This document shows, one piece after another, positions 1 through 64,000 of a stretch of 64,000 bases of DNA. How positions within the stretch are numbered: the first letter of the stretch is position 1; each line of letters starts with the position of its first letter. Origin of the DNA: Limnohabitans sp. Rim8. GTDB lineage: Bacteria > Pseudomonadota > Gammaproteobacteria > Burkholderiales > Burkholderiaceae_C. The position numbers were made by a program, and so were the translations under genes. The stretch covers positions 1-64,000 of the forward strand of contig NZ_CAMDLM010000012.1 in NCBI RefSeq assembly GCF_945901735.1, given 5' to 3'. The notes beneath the pieces are model-generated. The model searched no databases and was not told where the DNA came from. It saw only the letters and a list, made by a program, of their open reading frames with translations.

Positions 1-1085
1 GGTCTGGGGCGAGGCGGGTTCAGGGGCGAGGCCGCTTCGAGGCTGAAGACGTAGGCGATGACCTGGGCCACGGCGTGGTACAGGTCTTCGGGTACTTGGT
101 GCTCGACTTCGGTGGTGAAGTAAATGGCACGGGCCAGGGGGGCGGCTTCAAAGATGTGGATGCCGTGGTTTTTGGCTTCGGCGCGAATCAGGGCGGCCAT
201 GTGGTCGGAGCCTTTGGCCACCATGATGGGCGCACCGTCGCCGGTGGGGTCGTACTCGAGGGCGACGGCGAAGTGTTCCGGGTTGGTGATGACGACGTCG
301 GCGTCTTTGATGCGGTCCATCATGCGCGAGTTGGCCATTTCGCGTTGACGCCTGCGGATCTGCGCCTTGACTTCGGGGCTGCCTTCCATTTGCTTGTATT
401 CGTCTTTGACCTCTTGCTTGGTCATGCGCATTTTTTTGGTGAAGCTGTGCTTTTGCCAGGGCACGTCGATCATGGCGATGACGGCCAGGCTCAGGGCCAC
501 CAGCAGGCCCGATTGGAGGATCATCTTGCCTGCCGCATCCAGGGCGGGCTCCAGTCCCATTTGGCCAATTTGGACAAGCGAGTCCATGTTGGCCATGAGC
601 GACCACCACAGCACGGTTGCCACCAGCACAAATTTGAGGATGGCTTTGCCCAGTTCAACCAAGGCGTGTGTGCCAAAGATGCGTTTAAGCCCGCTGATGA
701 GGTTGAGCTTGGAGCCCTTGGGCATGACGGCACCGAGGGAAAACAGGTAGCCCCCGGTGAGTCCCGAGGCGATGATGGCGGCCACCAGGGTGAAAAGGAT
801 GACGGGCATCACAAAAATGAAGGCGGACAGCAAGTGCTCGCCAAAGTGGGCGGGCAGGAGCAGGGGTTTTTCGATCAGTTGGCGGTCAAACACGAAGCCT
901 TTCGCAAACACGGTGGACAGCCGGCTGATGAGCCAGCTGCCCATGACCATGAGTATGGCAATGGAGCCAATGACAATGACGGCGGCAGGCAGTTCCATGG
1001 AGCGGGCGACCTGGCCATCGTCGCGCGCTTTTTTGAGCTTTTGCGCCGTCGGGTCTTCGGTTTTGTCTTGTGCGCTGTCAGACAC
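1..1085 (-). CDS. flhB: Flagellar type III export switch protein FlhB (partial)
   Basis: FlhB is the inner-membrane export-gate component that switches substrate specificity from rod/hook to filament. The gene opens with a GTG at 1085 and reads MSDSAQDKTEDPTAQKLKKA, the standard FlhB N-terminus. It overlaps the end of fliR by 8 bp, so the two are probably translationally coupled. About 361 codons lie in the window and the extreme C-terminus is cut by the left edge. The autocleavage motif reads N268-P269-E270-H271, where the well-studied enteric proteins have NPTH; the Asn-Pro scissile bond is kept. It is the last visible gene of the leftward fliK-flhB operon. Confidence 0.93.
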   Translation of the reverse strand, partial: MSDSAQDKTEDPTAQKLKKARDDGQVARSMELPAAVIVIGSIAILMVMGSWLISRLSTVFAKGFVFDRQLIEKPLLLPAHFGEHLLSAFIFVMPVILFTLVAAIIASGLTGGYLFSLGAVMPKGSKLNLISGLKRIFGTHALVELGKAILKFVLVATVLWWSLMANMDSLVQIGQMGLEPALDAAGKMILQSGLLVALSLAVIAMIDVPWQKHSFTKKMRMTKQEVKDEYKQMEGSPEVKAQIRRRQREMANSRMMDRIKDADVVITNPEHFAVALEYDPTGDGAPIMVAKGSDHMAALIRAEAKNHGIHIFEAAPLARAIYFTTEVEHQVPEDLYHAVAQVIAYVFSLEAASPLNPPRPR

Positions 1086-1854
1086 GGGGCGCTCCTATGA
1101 CGTCACGAACCAGCGAAAAGCCTTGAACCCAAAGCCACTCGATACGCCCGCCAATGCTGTCGAGCGAGATGATCAGAATGACCAGGCCCGCCATGATCAT
1201 GGCGGGAAAGCCGACAGCAAAAATATTCAGGCTGGGTGCGGCGCGTGTGACGATGCCCAGGCCGACGTTGATGAACAGCAGCGAGACCATGACGGGCAGG
1301 GCCATCAGCACGGCGCCCAAAAACATCATGGAGCTCCATTGCAGCACCCGGCCGTAGACGGCTTGGTTGAGGATGTCGGTGCCAATGGGCAGGCTGTTGA
1401 AGGATTCAAGGATCAGTCCCAGCAAGATGGCATGGCCCCCGAAGCCGACAAAGATGAGGGTGGACATGACGATGAGCAGCTGCGAGATGACGGGTACGTT
1501 GCCCATGTTGGGGTCGATCATGTTGGCCATGGACAGGCCCATGGCGGCGGCGATGCTTTGGCCTGCCACCACCACCGCAGCGACCACGATTTGCAGGATC
1601 AGGCCCATGGTGGCGCCGATCATGATTTGGTTGAAGACTTCGAGCAGCCCTTGGGCGCTGGTGGGGTCGATCACGGGCCAGGTGTAAAGGGGGTAGACCA
1701 GCCAGGCCAGCACCAGCGCCACCAGGATGCGCATGCGGGTGTTGAAGGCGCTGAGCGAGAAAATAGGCGCGGTGATCATGAGGGCCGAGATGCGCAGCAT
1801 GGGCCACAAAAAGGTGTAAAACCTTTCGACGACATCGGCGGCCAGGAAGTTCAT
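1078..1854 (-). CDS. fliR: Flagellar export gate protein FliR
   Basis: FliR forms the flagellar export gate with FliP and FliQ in the inner membrane. The 258-residue protein is hydrophobic throughout, with several membrane segments and the characteristic N-terminal stretch FLWPMLRISALMITAPIFS. I chose the ATG at 1854 (MNFLAADVV) because the open frame further upstream overlaps fliQ and reads as unrelated residues. The stop overlaps flhB by 8 bp and fliQ ends 19 bp upstream, which is typical operon packing. Confidence 0.95.
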   Translation of the reverse strand: MNFLAADVVERFYTFLWPMLRISALMITAPIFSLSAFNTRMRILVALVLAWLVYPLYTWPVIDPTSAQGLLEVFNQIMIGATMGLILQIVVAAVVVAGQSIAAAMGLSMANMIDPNMGNVPVISQLLIVMSTLIFVGFGGHAILLGLILESFNSLPIGTDILNQAVYGRVLQWSSMMFLGAVLMALPVMVSLLFINVGLGIVTRAAPSLNIFAVGFPAMIMAGLVILIISLDSIGGRIEWLWVQGFSLVRDVIGAPRV

Positions 1855-1873
1855 GGGTTGACCTGCGAGCGGC

Positions 1874-2143
1874 TCAGACGAACAAGGTCGGGATGCGCTC
1901 GAAAATGCTGCGCGTGAAGTCGACCAAGGTGACCAGCATCCAGCTGCCAAACAGCAACAAAGCCAGGGCCATGGCAATCAACTTGGGGATGAAGCTGAGT
2001 GTCATTTCGTTGATGGAGGTGGCGGCCTGGATGATGCCGATGAACAGACCCACGGCCAGCGCCACCAACAGCAGCGGGGCGCTGACCAGGGCGATGGTCC
2101 AGAGGGCGTGGCGGCCCAGGTCGATGACGGTGGCGGTGTCCAT
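1874..2143 (-). CDS. fliQ: Flagellar export gate protein FliQ
   Basis: FliQ is a small two-helix inner-membrane subunit of the FliPQR export gate. The 89-residue length is exactly that of the family. Two long hydrophobic segments (about residues 15-37 and 52-73) flank the conserved polar connector around TSINEMTLSFIPK. It lies between fliP (gap 11 bp) and fliR in the conserved fliP-Q-R order. Confidence 0.96.
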   Translation of the reverse strand: MDTATVIDLGRHALWTIALVSAPLLLVALAVGLFIGIIQAATSINEMTLSFIPKLIAMALALLLFGSWMLVTLVDFTRSIFERIPTLFV

Positions 2144-2154
2144 GGTGATGTCCT

Positions 2155-2907
2155 TTAGGGCATGGCAAAACTGCCAGCCAGTGAGCCCATGATCAGGCTC
2201 CAGCCGTCCACCAGCACGAACAGCATGAGTTTGAAGGGCATCGAGATCATCATGGGCGAGAGCATCATCATGCCCATGGACATGAGCACGCTGGCGACGA
2301 TGAGGTCGATGACGACGAAAGGGATGTAGATCAAAAAGCCGATGGTGAAGGCGCTTTTGAGCTCGGAGGTGAGGAAGGCGGGCACCAGGGTGGTGAAGGG
2401 CACGTCTTGCGGGCTGGTGAAGTTGGTGTTGCGCGCGATGTCCATGAACATGGCGATGTCGTCTTCGCGGGTTTGCAGCAGCATGAAGGCGCGGATGGGT
2501 TTTTCTGCCGCGGCCAGGGCTTTGTCGAAGCTCATGCCCTGGTTCATGTAGGGCAGCAGCGCGTTTTGGTACACATCGGTGAGCACCGGGGTCATGACAA
2601 ACAGGGTGAGAAACAGCGACAGCCCAACGATGACCATGTTGGGAGGGGTCTGGCCGGTGCCCAGGGCTTGGCGCAGCAGCGACATGACGATCACGATGCG
2701 CACGAAGGCGGTCATCATGAGCAAGACCGAGGGCAGCACCGACAGCGTGGTCATGAGCGCCAGCAGCTGCAGCGTCAGGCTGTATTGGGTGCCCTTGCCC
2801 GTGTTGGTGGCGGTGATGGCGGGCATGTCAGGGGCCGCTTGCGCCAACAGGGGCAGCAGGCACAGGACAAGGGTAAAAATCAGCCCAAGGGAGAGGCGGC
2901 GCTTCAT
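2155..2907 (-). CDS. fliP: Flagellar export gate protein FliP
   Basis: FliP is the core of the flagellar export channel. The 250-residue protein has a cleavable-type signal peptide (residues 1 to about 24, ending LLAQA). The family segments MMTAFVRIVIVMSLLRQALG and QTPPNMVIVGLSLFLTLFVM follow, then C-terminal membrane helices. The start ATG at 2907 overlaps the fliO stop by 4 bp (ATGA), implying coupling. Confidence 0.96.
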   Translation of the reverse strand: MKRRLSLGLIFTLVLCLLPLLAQAAPDMPAITATNTGKGTQYSLTLQLLALMTTLSVLPSVLLMMTAFVRIVIVMSLLRQALGTGQTPPNMVIVGLSLFLTLFVMTPVLTDVYQNALLPYMNQGMSFDKALAAAEKPIRAFMLLQTREDDIAMFMDIARNTNFTSPQDVPFTTLVPAFLTSELKSAFTIGFLIYIPFVVIDLIVASVLMSMGMMMLSPMMISMPFKLMLFVLVDGWSLIMGSLAGSFAMP

Positions 2908-3239
2908 GGCGTGTGGGTTTCTATGGGTTCAACAGGTGCAGGCGAAGGCTCAGTTGCAGACGCAGAGGCTTGCACGGGCCAGGGGGACAGGGCGGTCATT
3001 TGGTGGGCCGTCACGCCGACCAGCACGTCCTGGCCGTCGACCTGGATAAGGAGAATTTTTTGTCGAGGGCCGACGGACATGCTTTCAATCGTTTGTAAAC
3101 GTTGTGCGTTTTTGCGCAGGAAACTGGCGCCGCTTTGCATTTTTTTAAGGCCCCACAGCACGGCCAGCAGCAAGCCGATGACCAGCGCGAAACTGAACGC
3201 GTATTGCAGCCAGTCAGTGAAGGTCCATCCGGTGTTCAT
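2904..3239 (-). CDS. fliO: Flagellar biosynthesis protein FliO
   Basis: FliO assists assembly of the FliP ring. This 111-residue protein has one N-terminal membrane helix (about residues 12-31) followed by a basic cytoplasmic domain with the FliO-type pattern SVGPRQKILLIQVDGQDVLV. FliO diverges quickly between species; the call rests on this pattern and on its place between fliN and fliP, with a 4-bp overlap into fliP. Confidence 0.9.
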   Translation of the reverse strand: MNTGWTFTDWLQYAFSFALVIGLLLAVLWGLKKMQSGASFLRKNAQRLQTIESMSVGPRQKILLIQVDGQDVLVGVTAHQMTALSPWPVQASASATEPSPAPVEPIETHTP

Positions 3240-3247
3240 GGCGGGCT

Positions 3248-3544
3248 TTAGAGGTTGTCCAGCCGCTCAGAGGCGGGCACCACACGGGTCAGTCGGATGC
3301 CGTAGCGGTCGTTGACGAGCACGACCTCACCCTGTGCCACCACGGTGTTGTTGACCAGCAGGTCAAGGGGTTCGCCTGCGATGCGGTCGAGTTCGACCAC
3401 GCTGCCTTGGGTCAGGCGCATGAGGTCACGGATCTTGATTTGGGCGCGGCCCACTTCAATGGAGAGCGTGACCGGGATGTTTTGCAACACGTCGGTGTGG
3501 ATTTGGCCTTTGTCCGTGGCTTCGGTGGGGGGCAGTTCGCTCAT
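3248..3544 (-). CDS. fliN: Flagellar motor switch protein FliN
   Basis: FliN is a C-ring subunit needed for switching and export. At 98 residues it is close to a bare SpoA/SpoF domain, with the family stretch PVTLSIEVGRAQIKIRDLM followed by LTQGSVVELDRIAGEPLDLL. The N-terminal extension is short compared with enteric FliN (about 137 residues). It follows fliM by 21 bp and precedes fliO by 8 bp. Confidence 0.95.
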   Translation of the reverse strand: MSELPPTEATDKGQIHTDVLQNIPVTLSIEVGRAQIKIRDLMRLTQGSVVELDRIAGEPLDLLVNNTVVAQGEVVLVNDRYGIRLTRVVPASERLDNL

Positions 3545-3565
3545 GCGCGTTCCTTGTTGTGGGGT

Positions 3566-4564
3566 TCAGGTGGGGGCGTTGGGGCTGATGGCAGTGACGA
3601 TCTTGATCGCCACTTGGCCACCCAGGGCCCCGACTTCGACGTCGTAGACCGGCATGTCTTGAATCAGGGCACGGGCGTGATCGGCTTTTTTGAAGGGCAG
3701 GATATCGCCCGGTTGCATGGTTTGAAGCTGTTGCAAGGACAAGCTGAGTTTGCCCAAGTGAATTTGTATTTCCAGTTCGGCGTCGTGTACGGCGTCGTTC
3801 AGTAGGGCGCGCCAGACTTTGTCGGAGTCTTCGTTGCCATCACCGGTTTGCACGCGGCTGCGCAGCAGGTCTCGCACGGGCTTGAGGGCCACATAGGGAA
3901 TGACCATGTCGACATAACCTGAGCCTTGCGAGGTCGCTTCAGATTCGAAGCGGCTGAGGATGACGAGGTCGTTTTCGTCGACGATCTGGGCAAACTGGGG
4001 GTTGATTTCGGAACTGATGTGCTCGAATTCGACCGGGGTCAATGGGGACCAGGCTTCTTTGAAGGATCGAAAGAAAACCTGCAGGATGATTTTGATGATG
4101 CGGGTTTCGGTGGGTGTGAACAGTCTGCCGGGGGGCAGTTGGCCTACGCCTCGTCCGAAGCCACCAAAAAAGCTGTCGAGGGAGCTGAACACCACAGTCG
4201 GCTCGATCACGACCATGGCGTAGCCGCGCAGGGGGCTCATGCGCACGACGTTGACGGAAAGGGGCGCCTTGAGGTCTTTGAGGTAGTCACCAAAGCGCAT
4301 GATCTGCGTGCGCGTGGGGTTCATGCGGGGGCTGGTGCGCAGCACTTCAAGCATGCCCAGTCGGAACAAGCGGATGAAGCGCTCGTTGATCATGTCCAGC
4401 GATGCAACGTTGACGCCCAGGCTGCTGTCTTCCGCGGCCAGATCGTGTTTGCGCACCTGCACGTCCAGGTTGTAGCCCGGTGTGGTGTTGCTGTCTTCGT
4501 CGCTCAAAATGGCCGACAAAGCGGCCAGTTCTTCACTGGACAAAAGGGATTGGGATTCAGCCAT
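3566..4564 (-). CDS. fliM: Flagellar motor switch protein FliM
   Basis: FliM is the C-ring protein that binds CheY-P and sets rotation direction. The 332-residue protein has an N-terminal acidic CheY-binding segment (LLSSEELAALSAIL), a central domain starting near DMINERFIRLFRL, and a C-terminal SpoA domain. The ATG at 4564 (MAESQSLL) is preferred to a TTG two codons upstream. It lies between fliL and fliN in the operon. Confidence 0.96.
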   Translation of the reverse strand: MAESQSLLSSEELAALSAILSDEDSNTTPGYNLDVQVRKHDLAAEDSSLGVNVASLDMINERFIRLFRLGMLEVLRTSPRMNPTRTQIMRFGDYLKDLKAPLSVNVVRMSPLRGYAMVVIEPTVVFSSLDSFFGGFGRGVGQLPPGRLFTPTETRIIKIILQVFFRSFKEAWSPLTPVEFEHISSEINPQFAQIVDENDLVILSRFESEATSQGSGYVDMVIPYVALKPVRDLLRSRVQTGDGNEDSDKVWRALLNDAVHDAELEIQIHLGKLSLSLQQLQTMQPGDILPFKKADHARALIQDMPVYDVEVGALGGQVAIKIVTAISPNAPT

Positions 4565-4585
4565 GGTCAAGCAGTAGGGTGGGGT

Positions 4586-5164
4586 TCACTGGGCCACAAA
4601 GCTGGTGAAAAACACTTCTTCGATGCCGCCAAAGTCTTCGTATTTTTCCAGGACGGCGTTGAGTTCAAGGCGGATTTTTTCGGCCATTTTTTTGCGGAAA
4701 TCAGGCTGGCTCAAATCGGCATCCGTGGTCAGGCGCATCACGTCGAGTGCGGTCGAGCGCAGCGCAAACTCATGTTTTTTGACGTTTTTGAAGACGCGCT
4801 CGTCGTAGTGGGTCATGATGGCCAGCTTGACCTGAATCACTTTGCGTGAGTTGGTCAGGTTGGCCACCAGTTCTTTTTCGAGTTCCATGTAATGGTTTTC
4901 GAAACGGGTCAGCTCGGGGGAGTCTTTGGTGACCTTTTTGGGCTGCGCCTCGCTGGCTGCATTTTTGGCCCCAGAGGCTTCTTTCTCCAGTGCCTTGAGT
5001 TGGGCTTCGGCCGCGGAGGTGTCTTTTTTGTCGAAAAAGCCCGTCACAAACAGGGTGCCCACCACGGTGCCTGCCAAGACCAAGATGGCCACGACGGCGA
5101 TCAGGATGATCTTGACCAGAGGTGATTTCTTTTTGACTTCGACTTCGGTTTCTTCATCTGCCAT
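4586..5164 (-). CDS. fliL: Flagellar basal body-associated protein FliL
   Basis: FliL is a single-pass inner-membrane protein that associates with the stator around the basal body. The 192 residues show a lysine-rich cytoplasmic tail, one membrane helix (about residues 18-45), a charged linker and a periplasmic FliL domain. The C-terminal end (EEVFFTSFVAQ) is family-typical. The start has a GAGGA-type ribosome site just upstream. Confidence 0.94.
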   Translation of the reverse strand: MADEETEVEVKKKSPLVKIILIAVVAILVLAGTVVGTLFVTGFFDKKDTSAAEAQLKALEKEASGAKNAASEAQPKKVTKDSPELTRFENHYMELEKELVANLTNSRKVIQVKLAIMTHYDERVFKNVKKHEFALRSTALDVMRLTTDADLSQPDFRKKMAEKIRLELNAVLEKYEDFGGIEEVFFTSFVAQ

Positions 5165-5187
5165 GGTTCGTCCTCGTTGGTTGGCGG

Positions 5188-6657
5188 TCAGACCAAAACG
5201 TCCAGGCCCTCATTGGGGTCCTTGACGCGCGGTGCTCGGGCTATTTCTGGGGTGGTTTCCTGGCCGCTTTCCTGGGCCTGCGTGGGCTTGCCCTTGGAAA
5301 AACCAGGTGTCGGGTCTCCGCCACTTTGGCCGGTCTGACCTCCACCTACATGGATATTAGCAACATCCATGCCCATTTGGCTCAGTGTTTCCCTGAGTTT
5401 GGTCATGCCATCTTGCAACAGATCGCGGGTGACGGCGTTGGGTGCCGTAAATATGGCATCAAATTCGCCGCTTCGCATCCGCATTTCAATTTCGATGTGG
5501 CCCAGTGTGGCGGGGCGCAGTTGCAGTTTCAGGTGCCATTGGCCTCTTTCCATCTCGGACAGGATGCGTTGCCCCACGGCTTGGCCCATTTTTGCGGCCA
5601 GGTTCTGGATGTTTTCGCTGCGCGCGTTGGTGTCGGGCAGGTCGGGCGCAGGGCCGCTGGTGTTGGTGGTGTCGTTGCGCAGGTTGGCCTGGGCGTCCCA
5701 GCGGGCGGCAAAGTTGGCGTAGGCCGTGCCGTGGGTGCCTGTGCTGTGGGCGCCGCCTTCGGTGCCAAGCAGCTGTTGGAGCGTTTCGCCGCCCCAGTCC
5801 GCGCCCAGGTCCAACTCGCTGAGGCAGATGTCGGCTTCTTTTTGAGCGATGTCGGCCTGCCGCTGCACGCTTTGGATGGCGTTGCGTTGCATCCAGAAGG
5901 CTGCTGGGGGCGGCATGCGCAGCATGGGGAGGGTGAGCGCTTCTTCGGTGCTGGGGCTTGCCGCGGGCTTTGGGGCCTGACCCGCGTCGTCGGCCATGGC
6001 CCCAAGGACTTGCGCTGCGGTCAGGGCATGGCCGAGCAAGCTTGTGGCCGCGACGGGGTTTTGTCCATTGGCGCTTGCGCTGACTTGCCCTGTGGCGGCC
6101 CCGGTCTGTGCGGGCGCCAGTGAGGCGAGTTGGATCGGCGGCAGGCTGCCTTGGACGTTGCCCTGGCCCTCGCTGGCCCCGAGGGCAGCGCCTGTGGTCA
6201 CGACATTGGCGCCGCTGGGGTGGGTGGTCAGGGTGCCTGCATGGCCGCCAAAAAGCCAGTGGACGGCATTTTCGTCCAGGCCCTGGGCGCGGGCAAATGC
6301 TTCCAGGCTTTGTGGGTCCGGGGGAGAGGTTTCTGGCGTGATGACACTCAGGTGAGGCCCCAGGGTGACGGCTTTCAAGGTCAGGGCATTCAGGGGTTCG
6401 GCGGCGGTGCCGAGCACGGCCGCTTGCCCGTCCAGGGTGACGGGGACGGCAATTTCCTGCCCTGGCTGTTCTGCCAGCTGCGTTTCCTGGTCCGCGATCT
6501 CGGCTGAGCTTTCGGCCTGGGCTTGGATCAGGTCAGACATGAGTTGCCCAAAGCTTTGGCCATCCGGGCTGGGGATGGCGTCTGATTTGAATTCAAAAGT
6601 ACCGGCATTTGGGGTGGCGCTGGTTGGGCTGAGGTTGTCGCTGAGGGTGATGGTCAT
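5188..6657 (-). CDS. fliK: Flagellar hook-length control protein FliK
   Basis: FliK is exported and acts as a molecular ruler for hook length, triggering the FlhB switch. The 489-residue protein has a long, low-complexity Ala/Gln/Pro-rich N-terminal region and a recognisable C-terminal FliK domain containing WHLKLQLRPATLGHIEIEMR. I chose the ATG at 6657 (MTITLSDN); an alternative TTG at 6705 would add 16 residues without family support. It is the first gene of the leftward operon, downstream of a sigma-54-like element. Confidence 0.9.
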   Translation of the reverse strand: MTITLSDNLSPTSATPNAGTFEFKSDAIPSPDGQSFGQLMSDLIQAQAESSAEIADQETQLAEQPGQEIAVPVTLDGQAAVLGTAAEPLNALTLKAVTLGPHLSVITPETSPPDPQSLEAFARAQGLDENAVHWLFGGHAGTLTTHPSGANVVTTGAALGASEGQGNVQGSLPPIQLASLAPAQTGAATGQVSASANGQNPVAATSLLGHALTAAQVLGAMADDAGQAPKPAASPSTEEALTLPMLRMPPPAAFWMQRNAIQSVQRQADIAQKEADICLSELDLGADWGGETLQQLLGTEGGAHSTGTHGTAYANFAARWDAQANLRNDTTNTSGPAPDLPDTNARSENIQNLAAKMGQAVGQRILSEMERGQWHLKLQLRPATLGHIEIEMRMRSGEFDAIFTAPNAVTRDLLQDGMTKLRETLSQMGMDVANIHVGGGQTGQSGGDPTPGFSKGKPTQAQESGQETTPEIARAPRVKDPNEGLDVLV

Positions 6658-6739
6658 GGGTTGAGCTTTTCTAAAGTTGTCTGTACCTGAAACGGCGGCG
6701 GCCAATCTTTGCCGTTTTTCGGGCTTGGTCTTGTGATGA

Positions 6740-6755
6740 GCAAGTTGCGCACCAA
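6740..6755 (-). promoter_or_regulatory. Sigma-54-type promoter candidate for fliK operon
   Basis: Read on the minus strand this is TTGGTGCGCAACTTGC. It has exact GG-N10-GC spacing with TTGC at -12, but only a partial -24 match (TTGGTGC against TTGGCAC). The predicted start lies near 6728, about 70 bases before the fliK ATG. The weaker -24 makes this less certain than the element facing flhA. Confidence 0.5.
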
Positions 6756-6809
6756 CTTCGGCTGGTTCGCTCCAAAGTCATGTTTTGGGGTTCGCTGCTG
6801 TCAGTTTGG

Positions 6810-6825
6810 TTGGCACACAGCTTGC
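6810..6825 (+). promoter_or_regulatory. Sigma-54-type promoter candidate for flhA operon
   Basis: TTGGCACACAGCTTGC matches the RpoN consensus closely: TTGGCAC at -24, GG at 6812-6813, exactly ten bases, then GC at 6824-6825 inside TTGC. Transcription would begin near 6837, about 50 bases before the flhA ATG. It sits back to back with the fliK element, so the 54 bp between them could hold a shared activator site. Confidence 0.72.
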
Positions 6826-6888
6826 TTTATGGTGTTGAGCAACCGTTAAACCTTGATTTTTTCTCCCTAAAACAGCGGCATTTTGAAC

Positions 6889-9006
6889 ATGAACACCTTG
6901 ACCCTGTCAACGATCCGACAGAATTTGTCACGCTACGATCTGGCGGGCTTGGGTTTGCCCGTTCTGGTTCTGTTGATCATGGCGATGTTGGTGGTGCCAC
7001 TGCCCCCCTTGCTGCTGGACATCTTGTTCACCTTCAACATCATGATCAGCTTGGTGGTGATCATGATCGCGATTGGCACCCGCAAACCGCTTGAGTTTTC
7101 GTCTTTCCCCTCGGTTTTGCTGTTTGCCACCATGTTGCGGTTGGCGTTGAACGTGGCGTCCACCCGTGTGGTGCTGGTGCATGGCCATGAGGGGCCTGAT
7201 GCCGCCGGTAAAGTGATTGCGGCTTTCGGCGAGTTCGTCATCGGCGGCAACTATGTGGTGGGTTTTATCATCTTCGTGATCTTGATGATCGTGAACTTTT
7301 TTGTGGTGACCAAGGGCGCGGGTCGCGTCTCCGAGGTCAATGCCCGCTTCACACTGGATGCGATGCCTGGCAAGCAGATGTCGATCGATGCCGACTTGAA
7401 CGCCGGGGTCATCGATCAGGAAACTGCCAAAAAACGCCGGGAAGAATTGGCCCAGGAGTCTGACTTCTTCGGCTCCATGGACGGTGCCTCCAAATTCGTC
7501 AGTGGTGATGCGATTGCGGGTTTGTTGATTTTGATCATCAACATCGTCGGGGGCTTGGCCATCGGCATTGGCCAGCACAACTTGCCGGTGGGCGAGGCGA
7601 CCAAGTTGTATGTCCTGTTGACCATCGGTGATGGCTTGGTTGCCCAGATTCCTTCTTTGTTTTTGTCGTTGGCCACCGCCATCATCGTGACCCGGGTGAC
7701 GACCTCCGAGTCGATGACCGAGCAGGCGAGCAGCCAATTTTCGAATGTGCCGGCCTTGTTCATCTCGGCCGGCATTTTGACCATCATGGGATTGGTGCCA
7801 GGCATGCCCCATCTGGTGTTTCTGACGTTGGCTGCCGCCACAGCTGGGATGGGTTTCATGGTGTTGCGCAAACAGATGCAACTGGAGCAAAGTTTGGCCG
7901 CGCCGGCTTTGCCGGCCAATGAAGGACCCAAGGAGCTGGACTGGGACGATGTGGAGCAGGTGGATTTGATTGGCTTGGAAATTGGCTATGGCTTGATCCC
8001 CTTGGTCAACCAAGAGTCGGGTGGCCAGTTGATGGCGCGCGTCAAGGGTGTGCGCAAAAAACTGTCGGCCGAATTGGGCTTTTTGGTGCAGCCGGTGCGC
8101 ATTCGCGATGCCCTGAACCTGGAGCCGGACGCCTATCACATTGTCCTCAACGGCGTGGTGCGTGGCCGAGGCGAGGTTAAGGTGGGCCGGGAGTTGGCCA
8201 TTAACCCCGGCAAGGTGTATGGCAAGGTGGAGGGCCAGCCGACCAAGGAGCCTGCTTTCGGTTTGGAAGCTGTCTGGATCGAGCCTGCTTGGCGTGATCA
8301 GGCCCGTGCCTTGGGCTACACCGTGGTGGACCCGAGCACGGCGATTGCCACCCACATGAACAAGGTGTTGCGTGACAGCGCTCACGAACTGTTGAGCCAT
8401 GACGAAGCCCAAAAATTGCTGGACAAGCTGGCGGCCAAGTCGCCCAAACTTGTGGAAGAACTGGTGCCTGGCAAGTTGTCTTTGGGCGTGGTGACCCGCA
8501 CATTGCAAAATTTGTTGCAGGAGTCTGTGCCGATTCGCGACATGCGCACGGTGGTGGAGGCTTTGACCGAGGTCAGCGGCCGCACGCAAGATCCCGACCA
8601 ATTGGCGCAGCTGGTTCGCCCCAAGCTGGGCCGCATGATCGTTCAGGGGTTGCTGGAAAACCGCGACACCTTATCGGTGCTGACTTTGGATCCTCAATTG
8701 GAGCAGTTGCTGCACAACGTGCTCCAACAAAACAATGGTTCGGCTGGCATGGTGCTTGAGCCCAGTCTGGCCGAAAGCCTCTTTACTGCTTTGCGCGAAA
8801 GTGCCCGCACCACCGAAGAGCAGGGCTTTGCGGCTGTGTTGGTGGTTTCGCCTGCGATTCGCCCTTGGATGTCCAAGGCCGTGCGCTTTCGTGTCAGCGA
8901 CCTGACGGTACTGTCTTACAGCGAAATACCAGACGATCAGCCGGTCAAAGTGATCAACACCGTGCAAGCCGATCCCCGCAACAACCCTTCCGTTACCAAG
9001 GCCTGA
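6889..9006 (+). CDS. flhA: Flagellar export gate protein FlhA
   Basis: FlhA is the large export-gate subunit: an N-terminal eight-helix membrane domain and a C-terminal cytoplasmic ring that docks chaperone-substrate complexes. The 705 residues match the family length. Family signatures include the FHIPEP region (LRLALNVASTRVVL) and GRVSEVNARFTLDAMPGKQM. The ATG at 6889 is preferred to a TTG two codons earlier. It heads the rightward flhA-flhF-flhG-fliA operon. Confidence 0.97.
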   Translation: MNTLTLSTIRQNLSRYDLAGLGLPVLVLLIMAMLVVPLPPLLLDILFTFNIMISLVVIMIAIGTRKPLEFSSFPSVLLFATMLRLALNVASTRVVLVHGHEGPDAAGKVIAAFGEFVIGGNYVVGFIIFVILMIVNFFVVTKGAGRVSEVNARFTLDAMPGKQMSIDADLNAGVIDQETAKKRREELAQESDFFGSMDGASKFVSGDAIAGLLILIINIVGGLAIGIGQHNLPVGEATKLYVLLTIGDGLVAQIPSLFLSLATAIIVTRVTTSESMTEQASSQFSNVPALFISAGILTIMGLVPGMPHLVFLTLAAATAGMGFMVLRKQMQLEQSLAAPALPANEGPKELDWDDVEQVDLIGLEIGYGLIPLVNQESGGQLMARVKGVRKKLSAELGFLVQPVRIRDALNLEPDAYHIVLNGVVRGRGEVKVGRELAINPGKVYGKVEGQPTKEPAFGLEAVWIEPAWRDQARALGYTVVDPSTAIATHMNKVLRDSAHELLSHDEAQKLLDKLAAKSPKLVEELVPGKLSLGVVTRTLQNLLQESVPIRDMRTVVEALTEVSGRTQDPDQLAQLVRPKLGRMIVQGLLENRDTLSVLTLDPQLEQLLHNVLQQNNGSAGMVLEPSLAESLFTALRESARTTEEQGFAAVLVVSPAIRPWMSKAVRFRVSDLTVLSYSEIPDDQPVKVINTVQADPRNNPSVTKA

Positions 9007-9012
9007 TAGATC

Positions 9013-10527
9013 ATGGAACTCAAACGCATCCTCGCTCGCGACAGTCGCTCTGCCAACGAAAAGGCCATCCAGTTGTATGGATCGGACGTGTTGATCATCT
9101 CCACCCAGCGCCTGGACAATCAAACCGAATTGATCGTGGCAGTGGACCTGGATGACAAGCCCGCGCCAGAAGTGTCCGCGCCGGCTGTTGCTCAGGCGAA
9201 CGGCCAAGACGGAGCGGCGGCGCCTACGGTGCCGTTTTCCAAGTTGTTCCAAAGCGCCAGTTCTTTGGCGCCTTTGTTACCCGAGGCGTTCTTGCCTGAT
9301 CTGGGTCAGCCGCTGCCAGCGGCAGTGGCCGCGCCAACCGTCGTGGTGTCAGCCCCGGCGGTGAAAGAGGTGGAGGCACTGGCCGAGCAATTGCGCCATG
9401 AGGGCCAACGCAGCCAGGAAATCGTGGAAATGCTGCGCCTGGAAATGGCAGCGTTGCGCAAGGACTTTAGCCTGTCGCGACAGATGATGCCTTGGCAAGA
9501 TGGCCTGCGTTTGTCACCCGCCATCCAGCAACTGTCTTTGGCCATGAGCGAAGTGGGCGTGCCTGCGGGTCTGCGTGCTTTGCTGACCGACAGCATCCAG
9601 GAGCTGGAAAGTGTTCAGGAAGCCTGGCCCGTGATGCAGAGTTTGTTGGTCAGTGCTTTGAAACGTCCGGCCATGGCGCCGCCCGAGTCGGGTGTGCACG
9701 CGCTTTGCGGTCCTTCGGGTTCGGGCAAAACCTCCATGGTGGGACGCCTGGCTTATGCCGCAGCCCAAGTCCATGGGGTCGATCAACAGGTCATGGTCAG
9801 TTTTGCCGATCAGCGCCCTGGTTCCTGGGCCCAGATGCAGTTGTTGGCTGCACAGTCGGGTGTGGCTTGCATGCGCGCCGCCAACTCGGACATGTTGCGC
9901 ATTTTGTTGCAGGAGCTGGAAGGTAAAACGGTATGGATTGACACGTGCGGGACCGATTTCTGTGCCCAAGCCGAGTTGCTGCAGGCCGAGCATCCCAAGG
10001 TCTTGCGTCATGCCGTGTTGCCGGTTGATGCTACAGTGACCAGTGTGCAAAAAATTCTCCAAAATTCTGCTGTGAGCTGGTCCTCCTTGATGTTGAGCAA
10101 GGTGGACGAAGCCGCTTATCCTTGGGCGCTGATCAAGGGCTTGAGCGAGCAGCCCTTGGGAGTTTCCTGTGTGGCGGGTTCCAGCCGCATTGATCACGCG
10201 GCAGCGCCTTTTGAGGCGTCACGTTTGGTGCAATTGGCGCTGAGCCCTTTGGTACAGCATTTGCCACTGGCGTCCGTTGCGCAAACCGCGATGCCTGCGC
10301 CTACAGTGGCGCTTGCGCCGACCCCTGCGCCTGTCCGCGTGTCCCGGGCCAAAAAGCCACCGGCTGCCAAAGCGCCTAAAACCCTCACCAAGGCTGCGAA
10401 GTTGCGTGGCAATAACCCGGTGGATGAAGACATCGTGATCCCGACTTTCATGAGCTGCTTGCCCACGCCCCCCTTGCGCCGACCCTCCGCCAAAGCATCT
10501 TCCACCTCGAAAGTTGCGCATGGATAA
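9013..10527 (+). CDS. flhF: Flagellar SRP-type GTPase FlhF
   Basis: FlhF is an SRP54/FtsY-like GTPase that sets flagellar pole placement. The 504-residue protein starts with the FlhF basic N-terminus, then has a long Ala/Pro-rich linker. The NG domain carries P-loop GPSGSGKT (near residue 234), a G3-like DTCGTD in place of the usual DTAG, and a G4-like SKVDE. A basic Pro/Lys tail follows. The stop overlaps the flhG start by 8 bp. With flhG it implies polar flagellation. Confidence 0.94.
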   Translation: MELKRILARDSRSANEKAIQLYGSDVLIISTQRLDNQTELIVAVDLDDKPAPEVSAPAVAQANGQDGAAAPTVPFSKLFQSASSLAPLLPEAFLPDLGQPLPAAVAAPTVVVSAPAVKEVEALAEQLRHEGQRSQEIVEMLRLEMAALRKDFSLSRQMMPWQDGLRLSPAIQQLSLAMSEVGVPAGLRALLTDSIQELESVQEAWPVMQSLLVSALKRPAMAPPESGVHALCGPSGSGKTSMVGRLAYAAAQVHGVDQQVMVSFADQRPGSWAQMQLLAAQSGVACMRAANSDMLRILLQELEGKTVWIDTCGTDFCAQAELLQAEHPKVLRHAVLPVDATVTSVQKILQNSAVSWSSLMLSKVDEAAYPWALIKGLSEQPLGVSCVAGSSRIDHAAAPFEASRLVQLALSPLVQHLPLASVAQTAMPAPTVALAPTPAPVRVSRAKKPPAAKAPKTLTKAAKLRGNNPVDEDIVIPTFMSCLPTPPLRRPSAKASSTSKVAHG

Positions 10528-11344
10528 GCCTAATTTTCCTCAGGTCATTGGTGTGGCCAGCGGTAAGGGGGGGGCTGGCAAAACCACGGTGTCCATCAAT
10601 TTGGCGGTGGCCTTGGCCATGCGTGGCCACAAGGTCATGCTGCTGGACGCCGACCTGGGCATGGCCAACGCCCAAATTGCCTTGGGTGCTTTTGCCCCTT
10701 TCAATATCAGCCATGTGCTGAACGGCGAAAAAACCTTGGATGAAGTGCTGGTGACCACCAAGCAGGGCATTCGCTTGGTGCCGGGTGCTTCGGGCTTGCG
10801 TGACATTGCAGCGCTGAATACCTCGCAAATTGCCAGCATGGTTCGCGCCTTTGACACCCTGCAAGAGCCAGTGGATTACCTGGTGGTGGATGTGGCGGCG
10901 GGCATTGCCCCGGCCGTTCTCGACTTCATGGCCGCTTGCCAGCGCCGTTTTGTTGTTGTGTGTGACCAGCCGGCGTCCATTGCCGATGCTTACGGCTTGA
11001 TCAAGGTCATGGCCACCGAGCAGTCGCTGGATGAGATTTACCTGATCCCGAACATGGTGGGCAGTGCTCACGAAGGAAGGCAATTGCACCGCCGCCTGAA
11101 CGATGTGTGCAACCGTTTCCTGGGGGTTTCGGTCAGGTTTTTGCAATCCATTGAAGCCGATGAGTTGGTCTTGCAGTCCTTGCGCAAATACCAGTCGGTG
11201 CTTGAATTTGCCCCTGGCAGCGCCGCAGCGCGCGATTTTCGGGCTTTGGCCGAGGCCATCGATCAGCTGCCGCCTGTGGACGGGCCGTCGGGACGTCTGC
11301 AGTTTTTCGCCGAGCGCATGTTGCGCGTCTCTGCGCTGAGGTGA
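10520..11344 (+). CDS. flhG: MinD-like flagellar number regulator FlhG (FleN)
   Basis: FlhG/FleN is a MinD/ParA-type ATPase that limits flagellar number and in several polar flagellates antagonises the sigma-54 activator FleQ/FlrA. The 274-residue protein has the deviant Walker A SGKGGAGKTT near the N-terminus, the LLDADLGMANAQIALG Walker A' region and a D-rich switch (VDYLVVDVAAGI). The ATG at 10520 overlaps flhF; its TGA overlaps the fliA GTG (GTGA). Confidence 0.93.
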   Translation: MDKPNFPQVIGVASGKGGAGKTTVSINLAVALAMRGHKVMLLDADLGMANAQIALGAFAPFNISHVLNGEKTLDEVLVTTKQGIRLVPGASGLRDIAALNTSQIASMVRAFDTLQEPVDYLVVDVAAGIAPAVLDFMAACQRRFVVVCDQPASIADAYGLIKVMATEQSLDEIYLIPNMVGSAHEGRQLHRRLNDVCNRFLGVSVRFLQSIEADELVLQSLRKYQSVLEFAPGSAAARDFRALAEAIDQLPPVDGPSGRLQFFAERMLRVSALR

Positions 11345-12060
11345 TCAACGTGTCCAACTCCATATCCCTTTACGAACAGGTGGATAACCGCCATGAGTCA
11401 TTGATCATCGCGCACATGCCGATGGTCAAGCGTGTGGCCATTCACCTCAAAGCCCGTGTTCCCCCTTTCATGGAACTCGACGAGCTGATCCAGGTGGGGA
11501 TGGTCGGGCTGATCGAGGCGGCTCGTTCGTTCGATCCGACCAAAGGGTTTGAGTTTGAGCACTTTGCGTTGAGCCGCGTTCGTGGGGCCATCCTGGACGA
11601 GGTGCGCAGACAGTCCTTTTTGCCCCGCTCGGCTGTGGCTTTCAATAAAAGTGAAAACGAGGCGGTGCATGTGTTGGCCGCCGAGCTGGGCCGAGCGCCC
11701 ACCCAGTCCGAGCTGGCCTTGTTCATGGGCAAGGAACTCGACGAGTTCCAACGTGAGCGTGGCCAGGCCAAGCGTTTTGAGACCTATTCCATGGAAGTGG
11801 TCACCGAAGAGGTGATGAGCATGCCGGGGGACAGCGCCATGCAGCCTGAGGTCATGGTGGAGGAGGCCGAATTCATGGATGCCGTGGTGCAGGCCATCGA
11901 CGATTTGCCCGAGCGCGAGAAGCTGGTGATGAATCTCTACTATGTGGAAGAGTTGAACCTGAAAGAGATTGGTGAAGTGCTGGGCGTCAGTGAGTCAAGG
12001 GTAAGTCAGATTTTGTCCACGGTGGTCAAAAAACTGCGGCTGACGCTGCAAGTTGGATGA
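11341..12060 (+). CDS. fliA: Flagellar sigma-28 factor FliA
   Basis: FliA directs transcription of late flagellar genes. The 239 residues show region 2 (AHMPMVKRVAIHL, DLIQVGMVGLIEAA-type), region 3 and region 4 (LVMNLYYVEELNLKEIGEVLGVSESRVSQI). The GTG at 11341 overlaps the flhG stop by 4 bp, so translation is probably coupled; a second GTG three codons later is possible. A sigma-28-like site lies upstream of fliS in this window, a plausible target. Confidence 0.95.
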   Translation: MINVSNSISLYEQVDNRHESLIIAHMPMVKRVAIHLKARVPPFMELDELIQVGMVGLIEAARSFDPTKGFEFEHFALSRVRGAILDEVRRQSFLPRSAVAFNKSENEAVHVLAAELGRAPTQSELALFMGKELDEFQRERGQAKRFETYSMEVVTEEVMSMPGDSAMQPEVMVEEAEFMDAVVQAIDDLPEREKLVMNLYYVEELNLKEIGEVLGVSESRVSQILSTVVKKLRLTLQVG

Positions 12061-12084
12061 TGAAATGATAAAATTAACAGCACT

Positions 12085-12615
12085 ATGGCATCCCTGTTTT
12101 CACTCTTTACGCCCAAAGATCCTGACGAAGAAATGAGGAAGGCGGAAGCGCTTTTCGAAAAAATCATCGCTTCAAAATCGGATTCTCGAGAAAGTAGGAG
12201 CTTGCGATTGCGCATGGGGATGCTCTGTCGTGCGCACCTGGACAAATCGTTTGTTGCGGGCGCGGAACAGATGGCCTCTTGGCAGGAGTTGGCGGCTTTG
12301 GCAATCGCCAAAGGAAATGAGAAGCCGCCGCCGCCCGAGCCCTCGGTTTTTCAAAAAATCAAGGCAGGTGATAACGAAATGTACGTTTATCTGCCTGAAG
12401 ACTATGCCCATGAAGCGTTTTTTCTGGGCGGGCGCTATCAACGGGCTGAAATTACTGCGCTCAAGGCCATAGAGACCGTGCAAGGCTTGGCCAATCAACT
12501 GTGCTACTACGAGTTGAAACTGCCAGAGCCTTTCCAGGTCTTGCAGTTTTTGCGGGACGAATTGGCCCAGTCACCAGACAATGGGCCCCCCTCCCCGGAT
12601 GCCCTGAAGCCTTGA
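12085..12615 (+). CDS. Unrecognised soluble protein in flagellar cluster
   Basis: I do not recognise this 176-residue protein. It has no signal peptide or membrane helix and is charged, with a helical N-terminal region (EEMRKAEALFEKIIASKSDS) and a C-terminal Pro-rich tail. It starts 24 bp after fliA and is followed 24 bp later by another unknown gene, so it probably belongs to the flhA-fliA transcript or to one downstream of it. A motility role is inferred from position only. Confidence 0.8.
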   Translation: MASLFSLFTPKDPDEEMRKAEALFEKIIASKSDSRESRSLRLRMGMLCRAHLDKSFVAGAEQMASWQELAALAIAKGNEKPPPPEPSVFQKIKAGDNEMYVYLPEDYAHEAFFLGGRYQRAEITALKAIETVQGLANQLCYYELKLPEPFQVLQFLRDELAQSPDNGPPSPDALKP

Positions 12616-12639
12616 CGCACGGACTTGGAGTGAACACTT

Positions 12640-13239
12640 ATGGACGCTTTTGTGTCTGCTTTTTCAGCCATGGGTATTTTGGTGCTTTTGGTGTGCGTCA
12701 TTTACCTGCTTGACCGAGTCAATAACCTTGAGAAACAAACCCGTCAATTTGGCGAATCCCTTAAACCTCAAAAAGTGGTGGTTCCCGCTGGGCCTTTTGC
12801 TGGCTTGAGTTCGAAAAAGCTCTGGGATGCGATGACAGGGCGGGTCCCCGAGGGGGTAGACCCTGATGAGGTCGAAGAGGCGCGGCCCCACTATGAGACG
12901 GTTTTGCACAAGCACGTGGACGCGATCTTCCAAGAGGGTGTCAAGGATGGTCAGCGTGGCATGTTGGGTGAACCCAAAAACACCAAATTGATCAACACCT
13001 CCCGCGGCCCTGTGGAGTCGTGGTTGCCCTTGGCACAGGTCAATACCCTTTACAAGTGTGGTCTGGACAGTGCCCAGCTGCCGTCAGATCAACTGGATGC
13101 GGTGCGAGCGGCCCTGGATGAAGCGGGCCTAACCCTTTACAGCAAAGCGATGGTGAACTTGGCCCAGCCGCTGTCCGCCAGCTTGATGCCTCTGCCGGTT
13201 GCCGAGTTGCCGGTTTTGGCGCCTCCTGCGGCTCCTTGA
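12640..13239 (+). CDS. Unrecognised single-pass membrane protein in flagellar cluster
   Basis: This 199-residue protein starts with a membrane helix (about residues 6-25) followed by a short coiled segment (LDRVNNLEKQTRQFGESL). A cytoplasmic or periplasmic domain and a Pro/Ala-rich tail follow. I cannot assign a family. Its place between fliA and fliS and the tight 24-bp spacing to the preceding unknown gene suggest the two act together. Confidence 0.8.
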   Translation: MDAFVSAFSAMGILVLLVCVIYLLDRVNNLEKQTRQFGESLKPQKVVVPAGPFAGLSSKKLWDAMTGRVPEGVDPDEVEEARPHYETVLHKHVDAIFQEGVKDGQRGMLGEPKNTKLINTSRGPVESWLPLAQVNTLYKCGLDSAQLPSDQLDAVRAALDEAGLTLYSKAMVNLAQPLSASLMPLPVAELPVLAPPAAP

Positions 13240-13269
13240 TTTTTTTCTGCCTCGTTGCGCTTTGGGGGC

Positions 13270-13296
13270 TCAAGTTTCCCCCAGCCTTTCCGATAC
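13270..13296 (+). promoter_or_regulatory. Sigma-28 (FliA)-type promoter of fliS
   Basis: TCAAGTTT at 13270-13277, an 11-base spacer, then TCCGATAC at 13289-13296. This matches the enteric FliA consensus TAAAGTTT-N11-GCCGATAA at 7 of 8 and 6 of 8 positions with exact spacing. It lies 34 bases upstream of the fliS ATG, on the same strand. Confidence 0.7.
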
Positions 13297-13330
13297 TGTT
13301 TGTACAAGCAGTTGATAAAAGGTTTTCACC

Positions 13331-13753
13331 ATGCGTTCATATTCAAGGTTGGCTCAAAGTTACGGTTCGGTACAAGTGGTCACAGGCGTTGCCACAGCGG
13401 ACAATGTCCAACTGATCCAGATGCTGTTTGACGGTCTGGCCGAGAGTCTGGCTTCGGCCAAGGGCCACATCCAAAACAACGCGATTGAAGAAAAGTCCAA
13501 AGCCTTGTCACGCGCCGGCCGCATTGTGGTGGGTTTGCAGGGGGCGCTGGATTTCGAGCGTGGTGGCGAGTTGGCTCAAAACCTCAACGAGTTGTATGCC
13601 TATGTGACCCGCCGCTTGTTTCATGTCAATGCTTACAACGATTTGACAGCGCTCGAAGAAGTTCAAAGCCTCATCAAGGACATCACAGAGGCCTGGAAGT
13701 CACTGCCCAGCCTGCTGGGCCAGAATCAGCCAGCTTTGCGCTACACCACTTGA
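13331..13753 (+). CDS. fliS: Flagellin export chaperone FliS
   Basis: FliS binds the C-terminus of flagellin in the cytosol and prevents premature polymerisation. The 140 residues fit the family, with the family segment LIQMLFDGLAESLASAKGHI and a C-terminal four-helix-bundle pattern (LNELYAYVTRRLFHVNAYND). fliS usually sits beside fliD and fliC; here neither is adjacent and tRNA genes follow instead. A sigma-28-like promoter directly upstream fits a late flagellar gene. Confidence 0.93.
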   Translation: MRSYSRLAQSYGSVQVVTGVATADNVQLIQMLFDGLAESLASAKGHIQNNAIEEKSKALSRAGRIVVGLQGALDFERGGELAQNLNELYAYVTRRLFHVNAYNDLTALEEVQSLIKDITEAWKSLPSLLGQNQPALRYTT

Positions 13754-13839
13754 AGTGTTGCGCCCTCCTGAAGCAGCCTCTTGATGGGGCAAGAGTTCTA
13801 TCTTGACGAAGCTCTGGCTTTCGCAGGGTTGGGGGGGAG

Positions 13840-13916
13840 TGGTCTGCCCGACAGGGATCGAACCTGTGACCCACAGCTTAGAAGGCTGTTGCTCTATCCA
13901 ACTGAGCTACGGGCAG
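13840..13916 (-). tRNA. tRNA-Arg (anticodon TCT)
   Basis: A complete cloverleaf on the minus strand: acceptor CTGCCCG pairs with CGGGCAG, the anticodon loop is CTTCTAA, and the T-loop is TTCGATC. The 3' CCA is encoded. Confidence 0.95.
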
Positions 13917-13965
13917 AAAAAATACGCAGCATGAACACTGAAAAATAAACACCCAGCATAAACAC

Positions 13966-13988
13966 AAAAGGCCCTTGATGGGCCTTTG
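13966..13988 (-). terminator. Rho-independent terminator after tRNA-Pro
   Basis: On the minus strand AAAGGCCC-ATCA-GGGCCTTTT forms an 8-bp stem followed by a short T-run. It lies between the two leftward tRNA genes, downstream of tRNA-Pro. Confidence 0.65.
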
Positions 13989-14035
13989 TTGTTGAATTCA
14001 ATAGGGTCAATGCGCGGGTTGGGCATGCATTGAAA

Positions 14036-14112
14036 TGGTCGGAGCGGCGGGATTCGAACTCGCGACCCTCTGCTCCCAAAGCAGATGCGCTACCAGGCTG
14101 CGCTACGCTCCG
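14036..14112 (-). tRNA. tRNA-Pro (anticodon TGG)
   Basis: Acceptor CGGAGCG pairs with CGCTCCG, the anticodon loop is TTTGGGA and the T-loop is TTCGAAT. CCA is encoded. 77 bases on the minus strand. Confidence 0.95.
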
Positions 14113-14174
14113 ACTGGTCAGTATTCTAACCCCCAAAAGAGGGTGGATCAGAGACGTTGGTCAAAAAAATCTGA

Positions 14175-15263
14175 TTAGTTTTTGGCGCCATGCGCCAATG
14201 CGCGTTCGCGGCTGGCGGCCAGCGTCTGGGCGTCTGGTGCTGACAAGTCCCAAGCTTGCATGTGGTCCAGGCTGATGTCGGCCAGGGCATCAATCCACTG
14301 CGCGTGGTTGTTCAGGCAGGGGATGTAGCTGAAGCTTTCGCCCCCCGCATGAAGATAAGCTTCTTTCGCTTCTTGCTGGATTTCTTCCAGTGTCTCCAGG
14401 CAGTCGCCTGTGAAGCCGGGGCAGATCACATCCACCTTTTTCAGGCCTTGCTGTGCCATCACCACCAGCGTGGGTTCGGTGTAAGGCTCCAGCCATTTGG
14501 CCTTGCCAAAGCGCGATTGGAAGGTGAGTTTGTATTGGTCTTTGGACAGGCCCAGCGCCTCGGCCAGCAGGCGGCCGGTCTTCATGCATTCGCAGTGATA
14601 AGGGTCACCCAGGTGCAAGGTGCGCTCGGGCACGCCGTGAAAGCTCATGACCAACTTCTCGGCCTGGCCGTGGATGGCCCAATGTTCACGAACTGTTTGC
14701 GCCAGCGCGGCGATGTAGCGCGGGTCATCGTGGTAGTGGTTGACAAAGCGCATCTCGGGGATGAGCCGGGTTTTGAGGCCCCAGCGGTAGACCGCATCAA
14801 ACACGCTGGCGGTGGTGGTGCCGCTGTACTGTGGGTAAGCCGGCACGATCAGCACACGCTGGACGCCCTCGGCTTTGAGGTCATCGAGCTGTGAGGGGAT
14901 GGACGGCTGGCCGTAGGTCATGGCGTAACGAACGGTGACGCTGTGGCCGCGCTCTTGCAGGGCCGTGCCGAGCGATTGGGCCTGCTTTTCAGTGAAAACT
15001 TTGAGCGGTGAACCATCTTTGGTCCAGATGCTGGCGTATTTAGCGGCCGATTTTTTGGGGCGCACGCGCAAGATGATGCCGTGCAAGATCAGCCACCAAA
15101 TGGGTTTGGGGATTTCGACCACGCGACTGTCACCCAAAAACTGGGCCAAATAGGTGCGCAGGGCAGGGGCTGTGGGCGCGCTGGGGGTGCCCAAGTTGCA
15201 ATACAGCACCGCTGTGCGGGCGGCCTGACCATGCTGGAAGGAGGGTTCTTTTTGGAATGCCAT
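14175..15263 (-). CDS. hemH: Ferrochelatase
   Basis: HemH inserts ferrous iron into protoporphyrin IX, the last step of protoheme synthesis. The 362-residue protein carries the family markers: N-terminal LYCNLGTPSAPTAPALRTYL, FLGDSRVVEIPKPIWW, the catalytic-histidine segment SFHGVPERT and the C-terminal CPGFTGDCLETLEEI. Its start codon lies 19 bp from the start of a divergent HAD hydrolase. Confidence 0.96.
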   Translation of the reverse strand: MAFQKEPSFQHGQAARTAVLYCNLGTPSAPTAPALRTYLAQFLGDSRVVEIPKPIWWLILHGIILRVRPKKSAAKYASIWTKDGSPLKVFTEKQAQSLGTALQERGHSVTVRYAMTYGQPSIPSQLDDLKAEGVQRVLIVPAYPQYSGTTTASVFDAVYRWGLKTRLIPEMRFVNHYHDDPRYIAALAQTVREHWAIHGQAEKLVMSFHGVPERTLHLGDPYHCECMKTGRLLAEALGLSKDQYKLTFQSRFGKAKWLEPYTEPTLVVMAQQGLKKVDVICPGFTGDCLETLEEIQQEAKEAYLHAGGESFSYIPCLNNHAQWIDALADISLDHMQAWDLSAPDAQTLAASRERALAHGAKN

Positions 15264-15282
15264 GCGTTATTCTCCCACCACC

Positions 15283-15990
15283 ATGATTGACATTTCTAAA
15301 ATCAAAGCCATTTCCCTCGATTTGGACGACACCTTGTGGCCAGTTTGGCCCACGATTGGACGTGCGGAGGCTTTGTTGACGGCATGGTTGACCGCGCATG
15401 CCCCCAGCACTGCGGCGCTGTCGGCCGATGTCGAGCTCAAAAAAGCCGTGCGGGCCGAAATCAACGCCCGCCATGCCGATCGGGCGCATGACCTGTCGTT
15501 TTTGCGTCTGCAGTCGATACGCGCTTTGTTGCAGCACGCCGGTGACCCGGTGCACTTGGCTGAGGCCGCTTTTGAGGTGTTTTTTGCCGAGCGCCAGCGG
15601 GTGGACCTGTTTGACGACGCCTTGCCCGCACTCTGTTTTTGGAGCGCCAAGTACCCGATCGTTGCGCTGTCCAACGGCAATGCCGATGTCCACCGCGTGG
15701 GCATTGGCCAGCACTTTCACGCCAGCGTGAGCGCCCAGTCTTTGGGGGTGGCCAAGCCGGACTTGCGCATTTTCATGGCTGGCGCGGCAGCGGCGGGTGT
15801 GCAGCCCCATGAGGTGCTGCACATTGGCGACGACGCCCATGCCGACTGCGTGGGCGCTTTGGCTGCAGGCATGCAAGTGGCCTGGCTCAACCGCGAAGGC
15901 CACGACTGGACCCATGGCGAGACCCGTCCGCACCTGGTGGTGCGCGACTTGCACGCGCTGTGCGCCAGTTGGCCTGATTACGTGGCGTAG
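15283..15990 (+). CDS. HAD-superfamily (subfamily IA) hydrolase
   Basis: Predicted small-molecule phosphatase. The HAD motifs are visible: motif I SLDLDDTLW (DxDxT) near residue 13, motif II IVALSNGN, the motif III lysine near GVAKPDLRIF, and motif IV HIGDDAHAD. The cap is helical, as in subfamily IA. The ATG at 15283 (MIDISKIKAI) is chosen; the earlier in-frame start falls in the hemH start region. Substrate unknown. Confidence 0.88.
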   Translation: MIDISKIKAISLDLDDTLWPVWPTIGRAEALLTAWLTAHAPSTAALSADVELKKAVRAEINARHADRAHDLSFLRLQSIRALLQHAGDPVHLAEAAFEVFFAERQRVDLFDDALPALCFWSAKYPIVALSNGNADVHRVGIGQHFHASVSAQSLGVAKPDLRIFMAGAAAAGVQPHEVLHIGDDAHADCVGALAAGMQVAWLNREGHDWTHGETRPHLVVRDLHALCASWPDYVA

Positions 15991-16040
15991 GTCGGGCCTT
16001 TATGGTCCGACATGCCTTGTTTTCGCGCAGCGACATTTCA
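15987..16040 (+). repeat. Dispersed palindromic repeat, copy 1
   Basis: Begins GTAGGTCGGGCC and ends GCGACATTTCA. A near-identical 54-bp copy lies inverted at 37261-37314, and the first half recurs at 37210-37236. The first half has an internal GTCGG/CCGAC inverted repeat, so it can fold like a REP element. This copy overlaps the end of the HAD gene and the leader of the next. Confidence 0.75.
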
Positions 16041-16053
16041 TCAGGAGACAGAG

Positions 16054-16704
16054 ATGACTTTGAAAATTTACGGCATCAGCGCATCCCGCGCCGCACGGCC
16101 CTTGTGGGCCGCACTGGAACTGGGCGTGTCCTTTGAGCACATGGCCATGACCTACAAGGCGGGCGCTACACGCACGCCGGAGTTTTTGGCGCTCAACCCC
16201 AATGGCCACATTCCGGTGGTGGTGGACGAGCGGCCCGAAGGCAGCGTCACCGTGTGGGAAAGCATGTCCTGCGCCCTGTACATCGCCCGCGTGCATGGCC
16301 AGGCCGATGGCCAGTCGATCACCCCCGCTACGCCCCGCGAAGAGGCCGAGGCCTTGCGCTGGGGTTTCTGGACGGTGACCGAGCTGGAAAAAGACGCGCT
16401 CACCGTGCTGATGCACCGCATGGCCATGCCCGCCGACCAGCGCAAGCCCGAACTGGCCGAGCAAGCCGAAAACCGATTGAAGGTGCCGCTGGCCGTGCTG
16501 GAGGCGCATTTGCAAGCCCAGCACGCCCATGGCCAGGCGCATGTGGCGGCCGATCGTTTCACCGTGGCCGATGTGTGTGTGGCCAGCGTGGCCAACTGGA
16601 TTCGCCCGGCCCCGGGCTTGCTGGCACAATTTCCGGCGGTTTCGGGTTGGCTGCACGCGTGCATGGAGCGGGAGGCGCAAAAACGCGTGCGGGCGATGCC
16701 GTGA
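16054..16704 (+). CDS. Glutathione S-transferase-like protein
   Basis: A 216-residue protein with an N-terminal thioredoxin-fold GST domain: ISASRAARPLWAALELGV, the cis-Pro segment NPNGHIPVV, and WESMSCALYIA where the glutathione-contacting E-S pair normally lies. A helical C-terminal domain follows. The start ATG at 16054 has an AGGAGA site upstream. Substrate is unknown; conjugation, reduction or isomerisation are all possible for this family. Confidence 0.85.
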   Translation: MTLKIYGISASRAARPLWAALELGVSFEHMAMTYKAGATRTPEFLALNPNGHIPVVVDERPEGSVTVWESMSCALYIARVHGQADGQSITPATPREEAEALRWGFWTVTELEKDALTVLMHRMAMPADQRKPELAEQAENRLKVPLAVLEAHLQAQHAHGQAHVAADRFTVADVCVASVANWIRPAPGLLAQFPAVSGWLHACMEREAQKRVRAMP

Positions 16705-16749
16705 GGGTGAAGCCCGCTGATGTATGCGTTTCCCGAACGGGAAATTTAG

Positions 16750-16982
16750 CAAGCCATCACCCGTATTCGTTCATCACAGCAATTGGGCGATGCCATCCGC
16801 TTGGCCCGCAAGCAGCTTGCACTCACGCAGCCGCATTTGCCTTGGCTGCCGGGGTGGGGGTGCGCTTTGTGGTGGAGCTGGAGGCCGGCAAGCCCAAGGT
16901 GCGGCTGGTGCAGGTGCTGCGCGTCCTACACGCGCTGGGTGGCGAAATCCATATCCATGGCTGGCCAGAGGCTGGCGTTTGA
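16750..16982 (+). pseudogene. Eroded HipB/XRE-type antitoxin remnant
   Basis: Two reading frames together give a HipB-like helix-turn-helix protein. Frame 1 reads AITRIRSSQQLGDAIRLARK and QLALTQPHL from 16753. From about 16838 the frame shifts, giving ALAAGVGVRFVVELEAGKPK, then VRLVQVLRVLHALGGEIHIH up to the stop at 16980-16982. One base is missing near 16841, where TTGCC stands for an expected TTGGCC. No start codon remains: a TAG lies at 16747-16749 directly upstream. No hipA-like kinase is adjacent. Confidence 0.72.
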
Positions 16983-17027
16983 CGGTCTTGACAAGAGGTC
17001 TAGGGGCACGCCCTTTGCGGTGAGCAC

Positions 17028-17867
17028 TCAAAACCGCCCCAGCGCCTGCATCTTCCACGCCAACCACAGCTTGCGAAGCGGCGTGAGCGCGATGCGCTGG
17101 TGCAGCACCTGAAAGCCCGATGCCTCGATCTCGCGCAGCAAGGTGCGGTAGATGCTGGCCATCATGAGGCCGGGTTTTTGGGCGCGGCGGTCGGCCACGG
17201 GCAGCAGGGCCAGGGCTTCGTCGTACAGCGCGTGGGCGCGGTCGGTCTGGAACTTCATCAGCGCGGTGAAGCGGTCTGAGTAGTCGCGCTGCATCAGTTC
17301 GTTGGCTTTGACGCCAAAGCGTTGTTGCTCGTCCAGCGGCAGGTAGATGCGCCCGCGCATGGCGTCTTCACCCACGTCGCGGATGATGTTGGTCATCTGA
17401 AAGGCCAGGCCCAGCTTGTGCGCATAGGCCTTGGTCGCTCCGTCGGTTTGGCCAAAGATGCGGGCAGCGACTTCGCCCACCACGCCCGCCACCAAATGGC
17501 AGTATTTCGTCAGGCCCGCAAAGTCCAGATACCGGGTTTGGTTCAGGTCCATTTGGCAGCCTTCGATCACGGCCATCAGGTGGCGGCTTTCGATGCCGAA
17601 GGTGGCAGCCAGGGGCATTAGGGCGTGCATGACCGGGTGGTTGGGCTGTCCGGCGAAGGCTTGCAGTACTTCTTTTTGCCACCAGGCGAGTTTGGTCGCG
17701 GCGACGCCGGGGTCTTTGATTTCGTCGACCACATCGTCCACTTCACGGCAGAAGGCATAAAAGGCGGTGATGGCCGCACGCCGCTCGGGGGGCAGAAAAA
17801 GGAAGGCGTAATAAAAGCTGCTGCCCGAGGCGGCGGCTTTTTGCTGGACGTAGTCTTGCGGGCTCAT
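17028..17867 (-). CDS. hpnD: Presqualene diphosphate synthase HpnD
   Basis: HpnD condenses two farnesyl diphosphates to presqualene diphosphate in the bacterial hopanoid/squalene route. The 279-residue protein has the N-terminal SGSSFYYAFLFLPPERRAAI, the first Asp-rich motif in FCREVDDVVDE, and the second in MTNIIRDVGEDAMRGRIYLP. The start ATG at 17867 (MSPQDYVQQK) is chosen. It lies 31 bp downstream of a second synthase-family gene on the same strand. No hopene cyclase is in the window. Confidence 0.92.
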   Translation of the reverse strand: MSPQDYVQQKAAASGSSFYYAFLFLPPERRAAITAFYAFCREVDDVVDEIKDPGVAATKLAWWQKEVLQAFAGQPNHPVMHALMPLAATFGIESRHLMAVIEGCQMDLNQTRYLDFAGLTKYCHLVAGVVGEVAARIFGQTDGATKAYAHKLGLAFQMTNIIRDVGEDAMRGRIYLPLDEQQRFGVKANELMQRDYSDRFTALMKFQTDRAHALYDEALALLPVADRRAQKPGLMMASIYRTLLREIEASGFQVLHQRIALTPLRKLWLAWKMQALGRF

Positions 17868-17898
17868 GGGCTGGGATTCTCGCATCCAAAGGGGGTAT

Positions 17899-19008
17899 TC
17901 AAGAGCGGGGCAGGCCAGACATTTTTTGGAATTGCTGGTTCAACACTGCCCCTGAGCCACATCCCAGCGCGATGCGCCAGAGCATGGCGCGCATCTCGTG
18001 GCGAGGCATTTTGATGTGCTGGGTCAGGGCCGCTGGCCCGGCCTGGCGCAGCCGTGCCAGGGTGCGTGCGCCAATCAGGGCGGGCAGGGCGCTGGCCAAG
18101 CGCAGGCGCAGTGGCTTGAGCGACAGGGCGTAGCGCATGCCATCGGCCAGTTGCGCTTGGGTGTGGTCCAGCCACTGGTTGTACAGCGGGGTCAACGCAT
18201 GCAAGGCGTCGGCTTGGCCCGTGTTATCGCCCGCTTCATCGCCCGTTTTGGGGCCAATGTGTGCCGCTCGGGCCAGCATCGCCGGGGTCAAGCCCGCTTG
18301 GGCCAGGGTTTCGACAGGCCAGTAGCAGCGCCCAGCGGCCAAGTCGGCGCCGGCATCGCGAATGATGTTCAGGCGCTGCAGGCCCATGCCATATTCGCGC
18401 CCGATGCGCATCATCTCGGCCTGGGGCAAATGGCTGTAACCGGGCAGGTGGCGGCCGCAGAGTTCGGTCCAAAATTCGCCCACGCAACCGGCCACCAGCC
18501 AGGTGTAGTGCGCCAATTCGGCTTCGGTTTGCAAAGCCTGCAGGCCGGGGCCAAAGCGGGTCATGTCCAGCTGTTGGCCATGGGTGATGTGGCGGAGCAC
18601 TTGGCGCACGCTGGTTTGGTCGGCCTCTGTCAGGGTGTGCAAAAGCGGCAGGCATTGGGGCAAGGCCTGCATCAGGGCGCGTTCATGCGGGTCGGTTTGC
18701 TGCGCGGCAAAAGCTTGGGTGAGGCGGTTCAGTTCGGCTGTGCGGGTGGTGCACGCCTGGCGGGCATCGATCGCTTGGCTTATCAGCGTCAGCAAATCTT
18801 GCCGCTTGGCCAAGGGCAGGGCTGTGGTGTCGGCCACGGTGTCGGTGGCACGGGCCAACAAGTAGCCGACGGCCACTGGCGCTTGCAGGGCCGCGGGCAG
18901 CAAGCGGATGGACAGGTCAAAAGAGCGCGAGACCCGGCGCAGCAGGTGTCGCTGCTCGGCATTCAGTCCTGCGCGCTGTGGCTGCATCAATAGGGGTTTT
19001 TTGAGCAT
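17899..19008 (-). CDS. Squalene/phytoene synthase family protein (squalene synthase-like)
   Basis: A 369-residue protein of the trans-isoprenyl diphosphate condensing family. It has RRVSRSFDLSIRLLPAALQ and a first Asp motif DTVAD within YLLARATDTVAD, then GMGLQRLNIIRDAGADLAAG with the second motif. The layout is closer to farnesyl-diphosphate farnesyltransferase than to HpnC. Paired with hpnD, it probably contributes to squalene formation, but I cannot assign the exact step. The ATG at 19008 is chosen over an upstream TTG. Confidence 0.82.
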   Translation of the reverse strand: MLKKPLLMQPQRAGLNAEQRHLLRRVSRSFDLSIRLLPAALQAPVAVGYLLARATDTVADTTALPLAKRQDLLTLISQAIDARQACTTRTAELNRLTQAFAAQQTDPHERALMQALPQCLPLLHTLTEADQTSVRQVLRHITHGQQLDMTRFGPGLQALQTEAELAHYTWLVAGCVGEFWTELCGRHLPGYSHLPQAEMMRIGREYGMGLQRLNIIRDAGADLAAGRCYWPVETLAQAGLTPAMLARAAHIGPKTGDEAGDNTGQADALHALTPLYNQWLDHTQAQLADGMRYALSLKPLRLRLASALPALIGARTLARLRQAGPAALTQHIKMPRHEMRAMLWRIALGCGSGAVLNQQFQKMSGLPRS

Positions 19009-19027
19009 GGTCAATCCGTATTGTCGC

Positions 19028-19074
19028 TTGACAGCTGGAGCTACTTTGAATAGATTACTAACCAGTCAGTCATT
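19028..19074 (+). promoter_or_regulatory. Sigma-70 promoter and TetR-type operator candidate for RND operon
   Basis: TTGACA (19028-19033), 17 bases, TAGATT (19051-19056). The stretch ACTAACCAGTCAGTCATT (19057-19074) follows at once. It resembles AcrR/TetR-type operators of efflux loci and would cover the transcription start. No tetR gene is adjacent, so a regulator would act from elsewhere. Confidence 0.5.
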
Positions 19075-19093
19075 ATTATTTCCGAAAAATCCC

Positions 19094-20230
19094 ATGCCCT
19101 CTTCCTTGTCACTCGCCGCGCGGCGAGTTTTTCATTGGTGTGCCCTTGCGGCCTTTTTGACCACCTTGTGGGCCTGCTCCAAATCCGAAGCGCCGCCAGC
19201 GCCTTTGCGCTCGGTCAAGTTGCTCACGGTGTCCGGCACCGATCTGGCTGTGGGTGGTGAGTTTTCTGCCGAAGTGCGGGCGCGTGTGGAGTCTCGGCTG
19301 GGCTTTCGGGTGGGGGGCAAGCTGGTGCAGCGGCCTGTGGACGTGGGGCAACGGGTGGCCGCTGGGCAGCTGTTGGCCTTGATTGACGCGCAAGACTACC
19401 AATTGGCCGCTCAGGCTGCCCAGGCGCAGGTGAGTGCTGCGCAAAGTCAGCGGGATTTGGCCGCGGCCGAATTCAAGCGCTTCGAAGCCTTGACTGCGCA
19501 AAATTTCATCAGCGGCGCGGAGTTGGAGCGGCGCGAAGCCGGCCTGAAGTCGGCCGAAGCGGCTTTGAGCCAGGCCAAAGCCCAAGCGCAAGCGCAGAAC
19601 AACCAAGCCGGCTACGCGCGCTTAACAGCCAGCCATGCCGGCGTGATCACTGCCATCGAAGCCGAAGCGGGGCAAGTGGTCTCAGCGGGTCAACCCATCG
19701 TGCGTTTGGCCCATGAGGGCCCGCGTGACGCCGTGTTTGCCGCGTCTGAGCAACTGGCCTTGGCCTTGAAAATCGGCCAAAGCATGACGGCCACCTTGCT
19801 CAGCACCGGTCAGCCTTTGAAAGGAAAAATTCGGGAATTGGCCGCCAGCGCTGATCCGATGACGCGCACCTATGCAGTCAAATTGGCTTTGGATGCCTCG
19901 GCCAATTTGCCCTTGGGTGCCACGGTGAACGTCCATGCTGCCCCAATCAGCGGCAGCCAAGCTGAAGTGATCAAATTGCCCACCAGCGCATTGCGCCAAG
20001 AGGGCGCGGGCAGCGCAGTGTGGGTGCTGGATGAGGCGAGCATGACGGTGAATTTGAAACCGGTGCAAGTGGCCACGGTGGATGGCAACCAGGTGGTGAT
20101 CAGTGGCGGCTTGCAAGCAGGCCAAAAAGTGGTGTCTGCGGGCGTGCATGTGCTGACCCCGGGGCAAAAAGTCACGGTTTACGTGGACCCCGCTGCCAAG
20201 GCTGCAGCACCTACCCCATCGGGACGGTGA
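19094..20230 (+). CDS. RND efflux periplasmic adaptor (membrane fusion lipoprotein)
   Basis: The periplasmic adaptor that links an inner-membrane RND pump to an outer membrane channel. The 378-residue protein has a lipoprotein signal ending LWAC, a split lipoyl domain (GGKLVQRPVDVGQRVAAGQ and AGVITAIEAEAGQVVSAGQP), an Ala/Gln-rich coiled-coil hairpin between them, and a beta-barrel region. The ATG at 19094 is chosen because it begins the signal peptide. The pump gene follows 6 bp later. Substrates are unknown. Confidence 0.92.
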   Translation: MPSSLSLAARRVFHWCALAAFLTTLWACSKSEAPPAPLRSVKLLTVSGTDLAVGGEFSAEVRARVESRLGFRVGGKLVQRPVDVGQRVAAGQLLALIDAQDYQLAAQAAQAQVSAAQSQRDLAAAEFKRFEALTAQNFISGAELERREAGLKSAEAALSQAKAQAQAQNNQAGYARLTASHAGVITAIEAEAGQVVSAGQPIVRLAHEGPRDAVFAASEQLALALKIGQSMTATLLSTGQPLKGKIRELAASADPMTRTYAVKLALDASANLPLGATVNVHAAPISGSQAEVIKLPTSALRQEGAGSAVWVLDEASMTVNLKPVQVATVDGNQVVISGGLQAGQKVVSAGVHVLTPGQKVTVYVDPAAKAAAPTPSGR

Positions 20231-20236
20231 TTGGTC

Positions 20237-23200
20237 ATGGCAAGCCACGAGACAAAGTTCAACCTCTCGCGTTGGGCGTTGGAGCACCCGGCCTTGACGC
20301 GTTACCTGATGGTGGCGTTGATGGTGCTGGGCATGGCGTCCTACTTTCAGTTGGGGCAGGACGAAGACCCGCCCTTCACCTTCCGGGCCATGGTGGTGCG
20401 CACCTACTGGCCAGGGGCCACAGCCCAGCAGGTGGCCGAGCAGGTCACTGACAAGCTCGAACGCACCCTGCAGGAAGTCCCTTACTCGGACAAGATCCGC
20501 AGCTACTCTAAGCCGGGTGAGTCGCAAATCATTTTGGAGCTCAAGGATTTCTCCAAAGCCAGCGAAGTGCCGCAGGTTTGGTACGCCGTGCGCAAAAAGA
20601 TTGGCGACATGCGTGGCACTTTGCCGCCGGGCGTGGTGGGGCCGTTTTTCAATGACGAATTTGGCGACGTGTATGGCGTGATCTACGCCCTGAGCAGCGA
20701 TGGTTTCAGTTTGGCCGAGGTCAAAGTCCAAGCCGACCGCATGCGGCAAACCCTGTTGCGGGTGCCCGATGTGGCCAAGGTCGAGTTGTTCGGCGTGCAA
20801 GACGAAAAGGTCTTTATCGACGTTTCGCAAAAAAAGATCGCACAAATGGGCTTGGACATGGCTTCGGTCTTGGCGCAACTGAGCCAGCAAAACGCGGTCG
20901 AGTCGGCGGGCACTTTGCAGTCACCCCAAGACGTGGTGCAGGTGCGTGTGGGCGGTCAGTTTCAAAATCTGGACGATGTGCGGGCCATGCCGATTCGCGG
21001 CGGCTCGGGCACGCAACTGCGCTTGGGGGACATCGCTGAAGTCAGCCGGGGCTATGTGGATCCACCCACCGTCAAGGTGCGACACGACGGTGAGCAAGTC
21101 ATTGCGCTGGGGGTGAGCATGACCAAGGGCGGGGACATCATCGCCTTGGGCAAGGCCCTGAAAACAAGCTCGCAGCAGTTCGAGGCCCAGTTGCCGGCGG
21201 GCATCACGCTCAAACAAGTGCAAGACCAGCCTTCGGCCGTGGCCAACTCGGTCAACGAGTTCATCAAGGTCTTGATCGAGGCCGTGGTCATTGTGCTGGC
21301 CGTGAGTTTTTTGGCGCTGGGCTTGCACAGACGCCCGGGTGAAAACCCTTTGTGGCGACGCTGGACGCTGGATGTGCGTCCGGGTTTGGTGGTGGGCATC
21401 ACCATTCCCCTGGTGCTGGCGGTGACCTTTTTGGCCATGAATTACTTTGGCATCGGTCTGCACAAAATTTCGCTGGGCTCGCTCATCATTGCGCTGGGCT
21501 TGTTGGTGGACGACGCCATCATCGCCGTCGAGATGATGGTGCGCAAAATGGAAGAGGGCTACGACAAGTTGCGCTCGGCCACCTTTGCGTATGAGCTCAC
21601 AGCCATGCCGATGCTGACAGGCACCTTGATCACTGCCGCAGGCTTTTTGCCCATTGGCTTGGCCAAGTCGGTGACGGGTGAATACACCTTTGCCATCTTT
21701 GCAGTGACCGTGATCGCCTTGATCATCAGCTGGGTGGCTTCGGTGTATTTCGTGCCTTACTTGGGCGCGTGGCTGCTTAAGCCGCCAGCGCATGCCGTGG
21801 CTGAGCGCAGCCACGACAGCGCCGACATGTTCGACACGCCGTTTTACCGACAGTTTCGTGCTTGGGTGACTTGGTGCGTCACACACCGTTGGAAGACCAT
21901 TGGCATCACCATCGCTTTGTTTGTGCTGGGCATCGTGGGCATGGGCAAGGTTCAGCAGCAGTTCTTTCCCGACTCCAGTCGCCCAGAAATTCTGGTGGAC
22001 CTGTGGCTGCCCGAAGGCGCGCCTTTTGGGGCGAGTGAAGAAGTGGCCAAGCGGGTCGAAAAACGCTTGGCGCAAGAGCAGGGCGTGCGTTCGGTGACCA
22101 CCTGGGTGGGCTCTGGAGTGCCCCGTTTTTATTTGCCCATGGACCAGGTTTTCCCGCAAAGCAATGTGTCTCAACTGATTGTTTTGCCCAAAGACTTGCA
22201 GGTGCGAGAGGCCTTGCGCATCAAGCTGCCCGCTTTGTTGGCGCAAGAGTTCCCTGAGGTACGTGGTCGCGTGAAGCTGCTGCCCAACGGGCCACCCGTG
22301 CCTTACCCGGTGCAGTTTCGGGTGGTCGGCACCGAGCCTTTGGTTTTGCGCCAAAAGGCCGAAGAGGTCAAAGCCGCCATGCGCTTGAACAACAACACCC
22401 GTGGCGTGAACGACAACTGGAACGAGTCGGTCAAAACTGTGCGCTTGGAAGTTGACCAGGCCAAGGCCCGTGCCTTGGGCGTGACCAGTCAGTCCATTGC
22501 GCAGGCCTCGCGCACCTTGTTGTCGGGCACCCCTGTGGGCCAGTTCCGGGAGGGGGACAAGCTGATTGACATGGTCTTGCGCCAACCTCTGAACGAGCGA
22601 GATGCTTTGTCTGATTTGGCGCAGGCCTATGTGCCCACCGCTTCGGGCAAATCGATTCCGATCTTGCAAATTTCCAAGCCCGTCATGGGCTGGGAGCCGG
22701 GCGTGATGTGGCGTGAAGGCCGCCAATACGCCATCACGGTGCAGTCGGACATCGCCGAAGGCTTGCAGGGCGCCACGGTCACGGCGCAACTCAAGCCTGA
22801 GCTGGACCAGCTGCAAGCCCAATGGGCGGCCAAAGGGGAGATGGATTACCGCATCCAAGTGGCGGGCGCGGTGGAGCAAAGCTCTAAAGGCTCGGCTTCG
22901 ATTGCGGCGGGAGTGCCCATCATGCTGTTCATCACCTTCACTTTGCTGATGTTGCAGTTGCAAAGCTTTAGCCGCTCGGTGTTGGTGTTCCTGACGGGCC
23001 CCTTAGGCATGGCCGGTGTCGCCGCATCTTTGTTGGTCTTGGACCGCCCGTTTGGCTTTGTGGCCTTGTTGGGAGTGATCGCGCTCATGGGCATGATCCA
23101 GCGCAATTCGGTGATTTTGATCGACCAGATCGAGCAAGACCGTGCTGCCGGGGTGGAGCCGTGGATGGCCATTGTCGAGTCGGCCGTGCGCCGCCTGCGC

Positions 23201-23389
23201 CCCATTGTGCTGACGGCCGCGGCCGCTGTGCTGGCCATGATCCCGCTGTCGCGCAGCGTGTTCTGGGGGCCAATGGCCGTGGCCATCATGGGCGGCCTGA
23301 TCGTGGCCACGGCTTTGACGCTGCTGGCGCTGCCTGCCATGTACGCGGCTTGGTTCAGGATTGAGCGTCCCAATCAAGACCGTGCCTGA
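20237..23389 (+). CDS. RND (HAE1-type) efflux transporter
   Basis: A 1050-residue proton-driven inner-membrane pump of the AcrB/HAE1 superfamily. The first helix lies near residues 18-37. The usual large periplasmic porter domains separate the helix groups. In TM4 the proton-relay Asp pair falls at about residues 425-426 within LGLLVDDAIIAVE. The C-terminal helix group has GVIALMGMIQRNSVILID. No outer membrane factor gene follows, so the pump probably uses a TolC-type channel encoded elsewhere. Confidence 0.95.
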   Translation: MASHETKFNLSRWALEHPALTRYLMVALMVLGMASYFQLGQDEDPPFTFRAMVVRTYWPGATAQQVAEQVTDKLERTLQEVPYSDKIRSYSKPGESQIILELKDFSKASEVPQVWYAVRKKIGDMRGTLPPGVVGPFFNDEFGDVYGVIYALSSDGFSLAEVKVQADRMRQTLLRVPDVAKVELFGVQDEKVFIDVSQKKIAQMGLDMASVLAQLSQQNAVESAGTLQSPQDVVQVRVGGQFQNLDDVRAMPIRGGSGTQLRLGDIAEVSRGYVDPPTVKVRHDGEQVIALGVSMTKGGDIIALGKALKTSSQQFEAQLPAGITLKQVQDQPSAVANSVNEFIKVLIEAVVIVLAVSFLALGLHRRPGENPLWRRWTLDVRPGLVVGITIPLVLAVTFLAMNYFGIGLHKISLGSLIIALGLLVDDAIIAVEMMVRKMEEGYDKLRSATFAYELTAMPMLTGTLITAAGFLPIGLAKSVTGEYTFAIFAVTVIALIISWVASVYFVPYLGAWLLKPPAHAVAERSHDSADMFDTPFYRQFRAWVTWCVTHRWKTIGITIALFVLGIVGMGKVQQQFFPDSSRPEILVDLWLPEGAPFGASEEVAKRVEKRLAQEQGVRSVTTWVGSGVPRFYLPMDQVFPQSNVSQLIVLPKDLQVREALRIKLPALLAQEFPEVRGRVKLLPNGPPVPYPVQFRVVGTEPLVLRQKAEEVKAAMRLNNNTRGVNDNWNESVKTVRLEVDQAKARALGVTSQSIAQASRTLLSGTPVGQFREGDKLIDMVLRQPLNERDALSDLAQAYVPTASGKSIPILQISKPVMGWEPGVMWREGRQYAITVQSDIAEGLQGATVTAQLKPELDQLQAQWAAKGEMDYRIQVAGAVEQSSKGSASIAAGVPIMLFITFTLLMLQLQSFSRSVLVFLTGPLGMAGVAASLLVLDRPFGFVALLGVIALMGMIQRNSVILIDQIEQDRAAGVEPWMAIVESAVRRLRPIVLTAAAAVLAMIPLSRSVFWGPMAVAIMGGLIVATALTLLALPAMYAAWFRIERPNQDRA

Positions 23390-23449
23390 ATCTATCCTAC
23401 TGAAGCGGCTAAAATATAAAGTTGACCGATTTCAACCGGGCGGTCAGGT

Positions 23450-23495
23450 GCGTCAGGTGGCCTTCGGGCCGTCCAGCGAGCCTGACGCCCTTTTT
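23450..23495 (+). terminator. Rho-independent terminator after RND operon
   Basis: GCGTCAGG (23450-23457) pairs with CCTGACGC (23481-23488), with an inner GGCC/GGCC stem, followed by CCTTTTT. It ends just before tRNA-Leu. Confidence 0.6.
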
Positions 23496-23505
23496 GTTTG
23501 GACCT

Positions 23506-23592
23506 GCGCGGGTGGCGAAATTGGTAGACGCACCAGGTTTAGGTCCTGACGGTGGCAACACTGTGCGGGTTCGAGTCCCGCCCCGCGCACCA
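23506..23592 (+). tRNA. tRNA-Leu (anticodon TAG)
   Basis: 87 bases with a long variable arm. Acceptor GCGCGGG pairs with CCCGCGC, the anticodon loop is TTTAGGT, the T-loop is TTCGAGT, and CCA is encoded. Confidence 0.95.
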
Positions 23593-23656
23593 ACTGACTT
23601 GTGGACAAAGGGGTAACCCGGCGGCCTGAGAGACATTCAATTAACCGAGAACGACA

Positions 23657-24970
23657 ATGACTGTGACTGTTGAAACCCTTGAGAAGCTGGAACGCAAGAT
23701 CACCCTGACTGTGCCCGTGACGACCATTCAGTCCGAAGTGGATGCACGCCTGAAGAAAATGGCCCGCACGGTCAAAATGGACGGTTTTCGTCCTGGCAAA
23801 GTGCCTATGAACGTGGTCGCCCAGCGCTATGGTTACTCGGTTCAGTACGAAGTGATGAACGACAAAGTGGGTGAGGCCTTCTCGGTGGCCGCCAATGAAG
23901 CGCAAGTGCGCGTCGCCGGTCAACCCCGTATTTCCGAAAAAGAAGGCGCGCCTGAGGGCGAGCTTCACTTTGAAGCCATCTTCGAGGTGTACCCCGAAGT
24001 CAAACTCGGCAACCTGGCCGACACCCAAGTCGAAAAGTTGACCGCCGAAGTGTCTGACGCCGCCATCGACAAGACCGTGGACATCTTGCGCAAGCAGCGC
24101 CGCACCTTCGCCCAGCGCCCTCAAGAGGCGACGGCCCAGGACGGCGATCGCGCGACCATCGACTTCGAAGGCAAGATCGACGGCGAAGTGTTTAACGGCG
24201 GCAAAGCTGACGACTTCCAGTTCATTTTGGGTGACGGTCAGATGCTCAAGGAATTTGAAGACGCCGTGCGTGGCATGAAGTCCGGCGAAAGCAAGACTTT
24301 TCCGATGGCGTTCCCTGTCGACTACCACGGCCAAGATGTGGCCGGCAAAACCGCCGACTTCATGGTCACCGTCAAGAAAATCGAAGCGGCCAATTTGCCC
24401 GAAGTCAACGAAGCCTTGGCCAAGTCTTTGGGCATTGCCGACGCTTCGGTGGACGGCCTGCGCACGGACATCCGTAAAAATCTCGAGCGCGAAGTGAAGT
24501 TCCGCTTGCTGGCCCGCAACAAACAAGCTGCCATGGAGGCTTTGGTGGCCAAGGCCGAGCTGGACCTCCCCCAGGCCATCGTGCAAAATGAAATCGAACG
24601 ACTGAAAGATGGCGCCCGTGCCGACCTGAAGCAACGCGGCATTAAGGACGCCGACAAGGCCCCCATCCCTGACGACATCTTCCGTTCCCAAGCCGAGCAG
24701 CGCGTGCGCTTGGGGTTGGTGGTGGCCGAAGTCGTGCGTGGCAACACCTTGCACGCCAAGCCCGAGCAGATCCAGGCCCACATCCTGGAGCTGGCTTCCA
24801 GCTATGAGCGGCCCGACGACGTGGTGCGTTGGTACAACAGCGACAACCAGCGCATGGCCGAAGTCGAGGCCGTGGTGATCGAGAGCAATGTGTCCGAATT
24901 CGTTTTGGGCCAAGCCACAGTGGTTGAAAAAGCCATCTCGTTTGAAGAACTGATGGGTCAGCAGGCCTGA
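23657..24970 (+). CDS. tig: Trigger factor
   Basis: Tig is the ribosome-bound chaperone with prolyl isomerase activity that receives nascent chains. The 437 residues show the ribosome-binding N-domain with the signature GFRPGKVPMNVVAQRYG, an FKBP-type PPIase domain (GDRATIDFEGKIDGEVFNGG) and the helical C-domain. It lies upstream of clpP-clpX-lon in the conserved tig-clpPX-lon order. Confidence 0.97.
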   Translation: MTVTVETLEKLERKITLTVPVTTIQSEVDARLKKMARTVKMDGFRPGKVPMNVVAQRYGYSVQYEVMNDKVGEAFSVAANEAQVRVAGQPRISEKEGAPEGELHFEAIFEVYPEVKLGNLADTQVEKLTAEVSDAAIDKTVDILRKQRRTFAQRPQEATAQDGDRATIDFEGKIDGEVFNGGKADDFQFILGDGQMLKEFEDAVRGMKSGESKTFPMAFPVDYHGQDVAGKTADFMVTVKKIEAANLPEVNEALAKSLGIADASVDGLRTDIRKNLEREVKFRLLARNKQAAMEALVAKAELDLPQAIVQNEIERLKDGARADLKQRGIKDADKAPIPDDIFRSQAEQRVRLGLVVAEVVRGNTLHAKPEQIQAHILELASSYERPDDVVRWYNSDNQRMAEVEAVVIESNVSEFVLGQATVVEKAISFEELMGQQA

Positions 24971-25010
24971 TGGGGTTTTGAACCCCTCGAACCGTGGGGC
25001 TTGCGCTGAA

Positions 25011-25038
25011 CTTGTGGTTCGGCTGACAAGCCCCATCT
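25011..25038 (+). promoter_or_regulatory. Sigma-32 (RpoH)-type promoter candidate of clpP
   Basis: CTTGTGG (25011-25017), 13 bases, CCCCATCT (25031-25038). The -10 matches the heat-shock consensus CCCCATNT fully and the -35 keeps CTTG of CTTGAAA. It sits about 50 bases before the clpP start, within a hairpin-capable stretch. Confidence 0.6.
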
Positions 25039-25090
25039 CATTGGGGGGCTTGATCACTCAGGTTAAAGTTCTATTCATATTTTTGGAGAA

Positions 25091-25702
25091 ATGATGAGCA
25101 CACTGGACATCACAAGCTTGGGCATGGTCCCCATGGTCATCGAGCAATCGGGCCGCGGCGAACGCGCCTACGACATCTATTCGCGTTTGCTCAAAGAGCG
25201 CGTGATCTTTTTGGTCGGCGAAGTCAATGACCACACGGCCAATGTGATCGTGGCCCAGTTGCTGTTTTTGGAGAGTGAAAACCCTGAAAAGGACATTTCG
25301 TTGTACATCAACTCGCCCGGCGGTTCGGTGAGTGCGGGTATGGCGATCTACGACACCATGAACTTCATCAAGCCCGATGTTTCCACGCTGTGCAACGGCA
25401 TGGCCGCCAGCATGGGCGCGTTTCTGTTGTCTGCAGGGGCCAAGGGCAAGCGGTTTTCGCTGCCCAACTCCAAGATCATGATTCACCAGCCTTTGGGCGG
25501 TGCGCGGGGTCAGGCCACCGAGATCGAGATCGCTGCACGCGAAATCGTCAAAACCCGTGCCCACCTGAACCGCATCCTGTCCGAGAACACCGGCCAGCCG
25601 CTGTCCAAGATCGAACTCGACACCGAGCGCGACTATTACCTGTCGGCCGACGAGTCCAAAGACTACGGTTTGATCGACGAAGTCATCTCCAAACGCGCTT
25701 GA
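25091..25702 (+). CDS. clpP: ATP-dependent Clp protease proteolytic subunit
   Basis: ClpP forms the double-heptameric peptidase barrel served by ClpX/ClpA. The 203-residue protein has catalytic Ser at about residue 107 ([11 protein letters not shown]) and His at about 132 (MIHQPLGG), with the Asp of the triad downstream. The N-terminus [24 protein letters not shown] segment is conserved. Two adjacent ATG codons (25091 and 25094) are possible starts. clpX follows after 107 bp, past a terminator-like hairpin. Confidence 0.97.
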
Positions 25703-25732
25703 GGGCGGCCGGGCTTTCCGGCGCTCTGGCTG

Positions 25733-25766
25733 ACGGCGTTGACCTCTCAAGGTGAACGCCGTTTTT
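25733..25766 (+). terminator. Terminator/attenuator between clpP and clpX
   Basis: ACGGCGTT (25733-25740) pairs with AACGCCGT (25755-25762) and is followed by a T-run. It would end or attenuate clpP transcription before clpX. Confidence 0.65.
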
Positions 25767-25809
25767 CTTTCGTTATCATTGATGAATTCCGGATTCCGAG
25801 GCGACACAT

Positions 25810-27078
25810 ATGGCCGATAAAAAAGGCTCAAGCACTGAGAAAAACCTGTTCTGCTCCTTTTGCGGCAAAAGCCAGCACGAGGTTAAAAAGCTGATAGCAG
25901 GTCCGTCGGTTTTTATTTGTGACGAATGCATTGATTTATGCAACGACATCGTGCGCGATGAGCTGGCCTCCACCACCACCGTGGGTGAGGGCACCAAAGA
26001 GGGCTTGCCCACCCCGTTGGACATCAAGACCAACCTCGACAACTACGTGATTGGTCAGGAAAAAGCCAAACGCAGCCTGGCGGTGGCGGTGTACAACCAC
26101 TACAAGCGACTGAAACACAAAGAGAGTGCCAAGAAAGACGAAGTTGAGCTGGCCAAGAGCAACATCTTGTTGATCGGCCCCACAGGCTCGGGCAAGACCT
26201 TGCTGGCCCAGACCATGGCCCGCATGCTGGACGTGCCCTTTGTCATGGCCGACGCCACCACTTTGACCGAAGCCGGTTATGTGGGGGAAGACGTTGAAAA
26301 CATCGTCGCCAAGCTCTTGCAAACCTGCAATTACGACGTCGAACGTGCCCAGCGCGGCATCGTCTACATCGACGAAATCGACAAGATCACCCGCAAGTCA
26401 GACAACCCATCGATCACCCGTGACGTGTCGGGCGAGGGCGTGCAACAAGCCTTGCTGAAATTGGTCGAAGGCACCATGGCCAGTGTCCCCCCGCAAGGCG
26501 GGCGCAAGCACCCCAACCAGGACTTTTTGCAGATCGACACGACCAACATCCTGTTCATTTGCGGCGGTGCGTTCGCGGGTCTGGAAAAAGTCATCGAGAA
26601 CCGCACCGAATCCGGCGGCATTGGCTTTGGCGCAACAGTCAAGAGCAAAAAGCAGCGCTCGCTCACCGACGTCTTCAACGAAGTCGAGCCGGAAGACCTG
26701 ATCAAGTTTGGCTTGATCCCCGAGCTGGTGGGCCGCCTGCCGGTGGTGGCCACTTTGGCAGAGCTCAGCGAAGATGCCTTGGTGCAAATTCTGACCGAGC
26801 CAAAAAACGCGGTGGTCAAACAGTTCACCAAATTGCTGGCCATGGAAGGTGTCGAACTGGAGGTGCGTCCCAACGCCCTCAAGGCCATGGCCCGCAAGGC
26901 GCTGGCTCGCAAGACCGGTGCCCGAGGCCTGCGCTCCATCATGGAGCAAGCCCTGATTGACACCATGTTTGAATTGCCCAACCAGTCGAACGTTGAAAAA
27001 GTGGTGGTGGACGAGTCGGTCATCGATGACAACAAGCCGCCGCTGCTGGTTTACCACGAGTCGGCCAAGCAGGCCTGA
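25810..27078 (+). CDS. clpX: Clp protease ATP-binding subunit ClpX
   Basis: ClpX is the AAA+ unfoldase that recognises tagged substrates and feeds ClpP. The 422 residues carry the N-terminal zinc domain ([11 protein letters not shown] and CDECIDLC), Walker [13 protein letters not shown], Walker [11 protein letters not shown], and the ClpP-contacting IGF-type loop region (GGIGFGA). Order and spacing with clpP and lon are the usual proteobacterial ones. Confidence 0.97.
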
Positions 27079-27122
27079 CCCACAGAGGCCGCACCGCCAT
27101 GAATACCCTTGTTCAAGACTGG

Positions 27123-27150
27123 GTTGAAATCGCAGGTTCGGCAACCATGT
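27123..27150 (+). promoter_or_regulatory. Sigma-32 (RpoH)-type promoter candidate of lon
   Basis: GTTGAAA (27123-27129), 13 bases, AACCATGT (27143-27150), against CTTGAAA-N13-CCCCATNT. The -35 matches at 6 of 7 and the -10 at 6 of 8 positions. The start would lie near 27157, about 22 bases before the lon ATG. Confidence 0.58.
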
Positions 27151-27178
27151 GCAGTTGAATTGACCCGAGGGACACACC

Positions 27179-29602
27179 ATGTCTGGACACACACCTTTGC
27201 CGCCCACTCTGATTGAACTGCCCATGTTGCCGCTGCGCGACGTGGTCGTGTTTCCTCACATGGTGATTCCGCTCTTTGTAGGGCGCCCCAAAAGCATCAA
27301 GGCGCTGGAGTCGGCCATGGTCGCCGAGCGCCGCATCATGCTGGTGGCCCAAAAGACGGCCGCCAAGGACGAACCGGGCGTCGAAGACATGTTCGACGTG
27401 GGTTGCGTGTCCACCATTTTGCAGATGCTCAAACTGCCTGACGGCACCGTGAAGGTGCTGGTTGAAGGCCAGCAACGCGCCTTGGTCAAATCCATCGCGG
27501 ACGGTGAGGCGCATTTTGTGGCCGCCGTCACCCCGGTGGACCCGGTTTCCGAGCAGTCCGATGACAGCAGCGAGATCGAGGCCCTTCGCCGCGCCGTGAT
27601 GCAGCAGTTTGACCAGTACGTCAAACTCAACAAAAAAATTCCACCGGAAATCCTGACCTCGATTTCCAGCATCGATGATCCCGGACGCCTGGCCGACACG
27701 ATCGCAGCCCACTTGCCGCTCAAGTTGGAAAACAAGCAACAAGTGCTCGACTTGGCCAACATCAAATCCCGTTTGGAAAACCTGTTTGCTCAGTTGGAGC
27801 ACGAGGTGGACATTCTGAATGTGGACAAGCGCATCCGTGGCCGCGTCAAACGCCAGATGGAAAAGAACCAGCGCGACTTCTACCTGAATGAGCAGGTCAA
27901 GGCCATCCAGAAAGAGCTGGGCGATGGCGAAGAGGGCGCGGACATCGAGGAAATCGAAAAGAAGATCAAGGCCGCCAAGATGTCGGCCGAGGCCCGCAAA
28001 AAAGCTGAGGGAGAGCTGAAAAAACTCAAACTCATGTCACCCATGTCGGCCGAAGCCTCGGTGGTGCGCAACTACCTGGACGTGCTCATTGGCTTGCCTT
28101 GGGGCAAAAAAACCAAGCTCAAGCACGACCTGGCCAACGCCGAAGAGGTGCTCAACCAGGACCACTTCGGCCTGGACAAGGTCAAAGACCGCATCCTGGA
28201 ATACCTCGCGGTGCAGCAGCGCGTGGACAAGGTCAAAGCACCTATCTTGTGCCTGGTGGGACCACCCGGCGTGGGCAAGACCTCGCTGGGTCAATCCATT
28301 GCCAAGGCCACGGGGCGTAAATACGTACGCATGGCGCTGGGCGGCATGCGTGACGAAGCCGAAATTCGCGGTCACCGCCGCACCTACATTGGTGCCTTGC
28401 CCGGCAAGGTGCTGCAAAACCTGAGCAAGGTGGGCGCCAGGAACCCGCTGTTCTTGCTCGATGAGATCGACAAGCTGGGCACGGATTTTCGGGGTGACCC
28501 GTCGAGTGCTTTGCTGGAGGTGCTGGACCCCGAGCAAAACCACACTTTCGGTGACCATTACGTCGAGGTCGACTTTGACCTGAGTGATGTGATGTTCGTG
28601 GCCACCTCCAATTCGATGAACATTCCTTCGGCCCTGCTCGACCGGATGGAGGTGATCCGTTTGTCGGGTTACACCGAAGACGAAAAAACCAGCATCGCCA
28701 TGAAGTATTTGCTGCCCAAGCAATTGACCAACAACGGCGTGAAGGACTCAGAGCTGCAGGTGACCGAAGAGGCCGTGCGCGATGTGGTGCGTTACTACAC
28801 CCGCGAAGCTGGTGTGCGGTCGCTGGAGCGCGAGCTGGGCAAGATCTGCCGCAAGGTGGTCAAGGCCTTGCTGCTCAAGCAAATGACGCCTCAGGTGGTC
28901 GTCAACGAAGACAACCTGAATGATTTTTTAGGGGTGCGCAAGTACACCTATGGCCGTGCCGAGCAAAAAAACCAGGTGGGCCAGGTCGTCGGATTGGCCT
29001 GGACCGAGGTGGGCGGCGATTTGCTGACCATTGAAGCAGCCCTGATGCCCGGCAAAGGCGTGATCACCCGCACCGGTTCGCTGGGTGATGTGATGAAAGA
29101 GTCTGTGGAGGCCGCCCGCACCGTGGTGCGCAGCCGCTCGCGCCTTTTGGGCATCAAGGACGAGGTCTTTGAGAAGAAAGACCTGCACATCCACGTGCCT
29201 GACGGCGCCACGCCCAAAGATGGCCCGAGTGCAGGCGCTGCCATGACCACGGCCATGGTGTCGGCCATGACGGGCATTCCGGTGCGTGCCGATGTGGCCA
29301 TGACCGGTGAGATCACGCTTCGCGGCGAAGTCACGGCCATTGGTGGCCTGAAAGAAAAATTGCTGGCGGCATTGCGCGGTGGCATCAAAACCGTGTTGAT
29401 CCCCGAAGACAACGTCAAGGACTTGCAGGACATTCCTGAGAATGTCAAAAATGGTCTGGAAATCGTGCCCGTCAAGTGGATCGACCAGGTGCTGGAAGTG
29501 GCTTTGGAAGCCAAGCCCACGCCCTTGAGCGACGAAGAAGTAGCCGCTGCAGCCTTGACCGCCGTACCTTCGACGGTCAAAGTCGATGCGGTGAAGCATT
29601 GA
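27179..29602 (+). CDS. lon: ATP-dependent protease La (Lon)
   Basis: Lon degrades misfolded and regulatory proteins in the cytosol. The 807-residue protein has the LON N-terminal domain (LPMLPLRDVVVFPHMVIPLF), the coiled middle region, Walker A GPPGVGKT, Walker B FLLDEIDK, and the Ser-Lys protease domain with Ser at about residue 684 (DGPSAGAAM) and Lys in GGLKEKLLAA. Length matches LonA. A hairpin at about 29607-29641 (TTTCAGG/CCTGAAA) follows without a strong T-run. Confidence 0.97.
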   Translation: MSGHTPLPPTLIELPMLPLRDVVVFPHMVIPLFVGRPKSIKALESAMVAERRIMLVAQKTAAKDEPGVEDMFDVGCVSTILQMLKLPDGTVKVLVEGQQRALVKSIADGEAHFVAAVTPVDPVSEQSDDSSEIEALRRAVMQQFDQYVKLNKKIPPEILTSISSIDDPGRLADTIAAHLPLKLENKQQVLDLANIKSRLENLFAQLEHEVDILNVDKRIRGRVKRQMEKNQRDFYLNEQVKAIQKELGDGEEGADIEEIEKKIKAAKMSAEARKKAEGELKKLKLMSPMSAEASVVRNYLDVLIGLPWGKKTKLKHDLANAEEVLNQDHFGLDKVKDRILEYLAVQQRVDKVKAPILCLVGPPGVGKTSLGQSIAKATGRKYVRMALGGMRDEAEIRGHRRTYIGALPGKVLQNLSKVGARNPLFLLDEIDKLGTDFRGDPSSALLEVLDPEQNHTFGDHYVEVDFDLSDVMFVATSNSMNIPSALLDRMEVIRLSGYTEDEKTSIAMKYLLPKQLTNNGVKDSELQVTEEAVRDVVRYYTREAGVRSLERELGKICRKVVKALLLKQMTPQVVVNEDNLNDFLGVRKYTYGRAEQKNQVGQVVGLAWTEVGGDLLTIEAALMPGKGVITRTGSLGDVMKESVEAARTVVRSRSRLLGIKDEVFEKKDLHIHVPDGATPKDGPSAGAAMTTAMVSAMTGIPVRADVAMTGEITLRGEVTAIGGLKEKLLAALRGGIKTVLIPEDNVKDLQDIPENVKNGLEIVPVKWIDQVLEVALEAKPTPLSDEEVAAAALTAVPSTVKVDAVKH

Positions 29603-29701
29603 CGCAAAATTTTCAGGTCGGACGCCAAGTCGGCCTGAAATTGAACTACAATTTGGCAAATGCAGCAAACATGTCATACAATGCTGGGTTATCTAAAATA
29701 C

Positions 29702-29777
29702 GCGGGAATAGCTCAGTTGGTAGAGCGCAACCTTGCCAAGGTTGAGGTCGCGAGTTCGAGCCTCGTTTCCCGCTCCA
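29702..29777 (+). tRNA. tRNA-Gly (anticodon GCC), copy 1
   Basis: 76 bases: acceptor GCGGGAA with TTCCCGC, anticodon loop TTGCCAA, T-loop TTCGAGC, encoded CCA. It differs from copy 2 only in T-loop positions 59-60 (GC against AT). Confidence 0.95.
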
Positions 29778-29810
29778 AATAGCCGAAAGAAGTGCCAACA
29801 TCTTTCAAAC

Positions 29811-29840
29811 AAAAAGGGAAGCTATCGCTTCCCTTTTTTG
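29811..29840 (+). terminator. Terminator after tRNA-Gly copy 1
   Basis: AAAAAGGGAAGC-TATC-GCTTCCCTTTTTT: a perfect stem with a T-run. Confidence 0.85.
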
Positions 29841-29925
29841 GTTTTGGTGTGTTTCAAGTTTTCAGACCATCGTGTCCGCGTGGTTTCAAAAGTGGATTTT
29901 GTCGTTGTATAATTCAATTCTTATT

Positions 29926-30001
29926 GCGGGAATAGCTCAGTTGGTAGAGCGCAACCTTGCCAAGGTTGAGGTCGCGAGTTCGAATCTCGTTTCCCGCTCC
30001 A
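29926..30001 (+). tRNA. tRNA-Gly (anticodon GCC), copy 2
   Basis: 76 bases, same acceptor and anticodon arms as copy 1, T-loop TTCGAAT, encoded CCA. Its downstream terminator resembles that of copy 1 (GGGAAGC stem), consistent with tandem duplication of tRNA plus terminator. Confidence 0.95.
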
Positions 30002-30032
30002 GACATTGAAAGAACGGGCATGTTTTTTCACC

Positions 30033-30061
30033 AAAATGGGAAGCTCCAGCTTCCCATTTTT
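30033..30061 (+). terminator. Terminator after tRNA-Gly copy 2
   Basis: AAAATGGGAAGCT-CC-AGCTTCCCATTTTT, a long perfect stem ending in a T-run. Confidence 0.85.
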
Positions 30062-30078
30062 GTCATGACCAGGTTTTT

Positions 30079-30152
30079 GGCGCGATAGCAAAGCGGTTAT
30101 GCAACGGATTGCAAATCCGTCGAGCCCAGTTCGACTCTGGGTCGCGCCTCCA
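30079..30152 (+). tRNA. tRNA-Cys (anticodon GCA)
   Basis: 74 bases: acceptor GGCGCGA with TCGCGCC, anticodon arm CGGATTGCAAATCCG, T-loop TTCGACT, encoded CCA. Confidence 0.95.
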
Positions 30153-30180
30153 AATATTTCTAAATGAAATCAACAACTTA

Positions 30181-30203
30181 GCCCACTTTTAGTGGGCTTT
30201 TTT
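30181..30203 (+). terminator. Terminator after tRNA-Cys
   Basis: GCCCAC-TTTTA-GTGGGC followed by six T: stem 30181-30197, T-run 30198-30203. Confidence 0.85.
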
Positions 30204-30205
30204 GT

Positions 30206-30360
30206 GCCCGCATTTCCTTGAAAATCCCCCCAAATCCTGGCCTCTGCTACGCAAATCCGTAGCCATGCTGCGCATTAACGGATCATTTAATCCGATGAGA
30301 CCAGTTGACATCTGAGCATTCATCCCCCGTCTTGTACGCATGGCAATCACCCGTCTCAAC
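30206..30360. other. Intergenic stretch without recognisable gene
   Basis: Between the tRNA-Cys terminator and the NHL fragment I see no gene, tRNA or clear repeat. It forms part of a roughly 760-base stretch (30206-30968) with no intact gene, only the two fragments and a promoter. Confidence 0.5.
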
Positions 30361-30517
30361 GCTTGCTAGAACGGCGGGTCAACGTGGTTCAACAGATGCC
30401 ACTGGTGCTGCTGCACGTTTTAATAGCCCGCGTGGCGTTGCTGTGGACGCTAATGGAAAAATCTATGTGTCAGATCAATCAAATAGCACCATTCGCAAAA
30501 TCACAATGACGCCTTGA
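30361..30517 (+). pseudogene. NHL-repeat protein fragment
   Basis: The frame ending at 30517 reads ARFNSPRGVAVDANGKIYVS followed by DQSNSTIRKIT, a single NHL beta-propeller blade. Upstream (TAGQRGSTDATGAA) is the linker usual between such blades. There is no signal peptide and no second blade, so it is a scrap of a once larger extracytoplasmic propeller protein. The surroundings hold no intact partner. Confidence 0.6.
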
Positions 30518-30600
30518 CGGTCTAATCAATTTTGCCATCACAAGTTTGTTGACTTTCATTGAAAACTGGCTCAGTTTGTCTGGCTAATCAACACACGTCG

Positions 30601-30747
30601 GCCTCTGGCAGTGGCTTGGGTTGGTCCATCGTGAGGCACATTGCGGTATTGCAGCGCATCGATGTGCAAGTGGGTCATTCCGTTGATTTGGGTGGTTTGA
30701 AGGTGACCTTGCGGTACCCACAAAACGCATCACAAAAACCATCGTAA
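30601..30747 (+). pseudogene. Histidine-kinase C-terminal fragment
   Basis: About 48 codons before the TAA at 30745 read ASGSGLGWSIVRHIAVLQRI, the G2 box and last helix of a HATPase_c domain, then DLGGLKVTLRY, which resembles QseC/TctE-type kinase ends. The rest of the kinase is missing. It is a truncated remnant beside another remnant, in a stretch poor in intact genes. Confidence 0.6.
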
Positions 30748-30795
30748 AAATGGTGCCCCAGGGCACATCCAACAATAAGCCCGACAGGCGACTTG

Positions 30796-30824
30796 TTGAT
30801 ATTTCGTGACTCATAAACTATAAT
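30796..30824 (+). promoter_or_regulatory. Near-consensus sigma-70 promoter upstream of DUF1883 gene
   Basis: TTGATA (30796-30801), 17 bases, TATAAT (30819-30824). It would start a transcript near 30831 with a leader of about 138 bases containing the hairpin GTGAGC-GCT-GCTCAC, ahead of the DUF1883 gene. Confidence 0.65.
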
Positions 30825-30968
30825 ATTCATCATTAATAGTAAAAGCATGAAAATCTTGTCAGGGATTGTGAGCGCTGCTCACCAACAGTCTGCTTTTTTC
30901 CGTCTGCCCGCAAGGGTGGCCCATGTTGTGTGGCGTGATCAATTTGGATCAGGCCCATTCACCGATCG

Positions 30969-31241
30969 ATGCAATTCATTTACAAAGACTTAGGCCCCAG
31001 GAAAATTGGCGAAACGGTCGTGGTGACCCTGACGAACCCTGCGAATGTGCGGCTCATGGACGATCTCAATTTTGCCAATTACAAAAAAGGGGTCAAACAC
31101 ATCTACACAGGGGGTGTGGTGCGGCAAACCACTGTGCGACTTGAAATCCCCACATTAGGCCATTGGCATCTTGCAGTGGACACCCAAGGCTTGCAAAGCT
31201 CGGGGTCCTTCGGTGCCACCGTGAAAATCATAGAAGGCTGA
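30969..31241 (+). CDS. DUF1883 domain protein
   Basis: A 90-residue protein that fits the DUF1883 pattern: it starts MQFIYKDLG, has a central VRLMDDLNFANYKKGVKHIY and GGVVRQTTVRLEIP, and ends in a beta-rich HWHLAVDTQG segment. The family is small and its function is unknown; in other genomes the domain can be fused to effector domains such as TIR (from memory). Here it stands alone. No good Shine-Dalgarno precedes the ATG, but the start agrees with the family N-terminus. Confidence 0.75.
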   Translation: MQFIYKDLGPRKIGETVVVTLTNPANVRLMDDLNFANYKKGVKHIYTGGVVRQTTVRLEIPTLGHWHLAVDTQGLQSSGSFGATVKIIEG

Positions 31242-31340
31242 TCAGGGCTGGCGCCGGCCAATCTGCCCTGTGCAGGGCCTGGATCGTTCGCCGGTGTGGG
31301 GATCCCCAGGAGTCAGCCAAGTTCTGGCCTTGTCCGTGCC

Positions 31341-31619
31341 TCAGTTGGCCCGGGCCACCCACACGGTGGCGCCTTCGGGGCCGTAAAGTTCAGCATGCGG
31401 GACATCGCGTGCCAGGCGGAAAAAATCACCCGCCTGAAGGTGCTTGACTTCGGCGCCCAGTGTCAACCAATACTCACCACGCGCCACATAGGCGCTGACA
31501 TCAAAAGGGTGGGTGTGGGTCTCGAGCTTCAGGTCAGCGTCCCACTCCCGCACGATGATTTCGTCAAAACCTTCATCTTGGGATTGGGCGGTGAAACTCT
31601 CGAAGGTGGGTGTGGTCAT
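31341..31619 (-). CDS. Small cupin-domain protein
   Basis: A 92-residue single-domain cupin. Metal-ligand-like residues are visible in LETHTHPFDVSAYVARGEYW (motif 1) and in GDFFRLARDVPHAELYGPEG (motif 2, with His). The ATG at 31619 (MTTPTFESF) is chosen since upstream codons overlap the aminotransferase end. It lies 61 bp downstream of the aminotransferase on the same strand. The substrate is unknown. Confidence 0.8.
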   Translation of the reverse strand: MTTPTFESFTAQSQDEGFDEIIVREWDADLKLETHTHPFDVSAYVARGEYWLTLGAEVKHLQAGDFFRLARDVPHAELYGPEGATVWVARAN

Positions 31620-31680
31620 GGGTGTTTCCTGTGAGGGATGAAAAAAGTGGGGTGCTTCGGACCGCTGCAGGCCGTGCGGC

Positions 31681-32859
31681 TCAGGCCTGATACCAGTCCT
31701 GGACGGCGGCCACATAGCGCGCTACACCTTCGGCCACGGTGGCTGCATCGAGCGCACCATAAGACAGGCGCTGGTAGTTGGCGCTGGCCGTGTCGTTCAG
31801 GCCGAAAGCAAAGCCGGGCAGGGTGGCCACGCGGTACTTTTCGGTCATGGCGCGGTTGAAGGCCATCGGGTCGGCCACGCCAGGCAACTTCATCAGCACA
31901 TAAAAAGCGCCTTGGGTGTTTGGAAATTCAACCAGATCCCCCAGGCCTTGCAGTGACTGGTTGACCTGCGCACGCACCTGGGCCAGGGCTTGTACCTTGG
32001 GTTGCACCCAGTCGCGGCCGAGTTGCAGGGCTTGCAGCGCCAGCAATTGCGAGGCCACCGGGGCGCAGATCAGGTTGGTGTCTTGCACCTTGTTCATGGC
32101 CCCAAACAGGTCGGCCGGGAACACCACATAGCCGACTCGCCAGCTCGCCATGCCGAAGTTTTTGGACATGGAGTAAAACGACAGGGTGTGGCCTTGGGCC
32201 CCAGGAATGGACGCGGGAGAAAAGTGCCGGGCACCGTCGTAGGTGAAGTATTCGTAGGCTTCGTCGCTGAAGTGGTAAAGCCCTGAGCGGGCGCACAAGG
32301 CGTTCACTGCGCGCAGGCTTTCTTCGCTGTACACCGCGCCGGTGGGGTTGTTGGGCGAGACCGTGACGATGGCGCGGGTGCGGGGCGTGATGGCGGCGGC
32401 CAGGGCATCGACATCGAGGCGCCAGTCGCTGTGTGTGGGCACGGGCACAGGGACGCAGCCACACATGCGGATGGCCATTTCCTGGTTGAAATAAAACGGC
32501 ATGGGCAAGATGAATTCGTCGCCCGGGTCGGCCACCGCCAGCACGCTGTTGAGAAACGCCATGTTGCTGCCTGCCGTGACCATGACGATCGACTCGGTGC
32601 CGCAATGGACATGGTTCTCGTCGGCCAGTTTTTGCCGAAAGCGGTCCACCAAAGAGGGGATGCCGCCCACGGCCTGGTATTTGTTCAGCTGGCCATCGGC
32701 CATGAGCGCGGGCAGCTCGGCCACGGCTCGCGCCGGGGGGCCGTAGTTCACCACGCCTTGGCCCAGTGAGATGGTGCCGGGGTTATCGCGCACCAGCTTG
32801 GCGATGGTGGGAATGATGGGGCTGTCCATCGCATCCATGCGGGCAGATTGGCGCTTCAT
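31681..32859 (-). CDS. PLP-dependent class I/II aminotransferase
   Basis: A 392-residue fold-type I aminotransferase. The PLP-binding lysine lies in SMSKNFGMASWRVGY. Other family residues are in SPNNPTGAVYSEESL and FSDEAYEYFTYDG, where the Asp and Tyr contact PLP. The C-terminal Arg region is RLSYG. Specificity cannot be read from sequence. It is upstream of the cupin and downstream of an FKBP gene, all leftward. Confidence 0.92.
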   Translation of the reverse strand: MKRQSARMDAMDSPIIPTIAKLVRDNPGTISLGQGVVNYGPPARAVAELPALMADGQLNKYQAVGGIPSLVDRFRQKLADENHVHCGTESIVMVTAGSNMAFLNSVLAVADPGDEFILPMPFYFNQEMAIRMCGCVPVPVPTHSDWRLDVDALAAAITPRTRAIVTVSPNNPTGAVYSEESLRAVNALCARSGLYHFSDEAYEYFTYDGARHFSPASIPGAQGHTLSFYSMSKNFGMASWRVGYVVFPADLFGAMNKVQDTNLICAPVASQLLALQALQLGRDWVQPKVQALAQVRAQVNQSLQGLGDLVEFPNTQGAFYVLMKLPGVADPMAFNRAMTEKYRVATLPGFAFGLNDTASANYQRLSYGALDAATVAEGVARYVAAVQDWYQA

Positions 32860-32904
32860 GGGGTGTTCCGTGTTGGGAGGCTTGAGAAATCGGTCACTTG
32901 CCGT

Positions 32905-33354
32905 TCACTTACCGTTAATGGCCAGCAACTCGACCTCGAACAACAAGGTGGCTTTGGGCGGGATCACATTGCCCGCGCCGCGATCGCCATAAGCAGTGGC
33001 TGGCGGGCAGGTCAGCTTGGCTTTGCCGCCCACTTTCATCAGCTGCACGCCCTCTGTCCAGCAGGCGATGACGCGGCTCAGGGGAAACTCGATGGCCTCG
33101 TTGCGTTTGTAGGAGCTGTCGAACTCCTTGCCGTCGGGCAAGGTGCCTCGGTAATGGACTTTGACGGTGTCTGAAGATTTGGGGCTGGCGCCCGTGCCGT
33201 CTTTCAGTGATCGGTAGACCATGCCCGAGGCCGTGAGTTGCGCGCCAGGCTCTTGCGCCGCAGCGGCGGTCACCGTGTTTTGGGCCCAAGTGGGCGTGCA
33301 GGCCAACAAGACCAGGGACAGGGCGGCTGCGCGGGGTATTAAAAATGTGTTCAT
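32905..33354 (-). CDS. Periplasmic FKBP-type peptidyl-prolyl isomerase
   Basis: A 149-residue protein with a cleavable signal peptide (residues 1 to about 24, ending PTWAQ) and one FKBP domain: VKVHYRGTLPDGKEFDSSYK, VIACWTEGVQLMKVGGKAKL and YGDRGAGNVIPPKATLLFEV. It probably assists folding of secreted or outer membrane proteins, as FkpA does, but lacks FkpA's N-terminal dimerisation arm. The ATG at 33354 begins the signal sequence. Confidence 0.92.
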   Translation of the reverse strand: MNTFLIPRAAALSLVLLACTPTWAQNTVTAAAAQEPGAQLTASGMVYRSLKDGTGASPKSSDTVKVHYRGTLPDGKEFDSSYKRNEAIEFPLSRVIACWTEGVQLMKVGGKAKLTCPPATAYGDRGAGNVIPPKATLLFEVELLAINGK

Positions 33355-33619
33355 GGGGTGATTTTTGTGCAAATGAGGCAATGGGGGCTTCACTTTGGAG
33401 ACAAGTTGGGCTGTTGCATTATCCGAAAGTCTGGGCTTGGGCCCATTGCCCCATGCGGGCGCTGCGTTCATGTTGCCCCGAACTAAACGTCCTGGATGCC
33501 CTGAAAGGCGCCAGGCAGTCGCGCAGTGGTCGCCATTCACATGAACGAGGGTCCCCGAATGGACCTGCGCCAGGCGTTTTTTTGCATAAACTGCCAGTTC
33601 AACTCAGGAGATGCACAAC
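33355..33619. other. Divergent intergenic region, no feature resolved
   Basis: About 265 bases between the FKBP and GST starts. I see only the AGGAG ribosome site at its right end (near 33605-33609) and no clear operator or repeat. Confidence 0.4.
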
Positions 33620-34252
33620 ATGGCTTTGACGCTTTTGGCTTTTGACACCCCCAACGCCCGCAAAATCACCGTGGCCCTTGAGGAGATGGGTTTGCCCTTT
33701 GCCGTGCGAGTGGTGGACATCACCCAAAAAGAGCAATTCGATCCGGCATTTTTGAAGATCAGCCCGAACAACAAGATCCCGGCTTTGGTGGACACCGAAG
33801 GGCCCGATGGCCAGGCGCAAACGGTGTTTGAGTCTGGTGCAATCTTGATTTATTTGGCCGAAAAAACCGGAAAATTCTTACCCGCTCAAGGCGCGGGTCG
33901 GGTGGCTGCACTGGAGTGGCTGATGTTTCAGATGGGTGGCTTTGGCCCCGCGCCGGGTCAGGTGCACCATTACGCAGCCTTGAGCAACGAGGCCGACAAA
34001 CGTTACGGTTTTGAGCGTTTCATGGCCGAGACTTTGCGCCTGTATGGCGTGATGGACCGCAGATTGGCGGCCCACGAATTTTTTGCCGGTGAGCTGTCGA
34101 TCGCAGACTTTGCCATCCTGGGCTGGGTCTGGCGTCACCCGCGCCACCAAGTGGATTTGCAGCAGTTCCCCCACGTTCAGCGTTGGTACCAGGCCTTGAT
34201 GGCACGGCCCGCGGTGCAACAAGGCTTTGCTGTGGCGCTGCGCCGGGCGTGA
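33620..34252 (+). CDS. Glutathione S-transferase (YfcG/Ure2p-like)
   Basis: A 210-residue GST. The N-terminal thioredoxin fold has FDTPNARKITVALEEMGL and SPNNKIPALVD (cis-Pro), then the glutathione gamma-Glu contact ESGAILIYLAEKTGKFLP. The middle stretch LEWLMFQMGGFGPAPGQVHH is typical of the YfcG/Ure2p (nu-class) group, which often shows disulfide reductase activity. The ATG at 33620 fits the AGGAG spacing better than an ATG three codons earlier. Confidence 0.88.
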   Translation: MALTLLAFDTPNARKITVALEEMGLPFAVRVVDITQKEQFDPAFLKISPNNKIPALVDTEGPDGQAQTVFESGAILIYLAEKTGKFLPAQGAGRVAALEWLMFQMGGFGPAPGQVHHYAALSNEADKRYGFERFMAETLRLYGVMDRRLAAHEFFAGELSIADFAILGWVWRHPRHQVDLQQFPHVQRWYQALMARPAVQQGFAVALRRA

Positions 34253-34424
34253 TGCGGCTGCAAAACAGGCCGCCGCCGGTGCGCTGGCCCGCAAAAATGG
34301 CAAGGGGCGGAGGGATGAGCGCCCCTCCGTCCCCCGAAATCCTTGCGCCAAGCGGGGCCGCTGTCTGAAACAGGGCCTATCTTGTGGCTTAATACCGTTT
34401 TGCATTTTTTATCCGGAGCCACAG

Positions 34425-34595
34425 ATGGGCAACAAAATCGTCACCGAAGCAGATCGTAAATTCACTCCCCCACTTCCCGCATTGCCAGGCGTGACATTGC
34501 GCACCGGCGGCCGTGGTCAGCGTGTGAGCCTGGAGCGCGGTGTGGCCACACGCAGCAAGAAAAACCCCGGCAAGCGCTCCACCAAGGGCGGTTGA
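34425..34595 (+). CDS. Small basic conserved-type hypothetical protein
   Basis: A 56-residue, Arg/Lys/Gly-rich protein starting MGNKIVTEADRKFTPPLP and ending KKNPGKRSTKGG. It has a GGAG site upstream and a strong terminator 35 bases downstream, which supports a real short transcript. No domain is recognised; its charge would suit nucleic acid or ribosome contact, which is speculation. Confidence 0.65.
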   Translation: MGNKIVTEADRKFTPPLPALPGVTLRTGGRGQRVSLERGVATRSKKNPGKRSTKGG

Positions 34596-34630
34596 ACCCG
34601 GTGCGCCCGGCGTTTGCCGGGCCAGTGCCG

Positions 34631-34660
34631 AGCCACTGATGAACTCAGTGGCTTTTTTTT
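34631..34660 (+). terminator. Rho-independent terminator after 56-residue gene
   Basis: AGCCACTGA-TGAAC-TCAGTGGCT followed by eight T (34653-34660). Perfect 9-bp stem. Confidence 0.88.
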
Positions 34661-34710
34661 CGGTTGATGCGGAACCTGCACTGGCTGGGCCGCTGATCAA
34701 GGAGAGCGCA

Positions 34711-35103
34711 ATGTTGATTTCTTACGGCGCCGTGCTGGTGGCCGGCATCATGCCGGTGGTGTGTGCGGGCATCGCCAAGTCGGGCTTTAAGGGCTATGAC
34801 AACAGCGACCCCCGCGCTTGGCTGGCCAGTCAAACCGGTTTTCGGGCCCGGGCCAATGCCGCGCAGGCCAACTGCTTTGAGGCATTCCCGTTTTTTGCTG
34901 TGGGCATCATCTTGGCCTTGCTGACCGGGGTCGATCCGGCCACGGTGGACGCACTGGCCCTGTTCTTCATCGCGGCCAGGGTGGCCTACGTGTCTTTCTA
35001 CGTGACCAACAAAGCCAAATGGCGCACCATGGCCTGGTCGGCGGCTTACCTGACGGTGTTGGCACTGTTCGCGCTGGCCATGCTGAATTTGCAGATCGAC
35101 TGA
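34711..35103 (+). CDS. MAPEG-family membrane protein
   Basis: A 130-residue protein with four predicted membrane helices. The segment RARANAAQANCFEAFPFFAV matches the MAPEG signature (R-x-x-N-x-x-E/Q-N-x-x-E). Bacterial MAPEG proteins are inner-membrane proteins, some with glutathione-dependent activity. The start at 34711 has an AAGGAGA site; earlier in-frame ATGs lie inside the terminator region. Confidence 0.87.
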   Translation: MLISYGAVLVAGIMPVVCAGIAKSGFKGYDNSDPRAWLASQTGFRARANAAQANCFEAFPFFAVGIILALLTGVDPATVDALALFFIAARVAYVSFYVTNKAKWRTMAWSAAYLTVLALFALAMLNLQID

Positions 35104-35143
35104 AGCCAAAAACACCGCGTTATCAAGGCACAATAAGCGCTCT

Positions 35144-35236
35144 GCCCCGGTGGTGAAACTGGTAGACACACCGGACTTAAAATCCGTTGCTTCGTTCATA
35201 GCGGGCGTACCGGTTCGATTCCGGTTCGGGGCACCA
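35144..35236 (+). tRNA. tRNA-Leu (anticodon TAA)
   Basis: 93 bases with a long variable arm: acceptor GCCCCGG with TCGGGGC (one G-T pair), anticodon loop within GGACTTAAAATCC, T-loop TTCGATT, encoded CCA. Confidence 0.94.
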
Positions 35237-35254
35237 ATTGAGGAAAACACCATC

Positions 35255-35887
35255 ATGAACCACGACAACGCACCGCTCGAAATTCACGTGCATGGTGATG
35301 TGCCAATCAAACCCGGCACCGACATCCAGGCGATACAGGAAGCGCTCAAGCCCCTTTGGCATTACGCAGGGGCGCGTTCTTGGCAAGAAGGCGCTGTGAG
35401 CCTTTACGAAGAAGAGCCGGGCATCCATTTTGATGCCACCACCCACCGCTTGAACCTGTGCTGGACCGTGCGCGGCGACGAGAATTTCCGCATGGTCATG
35501 GACGATCTGTGCATGAACCTCAACGACTTGTCGGCGGCGGGCACCCAGATCGAGGTGACCTTTTACGACACCGAATTTGACGACGAAGACGAGGCCAACG
35601 GGAGTGAGTCCCGAGACGATTTCGTGATGATGTTTGTGGGGCCTGATCCGGGCGCCATCATGCAGGCCCAGCGCGACCTGTTGGTGCACGATGTGATCAA
35701 CATGATGGAGCGCCACTTTGACGGGGCCGAGTTGTCGGGCGTGGTGACCGAGATTGACAAGCTGTTCAGCCAGCGCTTTGACAGCCTGGTCAGCTCTCTC
35801 GAGCTTGGCAAACCGCCGCGTGGCTCGGGAGGTTCAAGCGGACATGGCGGCAGTGGCGGTGGACGCCGCCCAAGGCATTTGCACTGA
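35255..35887 (+). CDS. Uncharacterised acidic protein (possibly DUF6806 type)
   Basis: A 210-residue soluble protein starting MNHDNAPLEIHVHGDVPIKP, with an acidic middle (TEFDDEDEANGSESRDDF), a helical C-terminal half and a Gly/Ser/His-rich tail. I recall similar proteins annotated as DUF6806 in Comamonadaceae, but cannot verify this. It follows tRNA-Leu by 18 bases and precedes an MFS gene by 12 bases, so it may share the transporter's transcript. Confidence 0.75.
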   Translation: MNHDNAPLEIHVHGDVPIKPGTDIQAIQEALKPLWHYAGARSWQEGAVSLYEEEPGIHFDATTHRLNLCWTVRGDENFRMVMDDLCMNLNDLSAAGTQIEVTFYDTEFDDEDEANGSESRDDFVMMFVGPDPGAIMQAQRDLLVHDVINMMERHFDGAELSGVVTEIDKLFSQRFDSLVSSLELGKPPRGSGGSSGHGGSGGGRRPRHLH

Positions 35888-35899
35888 TCGGGGCGCACC

Positions 35900-37201
35900 A
35901 TGAGTCTTGACCGTCTTCGTTCCGCGCTGAACCCGGGCGTGCGCTTGCGCGAAGTTTTTGGCTGGGCCATGTATGACTTCGCCAATTCGGGCTATACAAC
36001 GGTGGTCATCACGGCGGTGTTTGCGGCCTATTTTGTGGGCGGCGTGGCCGACGGGGCCGACTGGGCCACCTTGGCCTGGACATCGGGTTTGAGCGTGTCT
36101 TATCTGATTGTGATGCTCACCATGCCGGGGTTGGGCGCTTGGGCCGACCGGGTGGCAGGCAAAAAACGCATGATGATGTGGGTCACAGCGGGCTGTGTGA
36201 TCAGCACAGCGGCCTTGGCGCTGGTGGGGCCGGGTCAGGTGGCGCTGGGCTTGTTCATCCTGGTGCTGTCCAACACCTTCTTTTCTTATGGCGAGTCGCT
36301 GACCGCTTCGTTTTTGCCTGAACTGGCCAAGCCTGAAGCCATGGGCCGTGTGAGCGGTTGGGGCTGGTCTTTGGGCTACATCGGCGGCATGCTGACGCTG
36401 GGCATTTGCCTGGCTTATGTGCTGGCAGCCCAAGCGCGTGGCGAGACGGGTGGGCAGTTTGTGCCGGTCACCATGCTGATCACGGCGGCCATCTACGGCG
36501 GTGCGGCATTGATTACTTTTAGATTATTGCGAGAGCACTCGCCAGCCCGTCCTGAAGTGCCGATCCAGTCGGTCATACAAAGCCTGCGAAGCTTGCGCCA
36601 AACTCTGCGTGAAGCTTTGCCTTACCGCGATTTCACCCAGTTGCTGGCCTGCGCCGTGGCCTACCAGGGCGGCGTGGCGGTGGCCATCACCCTGGCCGCC
36701 ATTTACGCCGAGCAGGTCATCGGGTTTCAGCCGCAAGAAACCATGGTGCTGATCTTTGTGCTCAACATCGCGGCTTTTGTCGGGGCCTTGCTCTTTGGCC
36801 ACATGCAAGACCGCTTGGGTCACAAGCTGGCCTTGTCGCTGACCCTGCTGGGCTGGGTGGCCACCTGTTTCATCGCGGCGCTGTCTACCGACAAGGCCAC
36901 GTTCTGGTGGGCGGCCGGGATCGCTGGTTTTTGCATGGGATCGAGCCAGTCTGCGGGTCGCGCCATGGCGGGGCTGATGGTGCCGCCCCATCGCTTGGGC
37001 GAGTTTTTTGGCCTGTGGACCTTTGCCATTCGGCTGGCCAGCATTTTGGGGCCGCTGACCTATGGCCTGATCACCTGGATGAGCGACGGCAACCAGCGCC
37101 TGGCGATCGGATCGACCTCGTTACTTTTCGTGCTGGGGCTGGTGTTGCTGATGCCGGTGAATGTGGAACGCGGCCGATTGGCGGCGCAATCGAATCCTTG
37201 A
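35900..37201 (+). CDS. MFS transporter, UMF1/Atg22-like
   Basis: A 433-residue inner-membrane transporter with about twelve helices. The N-terminal WAMYDFANSGYTTVVITAVF is the mark of the UMF1 (Atg22-like) family, and the loop GAWADRVAGKKRMM is the MFS loop 2-3 motif. The substrate of bacterial UMF1 proteins is mostly unknown. The end faces murI across a repeat-bearing 118-bp gap. Confidence 0.9.
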   Translation: MSLDRLRSALNPGVRLREVFGWAMYDFANSGYTTVVITAVFAAYFVGGVADGADWATLAWTSGLSVSYLIVMLTMPGLGAWADRVAGKKRMMMWVTAGCVISTAALALVGPGQVALGLFILVLSNTFFSYGESLTASFLPELAKPEAMGRVSGWGWSLGYIGGMLTLGICLAYVLAAQARGETGGQFVPVTMLITAAIYGGAALITFRLLREHSPARPEVPIQSVIQSLRSLRQTLREALPYRDFTQLLACAVAYQGGVAVAITLAAIYAEQVIGFQPQETMVLIFVLNIAAFVGALLFGHMQDRLGHKLALSLTLLGWVATCFIAALSTDKATFWWAAGIAGFCMGSSQSAGRAMAGLMVPPHRLGEFFGLWTFAIRLASILGPLTYGLITWMSDGNQRLAIGSTSLLFVLGLVLLMPVNVERGRLAAQSNP

Positions 37202-37209
37202 GCATTTCA

Positions 37210-37236
37210 GTAGGTCGGTGCCTTGAGGTCCGACAA
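37210..37236 (+). repeat. Dispersed palindromic repeat, partial copy 3
   Basis: GTAGGTCGGTGCC and AGGTCCGACAA match the first half of the copies at 15987 and 37261. It lies inverted to the 37261-37314 copy, so the pair can form a large stem between two convergent genes. Confidence 0.7.
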
Positions 37237-37260
37237 GTTGTGTGATGCACCGTTGCCGTT

Positions 37261-37314
37261 TGAAATGTCGCTTCGCGAGAGTATGAATGTCGGACCGTAA
37301 AGGCGCCGACCTGC
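37261..37314 (-). repeat. Dispersed palindromic repeat, copy 2
   Basis: Its reverse complement begins GCAGGTCGGCGCCTTTACGG and ends GCGACATTTCA, aligning over its whole length with copy 1 at 15987-16040 except for scattered changes and single-base gaps. Confidence 0.75.
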
Positions 37315-37319
37315 GAACA

Positions 37320-38192
37320 TCATGGGGCTGGGTTGCTTAACAAGGCAGGAATGGCCCAGCAGACCTCTGGAGGCAAGCCCAGCCAGCGCTGGGCGGCGGC
37401 TTGCAGGCCTTGCAAGTCACCTGTGGTCATCAAGCGCATGGGCTGCGCAGCCCCATGGGGAGCCTGCGTGTTCAGCAACTGAGCCGCCGCCAGCAAGCGG
37501 TGTGTTTGACGCGCCACCGGTTCGCCCGTTGAAACCAACTGCACATCGGGTCCCAGCAACTGGCGCAAATGCTGTTGGACAAACACATAGTGGGTGCAGC
37601 CCAGCACCAGGGTGTCGATGTCGCCAGGGGCGCAGCCGAAGCTGCCCATGGCCTGGGTGTAGGTCTGCAGCAAGTGCATGATTTGCGCTTGCGCAGCCAC
37701 TGCCTCATCGGGCAGAGTACTTTGTTCGATGGCCAAGGCCAGGCCGTTGCAAGCTTGCACCTCAAAATGCGCCTCGCTTTGCACGCTGGCCAACAGCCGC
37801 GCGAACTTGTCGCTGGCCACGGTGCCGCGGGTGGCCATCACGCCAATCTGGCCAGTCTGGCTCAGGGCCACGGCGGGTTTGAGCGCGGGCTCTACACCGA
37901 CCAGCGGCAGTTGTGGGTGTTGCGTGCGCAGCTCATGGATGGCGGCGGCGGTGGCGGTGTTGCAGGCCACGACCAAGGCCTTGATGTGGTGCTGCGCCAG
38001 CAGGTACTCGGCAATCGCGTGGGTGCGCTGGCGGATGAAGGTTTCGCTTTTTTCGCCGTAAGGCGCGTGCGCGTTGTCGGCCAGGTACACAAAGCGCTCG
38101 AGCGGCAGTTCTTTTTGCAGGGCCTGCAGCACGCTCAGGCCGCCGATGCCGCTGTCAAACACGCCAATGGGGTGTGTTGGATCGGTGCTCAT
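37320..38192 (-). CDS. murI: Glutamate racemase
   Basis: MurI makes D-glutamate for peptidoglycan. The 290 residues carry GVFDSGIGGLSVL, the first catalytic cysteine in VVACNTATAAAIHEL and the second in VLGCTHYVFV. FVYLADNAHAPYGEKS is also typical. It lies downstream of fumarase on the same strand but is separated from it by a terminator. Confidence 0.95.
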   Translation of the reverse strand: MSTDPTHPIGVFDSGIGGLSVLQALQKELPLERFVYLADNAHAPYGEKSETFIRQRTHAIAEYLLAQHHIKALVVACNTATAAAIHELRTQHPQLPLVGVEPALKPAVALSQTGQIGVMATRGTVASDKFARLLASVQSEAHFEVQACNGLALAIEQSTLPDEAVAAQAQIMHLLQTYTQAMGSFGCAPGDIDTLVLGCTHYVFVQQHLRQLLGPDVQLVSTGEPVARQTHRLLAAAQLLNTQAPHGAAQPMRLMTTGDLQGLQAAAQRWLGLPPEVCWAIPALLSNPAP

Positions 38193-38207
38193 GGGGTGTT
38201 GGGCCTG

Positions 38208-38230
38208 AAAAAGGCCGCTTGCGCGGCCTT
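38208..38230 (-). terminator. Rho-independent terminator after fumarase gene
   Basis: On the minus strand AAGGCCGC-GCAA-GCGGCCTT is followed by a T-run. It lies between the fumarase stop and the murI start. Confidence 0.75.
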
Positions 38231-38246
38231 GTAGAGCTGGGGTGCA

Positions 38247-39800
38247 TCAGCCAGCGGTCACGCCAATGCCCTTGAACTCGCCGGTGGCAATGCGCTTTTG
38301 CCACTCGGCAGGTCCCGTGATGTGGGCGCTGGTGCCGCCCGCGTCCACAGCCACCGTCACAGGCATGTCCACGACGTCAAATTCGTAGATGGCTTCCATG
38401 CCCATGTCGGCAAAACCCACCACTTGGGCATGCTTGATGGCCTTGGACACGAGGTAGGCCGCTCCGCCCACGGCCATCAGGTAGGCCGATTTGTGCTTTT
38501 TGATGGCTTCGATGGCGACGGGGCCGCGTTCGGCCTTGCCGATCATGGCGATCAGCCCGGTTTGGCCCAGCATCATTTCGGTGAAGCCGTCCATGCGGGT
38601 GGAGGTGGTGGGGCCGGCTGGGCCCACGGCCTCGTCGCCCACGGGGTCGACCGGGCCCACGTAATAAATCACGCGGTTCTTGAAACTCACAGGCAAGGGT
38701 TCGCCCTTGGCCAGCATGTCCTGAATGCGCTTGTGCGCAGCGTCGCGGCCGGTCAGCATTTTGCCGTTGAGCAGCAGGGTCTGGCCGGGTTTCCAGGCTG
38801 CCACCTGCTCGGGCGTCAGCTGGTTCAGGTCCACACGCTGGCTTTTTTCGGTGTCGGCCGTCCAGCCCACGTTGGGCCACAAATCGAGCGAAGGCACTTC
38901 CAAATACGCTGGACCCGAGCCATCAAGCACAAAGTGCGCGTGGCGGGTGGCGGCGCAGTTGGGGATCATGGCCACGGGTTTGCTGGCTGCGTGGGTGGGG
39001 TACAGCTTGATTTTGATGTCGAGCACGGTGGTCAGGCCCCCCAGGCCCTGCGCGCCGATGCCCAGAGCGTTGACCTTGTGGTACAGCTCCAAACGCATGT
39101 CTTCCACTGGGTCGAGCTTCTCGCCTTGGCTGGATTTTTCGAGCAGCTGGTACATGTCCAGGTCGTCCATCAGGCTTTCTTTGGCCAAGAGCACGGCTTT
39201 TTCGGCCGTGCCGCCGATGCCGATGCCCAGCATGCCGGGTGGGCACCAGCCTGCGCCCATGGTGGGCACGGTTTTGAGCACCCAGTCGACGATGCTGTCG
39301 CCGGGGTTGAGCATGATCAGCTTGGACTTGTTCTCGCTGCCGCCGCCTTTGGCCGCCACGGTCACATGCACATGGTGACCGGGCACGATCTTGGTGAAGA
39401 TCACGGCGGGCGTGTTGTCCTTGGTGTTTTTGCGGTTGAAGTGCGGGTCCGACACGACGGAGGCCCGCAGCATGTTGTCGGCAAAGTTGTAGCCTTGGCG
39501 CACGCCTTCGTTGACAGCGTCTTCCAGGCTGCCGGTGAAGCCGTCGAACTTCACGTCCATGCCGACTTCGAGGAACACGTTGACGATGCCGGTGTCCTGG
39601 CAAATCGGGCGGTGCCCGATGGCGCTCATCTTGCTGTTGGTCAGGATTTGCGCAATGGCGTCCTTGGCGGCCGGGCTTTGTTCGCGCTCGTAGGCGCTGG
39701 CCAGGTGCGAGATGAAGTCAGCTGGGTGGTAGTAGCTGATGAACTGCAGGGCGGCGGCGACGGATTCAATCAGGTCGGCTTGTTTGATCAGGGTGGTCAT
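38247..39800 (-). CDS. Class I fumarate hydratase (Fe-S)
   Basis: Class I fumarase interconverts fumarate and malate using a [4Fe-4S] cluster. The 517-residue protein has the alpha domain with HRPICQDTGIVNVFLEVG (cluster Cys), GAGWCPPGMLGIGIGGTAEK and PNCAATRHAHF, then the beta domain with GPTTSTRMDGFTEMML. Length and architecture match FumA/FumB. A close relative acting on tartrate or mesaconate is not excluded, but the full-length fused form favours fumarase. Confidence 0.93.
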   Translation of the reverse strand: MTTLIKQADLIESVAAALQFISYYHPADFISHLASAYEREQSPAAKDAIAQILTNSKMSAIGHRPICQDTGIVNVFLEVGMDVKFDGFTGSLEDAVNEGVRQGYNFADNMLRASVVSDPHFNRKNTKDNTPAVIFTKIVPGHHVHVTVAAKGGGSENKSKLIMLNPGDSIVDWVLKTVPTMGAGWCPPGMLGIGIGGTAEKAVLLAKESLMDDLDMYQLLEKSSQGEKLDPVEDMRLELYHKVNALGIGAQGLGGLTTVLDIKIKLYPTHAASKPVAMIPNCAATRHAHFVLDGSGPAYLEVPSLDLWPNVGWTADTEKSQRVDLNQLTPEQVAAWKPGQTLLLNGKMLTGRDAAHKRIQDMLAKGEPLPVSFKNRVIYYVGPVDPVGDEAVGPAGPTTSTRMDGFTEMMLGQTGLIAMIGKAERGPVAIEAIKKHKSAYLMAVGGAAYLVSKAIKHAQVVGFADMGMEAIYEFDVVDMPVTVAVDAGGTSAHITGPAEWQKRIATGEFKGIGVTAG

Positions 39801-39846
39801 GGGGGTTTGATCTCGAGAAAATCAAAAAAAGGTCGTCATCGGGCGC

Positions 39847-40446
39847 TCAGTGCGCCTTTTCGTGGTGCGACATGAGGCGGTCGGCGTAGGCAATGGCGAT
39901 GGCGCTGAACAAGAATGCCATGTGGATGATGGTTTGCCACATCAGCACTTTTTCGTCGTAGTTGGCCGCGTTGATGAAGGTTTTGAGCAGGTGGATCGAG
40001 CTGATGCCGATGATGGCCGTGCCCAGTTTCACTTTGAGCACCGAGGCGTTGACGTGACTCAGCCACTCGGGCTGGTCCGGATGGCCTTCGAGGTTCAGGC
40101 GCGAGACAAAGGTTTCATAACCGCCCACGATGACCATGATCAGCAAGTTCGAAATCATGACCACGTCAATCAGAGCCAACACGACCAGCATGATCACGGT
40201 CTCATTCAGGGTCGTGAGCGGCGCATCGGCTTTGTAGCCAATGCTGCTGACCAGCGCCTGCAGCGCGGTTTGGCTGCCAAACGCCGCTTCGAGCAGGTGC
40301 ACCAACTCCACCCAAAAATGGAACACATAGACCGCTTGTGCGGCGATCAGTCCCAAGTAAAGAGGCAATTGCAGCCATCGGCTGGCAAAAATAAAGTTGC
40401 TCAAGGGGCTCAATTTGCCTTGAGGGGCGGGCGGCTGGTTGGACAT
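39847..40446 (-). CDS. UPF0114 (YqhA-like) inner-membrane protein
   Basis: A 199-residue protein with about four helices. The segments [20 protein letters not shown] and [19 protein letters not shown] are the marks of the YqhA/UPF0114 family, whose role is unsettled. The ATG at 40446 ([10 protein letters not shown]) is chosen; longer starts add unrelated residues. It ends 46 bp before the fumarase start on the same strand and is divergent from acs. Confidence 0.9.
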
Positions 40447-40510
40447 GGATTTCCTGAAAGTTGCATAAAGGCAGTGCCTTGGGGCGAACACTGATTTTAG
40501 GCGGTAGAAG

Positions 40511-40527
40511 TCCGATTTAATATCGGA
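40511..40527. promoter_or_regulatory. Palindrome between yqhA-like gene and acs
   Basis: TCCGAT-TTAAT-ATCGGA: two perfect 6-base arms with a 5-base AT spacer, in the divergent gap. It is a candidate operator for one or both genes; the regulator is unknown. Confidence 0.4.
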
Positions 40528-40623
40528 TGGCTGCAAGCCTGATGTCAGTCAGTGCTTTGTAAGAGCGAAAGCAGACATTTGCATCAGTTAAAAAACGACC
40601 ATGTCATTGAGGAGACAAATCTG

Positions 40624-42585
40624 ATGAGTTCCACCCTTTACCAACCCAGCGCCGATTTCGTGAAAAACGCCCATATTTCGGGCATGCCCGCTTATGAGGC
40701 GCTTTGCAAAGAAGCCGAAACCGATTACGAAGGCTATTGGGCCCGTCTGGCCAAAGAGCTGATCACTTGGAAGACCCCCTTCACCCAGGTGCTCGACGAA
40801 TCGAATGCGCCCTTTTTCAAGTGGTTCGAAGACGGCACGCTGAACGCGTCCTACAACTGCCTGGACCGCAACGTCGAAAAAGGCCTGGGCGACAAGACGG
40901 CCATCATTTTTGAAGCCGACGGCGGCGAAGTCACCCGGGTCACCTACAGCCAGCTGCTGGCCAAGACCTGCCAATTCGCCAACGCGCTCAAAAGCTTGGG
41001 CATCAAAAAGGGTGACCGCGTGGTCATCTACATCTCGATGTCGATCGACGGTGTGGCGGCCATGCAGGCCTGCGCCCGCATCGGCGCGACCCACTCGGTG
41101 GTGTTTGGTGGTTTTTCAGCCCAGTCGCTGCGCGACCGCATCGAAGACACCGGTGCGGTGGCCGTGATCACTGCCGACAACCAGGTGCGCGGTGGCAAGT
41201 TGCTGCCCCTCAAATCCATCGTGGACGACGCCATCAACTTGGGCGGTTGCGGCGCCATCCAGAATGTCTTGGTCGTCAAGCGCTCGGGCGCCGACATCGC
41301 CATGACCGCAGACCGTGACCTGTGGTTGGCCGAGCTGGCCGACCAACAAGCCACCACCTGCGAGCCCGAGTGGGTAGGTGCCGAGCACCCCCTGTTCTTG
41401 CTCTACACCTCGGGCTCCACCGGCAAACCCAAAGGCGTTCAGCACAGCACCGGCGGCTATTTGCTGCACGCCGCCCTGACCACCCAATGGACCTTCGACT
41501 TGAAAGCCGACGACGTGTTCTGGTGCACCGCCGACATCGGCTGGGTCACGGGCCACACTTACATCACCTACGGCCCTCTGGCTTTGGGTGGGACTGAGAT
41601 CGTGTTCGAGGGCGTGCCCACTTACCCCGATGCTGGGCGTTTTTGGAAGATGATCCAGGACCATAAGGTCTCGATCTTCTACACCGCGCCCACCGCCATC
41701 CGCTCGCTCATCAAGGCCGCGGAAGCCAACGACGCCGTGCACCCCAAGAGCTACAACTTGTCGAGCCTGCGCTTGTTGGGTTCGGTCGGCGAGCCGATCA
41801 ACCCCGCTGCGTGGGAGTGGTACCACAAGCATGTGGGCGGCAGCAATTGCCCGATTGTGGACACCTTCTGGCAAACCGAGACGGGTGGCCACATGATCAC
41901 GCCGCTGCCTGGTGCCACACCCATGGTGCCCGGCTCTTGCACGCTGGCCTTCCCCGGCATCCAAGCGGCCATTGTGGACGAAACCGGCAAAGACATGCCC
42001 GATGGCCAAGGCGGCATTTTGGTGGTCAAGCGCCCCTGGCCTTCCATGATCCGCAACATCTGGGGCGACCCTGAGCGGTTCAAGAAGAGCTACTACCCTG
42101 AAGACTTCAAGGGCAAGTACTACCTGGCGGGCGACGGCGCGATCCGTGACGAGAAAACCGGTTACTTCACCATCACCGGCCGCATCGACGACGTGCTGAA
42201 CGTGTCGGGTCACCGCATGGGCACGATGGAAATCGAATCGGCCTTGGTCAGCTGCACCGAACTGGTGGCCGAAGCCGCCGTGGTGGGGCGCCCCGACGAC
42301 ACCACCGGTGAAGCCATTTGCGCCTTCGTGGTGCTCAAGCGCTCGCTGCCAAGCGGGGAAGAAGGCAAGGCGATTGCCAAGCAATTGCGCGACCACATCG
42401 CCAAGGAAATCGGCCCGATCGCCAAGCCCAAAGACATCCGCTTTGGCGAAAACTTGCCCAAGACCCGTTCCGGCAAGATCATGCGCCGCCTGCTGCGCTC
42501 GCTGGCCAAAGGCGAAGCGATCACGCAAGACATCTCCACGCTTGAGAACCCCGCCATCTTGGGTCAGTTGGGCCAGGCGTATTGA
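40624..42585 (+). CDS. acs: Acetyl-CoA synthetase
   Basis: Acs activates acetate to acetyl-CoA through acetyl-AMP. The 653 residues show the AMP-binding signature [52 protein letters not shown] and the C-terminal catalytic and acetylation-site lysine in [12 protein letters not shown]. The ATG at 40624 has a GAGGAGAC site. A strong terminator follows. Confidence 0.96.
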
Positions 42586-42619
42586 TGGCGCATGCCGGAC
42601 GTGATCCGGCATCCATGCA

Positions 42620-42647
42620 AAACGGCAGCCGAGGCTGCCGTTTTTTT
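42620..42647 (+). terminator. Rho-independent terminator after acs
   Basis: AACGGCAGCC-GA-GGCTGCCGTT followed by a T-run. Confidence 0.88.
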
Positions 42648-42702
42648 GGGGGGTGTGCATCCTGTCGTCTCATGAACAGGATGCGTGACGCTATGGCCTT
42701 TT

Positions 42703-43686
42703 TTAGGTTTTCATGGCCAGGCCCAGGCGCTCGATGGTCGCTTTTTCGGACTGGAAGGTGTTGCGGATGAACTGGGTGTATTCCTCGGTGCCCATGTAGA
42801 TCACCGATTGGTCGTATTTGTCGAAGCTGGCCATGACGGCCGGGTCTTGCAGCGTGCTTCTGAAGGCGTCGTGCAGGCGTTTGACCACGGCCGGGTCCAT
42901 GCCCTTGGGGCCACCGATGCCAAAGGGCGAGTCGGACACGGTGTCGAAACCGAGTTCGTTGAGCGTGGGCACGTTGGGCCAGCGCTTGGTGCGTTTGCTG
43001 CCGTAGGTGGCCAGCAGGCGCATGGTGCCCGCTTCGACCTGTGGGGCCCAGCCGGTGGCGTCGCTGTGCGACATGACATGGCCGCCCAAGACCGCTTGCA
43101 CGCCATCGGCGCTGCCTTTGAAGGGAATGTGGGTGACGTCGATCTTGGCTTTGCTGGCGAATTCGGCAAAGGCCAGGTGCGGTGTGGTGCCGTTGCCCGT
43201 GGAGCCATAGGTGAACTTGCCCGGGTTGGCTTTGGCAAAGGCCACCAAGTCGGCAATCGACTTGATGGGCGAGTCGGCCCGCACCACCACGCCAAAAGTG
43301 TAGCCGGTCAGGCAGGCGATGTAGGTGAAGTCTTTGAGCGGGTCGAACTGCATTTTTTGCATGTGCGGCAAACGCGCCACGCCGATGGTGATTTGCGACA
43401 GGGTGTAGCCGTCGGGCTGGGCACGCACCAGCTCATTGGGGCCCATCATGCCGCTGGCGCCGGGTTTGTTTTCGACGATCACTTGAACGCCCAGCGCTTT
43501 GGAGGCGCTTTCGGCCAAAGCGCGCATCACGGCATCGGTGGAGCCGCCTGCAGGCCAGGGGCAGATCAGTTTGATGGGTTTGGCCGGAAAGGCCTGGGCT
43601 TGGGCCAAGTTGGGGAAGGTCACCGTGACCGCGGCGGCGGCGGATGCTTGTACAAAAGTGCGACGGCTGGTGCCTGGGGTGTTCAC
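42703..43686 (-). CDS. Bug-family (tripartite tricarboxylate) solute-binding protein
   Basis: A 327-residue periplasmic binding protein of the Bug/TctC family, abundant in Burkholderiales. A twin-arginine-like signal (TSRRTFVQASAAAAVTVTF) precedes the mature domain. Bug motifs are PIKLICPWPAGGSTD, VIVENKPGASG and YTYGSTGNGT-type segments. The GTG at 43686 has an AGGAG site and begins the signal peptide. No tctAB membrane genes are adjacent, so it is an orphan receptor whose ligand is unknown. Confidence 0.9.
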   Translation of the reverse strand: MNTPGTSRRTFVQASAAAAVTVTFPNLAQAQAFPAKPIKLICPWPAGGSTDAVMRALAESASKALGVQVIVENKPGASGMMGPNELVRAQPDGYTLSQITIGVARLPHMQKMQFDPLKDFTYIACLTGYTFGVVVRADSPIKSIADLVAFAKANPGKFTYGSTGNGTTPHLAFAEFASKAKIDVTHIPFKGSADGVQAVLGGHVMSHSDATGWAPQVEAGTMRLLATYGSKRTKRWPNVPTLNELGFDTVSDSPFGIGGPKGMDPAVVKRLHDAFRSTLQDPAVMASFDKYDQSVIYMGTEEYTQFIRNTFQSEKATIERLGLAMKT

Positions 43687-43795
43687 AAAGGGCTCCTGTT
43701 GGAATGGGTGTGACCATTGCAATGGAAGCGGCGTGAACTGGCAAGAGGGCAAACCTGAGCCGCTGCCTGCGTGTGGTCGCTTGCGCGACTGAAGC

Positions 43796-45637
43796 TCAGT
43801 CGCCCTGCACCACGCCTTCGCGCCGGGCATCGGCGCCGCCAAACCAGCCTTTGGGGGTGCGCTCGATCGCCTGCAGGCCGCTGGTCATGTCCATTTCGCG
43901 CACCTCGTGGCCGCGCGCTTTCAGGGCGTCCACGGTGCTGCGGTCAAAACGCTGGGCTTCCAAAAAAGTGGGGCCACCCAGCGTACCGAAATTGGGCAGG
44001 TCAATCGCTTGCTGCGCGTTCAGGCCCCAGTGCAGTGTGCCCGTGAGCAGCTTGGCCGTGTAGTGGATGATGGCCGCGCCCCCGGGGCTGCCGCCGCTCA
44101 TGAGCAACTGGCCTGTGGCTTGGTCAAACACCAGGGTGGGCGACATGGACGAGCGCGGGCGTTTGCCGGGCTCGACCCGGTTGGCGATGGGGCGGCCCTG
44201 CGCGTCGGCAGGGGCGAGGCTGAAATCGGTCAACTCGTTGTTGAGCAAAAAGCCGCCGGGGCGAGTCGGGTCGGTGGTCACCATGCGGCGCGAGCCAAAG
44301 GCGGCTTCGATGGTGGTGGTCATGGCCACGGCGCGGCCTTGTGCATCGACCACGCTGATGTGGCTGGTGCCGTATTCGGTTTGTGGGGGCATGGGGGCAA
44401 AACTGGTCGTTTGGCCACCGGGCTGGCCCGCTGGGGCCGCTTTCATGGCCTGGACACCGATCAGCTGGCTGCGTTCGCGCAGGTAGCCGGGGGCCAGCAA
44501 GCTGCGCCAGTCGCCTGCGGGGGCGCTCACAAATTCAGGGTCGGCCACAAACTGCGCCCGGTCGGCAAACGCCAGGCGCGAGGCTTCGGTGTAACGGTGC
44601 AGCCAGTCGGGTGCGGGCAGGCTGCCTGCCAACTCGGGGCCTTGGGGCTGGGTGTGGCCCAGCATGCCCAAAATTTGGCCTATGGCGATCTGGCCCGATG
44701 ACGGTGGCGGGAAGCCGCAGATGCGGTAGGCCCGAGCTGAGGCGGTGTGGTCAAAACACAGGGCCTCGCGCATGCGGGGTTGGTAGTTGGCCAGGTCTTG
44801 CAGGCTCAGGGTGCCGGGGCGCGGTGCTTGCGCCGTGCGGGCCACCATGGCCTGGGCCACCGGCCCTTCGTGCAGGGCGCGGCTGCCACCCTCGGCAATG
44901 CGGCGCAACACATGGCCGTATTCGGTGTTGCGCAGCACATGGCCCACGGGCCAGGCTTGGCCATCGGCTTGGTAGAAAAAGCGCAGGGCCAGCGGGTCTT
45001 TTTTGAGCAGCGCATCGGCTTGCAGCAAGCTGTGCAAACGGGGGCTGACCCGAAAGCCTTGCTCGGCCAGCGTGATGGCAGGCGCCATCAACTGCGCCCA
45101 AGGCAGGCGGCCGTGCTGGCGGTGGGCGGCTTCCAGCATGCGCACCACGCCGGGCACGCCCACCGAATGGCCGCTTTGCACCGCGTCCGCGAAGGGCAGC
45201 GGTTGGCCCTGGTCTAGAAACATGTCGCCGCGTGCGCCAGCGGGGGCGGTCTCGCGCCCGTCGTGCGCGGTGACTTTTTGGCCATCAAAGTGCAGCAAAA
45301 ACGCACCGCCGCCAATGCCGCTCGACTGCGGCTCCACCAGGCCCAACACCATCTGCACCGCAATGGCGGCATCGAGCGCCGAGCCGCCGGCGCGCAACAC
45401 CTGGTGACCGGCATCGGTGGCCAGTGGGTTGGTCGCGGCCACGGCCTGGCGCGTGAAGGCCCAGCCGGGTTTGCTGGTGTTGCCGCTGGCCGCTTCGGGT
45501 TGCGTGGCCTGATCGGGCACGCTGTAGCGCAGGGCGTTGACGGGTGCTTGAAATGCTGGCCAGGTCGCACAGGCATTCAAGAGAGAGACACTGGTCAATA
45601 CCAGCGTAAGACGTAAAGCTGCAAGGTTGGAGGTCAT
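43796..45637 (-). CDS. ggt: Gamma-glutamyltransferase (lipoprotein-type)
   Basis: Ggt cleaves gamma-glutamyl bonds such as that in glutathione; the precursor self-cleaves before a nucleophilic Thr. The 613 residues have a signal with lipobox LLNAC, the N-terminal AVAATNPLATDAGHQVLRAG and GSALDAAIAVQMVLGLVEPQ, and the self-processing site EYGTSHISVVD. Downstream, SMSPTLVF and GSPGGAAII fit the active-site loop. Start ATG at 45637. A periplasmic, possibly membrane-anchored location is inferred. Confidence 0.93.
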   Translation of the reverse strand: MTSNLAALRLTLVLTSVSLLNACATWPAFQAPVNALRYSVPDQATQPEAASGNTSKPGWAFTRQAVAATNPLATDAGHQVLRAGGSALDAAIAVQMVLGLVEPQSSGIGGGAFLLHFDGQKVTAHDGRETAPAGARGDMFLDQGQPLPFADAVQSGHSVGVPGVVRMLEAAHRQHGRLPWAQLMAPAITLAEQGFRVSPRLHSLLQADALLKKDPLALRFFYQADGQAWPVGHVLRNTEYGHVLRRIAEGGSRALHEGPVAQAMVARTAQAPRPGTLSLQDLANYQPRMREALCFDHTASARAYRICGFPPPSSGQIAIGQILGMLGHTQPQGPELAGSLPAPDWLHRYTEASRLAFADRAQFVADPEFVSAPAGDWRSLLAPGYLRERSQLIGVQAMKAAPAGQPGGQTTSFAPMPPQTEYGTSHISVVDAQGRAVAMTTTIEAAFGSRRMVTTDPTRPGGFLLNNELTDFSLAPADAQGRPIANRVEPGKRPRSSMSPTLVFDQATGQLLMSGGSPGGAAIIHYTAKLLTGTLHWGLNAQQAIDLPNFGTLGGPTFLEAQRFDRSTVDALKARGHEVREMDMTSGLQAIERTPKGWFGGADARREGVVQGD

Positions 45638-45694
45638 AAGCCGCTTTTGGATGGGTGGCGTTCTCGGACTGGTCTGCACAGGCGCCGTACTGCT

Positions 45695-46021
45695 TCAGGC
45701 CCTTAAAACACGCTGCTGCAAATGGGTTCTGAAATGACGCCGGGTGTGGATGAACAGGTGAACCAGCACGGTCTGGTCGTCAAACTCATAAATCACTCGG
45801 GTTTGGCGAACCAGGCGTTGTCTGAATTGGGGCAAACCCAGGGCCCGAAGCTCCTCAAGCGGCGTGCCACTTTCGGGGTGTTCGCCGATGTCACGCAGGG
45901 TGTTTTTGAATTCTTGATTGACCTCTTGCCAGACGGTGGCGCCAAAGCGTGTGATGACGTAGGGCTGAATGTCCCGAAAGTCTGGCTTGGCGGCATCCAG
46001 AATTTGGATGCGCCGTGTCAT
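45695..46021 (-). CDS. ParE/RelE-family toxin
   Basis: A 108-residue toxin of the RelE/ParE fold. The segments DFRDIQPYVITRFG and FRQRLVRQTRVIYEFDD, followed by HLFIHTRRHF, are typical. Its start overlaps the stop of the antitoxin gene by 4 bp. RelE relatives cut mRNA while ParE relatives target gyrase; this sequence does not decide between them. Confidence 0.88.
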   Translation of the reverse strand: MTRRIQILDAAKPDFRDIQPYVITRFGATVWQEVNQEFKNTLRDIGEHPESGTPLEELRALGLPQFRQRLVRQTRVIYEFDDQTVLVHLFIHTRRHFRTHLQQRVLRA

Positions 46022-46284
46022 GGCTGTTGATCCATCTCGGCAAAAAAGGCGTCCACGTCGGTGACGCGCCCCTGCGCCGACTCTTTCTTACCCATGGACA
46101 CCAATTTGAGCAGCGCAAAGGTTTCTTGCTGCCTTTCGTACTCAGCAATGTCCATGACCACCATCTTGGCTTCGCCGTTTTGGGTGATGATGAGGGGCTC
46201 CGGGTTGGTGGCGAAGTCTTTCACAATCTCAGCGGCATGGCTCTTGAGGTAAGAGATCGGCTTGATTTGCGTGGACAGGCTCAT
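46018..46284 (-). CDS. Phd/YefM-family antitoxin
   Basis: An 88-residue antitoxin. The N-terminal DNA-binding half (ISYLKSHAAEIVKDF and EPLIITQNGEAKMVVMDIAE) is the Phd/YefM signature. The acidic C-terminus (VTDVDAFFAEMDQQP) would contact the toxin. It is first in the antitoxin-toxin pair, which usually autorepresses its own promoter. Confidence 0.9.
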   Translation of the reverse strand: MSLSTQIKPISYLKSHAAEIVKDFATNPEPLIITQNGEAKMVVMDIAEYERQQETFALLKLVSMGKKESAQGRVTDVDAFFAEMDQQP

Positions 46285-46338
46285 GGTTTCAACCGGTGAT
46301 GGGACTGGGCCTGAATATAGTCCAAATTTGGTTTTTGT

Positions 46339-46517
46339 TCAGAACTTGTGTGCGTTGTGCAGCGCCACCTTCAGTTGCGGCAAAAGCCGCTGGGCCTCCA
46401 TTTCGCCCGACTGCCGGGCCAGTCGGAACAATGCGGGAGTGGGGCGGCTGGCAAAACCCATGTCAGGGTGGATCGCAAAATCAGCGTGTTCGAGCGCCGG
46501 ATCAATCAAGGACAATA
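46339..46517 (-). pseudogene. Possible truncated gene remnant beside the toxin-antitoxin pair
   Basis: On the minus strand about 60 codons ending at the TGA 46339-46341 read IDPALEHADFAIHPDMGF and QSGEMEAQRLLPQL. This looks protein-like and resembles a C-terminal end, but there is no ATG and a stop lies just upstream, so at best it is a 3' fragment. Family unknown. It lies in the otherwise unassigned gap between the antitoxin and a rightward membrane gene. Confidence 0.3.
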
Positions 46518-46547
46518 GCAGACGGTCTCAACATGGAAGGGGTCGAC

Positions 46548-47342
46548 ATGTCGTCTTTACCGTTTGCTGAAAGCCTGGGCGGCTCCGTACTGGCTTGGTC
46601 GGGGCTGAGCACGGCACAAAAAATACTCTGTGGATACGGTGTCTTGATGGCCTTGGTTCTGCTGCCCACCTTGGCCTTGTCTTGGGTTGATGTGCGCACA
46701 CTGCGGGAGGTGGGCATCTGGGCCAAGCCGATGAAGTTCATGGCGGGGACGGCACTGTTTGCCTTGACCACCGTCTGGTTGACCATGCTGGTGCCTGGCA
46801 AGGTGGGCCAGGGTCAAAGCTTTCAGTGGATCGCTGCTTTGATCATCGTCACCTCTTTGTTTGAGGTGGTGTACATCACTTACCAAGCTGCGCACGGTGA
46901 GGGCTCGCACTACAACACCACCGACCCTTTGCGGGCGATTTTGTTTGGCCTGATGGCTGTTGCCGCGGTGGGCTTGGTGGCATCGCAAGCCTGGCTGGCG
47001 TGGGTCATTTGGAAAGCTTTGGGGGGAGCGGTGCTCACACCCACCCTCTTGACGGTGCTTTTGGGCTTGGCCCTGACCTTTGTGTTGTCCACCGTGAGCG
47101 GTTTCATGTTGGGCGGCAAACAACCGCCAGCTGGCGTGGGCTGGCCGGTGGTGGGTTGGCACACTTGGCAAGACTTGCGCCCCGCGCATTTTTTGGCCGT
47201 TCACGCTCAGCAATTCATCCCAGTGGCGGGCATCTTGGCTGAGCGGATGGCAGGTCAGGTTGCCATACCGGGGGTGCTGACCTTCACGAGCGCGTACATC
47301 GCGGCGTGGTTCGCCTTGAGTTGGATGGGCATGGCTGCCTGA
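46548..47342 (+). CDS. Uncharacterised multi-helix membrane protein
   Basis: A 264-residue inner-membrane protein with about seven hydrophobic helices. I cannot name its family. Notable polar stretches are REVGIWAKPMKFM and YQAAHGEGSHYNTTDPLRAI, and HAQQFIPVAGIL near the end, with several His that might bind a cofactor (speculation). The ATG at 46548 follows GAAGGGG at good spacing; ATG 46533 is also in frame. Confidence 0.75.
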   Translation: MSSLPFAESLGGSVLAWSGLSTAQKILCGYGVLMALVLLPTLALSWVDVRTLREVGIWAKPMKFMAGTALFALTTVWLTMLVPGKVGQGQSFQWIAALIIVTSLFEVVYITYQAAHGEGSHYNTTDPLRAILFGLMAVAAVGLVASQAWLAWVIWKALGGAVLTPTLLTVLLGLALTFVLSTVSGFMLGGKQPPAGVGWPVVGWHTWQDLRPAHFLAVHAQQFIPVAGILAERMAGQVAIPGVLTFTSAYIAAWFALSWMGMAA

Positions 47343-47363
47343 TTCAGTGGGCCTGCTGGGGGC

Positions 47364-48122
47364 TTACTTCGGAGCCAGTCGAATCGCGCCGTCCAACCGG
47401 ATGACTTCGCCATTGAGCATGTCGTTTTCGATGATGTGCTTGGCCAGCTTGGCGTAGTCTTGCGGGGTGCCCAAGCGGCTGGGGAAGGGCACGCCGGCGG
47501 CCAGGGCGTCTTGCACTTCTTGCGGCATGCCAAACAGCATGGGGGTGCCGAAGATGCCGGGGGCAATCGTCATGTTGCGGATGCCGTTGCGCGAGAGGTC
47601 GCGGGCAATGGGCAGGGTCATGCCGACGATGCCGCCTTTGGATGCGGCGTAAGCGGCTTGGCCAATCTGGCCGTCATAAGCGGCCACGCTGGCGGTTGAA
47701 ATGAGTACGCCGCGCTCGCCGGTGGCTTCGGGTTCGTTTTTGCACATCGCTTCCGAGGCCAGGCGGATCATGTTGAAGGTGCCCACCAGGTTGACCATGA
47801 TGGTCTTGGTGTAAACGGCCAGGTTGTGTGCGCCGTTTTTACCCACGGTTTTTTCGGCGGGGGCAATACCTGCACAGTTGACCAGACCCACCAGCTTGCC
47901 CATGGACGTGGCCTGGGCCACCACGGCCTGGCCATCGGTTTCGTTGCTCACGTCGCATTTGACGAAAGCGCCGCCCAGTTCTTTGGCAATCGCTTCGCCT
48001 TTTTCAGCCTGCATGTCGGCAATCACCACCTGGCCGCCGTTGGCCGCCAGCATGCGCGCTGTGCCTTCGCCCAGGCCCGATGCGCCGCCGGTGACGATGA
48101 AAACCTTGTCTTGAATGTCCAT
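47364..48122 (-). CDS. Short-chain dehydrogenase, 3-hydroxyacyl-CoA dehydrogenase-like
   Basis: A 252-residue Rossmann-fold SDR. The NAD-binding motif is [10 protein letters not shown], then [10 protein letters not shown] and the catalytic YAASK with Ser in [12 protein letters not shown]. The layout, with [20 protein letters not shown] and [20 protein letters not shown], resembles type II 3-hydroxyacyl-CoA (2-methyl-3-hydroxybutyryl-CoA) dehydrogenase. The ATG at 48122 has an AGGAG site. A LiuR-like palindrome 20 bases upstream supports a role in acyl-CoA or branched-chain catabolism. Confidence 0.88.
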
Positions 48123-48141
48123 GTGTTGCTCCTGCATGTGG

Positions 48142-48156
48142 TTGACGTTACGTCAA
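48142..48156. promoter_or_regulatory. LiuR-like palindromic operator candidate
   Basis: TTGACGT-T-ACGTCAA, a perfect 7-base inverted repeat, extended by a further CGTCAA half-site to 48162. On the minus strand a CATAAT hexamer (48163-48168) precedes it, so a bound regulator would sit over the start of the dehydrogenase transcript. It resembles the MerR-family LiuR motif of betaproteobacteria. Confidence 0.55.
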
Positions 48157-48338
48157 CGTCAATTATGCCCTTTGGCAAGGTAGGGCCCAAGGGCAAACCG
48201 TCTGTTTTTACCGCCCGTGGCGCTGCGGCTTGATGTGCTGCGCGGGCACCTTCCGGGCCAGCGACAACCCGTTGTGGCAGGTGGTGCTGTCGCCTGGCGT
48301 GCGGACAGGGGGTGAGCGCAGGCCGCGGGTGTGAGCGG

Positions 48339-48467
48339 TCATTCGTTGTGGTTCATCTTGTGCAAAAACATGCGCAAGAAAAAAGCGCCCATCAGCAGCA
48401 TGACCACGATCACGACCAAACTCATCAGGCCGTAGTCGGTGGAAAACAAATCGATCAGCAGTTTCAT
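48339..48467 (-). CDS. DUF3149 small membrane protein
   Basis: A 42-residue protein reading MKLLIDLFSTDYGLMSLVVI with one membrane helix and a polar tail. The LLIDLFSTDYGLMSL start is the DUF3149 pattern. An AAGGGAGC ribosome site precedes the ATG at 48467. Function is unknown. Confidence 0.72.
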   Translation of the reverse strand: MKLLIDLFSTDYGLMSLVVIVVMLLMGAFFLRMFLHKMNHNE

Positions 48468-48604
48468 GGTGCTCCCTTGGGTTGGTGTTGACGCTTCACT
48501 GTGCACTCAGGCGTGCGGCCAGTGTCTGATGAAAATCAAATCGGACGCACAAAGTCATGCTCCAATGCGCGGGTTGCTCTTTCCACCTTTTGACCCGCCT
48601 CTCC

Positions 48605-49051
48605 ATGTCCAGCCCGTCTTCTGTTAATGCCGCTGTTTCCTCGCCACAAGTCTGGCTCCTGTCGGCCCGCTGGTTTCTGGCGCTGGGGGCGTTCAGTGCC
48701 TGCACCAGCGTGGTGTTCAGCGCCGCCTTTGCGCATTTGCCGGTGTTTGCCGGGGGCATGCCCACGGCGGTGCAAAACGCTTTGAGCCAACAGCAATTTC
48801 ACTCGCTGGGTTTGTTGTTCACCGGGCTGGCGTTGCGGGTCTTTGGGGCATCGCGTTGGCTGCAGGCGGCGGGCTGGCTCATGCTGCTGGGTTTGCTTTT
48901 GTTCAGCTTCAACCTTTATGCACGGCACGTGTTGGGGATGCATGCCTTGCGCGCGCTGGTGCCTTGGGGCGGTGCGGCCTGGATAATGGCCTGGCTGGTT
49001 TTGGCCATGGGGCTGGCACAGGGAAGTGAAAAAATCAATCGAAAGGCTTGA
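48605..49051 (+). CDS. DUF423 (YgdD-like) membrane protein
   Basis: A 148-residue protein with four hydrophobic helices. FLALGAFSACTSVVFSAAFA, the N-A-L-S-Q-Q-Q-F-H-S-L-G-L-L stretch and LLLFSFNLYARHVLGMHAL follow the DUF423/YgdD layout. Function is unknown. The ATG at 48605 is preferred since earlier residues overlap the divergent upstream region. Confidence 0.8.
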   Translation: MSSPSSVNAAVSSPQVWLLSARWFLALGAFSACTSVVFSAAFAHLPVFAGGMPTAVQNALSQQQFHSLGLLFTGLALRVFGASRWLQAAGWLMLLGLLLFSFNLYARHVLGMHALRALVPWGGAAWIMAWLVLAMGLAQGSEKINRKA

Positions 49052-49084
49052 TCGGAAAGCTTTTTTCTATGGGGTCGATAGGAA

Positions 49085-49098
49085 CTACTCATGAGTAG
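49085..49098. promoter_or_regulatory. Perfect palindrome upstream of ahpC
   Basis: CTACTCATGAGTAG, a perfect 14-base inverted repeat about 80 bases before the ahpC start. It is flanked by GATAGG on the left and CCTAGG on the right, which recalls the spaced ATAG/CTAT elements of OxyR sites. An OxyR assignment is only inferred. Confidence 0.4.
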
Positions 49099-49178
49099 AA
49101 ACCCTAGGTTGCATTATGATTGCGACCAATGAGTTTTCTCATTCGATAGTTTTTTTAAACCACCCCAAGGAAATGACC

Positions 49179-49742
49179 ATGTCCTCTTTGATCAATACCC
49201 AAGTCCAGCCCTTCAAAACCCAGGCCTTCCACAACGGCAAGTTTGTGCAGGTGTCCAACGAAACCCTCAAGGGCGAATGGTCTGTGCTGATTTTCATGCC
49301 CGCCGCCTTCACCTTCAACTGCCCCACAGAAATCGAAGACGCGGCCGACAACTACGCCGAGTTTCAAAAAGCCGGAGCCGAGGTCTACATCGTGACCACC
49401 GACACCCACTTCTCGCACAAAGTCTGGCACGAGACATCGCCTGCTGTGGGCAAGGCCAAGTTCCCCTTGGTTAGCGACCCGACACACACCCTGACACGCG
49501 CTTTTGGCGTGCACATTGAAGAAGAAGGCCTGGCATTGCGCGGCACCTTCATCATCAACCCCGAAGGCATGATCAAGACCGCCGAAGTGCACTCCAACGA
49601 GATCGCCCGCGACGTGTCCGAGACCCTGCGCAAGCTCAAAGCCGCCCAGTACACCGCCGCCAACCCCGGCCAAGTGTGCCCCGCCAAGTGGAAAGAAGGC
49701 GCCAAGACTTTGGCTCCTTCCATCGACCTGGTCGGCAAGATC
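49179..49742 (+). CDS. ahpC: Alkyl hydroperoxide reductase peroxiredoxin AhpC
   Basis: AhpC reduces hydrogen peroxide and organic peroxides and is recycled by AhpF. The 187-residue protein has the peroxidatic Cys48 in FTFNCPTE and the resolving Cys167 in QVCPAKW, the typical 2-Cys layout. The ATG at 49179 fits the AAGGA ribosome site better than ATG 49173. ahpF follows after about 180 bases that hold a GCCCTG/CAGGGC hairpin without a T-run. Confidence 0.96.
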
Positions 49743-49927
49743 TAAATCTCGGGTGCCCTGCTGGTCAGGGCGCTGAGTTCAACGCATGCGGGCCACAAGC
49801 CTGCGTGCCTTGCGCTCAACGCATGCCCCCCCCAATTCGCCCAAATTCACCCCAATTTCCCCTGTTCCCTGGCCTGCGCCACAAGTGCGGGTCCAAGTTC
49901 ACTGCCCCCTGAAAACCGGAGATCACC

Positions 49928-51538
49928 ATGCTCGACGACACCCTCAAAGCCCAATTGAAGCAATACCTGGCCTTGCTGCGCCAGCCGATCCGCCTGATCG
50001 CCTCGTTGGACGACAGCGAGACCGGCACCGAAATGAAGAGCCTGCTGGAGACCATCGTGGGCCTGTCGGACAAAGTCACTTTGGACACCACAGGCAACGA
50101 TGCCCGCAAGCCGTCTTTTGTGGTGGCGCGTGAAGGTCAAACGCAAGGCGTGCGTTTTGCCGGTTTGCCTTTGGGCCACGAGTTCACTTCTTTGGTCTTG
50201 GCCCTGCTCTGGACCGGTGGTCATCCCCCCAAGGTCGAGGCCGACGTCATTGACAGCATCAAGGCCCTTGAAGGCAACTTCAATTTCGAGGTCTACATGT
50301 CCCTGAGCTGCCACAACTGCCCCGACGTGGTGCAGGCCTTGTCGCTCATGGCCATCGTTAATCCGCAGGTCAAAACCGTGGTGATCGAAGGCGGCGCTTT
50401 TCAGAAAGAGGTGCAAGAGCGCCAGATCATGGCGGTGCCCATGGTCTTTTTGAACGGCCAAGTGTTCGGCTCAGGCCGCATGAGTGTGGAAGAAATTGTG
50501 GCCAAGCTCGACACCAAAGCCGGTGAGCGCGACGCCGCCAAGCTCGACGCCAAAGAACCCTATGAAGTGCTGATCGTCGGCGGTGGCCCTGCGGGTGCCG
50601 CCGCTGCGGTGTATGCCGCCCGCAAAGGGATCCGCGTGGGTGTGGCCGCCGAGCGTTTTGGTGGCCAGACCAACGACACCATGGCCATTGAAAACTACAT
50701 CTCGGTGCTGGAGACCGATGGCCCCAAGTTTGCCGCTGCGCTCGAAGCGCAGGTGCGTCAGTACGGCGTGGACATCATGAACCTGCAGCGCGCCGCCCAA
50801 ATCATCCCCGCCACCGAAACCGGTGGTTTGGTGCAGGTCAAGATGGAGAATGGCGGCACCTTGCAGGCGCGCACCGTGATCTTGTCCACCGGTGCCCGCT
50901 GGCGCAACGTCAACGTGCCCGGCGAAGCCGAGTACAAAAACAAGGGCGTGGCCTATTGCCCGCATTGCGACGGCCCGCTGTTCAAGGGCAAGCGCACCGC
51001 CGTGATCGGTGGCGGCAACTCGGGTATCGAAGCGGCCATTGACTTGGCGGGCATCGTCAAGCACGTCACGGTGTTCGAGTTTGCCGACCAGCTCAAGGCC
51101 GATGCGGTGCTGGTGGCCAAGCTCAAGAGCCTGCCCAACGTCACCATCCACACCCACGCGCAGACCACCGAAATCACGGGCGATGGCGGCAAAGTCAACG
51201 GCATCCGCTACAAAGACCGCACCACTGGCGATGACCATTGGGTCGAGTTGGAAGGTGTGTTTGTGCAAATTGGCCTGGTGCCCAACACAGAGTTCCTCAA
51301 AGGCACGGTTGAGCTGAGCAAATTCGGCGAGATCGTGGTGGACGCCAAAGGCCACACCAATGTGCCCGGCGTTTTTGCAGCGGGCGACTGCACCACAGTG
51401 CCTTTCAAGCAGATCGTGATCGCTGCGGGTGAAGGTGCCAAAGCGGCCTTGAGCGCCTTTGACCACCTGATCCGTACCCCGGCCGCTTCTGTGGCTACCC
51501 CGGTGGCGCAGACCCCAGCCGAAGCCGAACTGGCTTAA
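49928..51538 (+). CDS. ahpF: Alkyl hydroperoxide reductase flavoprotein AhpF
   Basis: AhpF passes electrons from NADH through FAD and disulfides to AhpC. The 536 residues have the N-terminal double thioredoxin-like domain with Cys128-His-Asn-Cys131, FAD motif [20 protein letters not shown], and the redox pair Cys344-Pro-His-Cys347 in [10 protein letters not shown]. The NAD motif is [17 protein letters not shown]. The tail after [11 protein letters not shown] is slightly longer than in E. coli (521 residues). Confidence 0.96.
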
Positions 51539-51573
51539 GCTGCCCTTTTTTCTTGTGAAGCAGGAGTTTGACC

Positions 51574-51885
51574 ATGCCGTGTTTTCTGATTGATCCTTCC
51601 CAAAAGACCCTCACTGCCGTCGAGGGCGGCGGTGACTTGGCCGGGGTGCGCGCGTTGATTGGCTTTGAGACGGTTGACAGCGACGAGATCGATGCCAACG
51701 GCGACCGGCTGTACTTTGACGAGAAATGCTTCATCCGCCAAACACCTGGTGTGGGGCGTTTTCAGCTGGACAGTCTGGCCCCGGTGGCGGGCATGGGCGT
51801 GGTGGTGGGCTCTGGTGCCCAGGGCAGCCTGCTGACGCCGCAAGTCAGCCTTGAGGCCTTGATCGCGCGCGTCAAGTTCCTGTGA
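51574..51885 (+). CDS. Uncharacterised 103-residue protein downstream of ahpF
   Basis: A short soluble protein, MPCFLIDPSQKTLTAVEGGG at the start and a G-x-V-V-V-G-S-G-A-Q stretch late on. The pattern, a beta-strand with acidic ANGDRLYFDEKCFIR, loosely resembles DUF3846-type phage proteins, but I do not make that call. AGGAG precedes ATG 51574 by 8 bases. It is 35 bp after ahpF, so it may be co-transcribed with the peroxide-defence genes. Confidence 0.72.
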   Translation: MPCFLIDPSQKTLTAVEGGGDLAGVRALIGFETVDSDEIDANGDRLYFDEKCFIRQTPGVGRFQLDSLAPVAGMGVVVGSGAQGSLLTPQVSLEALIARVKFL

Positions 51886-51894
51886 TATCGGACG

Positions 51895-52938
51895 TCACTT
51901 GAAGCCCACCCGGTCCAGCATCTGCTGCACCTTGATCTGGTTCATGCCCACGGCGCTGATCGGCAGCAACTCGCTTTTGAAGTTGCCACCCGTCATGGCT
52001 TTGAGGGCCGGGTTGTCAAAGCTCACGCCTTTGGCGGCTGGCCACTCGTTGTTGCCGTTGGCAAAGTGGTTTTGTGCAGCGGGGCTGGCCAGGTATTCCA
52101 AAAATTTGACCGCGTTGTCGGTGTTTTTGGCATGGCGGGCCACAGCGCCGCCGGCCACGTTCATGTGCGTGCCCCAGCTCGATTGGTTGGGGAAGACCAC
52201 ACCGACTTTTTCGGCCACGGTTTTGTCGGCAGGATTGGACGACCGCATCATGCGGGCCAGGTAATAAGTGTTGGTGACAGCCACGCCGCATTCACCCGAG
52301 GCCACGCCTTTGATTTGGTCCGTGTCGCCGCCTTTGGGACTGCGCGCCATGTTGTCCACCAGACCTTTGAGCCAGGCTTCGGTTTTTTGCGGACCCAGGT
52401 GCTCGGTCATGGCGCCAAACAAGCTCAGGTTGTAAGGGTGTGAGCCGCTGCGGATGCACAGGTTGCCCTTGAGTTTGGCATCGGCCAGTTTCTCGTAGCC
52501 GTCCACATCGGTTTTGTTGAACTTGAGCTTGTCGTACACGATCACGCGCGCCCGCGTGGACAGGCCAAACCAGGCCGTGCCACCGTTGTCGGCGGGTTTG
52601 GCCCGCAGGTTGGCGGGAATGGCTTCGTCGAGTTTGGCGGACTTGATGGGCAAGAAAAGGCCATCGACCTCGGCGCGCCACAGCCGGGCGGCGTCGACCA
52701 GCAAGATCACGTCGGCCGGGGAGGCTGCGCCCTCGGCCTTGAGTCGGGCGAGAATACCGGCATCATCGGCATCCACGCGGTTGATCTTGATGCCCGTGGC
52801 TTTGGTGAAGTCGCTGTACATGACTTCATCGGTGGGGTAATGCCGGGCAGAGTAGATGTTCAGCACTTTATCTTGCCCCAGGGCCGATGCGGCGCTCAGG
52901 AGGCAGGTGATGCTCAACAGGGTTTTGGACGGTGTCAT
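51895..52938 (-). CDS. Iron(III)-type ABC transporter substrate-binding protein
   Basis: A 347-residue periplasmic protein with a signal peptide (ending SAALG). It follows the FbpA/FutA layout: LNIYSARHYPTDEVMYSDFT, VDADDAGILARLKAEG, SGECGVAVTNTYYLARM and GAVARHAKNTDNAVKFLEYL. Tyr-rich segments (TNTYYL) supply the usual iron ligands. A Fur-box-like site lies 44 bases upstream. No ATPase or permease gene is adjacent, so the partner transporter lies elsewhere. Confidence 0.9.
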   Translation of the reverse strand: MTPSKTLLSITCLLSAASALGQDKVLNIYSARHYPTDEVMYSDFTKATGIKINRVDADDAGILARLKAEGAASPADVILLVDAARLWRAEVDGLFLPIKSAKLDEAIPANLRAKPADNGGTAWFGLSTRARVIVYDKLKFNKTDVDGYEKLADAKLKGNLCIRSGSHPYNLSLFGAMTEHLGPQKTEAWLKGLVDNMARSPKGGDTDQIKGVASGECGVAVTNTYYLARMMRSSNPADKTVAEKVGVVFPNQSSWGTHMNVAGGAVARHAKNTDNAVKFLEYLASPAAQNHFANGNNEWPAAKGVSFDNPALKAMTGGNFKSELLPISAVGMNQIKVQQMLDRVGFK

Positions 52939-52981
52939 GGTTTCTCTGGTACTGCTGGGGTGAATGGTCAAAGTTTAAGCC

Positions 52982-53000
52982 AAATGCGAATCGTTATCAA
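52982..53000. promoter_or_regulatory. Fur-box candidate in divergent promoter region
   Basis: On the minus strand TTGATAACGATTCGCATTT, close to the Fur 19-mer GATAATGATAATCATTATC at its left half (GATAACGAT). It lies between the iron-binding protein gene and the patatin gene and could repress either or both. Confidence 0.6.
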
Positions 53001-53017
53001 TAAGATTTGAGGAATAC

Positions 53018-53992
53018 ATGCAAACAGTGCAAGGGATAAGCCATGGCTTGCGGGTCGAATCCGCAGGGTCAGCCAGGGCGGGTGGTGGGCTCCGGCGATT
53101 GGGGCAGCGGTTCGGTTTGGTGTTGACACTGGTGGTTTTGACGGGCTGCGGCAGCTTGCCGTCCAGCAAGCCGCAAGAACCCAGCCCGCCTGCGGCCGAG
53201 CGGCGAGAGGTTCGGCTGGGGCTGGCGCTGGGTGGCGGCGCGGCGCGTGGGTTTGCCCATGTGGGCGTGATTCAGGTGCTTGAGGAGGCGGGGCTCAGGC
53301 CCAGCCATGTGGCCGGCACATCGGCGGGGAGTTTGGTGGCCGCCTTGTACGCCAGCGGCAAAACGCCTGCCGAGCTGGTGCGTGTGGCCGAGTCCATGCA
53401 GGAGGCCGAAATCACCGACTGGATGCTGCCGATTTTGAACCGGGGTGCTTTGCGTGGCGAGGCCTTGGCCAAGTACGTGAACACCCAGGTGGGCGGCAAA
53501 ACCATGGAACAGATGCAAATACCGCTGGGCATTGTGGCCACCGATTTGGGCAGCGGGCAGGCGATCACCTTCCGGCGGGGCAACACGGGCGCGGCGGTGC
53601 GGGCGTCGAGTGCGGTGCCAGCGGTGTTTCAACCGGTTCGGTTGGGCGATCGTGAGTACGTGGACGGGGGCCTGGTGTCGCCTGTGCCGGTGCGCCAGAC
53701 GCGTGAAATGGGGGCCAACTTTGTGATTGCGGTGGACATTTCCAGCGACCCGGAGGGCAACCCCTATGGAGACACCTTCCAGATTTTGATGCAGACCTTT
53801 GCCATCATGGGCAAAAGCATCAACACCCTGGCGCTCAAAGAGGCCGATCTGGTGATTCGGCCCGTTTTGGCTGGCATCAAAAGCGCCGATTTCAGCGCCC
53901 GTTTGCGATCGATTGAAGCCGGGCGGGTGGCGATGCGGGCGGCTTTGCCCGCTTTGAAAGTGCGTTTGGCCCAGTTTGAAGAGGGGCGGTGA
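53018..53992 (+). CDS. Patatin-like phospholipase lipoprotein (NTE/RssA family)
   Basis: A 324-residue protein with a basic N-terminus, a hydrophobic segment and lipobox LTGC. The patatin domain follows: oxyanion loop GGGAARGFAHVG, nucleophile elbow GTSAGSL and catalytic Asp in VDGGLVSPVP. It is probably a serine hydrolase on membrane lipids, facing the periplasm. A GAGGAA site precedes ATG 53018. It starts 18 bases after the Fur-box-like site, so iron control is plausible. Confidence 0.9.
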   Translation: MQTVQGISHGLRVESAGSARAGGGLRRLGQRFGLVLTLVVLTGCGSLPSSKPQEPSPPAAERREVRLGLALGGGAARGFAHVGVIQVLEEAGLRPSHVAGTSAGSLVAALYASGKTPAELVRVAESMQEAEITDWMLPILNRGALRGEALAKYVNTQVGGKTMEQMQIPLGIVATDLGSGQAITFRRGNTGAAVRASSAVPAVFQPVRLGDREYVDGGLVSPVPVRQTREMGANFVIAVDISSDPEGNPYGDTFQILMQTFAIMGKSINTLALKEADLVIRPVLAGIKSADFSARLRSIEAGRVAMRAALPALKVRLAQFEEGR

Positions 53993-54060
53993 ACGGACTG
54001 GGGTCCCCGATCAAGTCATGGGACACCGGGTCAAACGACGCGAGAGGACAAAGCCTAGCC

Positions 54061-54092
54061 AAAAAAAGGGCCGATCTTGCGATCGGCCCTTT
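54061..54092 (-). terminator. Bidirectional terminator between patatin and phasin genes
   Basis: GGGCCGATC-TTGC-GATCGGCCC in a symmetric frame. On the minus strand it ends in seven T (strong, for the phasin gene); on the plus strand only TTT follows. Confidence 0.75.
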
Positions 54093-54189
54093 AACGGATC
54101 CCTGTTTCCCAGATGAAATTCAAAGAGACCCGAGGAGACAACTGGCAAAAACAAGCGGCAGAGGCTTGCAAAGCCTGCCGGTTAAAAAA

Positions 54190-54723
54190 TTACTTTTTCT
54201 TGGCAGCTTTGGGGGCAGCCGTCTGCGCCACCGCAGTCAGGTTGGACTCGGCCAGTTCGGTGGCTTGCTTGACGGCTTTTTGCACGGTTTCGAATGCGGC
54301 GTTGGCGGCGGTCACGGCACCCTTCATCATGGCCACGGCTTGTTCGGAGCCGGCAGGGGCGTTTTGGGCGGCGCTGTCCACCAGGCTGGCGAACTGCTTT
54401 TGCGCGGCGGCACTTTGGGCTTCGAAGGCCTTGGTGAACTCGCTGCCCGTGCCCGACGCGATGTCGTACAGGTGGCGGCTGTAAGCGGCTGTTTTTTCAG
54501 CCAAGGGCTGAAACAGGTTGGCTTGCATCGCCATCAGCTCTTGGGCGTCTTTCACGCTCAGAGCGGCTTGGGTGTTGTTGGCGGACTCGTTTAAAGCGGC
54601 TTTGGTGGCGCTCAGGTTCAGTTCAACCATTTTTTCAACGCCTTCGAAGGCTTTGGCGGTCAGGCCAAACAGGGTTTCCACGTTGGCTTTGTGCGCGGCA
54701 GCGATTTGTTCGGGTGTCATCAT
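54190..54723 (-). CDS. Phasin-family protein
   Basis: Phasins coat polyhydroxyalkanoate granules. The 177-residue protein is helical, with [19 protein letters not shown] and [20 protein letters not shown], the family N-terminus. It has an Ala-rich coiled middle and a basic APKAAKKK tail. ATG 54723 and 54720 are both possible; GGAG lies just upstream. No polymerase gene is in the window, so polyester storage is inferred from this gene alone. Confidence 0.88.
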
Positions 54724-54910
54724 GAGGGGCTCCAGATAAAAGTTTGGTTGCAAGAAGACTGCGCCGTAACTGGCCGGGGCCGTACAACTTTGTTGCAGTG
54801 CAGCATGGGTTGAAGTATAGGGTTTCCATGGGGTGTTGCAAGGGGATGCGCCCACTCGCGGCTCAGTTTAGAGAGGGTTTTCTAGAATCAGGGCCCCACC
54901 AGAGCATCCC

Positions 54911-55840
54911 ATGCACGCTTACTACGCCGACCACTTTGTATTGCCCTTGCCCGAAGGCCACCGCTTTCCGATGCGCAAATACAGCCGTCTGCGCGATCGC
55001 CTGACGCAAGAGCTGCCCGCCGTGGTCCTGCGCGAGGCCCCGGCAGCCAGCGACGGCGAGCTGGCGCTGGTGCACACCCCCGCTTATATCCAGGGTGTGG
55101 CCACCGGCAGTCTCGATGCTGCGGTGCAGCGCGAGATCGGTTTCCCTTGGAGTTTGGCCATGGCCGAGCGGGCCCGCCGCTCGGTCGGGGCCACGGTGGC
55201 CGCCGCCCGGGATGCCTTGGCCCACGGGGTGGCGGGTAATTTGGCGGGCGGCACGCACCACGCTTATGCGCACAAGGGCGGGGGCTTTTGTGTGTTCAAC
55301 GACATCGCGGTGACGGCCCGTCTGATGCAGGCCGAGGCCTGGCGGCACCAGCGCCAGACCTTGAAGGTGGCGGTGATCGACCTGGATGTGCACCAGGGCA
55401 ACGGCACGGCGCATGTATTTGCAAACGACCCCAGCGTGTTCACGCTGTCGCTGCACGGCGAAAAGAACTTCCCGTTCCGCAAGGAGCCCAGTGACCTGGA
55501 CGTGGGCCTGCCCGACGGCTGCACCGACGAGCCCTACTTGGCCGCCTTGCACCAGGCCTTGCAAACCCTGCAAGACCGCTTTGATCCGCAACTGGTGATT
55601 TACCTGGCCGGGGCTGACCCGCACGAGGGCGACCGCCTGGGACGCCTCAAATTGACGATGGACGGCATGCAGGCGCGCGACCGGGTGGTGTTGGACTGGG
55701 CCTGGCAGCGCCGCCTGCCGGTGGTGCTGTGCATGGGCGGTGGCTATGGTCACGACATCGAGACCACGGTGCAGGTGCAAATGCAGACCTGGGACGTGGC
55801 CTTGGGCTATTGGCAACGCTGGCACAATCTCGGGCGATGA
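54911..55840 (+). CDS. Histone deacetylase-like amidohydrolase
   Basis: A 309-residue zinc-dependent arginase/HDAC-fold enzyme, probably a deacetylase of small amines or protein lysines. Active-site motifs are [15 protein letters not shown] (tandem His), the zinc-ligand stretch [35 protein letters not shown] and LCMGGGYG, where a Tyr is usual near the end. Its stop overlaps the thioesterase ATG by 4 bp. Confidence 0.92.
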
Positions 55841-56289
55841 ACACCCCAGTTTCTTCCACAGCCAAACCCCAGCCGGACGCCCGCAGCAGCTACAAAGCGT
55901 TTCGCGCCATCAGCACCCGCTGGATGGACAACGATGTGTATGGCCATGTGAACAACGTGGTGTACTACAGCTGGTTCGACACCGCCGTGAATGCCACGCT
56001 GATTGAGCGTGGCGTGCTCGACATCCATGGGGGCAGCACCATTGGCTTGGTGGTGGAAACCCAGTGTTTTTACTTCGCGCCGCTGGCCTTTCCGCAAAGC
56101 GTTGACGCAGGCATCCGTGTGGCCAAGCTGGGCACATCCAGCGTGCGCTACGAGGTGGGTCTGTTTGCCCAAGGCGAAGACCTGACCGCAGCCCGAGGCC
56201 ACTTTGTGCATGTGTACGTGGACCGCGAAACCCGCCGCCCTGTGCCCCTGCCGCCCGCACTCAAAACATTTTTGGAGACATTGACATGA
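55837..56289 (+). CDS. Hotdog-fold acyl-CoA thioesterase
   Basis: A 150-residue 4HBT-type thioesterase. The motif [19 protein letters not shown] contains the Asp-x-x-x-x-G-H-V-N-N active region of 4-hydroxybenzoyl-CoA/YbgC-like enzymes. It hydrolyses an acyl-CoA whose chain cannot be read from sequence. ATG 55837 overlaps the HDAC-like stop (ATGA), and its own stop overlaps the nitroreductase start. Confidence 0.88.
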
Positions 56290-57017
56290 TGAACACCGGA
56301 CCCCAAGTCAGCACCCGGGTGAACGACCCGGCCAGCGTGGAGGCCGCCATCCTGAGCCGCTTCTCGGCCCGCGCTTATTTGCCAAAGCCGGTGGACCGCG
56401 CTGTGCTGCAAGAGGTGCTGGACATCGCCGCCCGCGCGCCCAGTGGCACCAACACCCAGCCCTGGAAGGTGTATGTGCTGCAAGGCGCCAAACGCGACGA
56501 GTTGGTGGCCAAAACCTGCGCCGCGCACGATGCCATCAGCGCCAACCCGGCGCTGGCCGCGGACTCCGCCGAGTCGTATGACTACTACCCCGAAAAATGG
56601 GTCAGCCCCTACATCGACCGACGCCGCGAATGCGGCTTTGGCTTGTACGGCGTACTGGGCATCGGCAAGGGCGACAAGGCCTTGATGCATGCCCAGCACC
56701 AGAAAAATTTCCGTTTTTTCGATGCTCCCGTGGGTCTGATGTTCACCATTGACAAAGTGATGGGTCGGGGCAGTTTGCTCGACTACGGCATGTTCTTGCA
56801 AAGCCTCATGGTGGCCGCCCGATCGCGTGGACTGCACACCTGCCCGCAAGCGGCCTGGAATGGCTTTTCCAAAATCATCTTGCCGTTCGTGGGCGCAGGT
56901 GACAACGAAATGCTCGTTTGCGGCATGTCGCTGGGTTATGCCGATGAGACGGCCCTGGTCAATACTTTCCAGACCACACGGGTGCCTTCGCAAGACTTCA
57001 CGCATTGGGTCGATTGA
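56286..57017 (+). CDS. Nitroreductase-family oxidoreductase
   Basis: A 243-residue FMN-dependent protein. The N-terminal [20 protein letters not shown] and [17 protein letters not shown] are the FMN-binding signature, with [19 protein letters not shown] and the C-terminal GMSLGYAD. It could reduce nitro, quinone or other acceptors. The start overlaps the thioesterase stop by 4 bp, so all three genes form one tight operon. Confidence 0.9.
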
Positions 57018-57179
57018 GCCGTTTCCATTGATCAAAGCGCAACAGCGGGCGAATGTGGATGTGCCCGCTGGGATGACCGAGTTGCTTGATCTGGAGGCCA
57101 ACAAAAATGGGTCTGACCCGGCCATCGGTCTCAAAGGGGGGTTGGCCTCAGGCCTGTAAACCAGCGCAGGCGTGACGGC

Positions 57180-57875
57180 TCAGGCCAATCCGATCGGGGC
57201 GGTGAACGCGTAGCCAATTTTGTGCACGGTTTCCAAGGGCAAGTCACTGCCCAGCAACTCTTTGGCTTTGTTGCGCAGTCTGCGGACCAGAATTTCCAGA
57301 CGTCTGAAGTCATAGGTTTGCGGGTCATGACCCAAGCGGGTCACCAAGGCTTGGCGTGCCACCGCTTGGCCACTTTGTTCGGCCATGACCTGCATGAACA
57401 TGAATTCAGAGTGGGTGAGTTTGAGGGGCATGCCAGAAGGATGGTGCAGCATCCAGTTCATGCGGTGCAAGACCCAGCTGGGTGAAGCTTGAGCCCGTAT
57501 CCGCCGCATCAGGTTGTGGACTAAAGAGGCCAGCTCCTCCAACTGAATGGGTTTGACCAAGTACACATCTGCGCCGGCTTTGATGCCCTCAATGCGTTGG
57601 CTGCTCTCGCCCCGCGCCGTGGTGATGATCACACCTTTGTTTTGCAGCAGGGGGTTTTCCTTGAACCAGACCATCCCATCGCCATCGGGCAAACCCAGGT
57701 CGATCACTGCCACATCGAACTGGTGGGTGCGCATCCATTGGGTGGCCATGTTCAGGCTGCTCACACCATCGGCTGCGAAGCCTTCCATGTTCAGGTAAGT
57801 GACCATGGCATCCATCAAATCGACCTCGTCTTCGATCACCAGAATGCGTCCGTGCAAAGGATTGGAATTGCTCAT
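57180..57875 (-). CDS. OmpR-type response regulator
   Basis: A 231-residue regulator with receiver domain: ILVIEDEVDLMDAM (acidic pocket), phospho-acceptor Asp in VAVIDLGLPDGDG, and Lys in YLVKPIQLEEL. A C-terminal winged-helix DNA-binding domain follows (LTHSEFMFMQVMAEQSG, LEILVRRLRNKAKELLG). Start ATG 57875 lies 12 bases after the kinase stop. Its targets are unknown; the divergent sapC operon is an obvious candidate. Confidence 0.93.
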   Translation of the reverse strand: MSNSNPLHGRILVIEDEVDLMDAMVTYLNMEGFAADGVSSLNMATQWMRTHQFDVAVIDLGLPDGDGMVWFKENPLLQNKGVIITTARGESSQRIEGIKAGADVYLVKPIQLEELASLVHNLMRRIRAQASPSWVLHRMNWMLHHPSGMPLKLTHSEFMFMQVMAEQSGQAVARQALVTRLGHDPQTYDFRRLEILVRRLRNKAKELLGSDLPLETVHKIGYAFTAPIGLA

Positions 57876-57887
57876 GGGGCCCGATTG

Positions 57888-59894
57888 TCACTGGTTTTGA
57901 TGGGGCAACCAAAGGCAAAAACGACTGCCTTGACCCACAGCGCTTTGCAGCTCCAGTTTTCCGTGGTGCATTTGGACAATGCGCCGGACAAAAGCCAGAC
58001 CCAGTCCCATGCCGGAGATGGTGCTTTCAGAGGCCACGCGAAAGTAGTCTTCAAAAACTGCTTCATGGTGCACGGTGTCAATCCCTTGCCCCTCGTCGCT
58101 CACGCAAATGCCAACCCATCCTGGTTTTTGCAGGGTTTCCACCAGCACCTTGGTGCCCGCATTTGAGTATTTGCACGCGTTGTCAATCAGGTTCAAAACG
58201 GCCACTTCCAACAAGTTTTCATCTGCCCAGAGATCACCCACAACGCGGTTGATTTTCAACTCCAAGCGGTGGTTGGCGTGGTAACTGGTTTGGTCGTCGA
58301 TCAACTCGCGAAGCCATGCCGCCAGTGGCAGGTGTTGCGGCTTCATGTCTTGCATGGCTTGTTGCAAACGATCACCACGCAGCCAGGTTTCAAACAGGGA
58401 AAGCAACCGTCGGGTGGCGCTGTCGATGGTTTGCAGTCGTTTGTCCAAATTCAATTGCCCCAGTTCATGCTCTTTGCGAATCAGGCTGATTTGGCTGTTG
58501 ACGATGCCCAAGGGATTGCGAAATTCGTGAGAAATCAAAGCCCCAAAACGCATGTATTGACTGAGCAATTGGGTTTCCGAGCTCAGAGCGAGCTTGAGTT
58601 GCTCGGTCCGTTCTTGCACAGCGCCTTCAAGGCGCTCCTCGGCCAGGCGTGCACTCTCTAAAAGACGCTGGTTGGCTTCGATGGCTTGTTGTTGTGCCGC
58701 TTCGCGGTTTTTGCGTTCGACGTGCACCATGTCGGCCAAGGCCAAGGCCAAGAGCAGCATCTCAATGGCTGAAGAAATTTGCAGGCTGTAGGATGTGAAT
58801 GTGTTGGTGGGCAGCAGGTCAAAAGATCGCAAGGCGGCGATGCTGGCCCCCGACCAAAGAACCAGCCAAGCCAGCAAGAAAAAGCGGGCTCCTTTTTCGC
58901 CCCGACGCACGATCATGGTCCCCGCGACCGCCACCCAGCCTCCGGTGGGCAGCACGACCATAAACAAGCCCATCAACAACCATTCTTTGAACTGCCCGTG
59001 CCACAGTGTGCTGAGCAAGGCCATGGCCATCAGCAAGTAAAAACTGGCAAAGAGCATCAAACCCCGTGAGGCCCAGGGCAGGTGTTGACGCGCTTGCAAA
59101 AAACGGTCGGCAAACAGCATGGAAAAACACCCCACCAAACTCAAAAAAACCGATTGCGCAATGCCATCAAACGCGGTTTTACCGGGCCACAGGAACAACT
59201 GTCCCAAGCCATTGCCCGCCAGCATGGCCAAACCAAAATGACCCACAAACAGGGAGTAAAGCAAAAACCGCAGGTCCTTGAGCGATAGCCACAAGAAAAG
59301 GTTGTAGATGAGCAAAGCGATCAATCCACCGAAATACAGGGCTTGAAGAATGAACTTGTTTTGAATGTGGTGACGAAACGGCTGCTCTTGCCACAGGCTC
59401 AAAGGCACCGTCAGGCTGTGATCGCTGGTCACACGCAGATAAAAGGCTTCTGAGTCGGTACTGATCTGCACGGGGAATGCATAAAAACTGTACAAAAAAG
59501 GCCTTGTCGAAATGTCCAAGGCGTTGCCAGTGCGCACGGGCGGTTGGTTGGGGGCAAAAAAATCGACGGTTCTCAATTGGAAAAAAGGCAACTCCAAAAC
59601 CCAGTTGGCGGGTGCATCGCTGGTTCTTTGCAAGGGGATGCGGATCCACACCGCCGATTGGCTAAATCCCAAATTGATCTCCCCGCGTTCGGCTTCCCAA
59701 GTTTGAAAACGGCTTGCCAGTGCTGGACTGCGCACATCTTCCAGCGTCAACTGGCCTGTTGTGTCTTCCAACACGGCCGCATTTTGCAAACGTTGTTGAT
59801 CTGGTGTGTCCCTGTCCAGCACATGGGTTTGGGCCTGCGACAGCAAGCTGAACACCATGGCCAGGACGATAAGCAGTGAACGGGTGAATTTCAT
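57888..59894 (-). CDS. 7TMR-DISM sensor histidine kinase
   Basis: A 668-residue hybrid sensor. It has a signal peptide, a periplasmic 7TMR-DISM extracellular beta domain (about residues 40-180), seven membrane helices (about 185-385), a coiled-coil linker (residues about 390-440) and the kinase core. His is in ISHEFRNPLGIVNSQ, the N box is NLIDNACKYS, and the G boxes are DEGQGI and GMGLGLAF. DISM domains may sense carbohydrates or other exported ligands. It forms a pair with the next response regulator. Confidence 0.92.
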   Translation of the reverse strand: MKFTRSLLIVLAMVFSLLSQAQTHVLDRDTPDQQRLQNAAVLEDTTGQLTLEDVRSPALASRFQTWEAERGEINLGFSQSAVWIRIPLQRTSDAPANWVLELPFFQLRTVDFFAPNQPPVRTGNALDISTRPFLYSFYAFPVQISTDSEAFYLRVTSDHSLTVPLSLWQEQPFRHHIQNKFILQALYFGGLIALLIYNLFLWLSLKDLRFLLYSLFVGHFGLAMLAGNGLGQLFLWPGKTAFDGIAQSVFLSLVGCFSMLFADRFLQARQHLPWASRGLMLFASFYLLMAMALLSTLWHGQFKEWLLMGLFMVVLPTGGWVAVAGTMIVRRGEKGARFFLLAWLVLWSGASIAALRSFDLLPTNTFTSYSLQISSAIEMLLLALALADMVHVERKNREAAQQQAIEANQRLLESARLAEERLEGAVQERTEQLKLALSSETQLLSQYMRFGALISHEFRNPLGIVNSQISLIRKEHELGQLNLDKRLQTIDSATRRLLSLFETWLRGDRLQQAMQDMKPQHLPLAAWLRELIDDQTSYHANHRLELKINRVVGDLWADENLLEVAVLNLIDNACKYSNAGTKVLVETLQKPGWVGICVSDEGQGIDTVHHEAVFEDYFRVASESTISGMGLGLAFVRRIVQMHHGKLELQSAVGQGSRFCLWLPHQNQ

Positions 59895-60140
59895 ACGCTG
59901 TAAAAATTGTCTTTTTTTGACTGTATTTGAATCAATTTTTTAAAAAATGTCGGATTGTGATGTTATTTGTCGAATTTGACGACTTCAACGCCATAAAAAT
60001 CAAAATTAACATCTCCAAACCTAAGCCCCTAGTGGGGTTTTTTGCCATTTCCGAGCCATGTGCAAGGGGGGGAATGTCAGGTGGGTCCCCGAACGAGGAG
60101 CCGCAGGTGCATTTTGATGAATTTTTCTTGGAGAAAAAAT
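59895..60140 (+). promoter_or_regulatory. AT-rich divergent region with terminator-like hairpin before sapC
   Basis: This 246-base gap is visibly AT-rich. AAGCCCC-TAGT-GGGG-TTTTTT (60023-60043) is a hairpin with a T-run on the plus strand, about 100 bases before the sapC ATG, and no gene lies in front of it. It may be an attenuator or the end of a small RNA. A possible -35 TTGACT (59918-59923) is followed by a poor -10. Confidence 0.45.
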
Positions 60141-60896
60141 ATGTTTGAACAAGTCGTTCCCGTGAACAAAGACCGTCACGCCAGCAAAAAAGTTCGCACC
60201 AGCAACGATTTCCGTTTTGCGTCCAAATTCCATGTGGCCTATGTGACTGTGCACGAATTTGCCCGCGCTGCGGCCATCTACCCCTTGGTTTTCCTTGAAG
60301 ACAAAGCCAATGACGATTTCCGTCCTGTGGCGCTGATGGGTTTGGATGCCGGTGAAAACCTGTTCGTGGACAGCCAGGGCCAATGGGCTGGATCGTACAT
60401 CCCCGCCATCATCCGCCGCTACCCTTTTGCCCTGACCAAGGCCCCAGAAGCTGACCGCTTCATTGTCTGTGTGGACGAAGCCAGCGAACTGCTCAGTGAC
60501 ACCGAGGGCGCCCCCATGTTTGATGCCCAAGGCAATCCCACGCAGGTGATTGAAAACGTCAAGCGTTACCTGGGTGAATTGCAGCAAATGGACGGCATGA
60601 CGCATGAATTCAGCAAATTTCTGGTGCAAAACAACCTGTTGACCCCCTTGAACATGCGTGTCAACGCGGCCAACCAGGTGCGCAACATCACCGGCTGCTA
60701 CGTCATCAACGAAGAGCGCCTGAACAATTTCAGCGATGCCAAATTCGCTGAAATTCGTCAAAAAGGCTATCTGCCCGCCATTTACGCACACCTGATTTCC
60801 TTGTCGCAGATCGAGCGACTGGCCTCCATGAAAAAACCAGCCGCAACGGCCAGCGAAAAGGCTGCCGCTCTGAGTGGTACCGATACCCTGCAATAA
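60141..60896 (+). CDS. SapC-family protein
   Basis: A 251-residue soluble protein of the SapC family, named after a gene beside the S-layer secretion genes of Campylobacter fetus. It shows FHVAYVTVHEFARAAAIYPL, VFLEDKANDDFRPVALMGLD and the repeated family pattern IPAIIRRYPFALTKAPE, with no signal peptide. The ATG at 60141 has a TTGGAGA site; longer starts add unrelated residues. It is the first gene of a rightward operon with TolC, HlyD and a GAF-like protein. Molecular function unknown. Confidence 0.88.
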   Translation: MFEQVVPVNKDRHASKKVRTSNDFRFASKFHVAYVTVHEFARAAAIYPLVFLEDKANDDFRPVALMGLDAGENLFVDSQGQWAGSYIPAIIRRYPFALTKAPEADRFIVCVDEASELLSDTEGAPMFDAQGNPTQVIENVKRYLGELQQMDGMTHEFSKFLVQNNLLTPLNMRVNAANQVRNITGCYVINEERLNNFSDAKFAEIRQKGYLPAIYAHLISLSQIERLASMKKPAATASEKAAALSGTDTLQ

Positions 60897-60924
60897 GCAG
60901 CCACCACCGCCCGGATGGCTGCTT
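60895..60924 (+). other. Intercistronic hairpin between sapC and tolC-like gene
   Basis: AAGCAGCCA (60895-60903) pairs with TGGCTGCTT (60916-60924), a perfect 9-bp stem starting in the sapC stop codon. There is no T-run, so it looks like an mRNA stability or processing element and not a full terminator. Confidence 0.45.
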
Positions 60925-60991
60925 AGCAACAAGCGGTCTCAGGGGCATTTCATGGTGGATCTTGAATGGAATTGAGCGAAGAGGTCAGAGC

Positions 60992-62521
60992 ATGGTCAAT
61001 TTTTCTGAGGCACGGGGGAGGCGAACACTGCCATGGTGTTTGTTCGCTGTGTTGGCGGCGGCATCCACTGGGGTTCAGGCCCAAGACAAGCCCTCAACGC
61101 TGAGTTTGCAAGCACTGGTCTCACAAGTGCGTGAACTGAACAAAGACATTCTCACCAAGCGCGCTGAAAAGGGCATTGCGGCGACGGCGATTGACCGCGC
61201 AGCAGCCGCTTTCCAGCCCGTTGCCAGTGTCACTGCCACCGATGGTCGTAACCGCCAACCGAGCACCTACGAAGAAAGGTTGTCCAGACCCGGTGCCGTC
61301 GATTCTTTTTACCAGCGCGATGGCCAGGATTTCACGGCTGGCGTGAGTCAGTTGCTGCCGACGGGCGCCAAACTCGAAGCCAAAAGCAGTCTGTCCCGCT
61401 TCATCACCAACGTCAATCAAGCCCAACCGGATCGCCCTGCAGGGGCCAAAGACAACCGCACTTTTTGGGGCCTGACGGTGACGCAACCCTTGGCCAAAGA
61501 CGGGGGTGTCGAGGTCACCCAAGCGCGTGGTTTGGTGGCTCAACTCGATCTGGCTGTGGCCCAGCACACCCAGACCGATACCGAATCCAGTGTGGTGGCC
61601 GATGCCACATTGGCCTACTACGAACTGGTCTTGGCCCAGCACCGGGTGAGCGCAGCCCATGAAAAAATCCGCACGGGTCAGGGTTTGCTCAGCCAAGCGC
61701 GAGATTTATCACGCCAGGGTCGCTTGCCTGAAACCGAAGTCTGGGAAGTCGAAAACTCTTTGTCGCGTTTTCAGGCCGGACTCAGTGAAGCCATGCAAGC
61801 CGAGCGCGAGCGCTTGAATCGACTGAACACCTTGCTCATGCGAGCGGCCGGTGCCGGAGCACCGGTTTGGCGTGCCGCCGACCCTTTGCCAGAGGTGACC
61901 ATCCGCGATGCAGTGGCTTCTGAGTCACTGAGTCTGGCCATGGAAAATCGGCCAGACTTTTTGATGCAGAAAAAACTGCTCGAACGGGAGGGTGTGCAGT
62001 TGGTGTATGCCCATAACCAAGCCTTGCCTCGCCTTGATCTGGTGGCCAGTTATGGTCAAAACGGACTGGCCTACGCCGCCAGAACAGCCCTGAACGCCAG
62101 CGCCATGGCTGACAACCCAACCTGGACCGTGGGGTTGCAACTGCAGATGCCTTTGGGCGAAAACCGCCAAGGCCGAGCAGATGTGATGGCTGCGCAGTTG
62201 CGCCGTGAAAACGCGATGCTCGCGCTCAAAGCCCTAGAAGTTCAAATTGCCAACGACATCGACACCAGCCTGAGCATGCGCGCCAGTGCCATTGAGCGAT
62301 GGACGCACTGGCAATCGGTGGCAAAACGTGAACAGCAGCAATTGGAATTGGAGCGCAAACGATTTACCGCAGGACGCAGTGAAATGCGCGAAATCCTGAT
62401 GCGTGAAGAGCGTGCTGTGAACGCGCGACTGATGCTGCTGGAGCAGCAACTGGCCTTTGCCAAGGCGCAGGTTGTGCTGGAGTCGGCCCAGGGCACATTG
62501 CTCCAGCGATGGCCATCATGA
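60992..62521 (+). CDS. TolC-family outer membrane efflux/secretion protein
   Basis: A 509-residue outer membrane channel protein. A signal peptide (ending GVQAQ) precedes two repeated outer membrane efflux halves rich in coiled coil, with TLAYYELVLAQHRVSAAHEK and NDIDTSLSMRASAIERWTHW. The ATG at 60992 (MVNFSEARGRR) follows an AGAGG site. Its stop overlaps the adaptor start ATGA. It would provide the outer membrane exit of the export system. Confidence 0.9.
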   Translation: MVNFSEARGRRTLPWCLFAVLAAASTGVQAQDKPSTLSLQALVSQVRELNKDILTKRAEKGIAATAIDRAAAAFQPVASVTATDGRNRQPSTYEERLSRPGAVDSFYQRDGQDFTAGVSQLLPTGAKLEAKSSLSRFITNVNQAQPDRPAGAKDNRTFWGLTVTQPLAKDGGVEVTQARGLVAQLDLAVAQHTQTDTESSVVADATLAYYELVLAQHRVSAAHEKIRTGQGLLSQARDLSRQGRLPETEVWEVENSLSRFQAGLSEAMQAERERLNRLNTLLMRAAGAGAPVWRAADPLPEVTIRDAVASESLSLAMENRPDFLMQKKLLEREGVQLVYAHNQALPRLDLVASYGQNGLAYAARTALNASAMADNPTWTVGLQLQMPLGENRQGRADVMAAQLRRENAMLALKALEVQIANDIDTSLSMRASAIERWTHWQSVAKREQQQLELERKRFTAGRSEMREILMREERAVNARLMLLEQQLAFAKAQVVLESAQGTLLQRWPS

Positions 62522-63381
62522 GGCGTTTGAACAGCATGGACGCATGCTTGTCCATATTTAGGGTCACGGTGTTGGCCCTTTTGCCCTGGGGGGTGGCGGT
62601 CGCACAACCTGCCGCTCCCCTGAACCAGGGCGCCATGAAAACGCAGAGTGCCGCGGTGGGCGTCACACAAGCCTTGCGCGATGTCAAGCTCAGCATGACC
62701 GTGGCCGGTCGCATTGATGGGGTTTACGTCCGCGAAGGCTCTCGGGTGCGACAAGGCCAATTGTTGATGCATCTGGACCGAACACTGGAAGAGCTGGAGG
62801 TGCAGCGCCGACGTCTTTTGGTGGAAGACAAGGCCCGGCTGCAAGAGCTTCAGCAAAAAGAAAAAATACTGATCGAGCAAGTCAACGCTTTGCAGCCCTT
62901 ATTGGCCAATGGCGGCGTTTCCCGCAAGCAAGTGGAGGACGAGGTGATGGCGCTGGGCTCTGTGAGTGCAGAGCGCAAAGCCATAGAAGCGACGAAGGAC
63001 CGTGAGCGTGTTGAATTGGCCTTGGCGCAAGAGGCCTTTGAGCGGCGTCATCTGCGTTCGCCCATCGACGGCGTCATCACCAAGGTGGCCCTGCGTGCAG
63101 GTGAAAGTGTGGGGGCGCATGAGCCCGTGATCGCCGTGGTGGACATCAGCCGGGTGCGCTTCATGGGCACCGTCCCCGCGCGTGCAGGTCTCTCATTGAA
63201 GCTGGGCAGTACCGTCAAGATTGAATTGGGGCAAGACACGCAATCCCAAACGCGCTCAGCCAAGGTGGTGTTTGTCTCGCCCATCACCGACCCCTCCAGT
63301 GGCTTGATTGAAGTGATTGCAGAGTTTGACAACGCCGACGGTTCCATCCGACCCGGCATCAGTGGCCGACTGTTGTTCTGA
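62518..63381 (+). CDS. Short HlyD/RND-type periplasmic adaptor
   Basis: A 287-residue membrane-fusion-type protein. After a signal peptide (ending GVAVAQ) come the first lipoyl half (VAGRIDGVYVREGSRVRQGQ), a short coiled hairpin, the second lipoyl half (SPIDGVITKVALRAGESVG) and a small beta-barrel. It is shorter than most adaptors (about 350-480 residues), so it may lack the membrane-proximal domain. The start ATG at 62518 overlaps the TolC-like stop by 4 bp; an in-frame ATG at 62509 is possible. Confidence 0.87.
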   Translation: MRRLNSMDACLSIFRVTVLALLPWGVAVAQPAAPLNQGAMKTQSAAVGVTQALRDVKLSMTVAGRIDGVYVREGSRVRQGQLLMHLDRTLEELEVQRRRLLVEDKARLQELQQKEKILIEQVNALQPLLANGGVSRKQVEDEVMALGSVSAERKAIEATKDRERVELALAQEAFERRHLRSPIDGVITKVALRAGESVGAHEPVIAVVDISRVRFMGTVPARAGLSLKLGSTVKIELGQDTQSQTRSAKVVFVSPITDPSSGLIEVIAEFDNADGSIRPGISGRLLF

Positions 63382-63391
63382 TCGTCTGCCC

Positions 63392-64000
63392 ATGAACGCG
63401 TCTTCTCAAAGATTGAACCCAGCAGTCCAAGATGCGGCGTCTGTCAGTTCGGTGTGGGCCGAGCTGGTGGCATTGCAAGGCACAGCGCAGGTGTTTTGGG
63501 AGCAGTACCTCCAAGCCGTGGGGCAGCAATTGGGTGCGCGGCGCGTCTTGTTGTTGTCCTCGGGTGTGGGACAGCCTTGGCAAGCCCTGGCCCAATGGCC
63601 AGCGCAGGCGCCCGAACTGCCCAGTGATGCCGATGAGGCTTTGCAGCTGTTGCAGCACGCGCAACCGGGTGAACCCGTCTTGAACCACAAGGCGCAAGGC
63701 GCATCCGTGTTGGCCATGCCGCTGCCGAACGCACCCGTGGGTGCCAGCCGTGTCGCTGCTTTGGTGGCCTGGTTGACGGTGAGCCAAGAGCAGTCCTCAA
63801 ACCCATGGCAGGCTTGGGCTCAGTCCGTGGCGCAAGTGCCTGCTGCTTATGCCAGGCAATCGGCCGAGACCTCTGCACTGCAGACCGCCCAAGTGCTGGG
63901 CGACGCGAACGACCCGCTTTCGGCCGAACCCCATGCGCAGCGGCTCTACCAAATCTTGCGTCTCTCCATCGACTTGTCCCAGCAGGACCGGTTTCTGCAC
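63392..64000 (+). CDS. GAF-like protein, probable HlyD-family adaptor (partial)
   Basis: An open frame of 203 codons from ATG 63392 runs off the right edge. It has no signal peptide, starts MNASSQRLNPAVQDAASVSS, then VWAELVALQGTAQVFWEQYL, and has a GAF-like first domain with ARRVLLLSSGVGQPWQALAQ and a middle LAMPLPN strand. The end LYQILRLSIDLSQQDRFLH is the usual bridge to a second GAF domain in GAF-plus-HlyD adaptor proteins. This family match is from memory. It starts 10 bases after the adaptor. Confidence 0.6.
   Translation, partial: MNASSQRLNPAVQDAASVSSVWAELVALQGTAQVFWEQYLQAVGQQLGARRVLLLSSGVGQPWQALAQWPAQAPELPSDADEALQLLQHAQPGEPVLNHKAQGASVLAMPLPNAPVGASRVAALVAWLTVSQEQSSNPWQAWAQSVAQVPAAYARQSAETSALQTAQVLGDANDPLSAEPHAQRLYQILRLSIDLSQQDRFLH

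Follow-up and report, generated by a model that had tools for sequence, protein, structure and literature searches.

The operon that begins near the 3' edge of this stretch probably serves to secrete a single giant surface protein (>10,000 aa) that lacks cysteine, through machinery dedicated to it and with a SecA-type protein as motor (probability of about 0.6). The window (the whole 64,000-nucleotide stretch analyzed) corresponds to positions 1-64000 of contig C12 in a 3.67-Mb assembly. The contig extends to position 100,454, and coordinates above 64000 are C12 positions outside the window. The operon and its flanking genes are as follows.

57180..57875, - strand: response regulator, possible regulator adjoining the operon (Response_reg, E 2.3e-19; Trans_reg_C, E 5.6e-10)
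57888..59894, - strand: 7TMR-DISM sensor histidine kinase, possible regulator, divergent from the operon (7TMR-DISM_7TM, E 2.2e-41; HATPase_c, E 4.5e-23)
60141..60896, + strand: SapC-family protein, accessory (PF07277, E 4.7e-74; 249.1 bits, cut-off 28.9)
60992..62521, + strand: TolC-type outer-membrane channel (OEP, E 4.4e-27)
62518..63381, + strand: short periplasmic adaptor of the HlyD/RND_mfp type (HlyD_D23, E 8.7e-20; NCBIfam RND_mfp, 130.9 bits, cut-off 94.9)
63392..65290 (in the window, 63392..64000), + strand: GAF-HlyD protein (GAF, E 3.3e-08; HlyD_3, E 4.9e-14; both on the whole protein)
65287-67464, beyond the window: M50-HlyD protein (weak Pfam M50, 20.6 bits, cut-off 27.2; HlyD_3)
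67461-69494, beyond the window: SecA-like protein, SecAL (SecA_DEAD, E 1.3e-81; PPXD, E 9.9e-20)
69491-70423, beyond the window: 310-aa ABBA-fold protein (fold comparison)
70420 to beyond 100454: giant LEPR-XLL gene, last in the operon (LEPR-XLL, 21.6 bits, cut-off 17)

Operon structure across the window edge

The genes from sapC to the giant gene form one tightly packed operon. With likely starts, five of its seven junctions are 4-bp ATGA overlaps, and the giant gene overlaps the 310-aa gene by 4 bp. Family matches on the + strand recovered sapC, the TolC-type gene, the short HlyD adaptor gene, and a GAF-like gene in the order reported in the preliminary description, and the 4-bp and 10-bp junctions given there were reproduced with likely starts (a 95-bp gap after sapC, a 4-bp tolC/adaptor overlap, and a 10-bp gap before GAF-HlyD). 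The sapC ORF opens with TTG at 60042, and its homologues begin at the ATG at 60141 (consensus MFxQVVPVN); the TolC start at 60992 is an ATG ahead of a signal-peptide-like stretch. The GAF-HlyD protein is 632 or 657 aa long, depending on the start. Its GAF-like character is borne out by the whole protein, which carries both GAF and HlyD matches, whereas the part inside the window matches no Pfam family at an E value of 0.001.

An M50-type membrane peptidase with a lipoyl part had been expected past the edge, and M50-HlyD is indeed encoded directly 3' of GAF-HlyD. The candidates for the energizing or processing unit that was also anticipated there are this protease and an ATPase, the latter being a truncated SecA paralogue, which differs from the earlier guess. 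In family scans, no pump gene of the kind that would mark an ordinary type I or efflux system was found in the continuation of the operon. The earlier interpretation is thus partly supported overall.

Conservation of the gene set

Genome contigs were scanned with an M50 alignment of 17 rows, which yielded 79 loci; relatives are encoded in 149 stretches, of which the best 80 were kept, and the 80 maps include the locus described here. A near-copy (L012, from a Limnohabitans sp. Rim8 MAG; M50 protein 99% identical, locus nearly identical) was retained in the locus counts, all of which refer to the best 80 of 149. Genes for TolC, the short adaptor, GAF-HlyD, M50, and SecAL appear on the maps, followed by SapC, the 310-aa protein, or both, and by a large LEPR ORF; their order varies. 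GAF-HlyD was present in 73 of the 75 loci with 1,500 bp before M50, in line with the linkage proposed for these two genes, and SecAL in 66 of the 73 with 1,500 bp after it. Where sufficient DNA was available, the short adaptor was found in 48/55 loci, TolC in 44/62, SapC in 20/46, and the 310-aa protein in 18/58. Because SapC occurs in fewer than half of these loci and at either end of the machinery genes, we regard it as accessory, and the central place that it held in the preliminary description was not upheld. Relatives of the response regulator and of the 7TMR-DISM kinase occur in 7/80 and 9/80 loci, respectively, our own locus and L012 included. Record titles cover Beta-, Alpha-, and Gammaproteobacteria, Magnetococcales, Verrucomicrobia, Nitrospirota, and one Planctomycetota, and the association of these genes holds across phyla. 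Certain MAG titles seem to be mistaken, as the tree places rows named 'Planctomycetota' and 'Akkermansia' among Verrucomicrobia and Comamonadaceae.

At the genome level, we searched 249 genomes drawn from the phylum, scoring four candidates per genome in a first pass for M50 and SecAL; all counts from this set are lower bounds. LEPR-8K matches were found in at least 35 of the 249 genomes (at least 47 places), the M50 superfamily in at least 79, and SecAL, called by score (38 hits at ≥688 bits vs ≤567 bits for full-length SecA), in at least 30. Among the matches listed, 24 genomes carried both SecAL and LEPR, 6 SecAL only, 11 LEPR only, and 208 neither (Fisher's exact P = 1.1e-19, relatedness ignored). 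An M50 of the operon superfamily was listed in 34 of the 35 LEPR genomes, and a LEPR match was absent from 45 of the 79 M50 genomes. A same-strand M50 gene lay <500 bp from SecAL in 35 of 38 cases and at 972 bp in one more, the last two being on contigs without a listed M50; conversely, 9 of the 45 listed M50 hits of the operon clade had no adjoining SecAL. In a separate set of 100 genomes of relatives (our own included), 31 matched the M50 protein, some to its HlyD part only, and 13 did so at ≥300 bits.

The giant LEPR-XLL protein as likely cargo

The giant ORF runs for 10,011 codons to the contig end, with neither a stop nor a cysteine. By profile match (NF012209), the protein begins with a LEPR-XLL signal, scoring 21.6 bits in the family scan and 25.9 in the genome search. 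LktA_tand_53 repeats (E 4.7e-44) are present in the part scanned, namely the first 1,500 residues of the protein. A surface or peptide substrate had been suggested previously; the likely cargo is a giant LEPR-XLL surface protein from the last gene of the operon, not a peptide.

A strict N-terminal motif, [LFMI]E[PDEASQ][RK][IVLF][LM][LFMYA]SA within the first 160 residues, was found in 52 of 783 mapped ORFs, in 50 loci, and in no machinery gene; at any position it occurred in 53 of all 4,459 ORFs. Of these 52 ORFs, 41 have ≥1,000 codons inside the locus and 43 run off its end. Five short ones stop at 125, 319, 684, 740, and 837 aa (the last three from Nitrospira), and hence not every LEPR protein is a giant. 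Of the 52 loci in which the DNA extends 5.5 kb past M50, 41 have a motif ORF. The other 11 comprise eight with different arrangements (L014, L015, L019, L026, L037, L038, L066, and L073), most with a large upstream ORF whose start lies beyond the locus, L067 with a variant LEPR motif, and L062 and L080, in which no LEPR motif was seen. Among the matches listed for the 249 genomes, LEPR frames reached ≥3,000 codons in 32 of 47 places and >10,000 in 10.

Two complete giants, measured stop to stop across joined fetched pieces, have 14,209 codons and 2 cysteines (Limnohabitans planktonicus II-D5) and 14,691 codons and no cysteine (Limnohabitans sp. WS1). They contain 6 and 7 GGxGxD repeats in >14,000 residues, most near residues 12,230-12,320. 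This RTX-like cluster lies 1,900-2,470 residues from the ends of the proteins, with the last repeat 1,891 and 2,382 residues from the end; no GGxGxD repeat occurs in the last 1,890 residues of either, and no RTX repeat in the last 250. No 19-residue window exceeded a hydropathy of 1.9 in the II-D5 giant or in our own partial giant, and four did so in the WS1 giant (maximum, 2.11). For the N-termini of the 52 LEPR proteins, the best 15-residue hydropathy had a median of 0.89; seven reached ≥1.45, including one at 1.96, above the 1.66 of TolC.

A truncated SecA as candidate motor

SecAL retains the ATPase motifs of SecA and, as judged by alignment, lacks its C-terminal part. The feature set DEAD/NBD1, PPXD, and NBD2 is present with motifs intact, and among the 63 SecALs longer than 600 aa, Walker A was conserved in 63, DEAD in 62, and GRxxRxG in 62. 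Alignment to Bacillus subtilis SecA covers residues 36-604 only, and none of the 63 proteins has more than 23 residues aligned beyond residue 660 of the housekeeping SecA (922 residues), a shortfall of roughly the last 240-260 residues (shorter or split copies, e.g., L035 and L045, were left out of this count). The single match to the wing/scaffold family PF07516 in the genome is the housekeeping SecA on contig C10. We take the missing region to comprise the wing, two-helix finger, and tail.

SecAL is not found in every system. M50 occurs without SecAL at six Cellvibrio-type loci, at L078, and likewise at L129; for L016, L033, and L044, which lack SecAL in the tree, the contigs end there. In searches for SecAL, the genomes behind L065, L068, and L072 yielded full-length SecA only. 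In a quick tree of 87 M50 proteins (with several long branches), the six SecAL-free Cellvibrio/Alteromonadaceae rows form one supported clade inside SecAL-bearing lineages. This nesting, together with the full-length SecA found alone, suggests that SecAL was probably lost in one lineage, or replaced. A distant SecAL-free M50 clade of seven rows, accompanied by GAF-HlyD and large ORFs, lies outside. Given these loci, genomes, and the distant clade, SecAL is not a constant component and export may draw on another energy source; the absence of SecAL from some systems is the point at which the motor hypothesis is weakest.

These same observations bear on an alternative that we consider unlikely, in which the giant crosses the inner membrane via SecYEG and full-length SecA, SecAL only helps, and the M50, HlyD, and TolC proteins serve outer-membrane passage or processing. 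The three Cellvibrio-type genomes with full-length SecA only and the distant systems without SecAL are consistent with this route, as is the genuine relationship of SecAL to SecA (34.7% identical, over 674 columns, to the SecA of the same genome). On the other hand, the LEPR N-termini described above mostly lack a typical hydrophobic signal peptide (median hydropathy of 0.89, n = 52, with seven at ≥1.45 and one of these at 1.96), and SecAL lacks the region that, by the SecA domain borders, holds the two-helix finger.

M50-HlyD, the 310-aa protein, and a proposed export route

M50-HlyD has retained its zinc-protease motif. HExxH was found in all 75 complete M50 proteins (in 73 at residues 150-260, and elsewhere in two longer ORFs with another start), as was a second, NPxxxxDG-like motif. 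Our own protein falls below the Pfam M50 cut-off and matches the daptide HExxH protease over residues 25-410 (194.9 bits, cut-off 300). The first 110 residues of the M50 proteins resemble PqqD: 5 of 10 N-termini match, two of them over the Pfam cut-off (our own weakly, E 0.089), and among full-length members, 8 of 18 reach E ≤0.05 (best, 3.8e-8). In enzymes that modify peptides, PqqD-like domains serve to bind the leader peptide, and by this analogy it is a reasonable guess that the front domain of M50-HlyD binds the LEPR-XLL leader.

The 310-aa protein had no match in Pfam or NCBIfam at an E value of 0.1, nor did a profile search of its family against PDB structures find one. Fold comparison alone revealed a likeness, to the PT-barrel fold of ABBA prenyltransferases, with conserved E/R/K/Y residues placed as in those enzymes.

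On the preferred reading of a dedicated, SecA-driven system, the LEPR-XLL N-terminus would be recognized from the cytosol, perhaps through the PqqD-like domain with which M50-HlyD begins, and SecAL would thread the unfolded chain through an inner-membrane assembly of M50-HlyD and GAF-HlyD. This assembly would be connected to TolC by the HlyD parts and the short adaptor. The M50 site may cut or clear the leader, the GAF domain could gate secretion, and in some lineages the cargo might be modified or prepared by the ABBA-fold protein and SapC. More tentatively, the operon may represent a new Gram-negative secretion class, in which a SecA relative devoid of wing and finger moves a protein of megadalton size through an M50-HlyD conduit to TolC without using SecYEG, with the PqqD-like domain reading and the M50 site cutting the LEPR-XLL leader, and with the giant prenylated by the ABBA-fold enzyme in some lineages.

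Search for a conventional pump

The lack of an ABC or RND pump noted in the window extends, by family scans, to the operon as a whole, and no such pump recurs among relatives. Pfam and NCBIfam scans of the operon gave no match to an ABC, RND, or MFS pump (for the giant, the first 1,500 residues were scanned). A motif scan of 383 unlabeled ORFs at the 80 loci (best 80 of 149) returned a single ABC-like ORF (L062; 262 aa, minus strand, ABC signature with Walker A), and none of eight RND-size ORFs there was pump-like as judged by the N-terminus. Pfam searches of 84 of the 188 neighbor ORFs gave no pump family among the best 25 of 99 families listed, each of which had at most two members. Among ten flanking ORFs examined one by one were ordinary enzymes (e.g., URO-D, PriA, and a TPP enzyme).

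It is very improbable that an ABC transporter encoded elsewhere is the pump of an ordinary type I system with scattered genes. A separate ABC, HlyD, and TolC set does exist on contig C18, but it has its own HlyD and TolC and adjoins its own large ORFs, and the M50-SecAL-LEPR unit occurs across phyla without a recurrent ABC neighbor (best 80 of 149 loci). The few RTX-like repeats in the two complete giants would fit such a pump, as would an ~8,000-aa LEPR-XLL giant of cold-adapted Vibrio that bears C-terminal RTX and seralysin domains, according to the available part of PMC10868602; the repeats in the complete giants, however, lie far from the ends and are absent from the last 250 residues. Because the Vibrio giant has an RTX end, some LEPR-XLL giants may be exported by ordinary type I secretion.

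Least probable of all is a role of the operon in the export or processing of a small peptide or drug, as in daptide or efflux systems, with the giant gene as a passenger: the M50 part does resemble the daptide protease and the short adaptor is called RND_mfp, but a LEPR-XLL ORF is present in most loci with adequate downstream DNA (41/52; best 80 of 149), LEPR and SecAL co-occur across genomes, and the giant gene overlaps the preceding one by 4 bp.

Relationship to known systems

The system as read here works like type I secretion, yet the ABC transporter that defines such systems was not found in scans of the operon and the 80 loci. With HlyBD-TolC and LapBCE it shares a TolC channel, HlyD-type adaptors, and a giant substrate that resembles adhesins and has no obvious Sec signal peptide. 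It differs in having a SecA-type ATPase and an M50 protease in the operon, and in a cargo with an N-terminal LEPR-XLL signal and, in the two complete giants, final 250 residues free of RTX repeats. The adaptor resembles those of RND efflux systems, but no RND pump was found beside it. As in accessory Sec (SecA2) systems, a second SecA stands beside the housekeeping one and is encoded with a large cargo; unlike SecA2, SecAL is C-terminally truncated, and the system is Gram-negative and includes adaptors and TolC. The M50 protein is akin to the daptide/YydH-type HExxH membrane proteases of RiPP clusters, with a match that includes its front part, but is fused to an HlyD adaptor, falls below the NCBIfam cut-offs, and is linked to giants. 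The 310-aa protein shares its fold and E/R/K/Y placement with DMATS, CymD, and PatF/PagF, and differs from these ABBA prenyltransferases in lacking a PDB sequence match and in lying in a secretion operon.

The cargo is a member of the LEPR-XLL (NF012209) giant proteins, an entry that names only the domain. A literature search, which excluded preprints and covered few subscription papers, found no description of LEPR-XLL export machinery. A review of tripartite systems names ABC, RND, and MFS energizers, and the two SecA passages in its available text concern SecDF (PMC8277102). The accessible portions of a paper on huge proteins (PMC11573180) and of another on an adhesin beside an ABC-type system (PMC12153261) do not describe the machinery of this operon. 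If our reading is right, the operon appears to encode an undescribed kind of bacterial secretion machine. The searched literature held no answer to how LEPR-XLL proteins of ≥10,000 residues are exported, and the operon offers a conserved gene set that supplies candidates for the motor, conduit, protease, signal, and channel. The question is directly testable, since this defined gene set is present in named strains such as L. planktonicus II-D5, Limnohabitans sp. WS1, and Azohydromonas australica DSM 1124, and a SecA without the finger-holding region would test which SecA parts protein movement needs. In one of three Lake Baikal samples, a Limnohabitans LEPR-XLL protein was the closest relative with the most unique proteins, according to the part of PMC9611531 that was available.

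Genes within and beside the proposed export operon

A 310-aa gene lies between SecAL, the truncated SecA paralogue, and the giant LEPR-XLL gene, overlapping each by 4 bp, and a two-component pair adjoins the operon:

57180-59894 of the window, minus strand: a histidine kinase of the 7TMR-DISM type with an adjacent response regulator
69491-70423 of contig C12 (6492-7424 of the operon's own locus, L002), beyond the window: ABBA-fold protein, with an ABBA prenyltransferase fold according to fold comparison

No family match was found for the ABBA-fold protein in Pfam and NCBIfam; a homologue search recovered 50 homologues among the matches listed, including near-copies of the protein itself. For SapC (60141-60896), the predicted model was confident across most of its length (pLDDT 82.6), and its comparison with solved structures gave no useful match.

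Relatives of the histidine kinase were present at 9 of the 80 mapped M50 loci and those of the response regulator at 7/80. At the Cellvibrio locus L065, a histidine kinase and a response-regulator GGDEF-EAL protein adjoin.

Size of the likely cargo and related loci

LEPR-XLL reading frames reached 19,427 codons in the search of 249 genomes (genome G167, contig C115, position 112865, and other places). Two Nitrospira loci (L056 and L063) carry at least two consecutive LEPR-XLL proteins of just 684-837 aa beside the same machinery, and hence the cargo need not be giant.

Five loci from congeneric genomes (L123, L125, L127, L132, and L133) hold a distant M50 and GAF-HlyD pair next to a large open reading frame (ORF) that is cut by the locus edge. 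SecAL is absent from these five, and the pair looks as if it were a sister system. The window's own genome also encodes a separate, conventional ABC, HlyD, and TolC set (locus L131, contig C18), which adjoins an ORF with a Big_12 domain.
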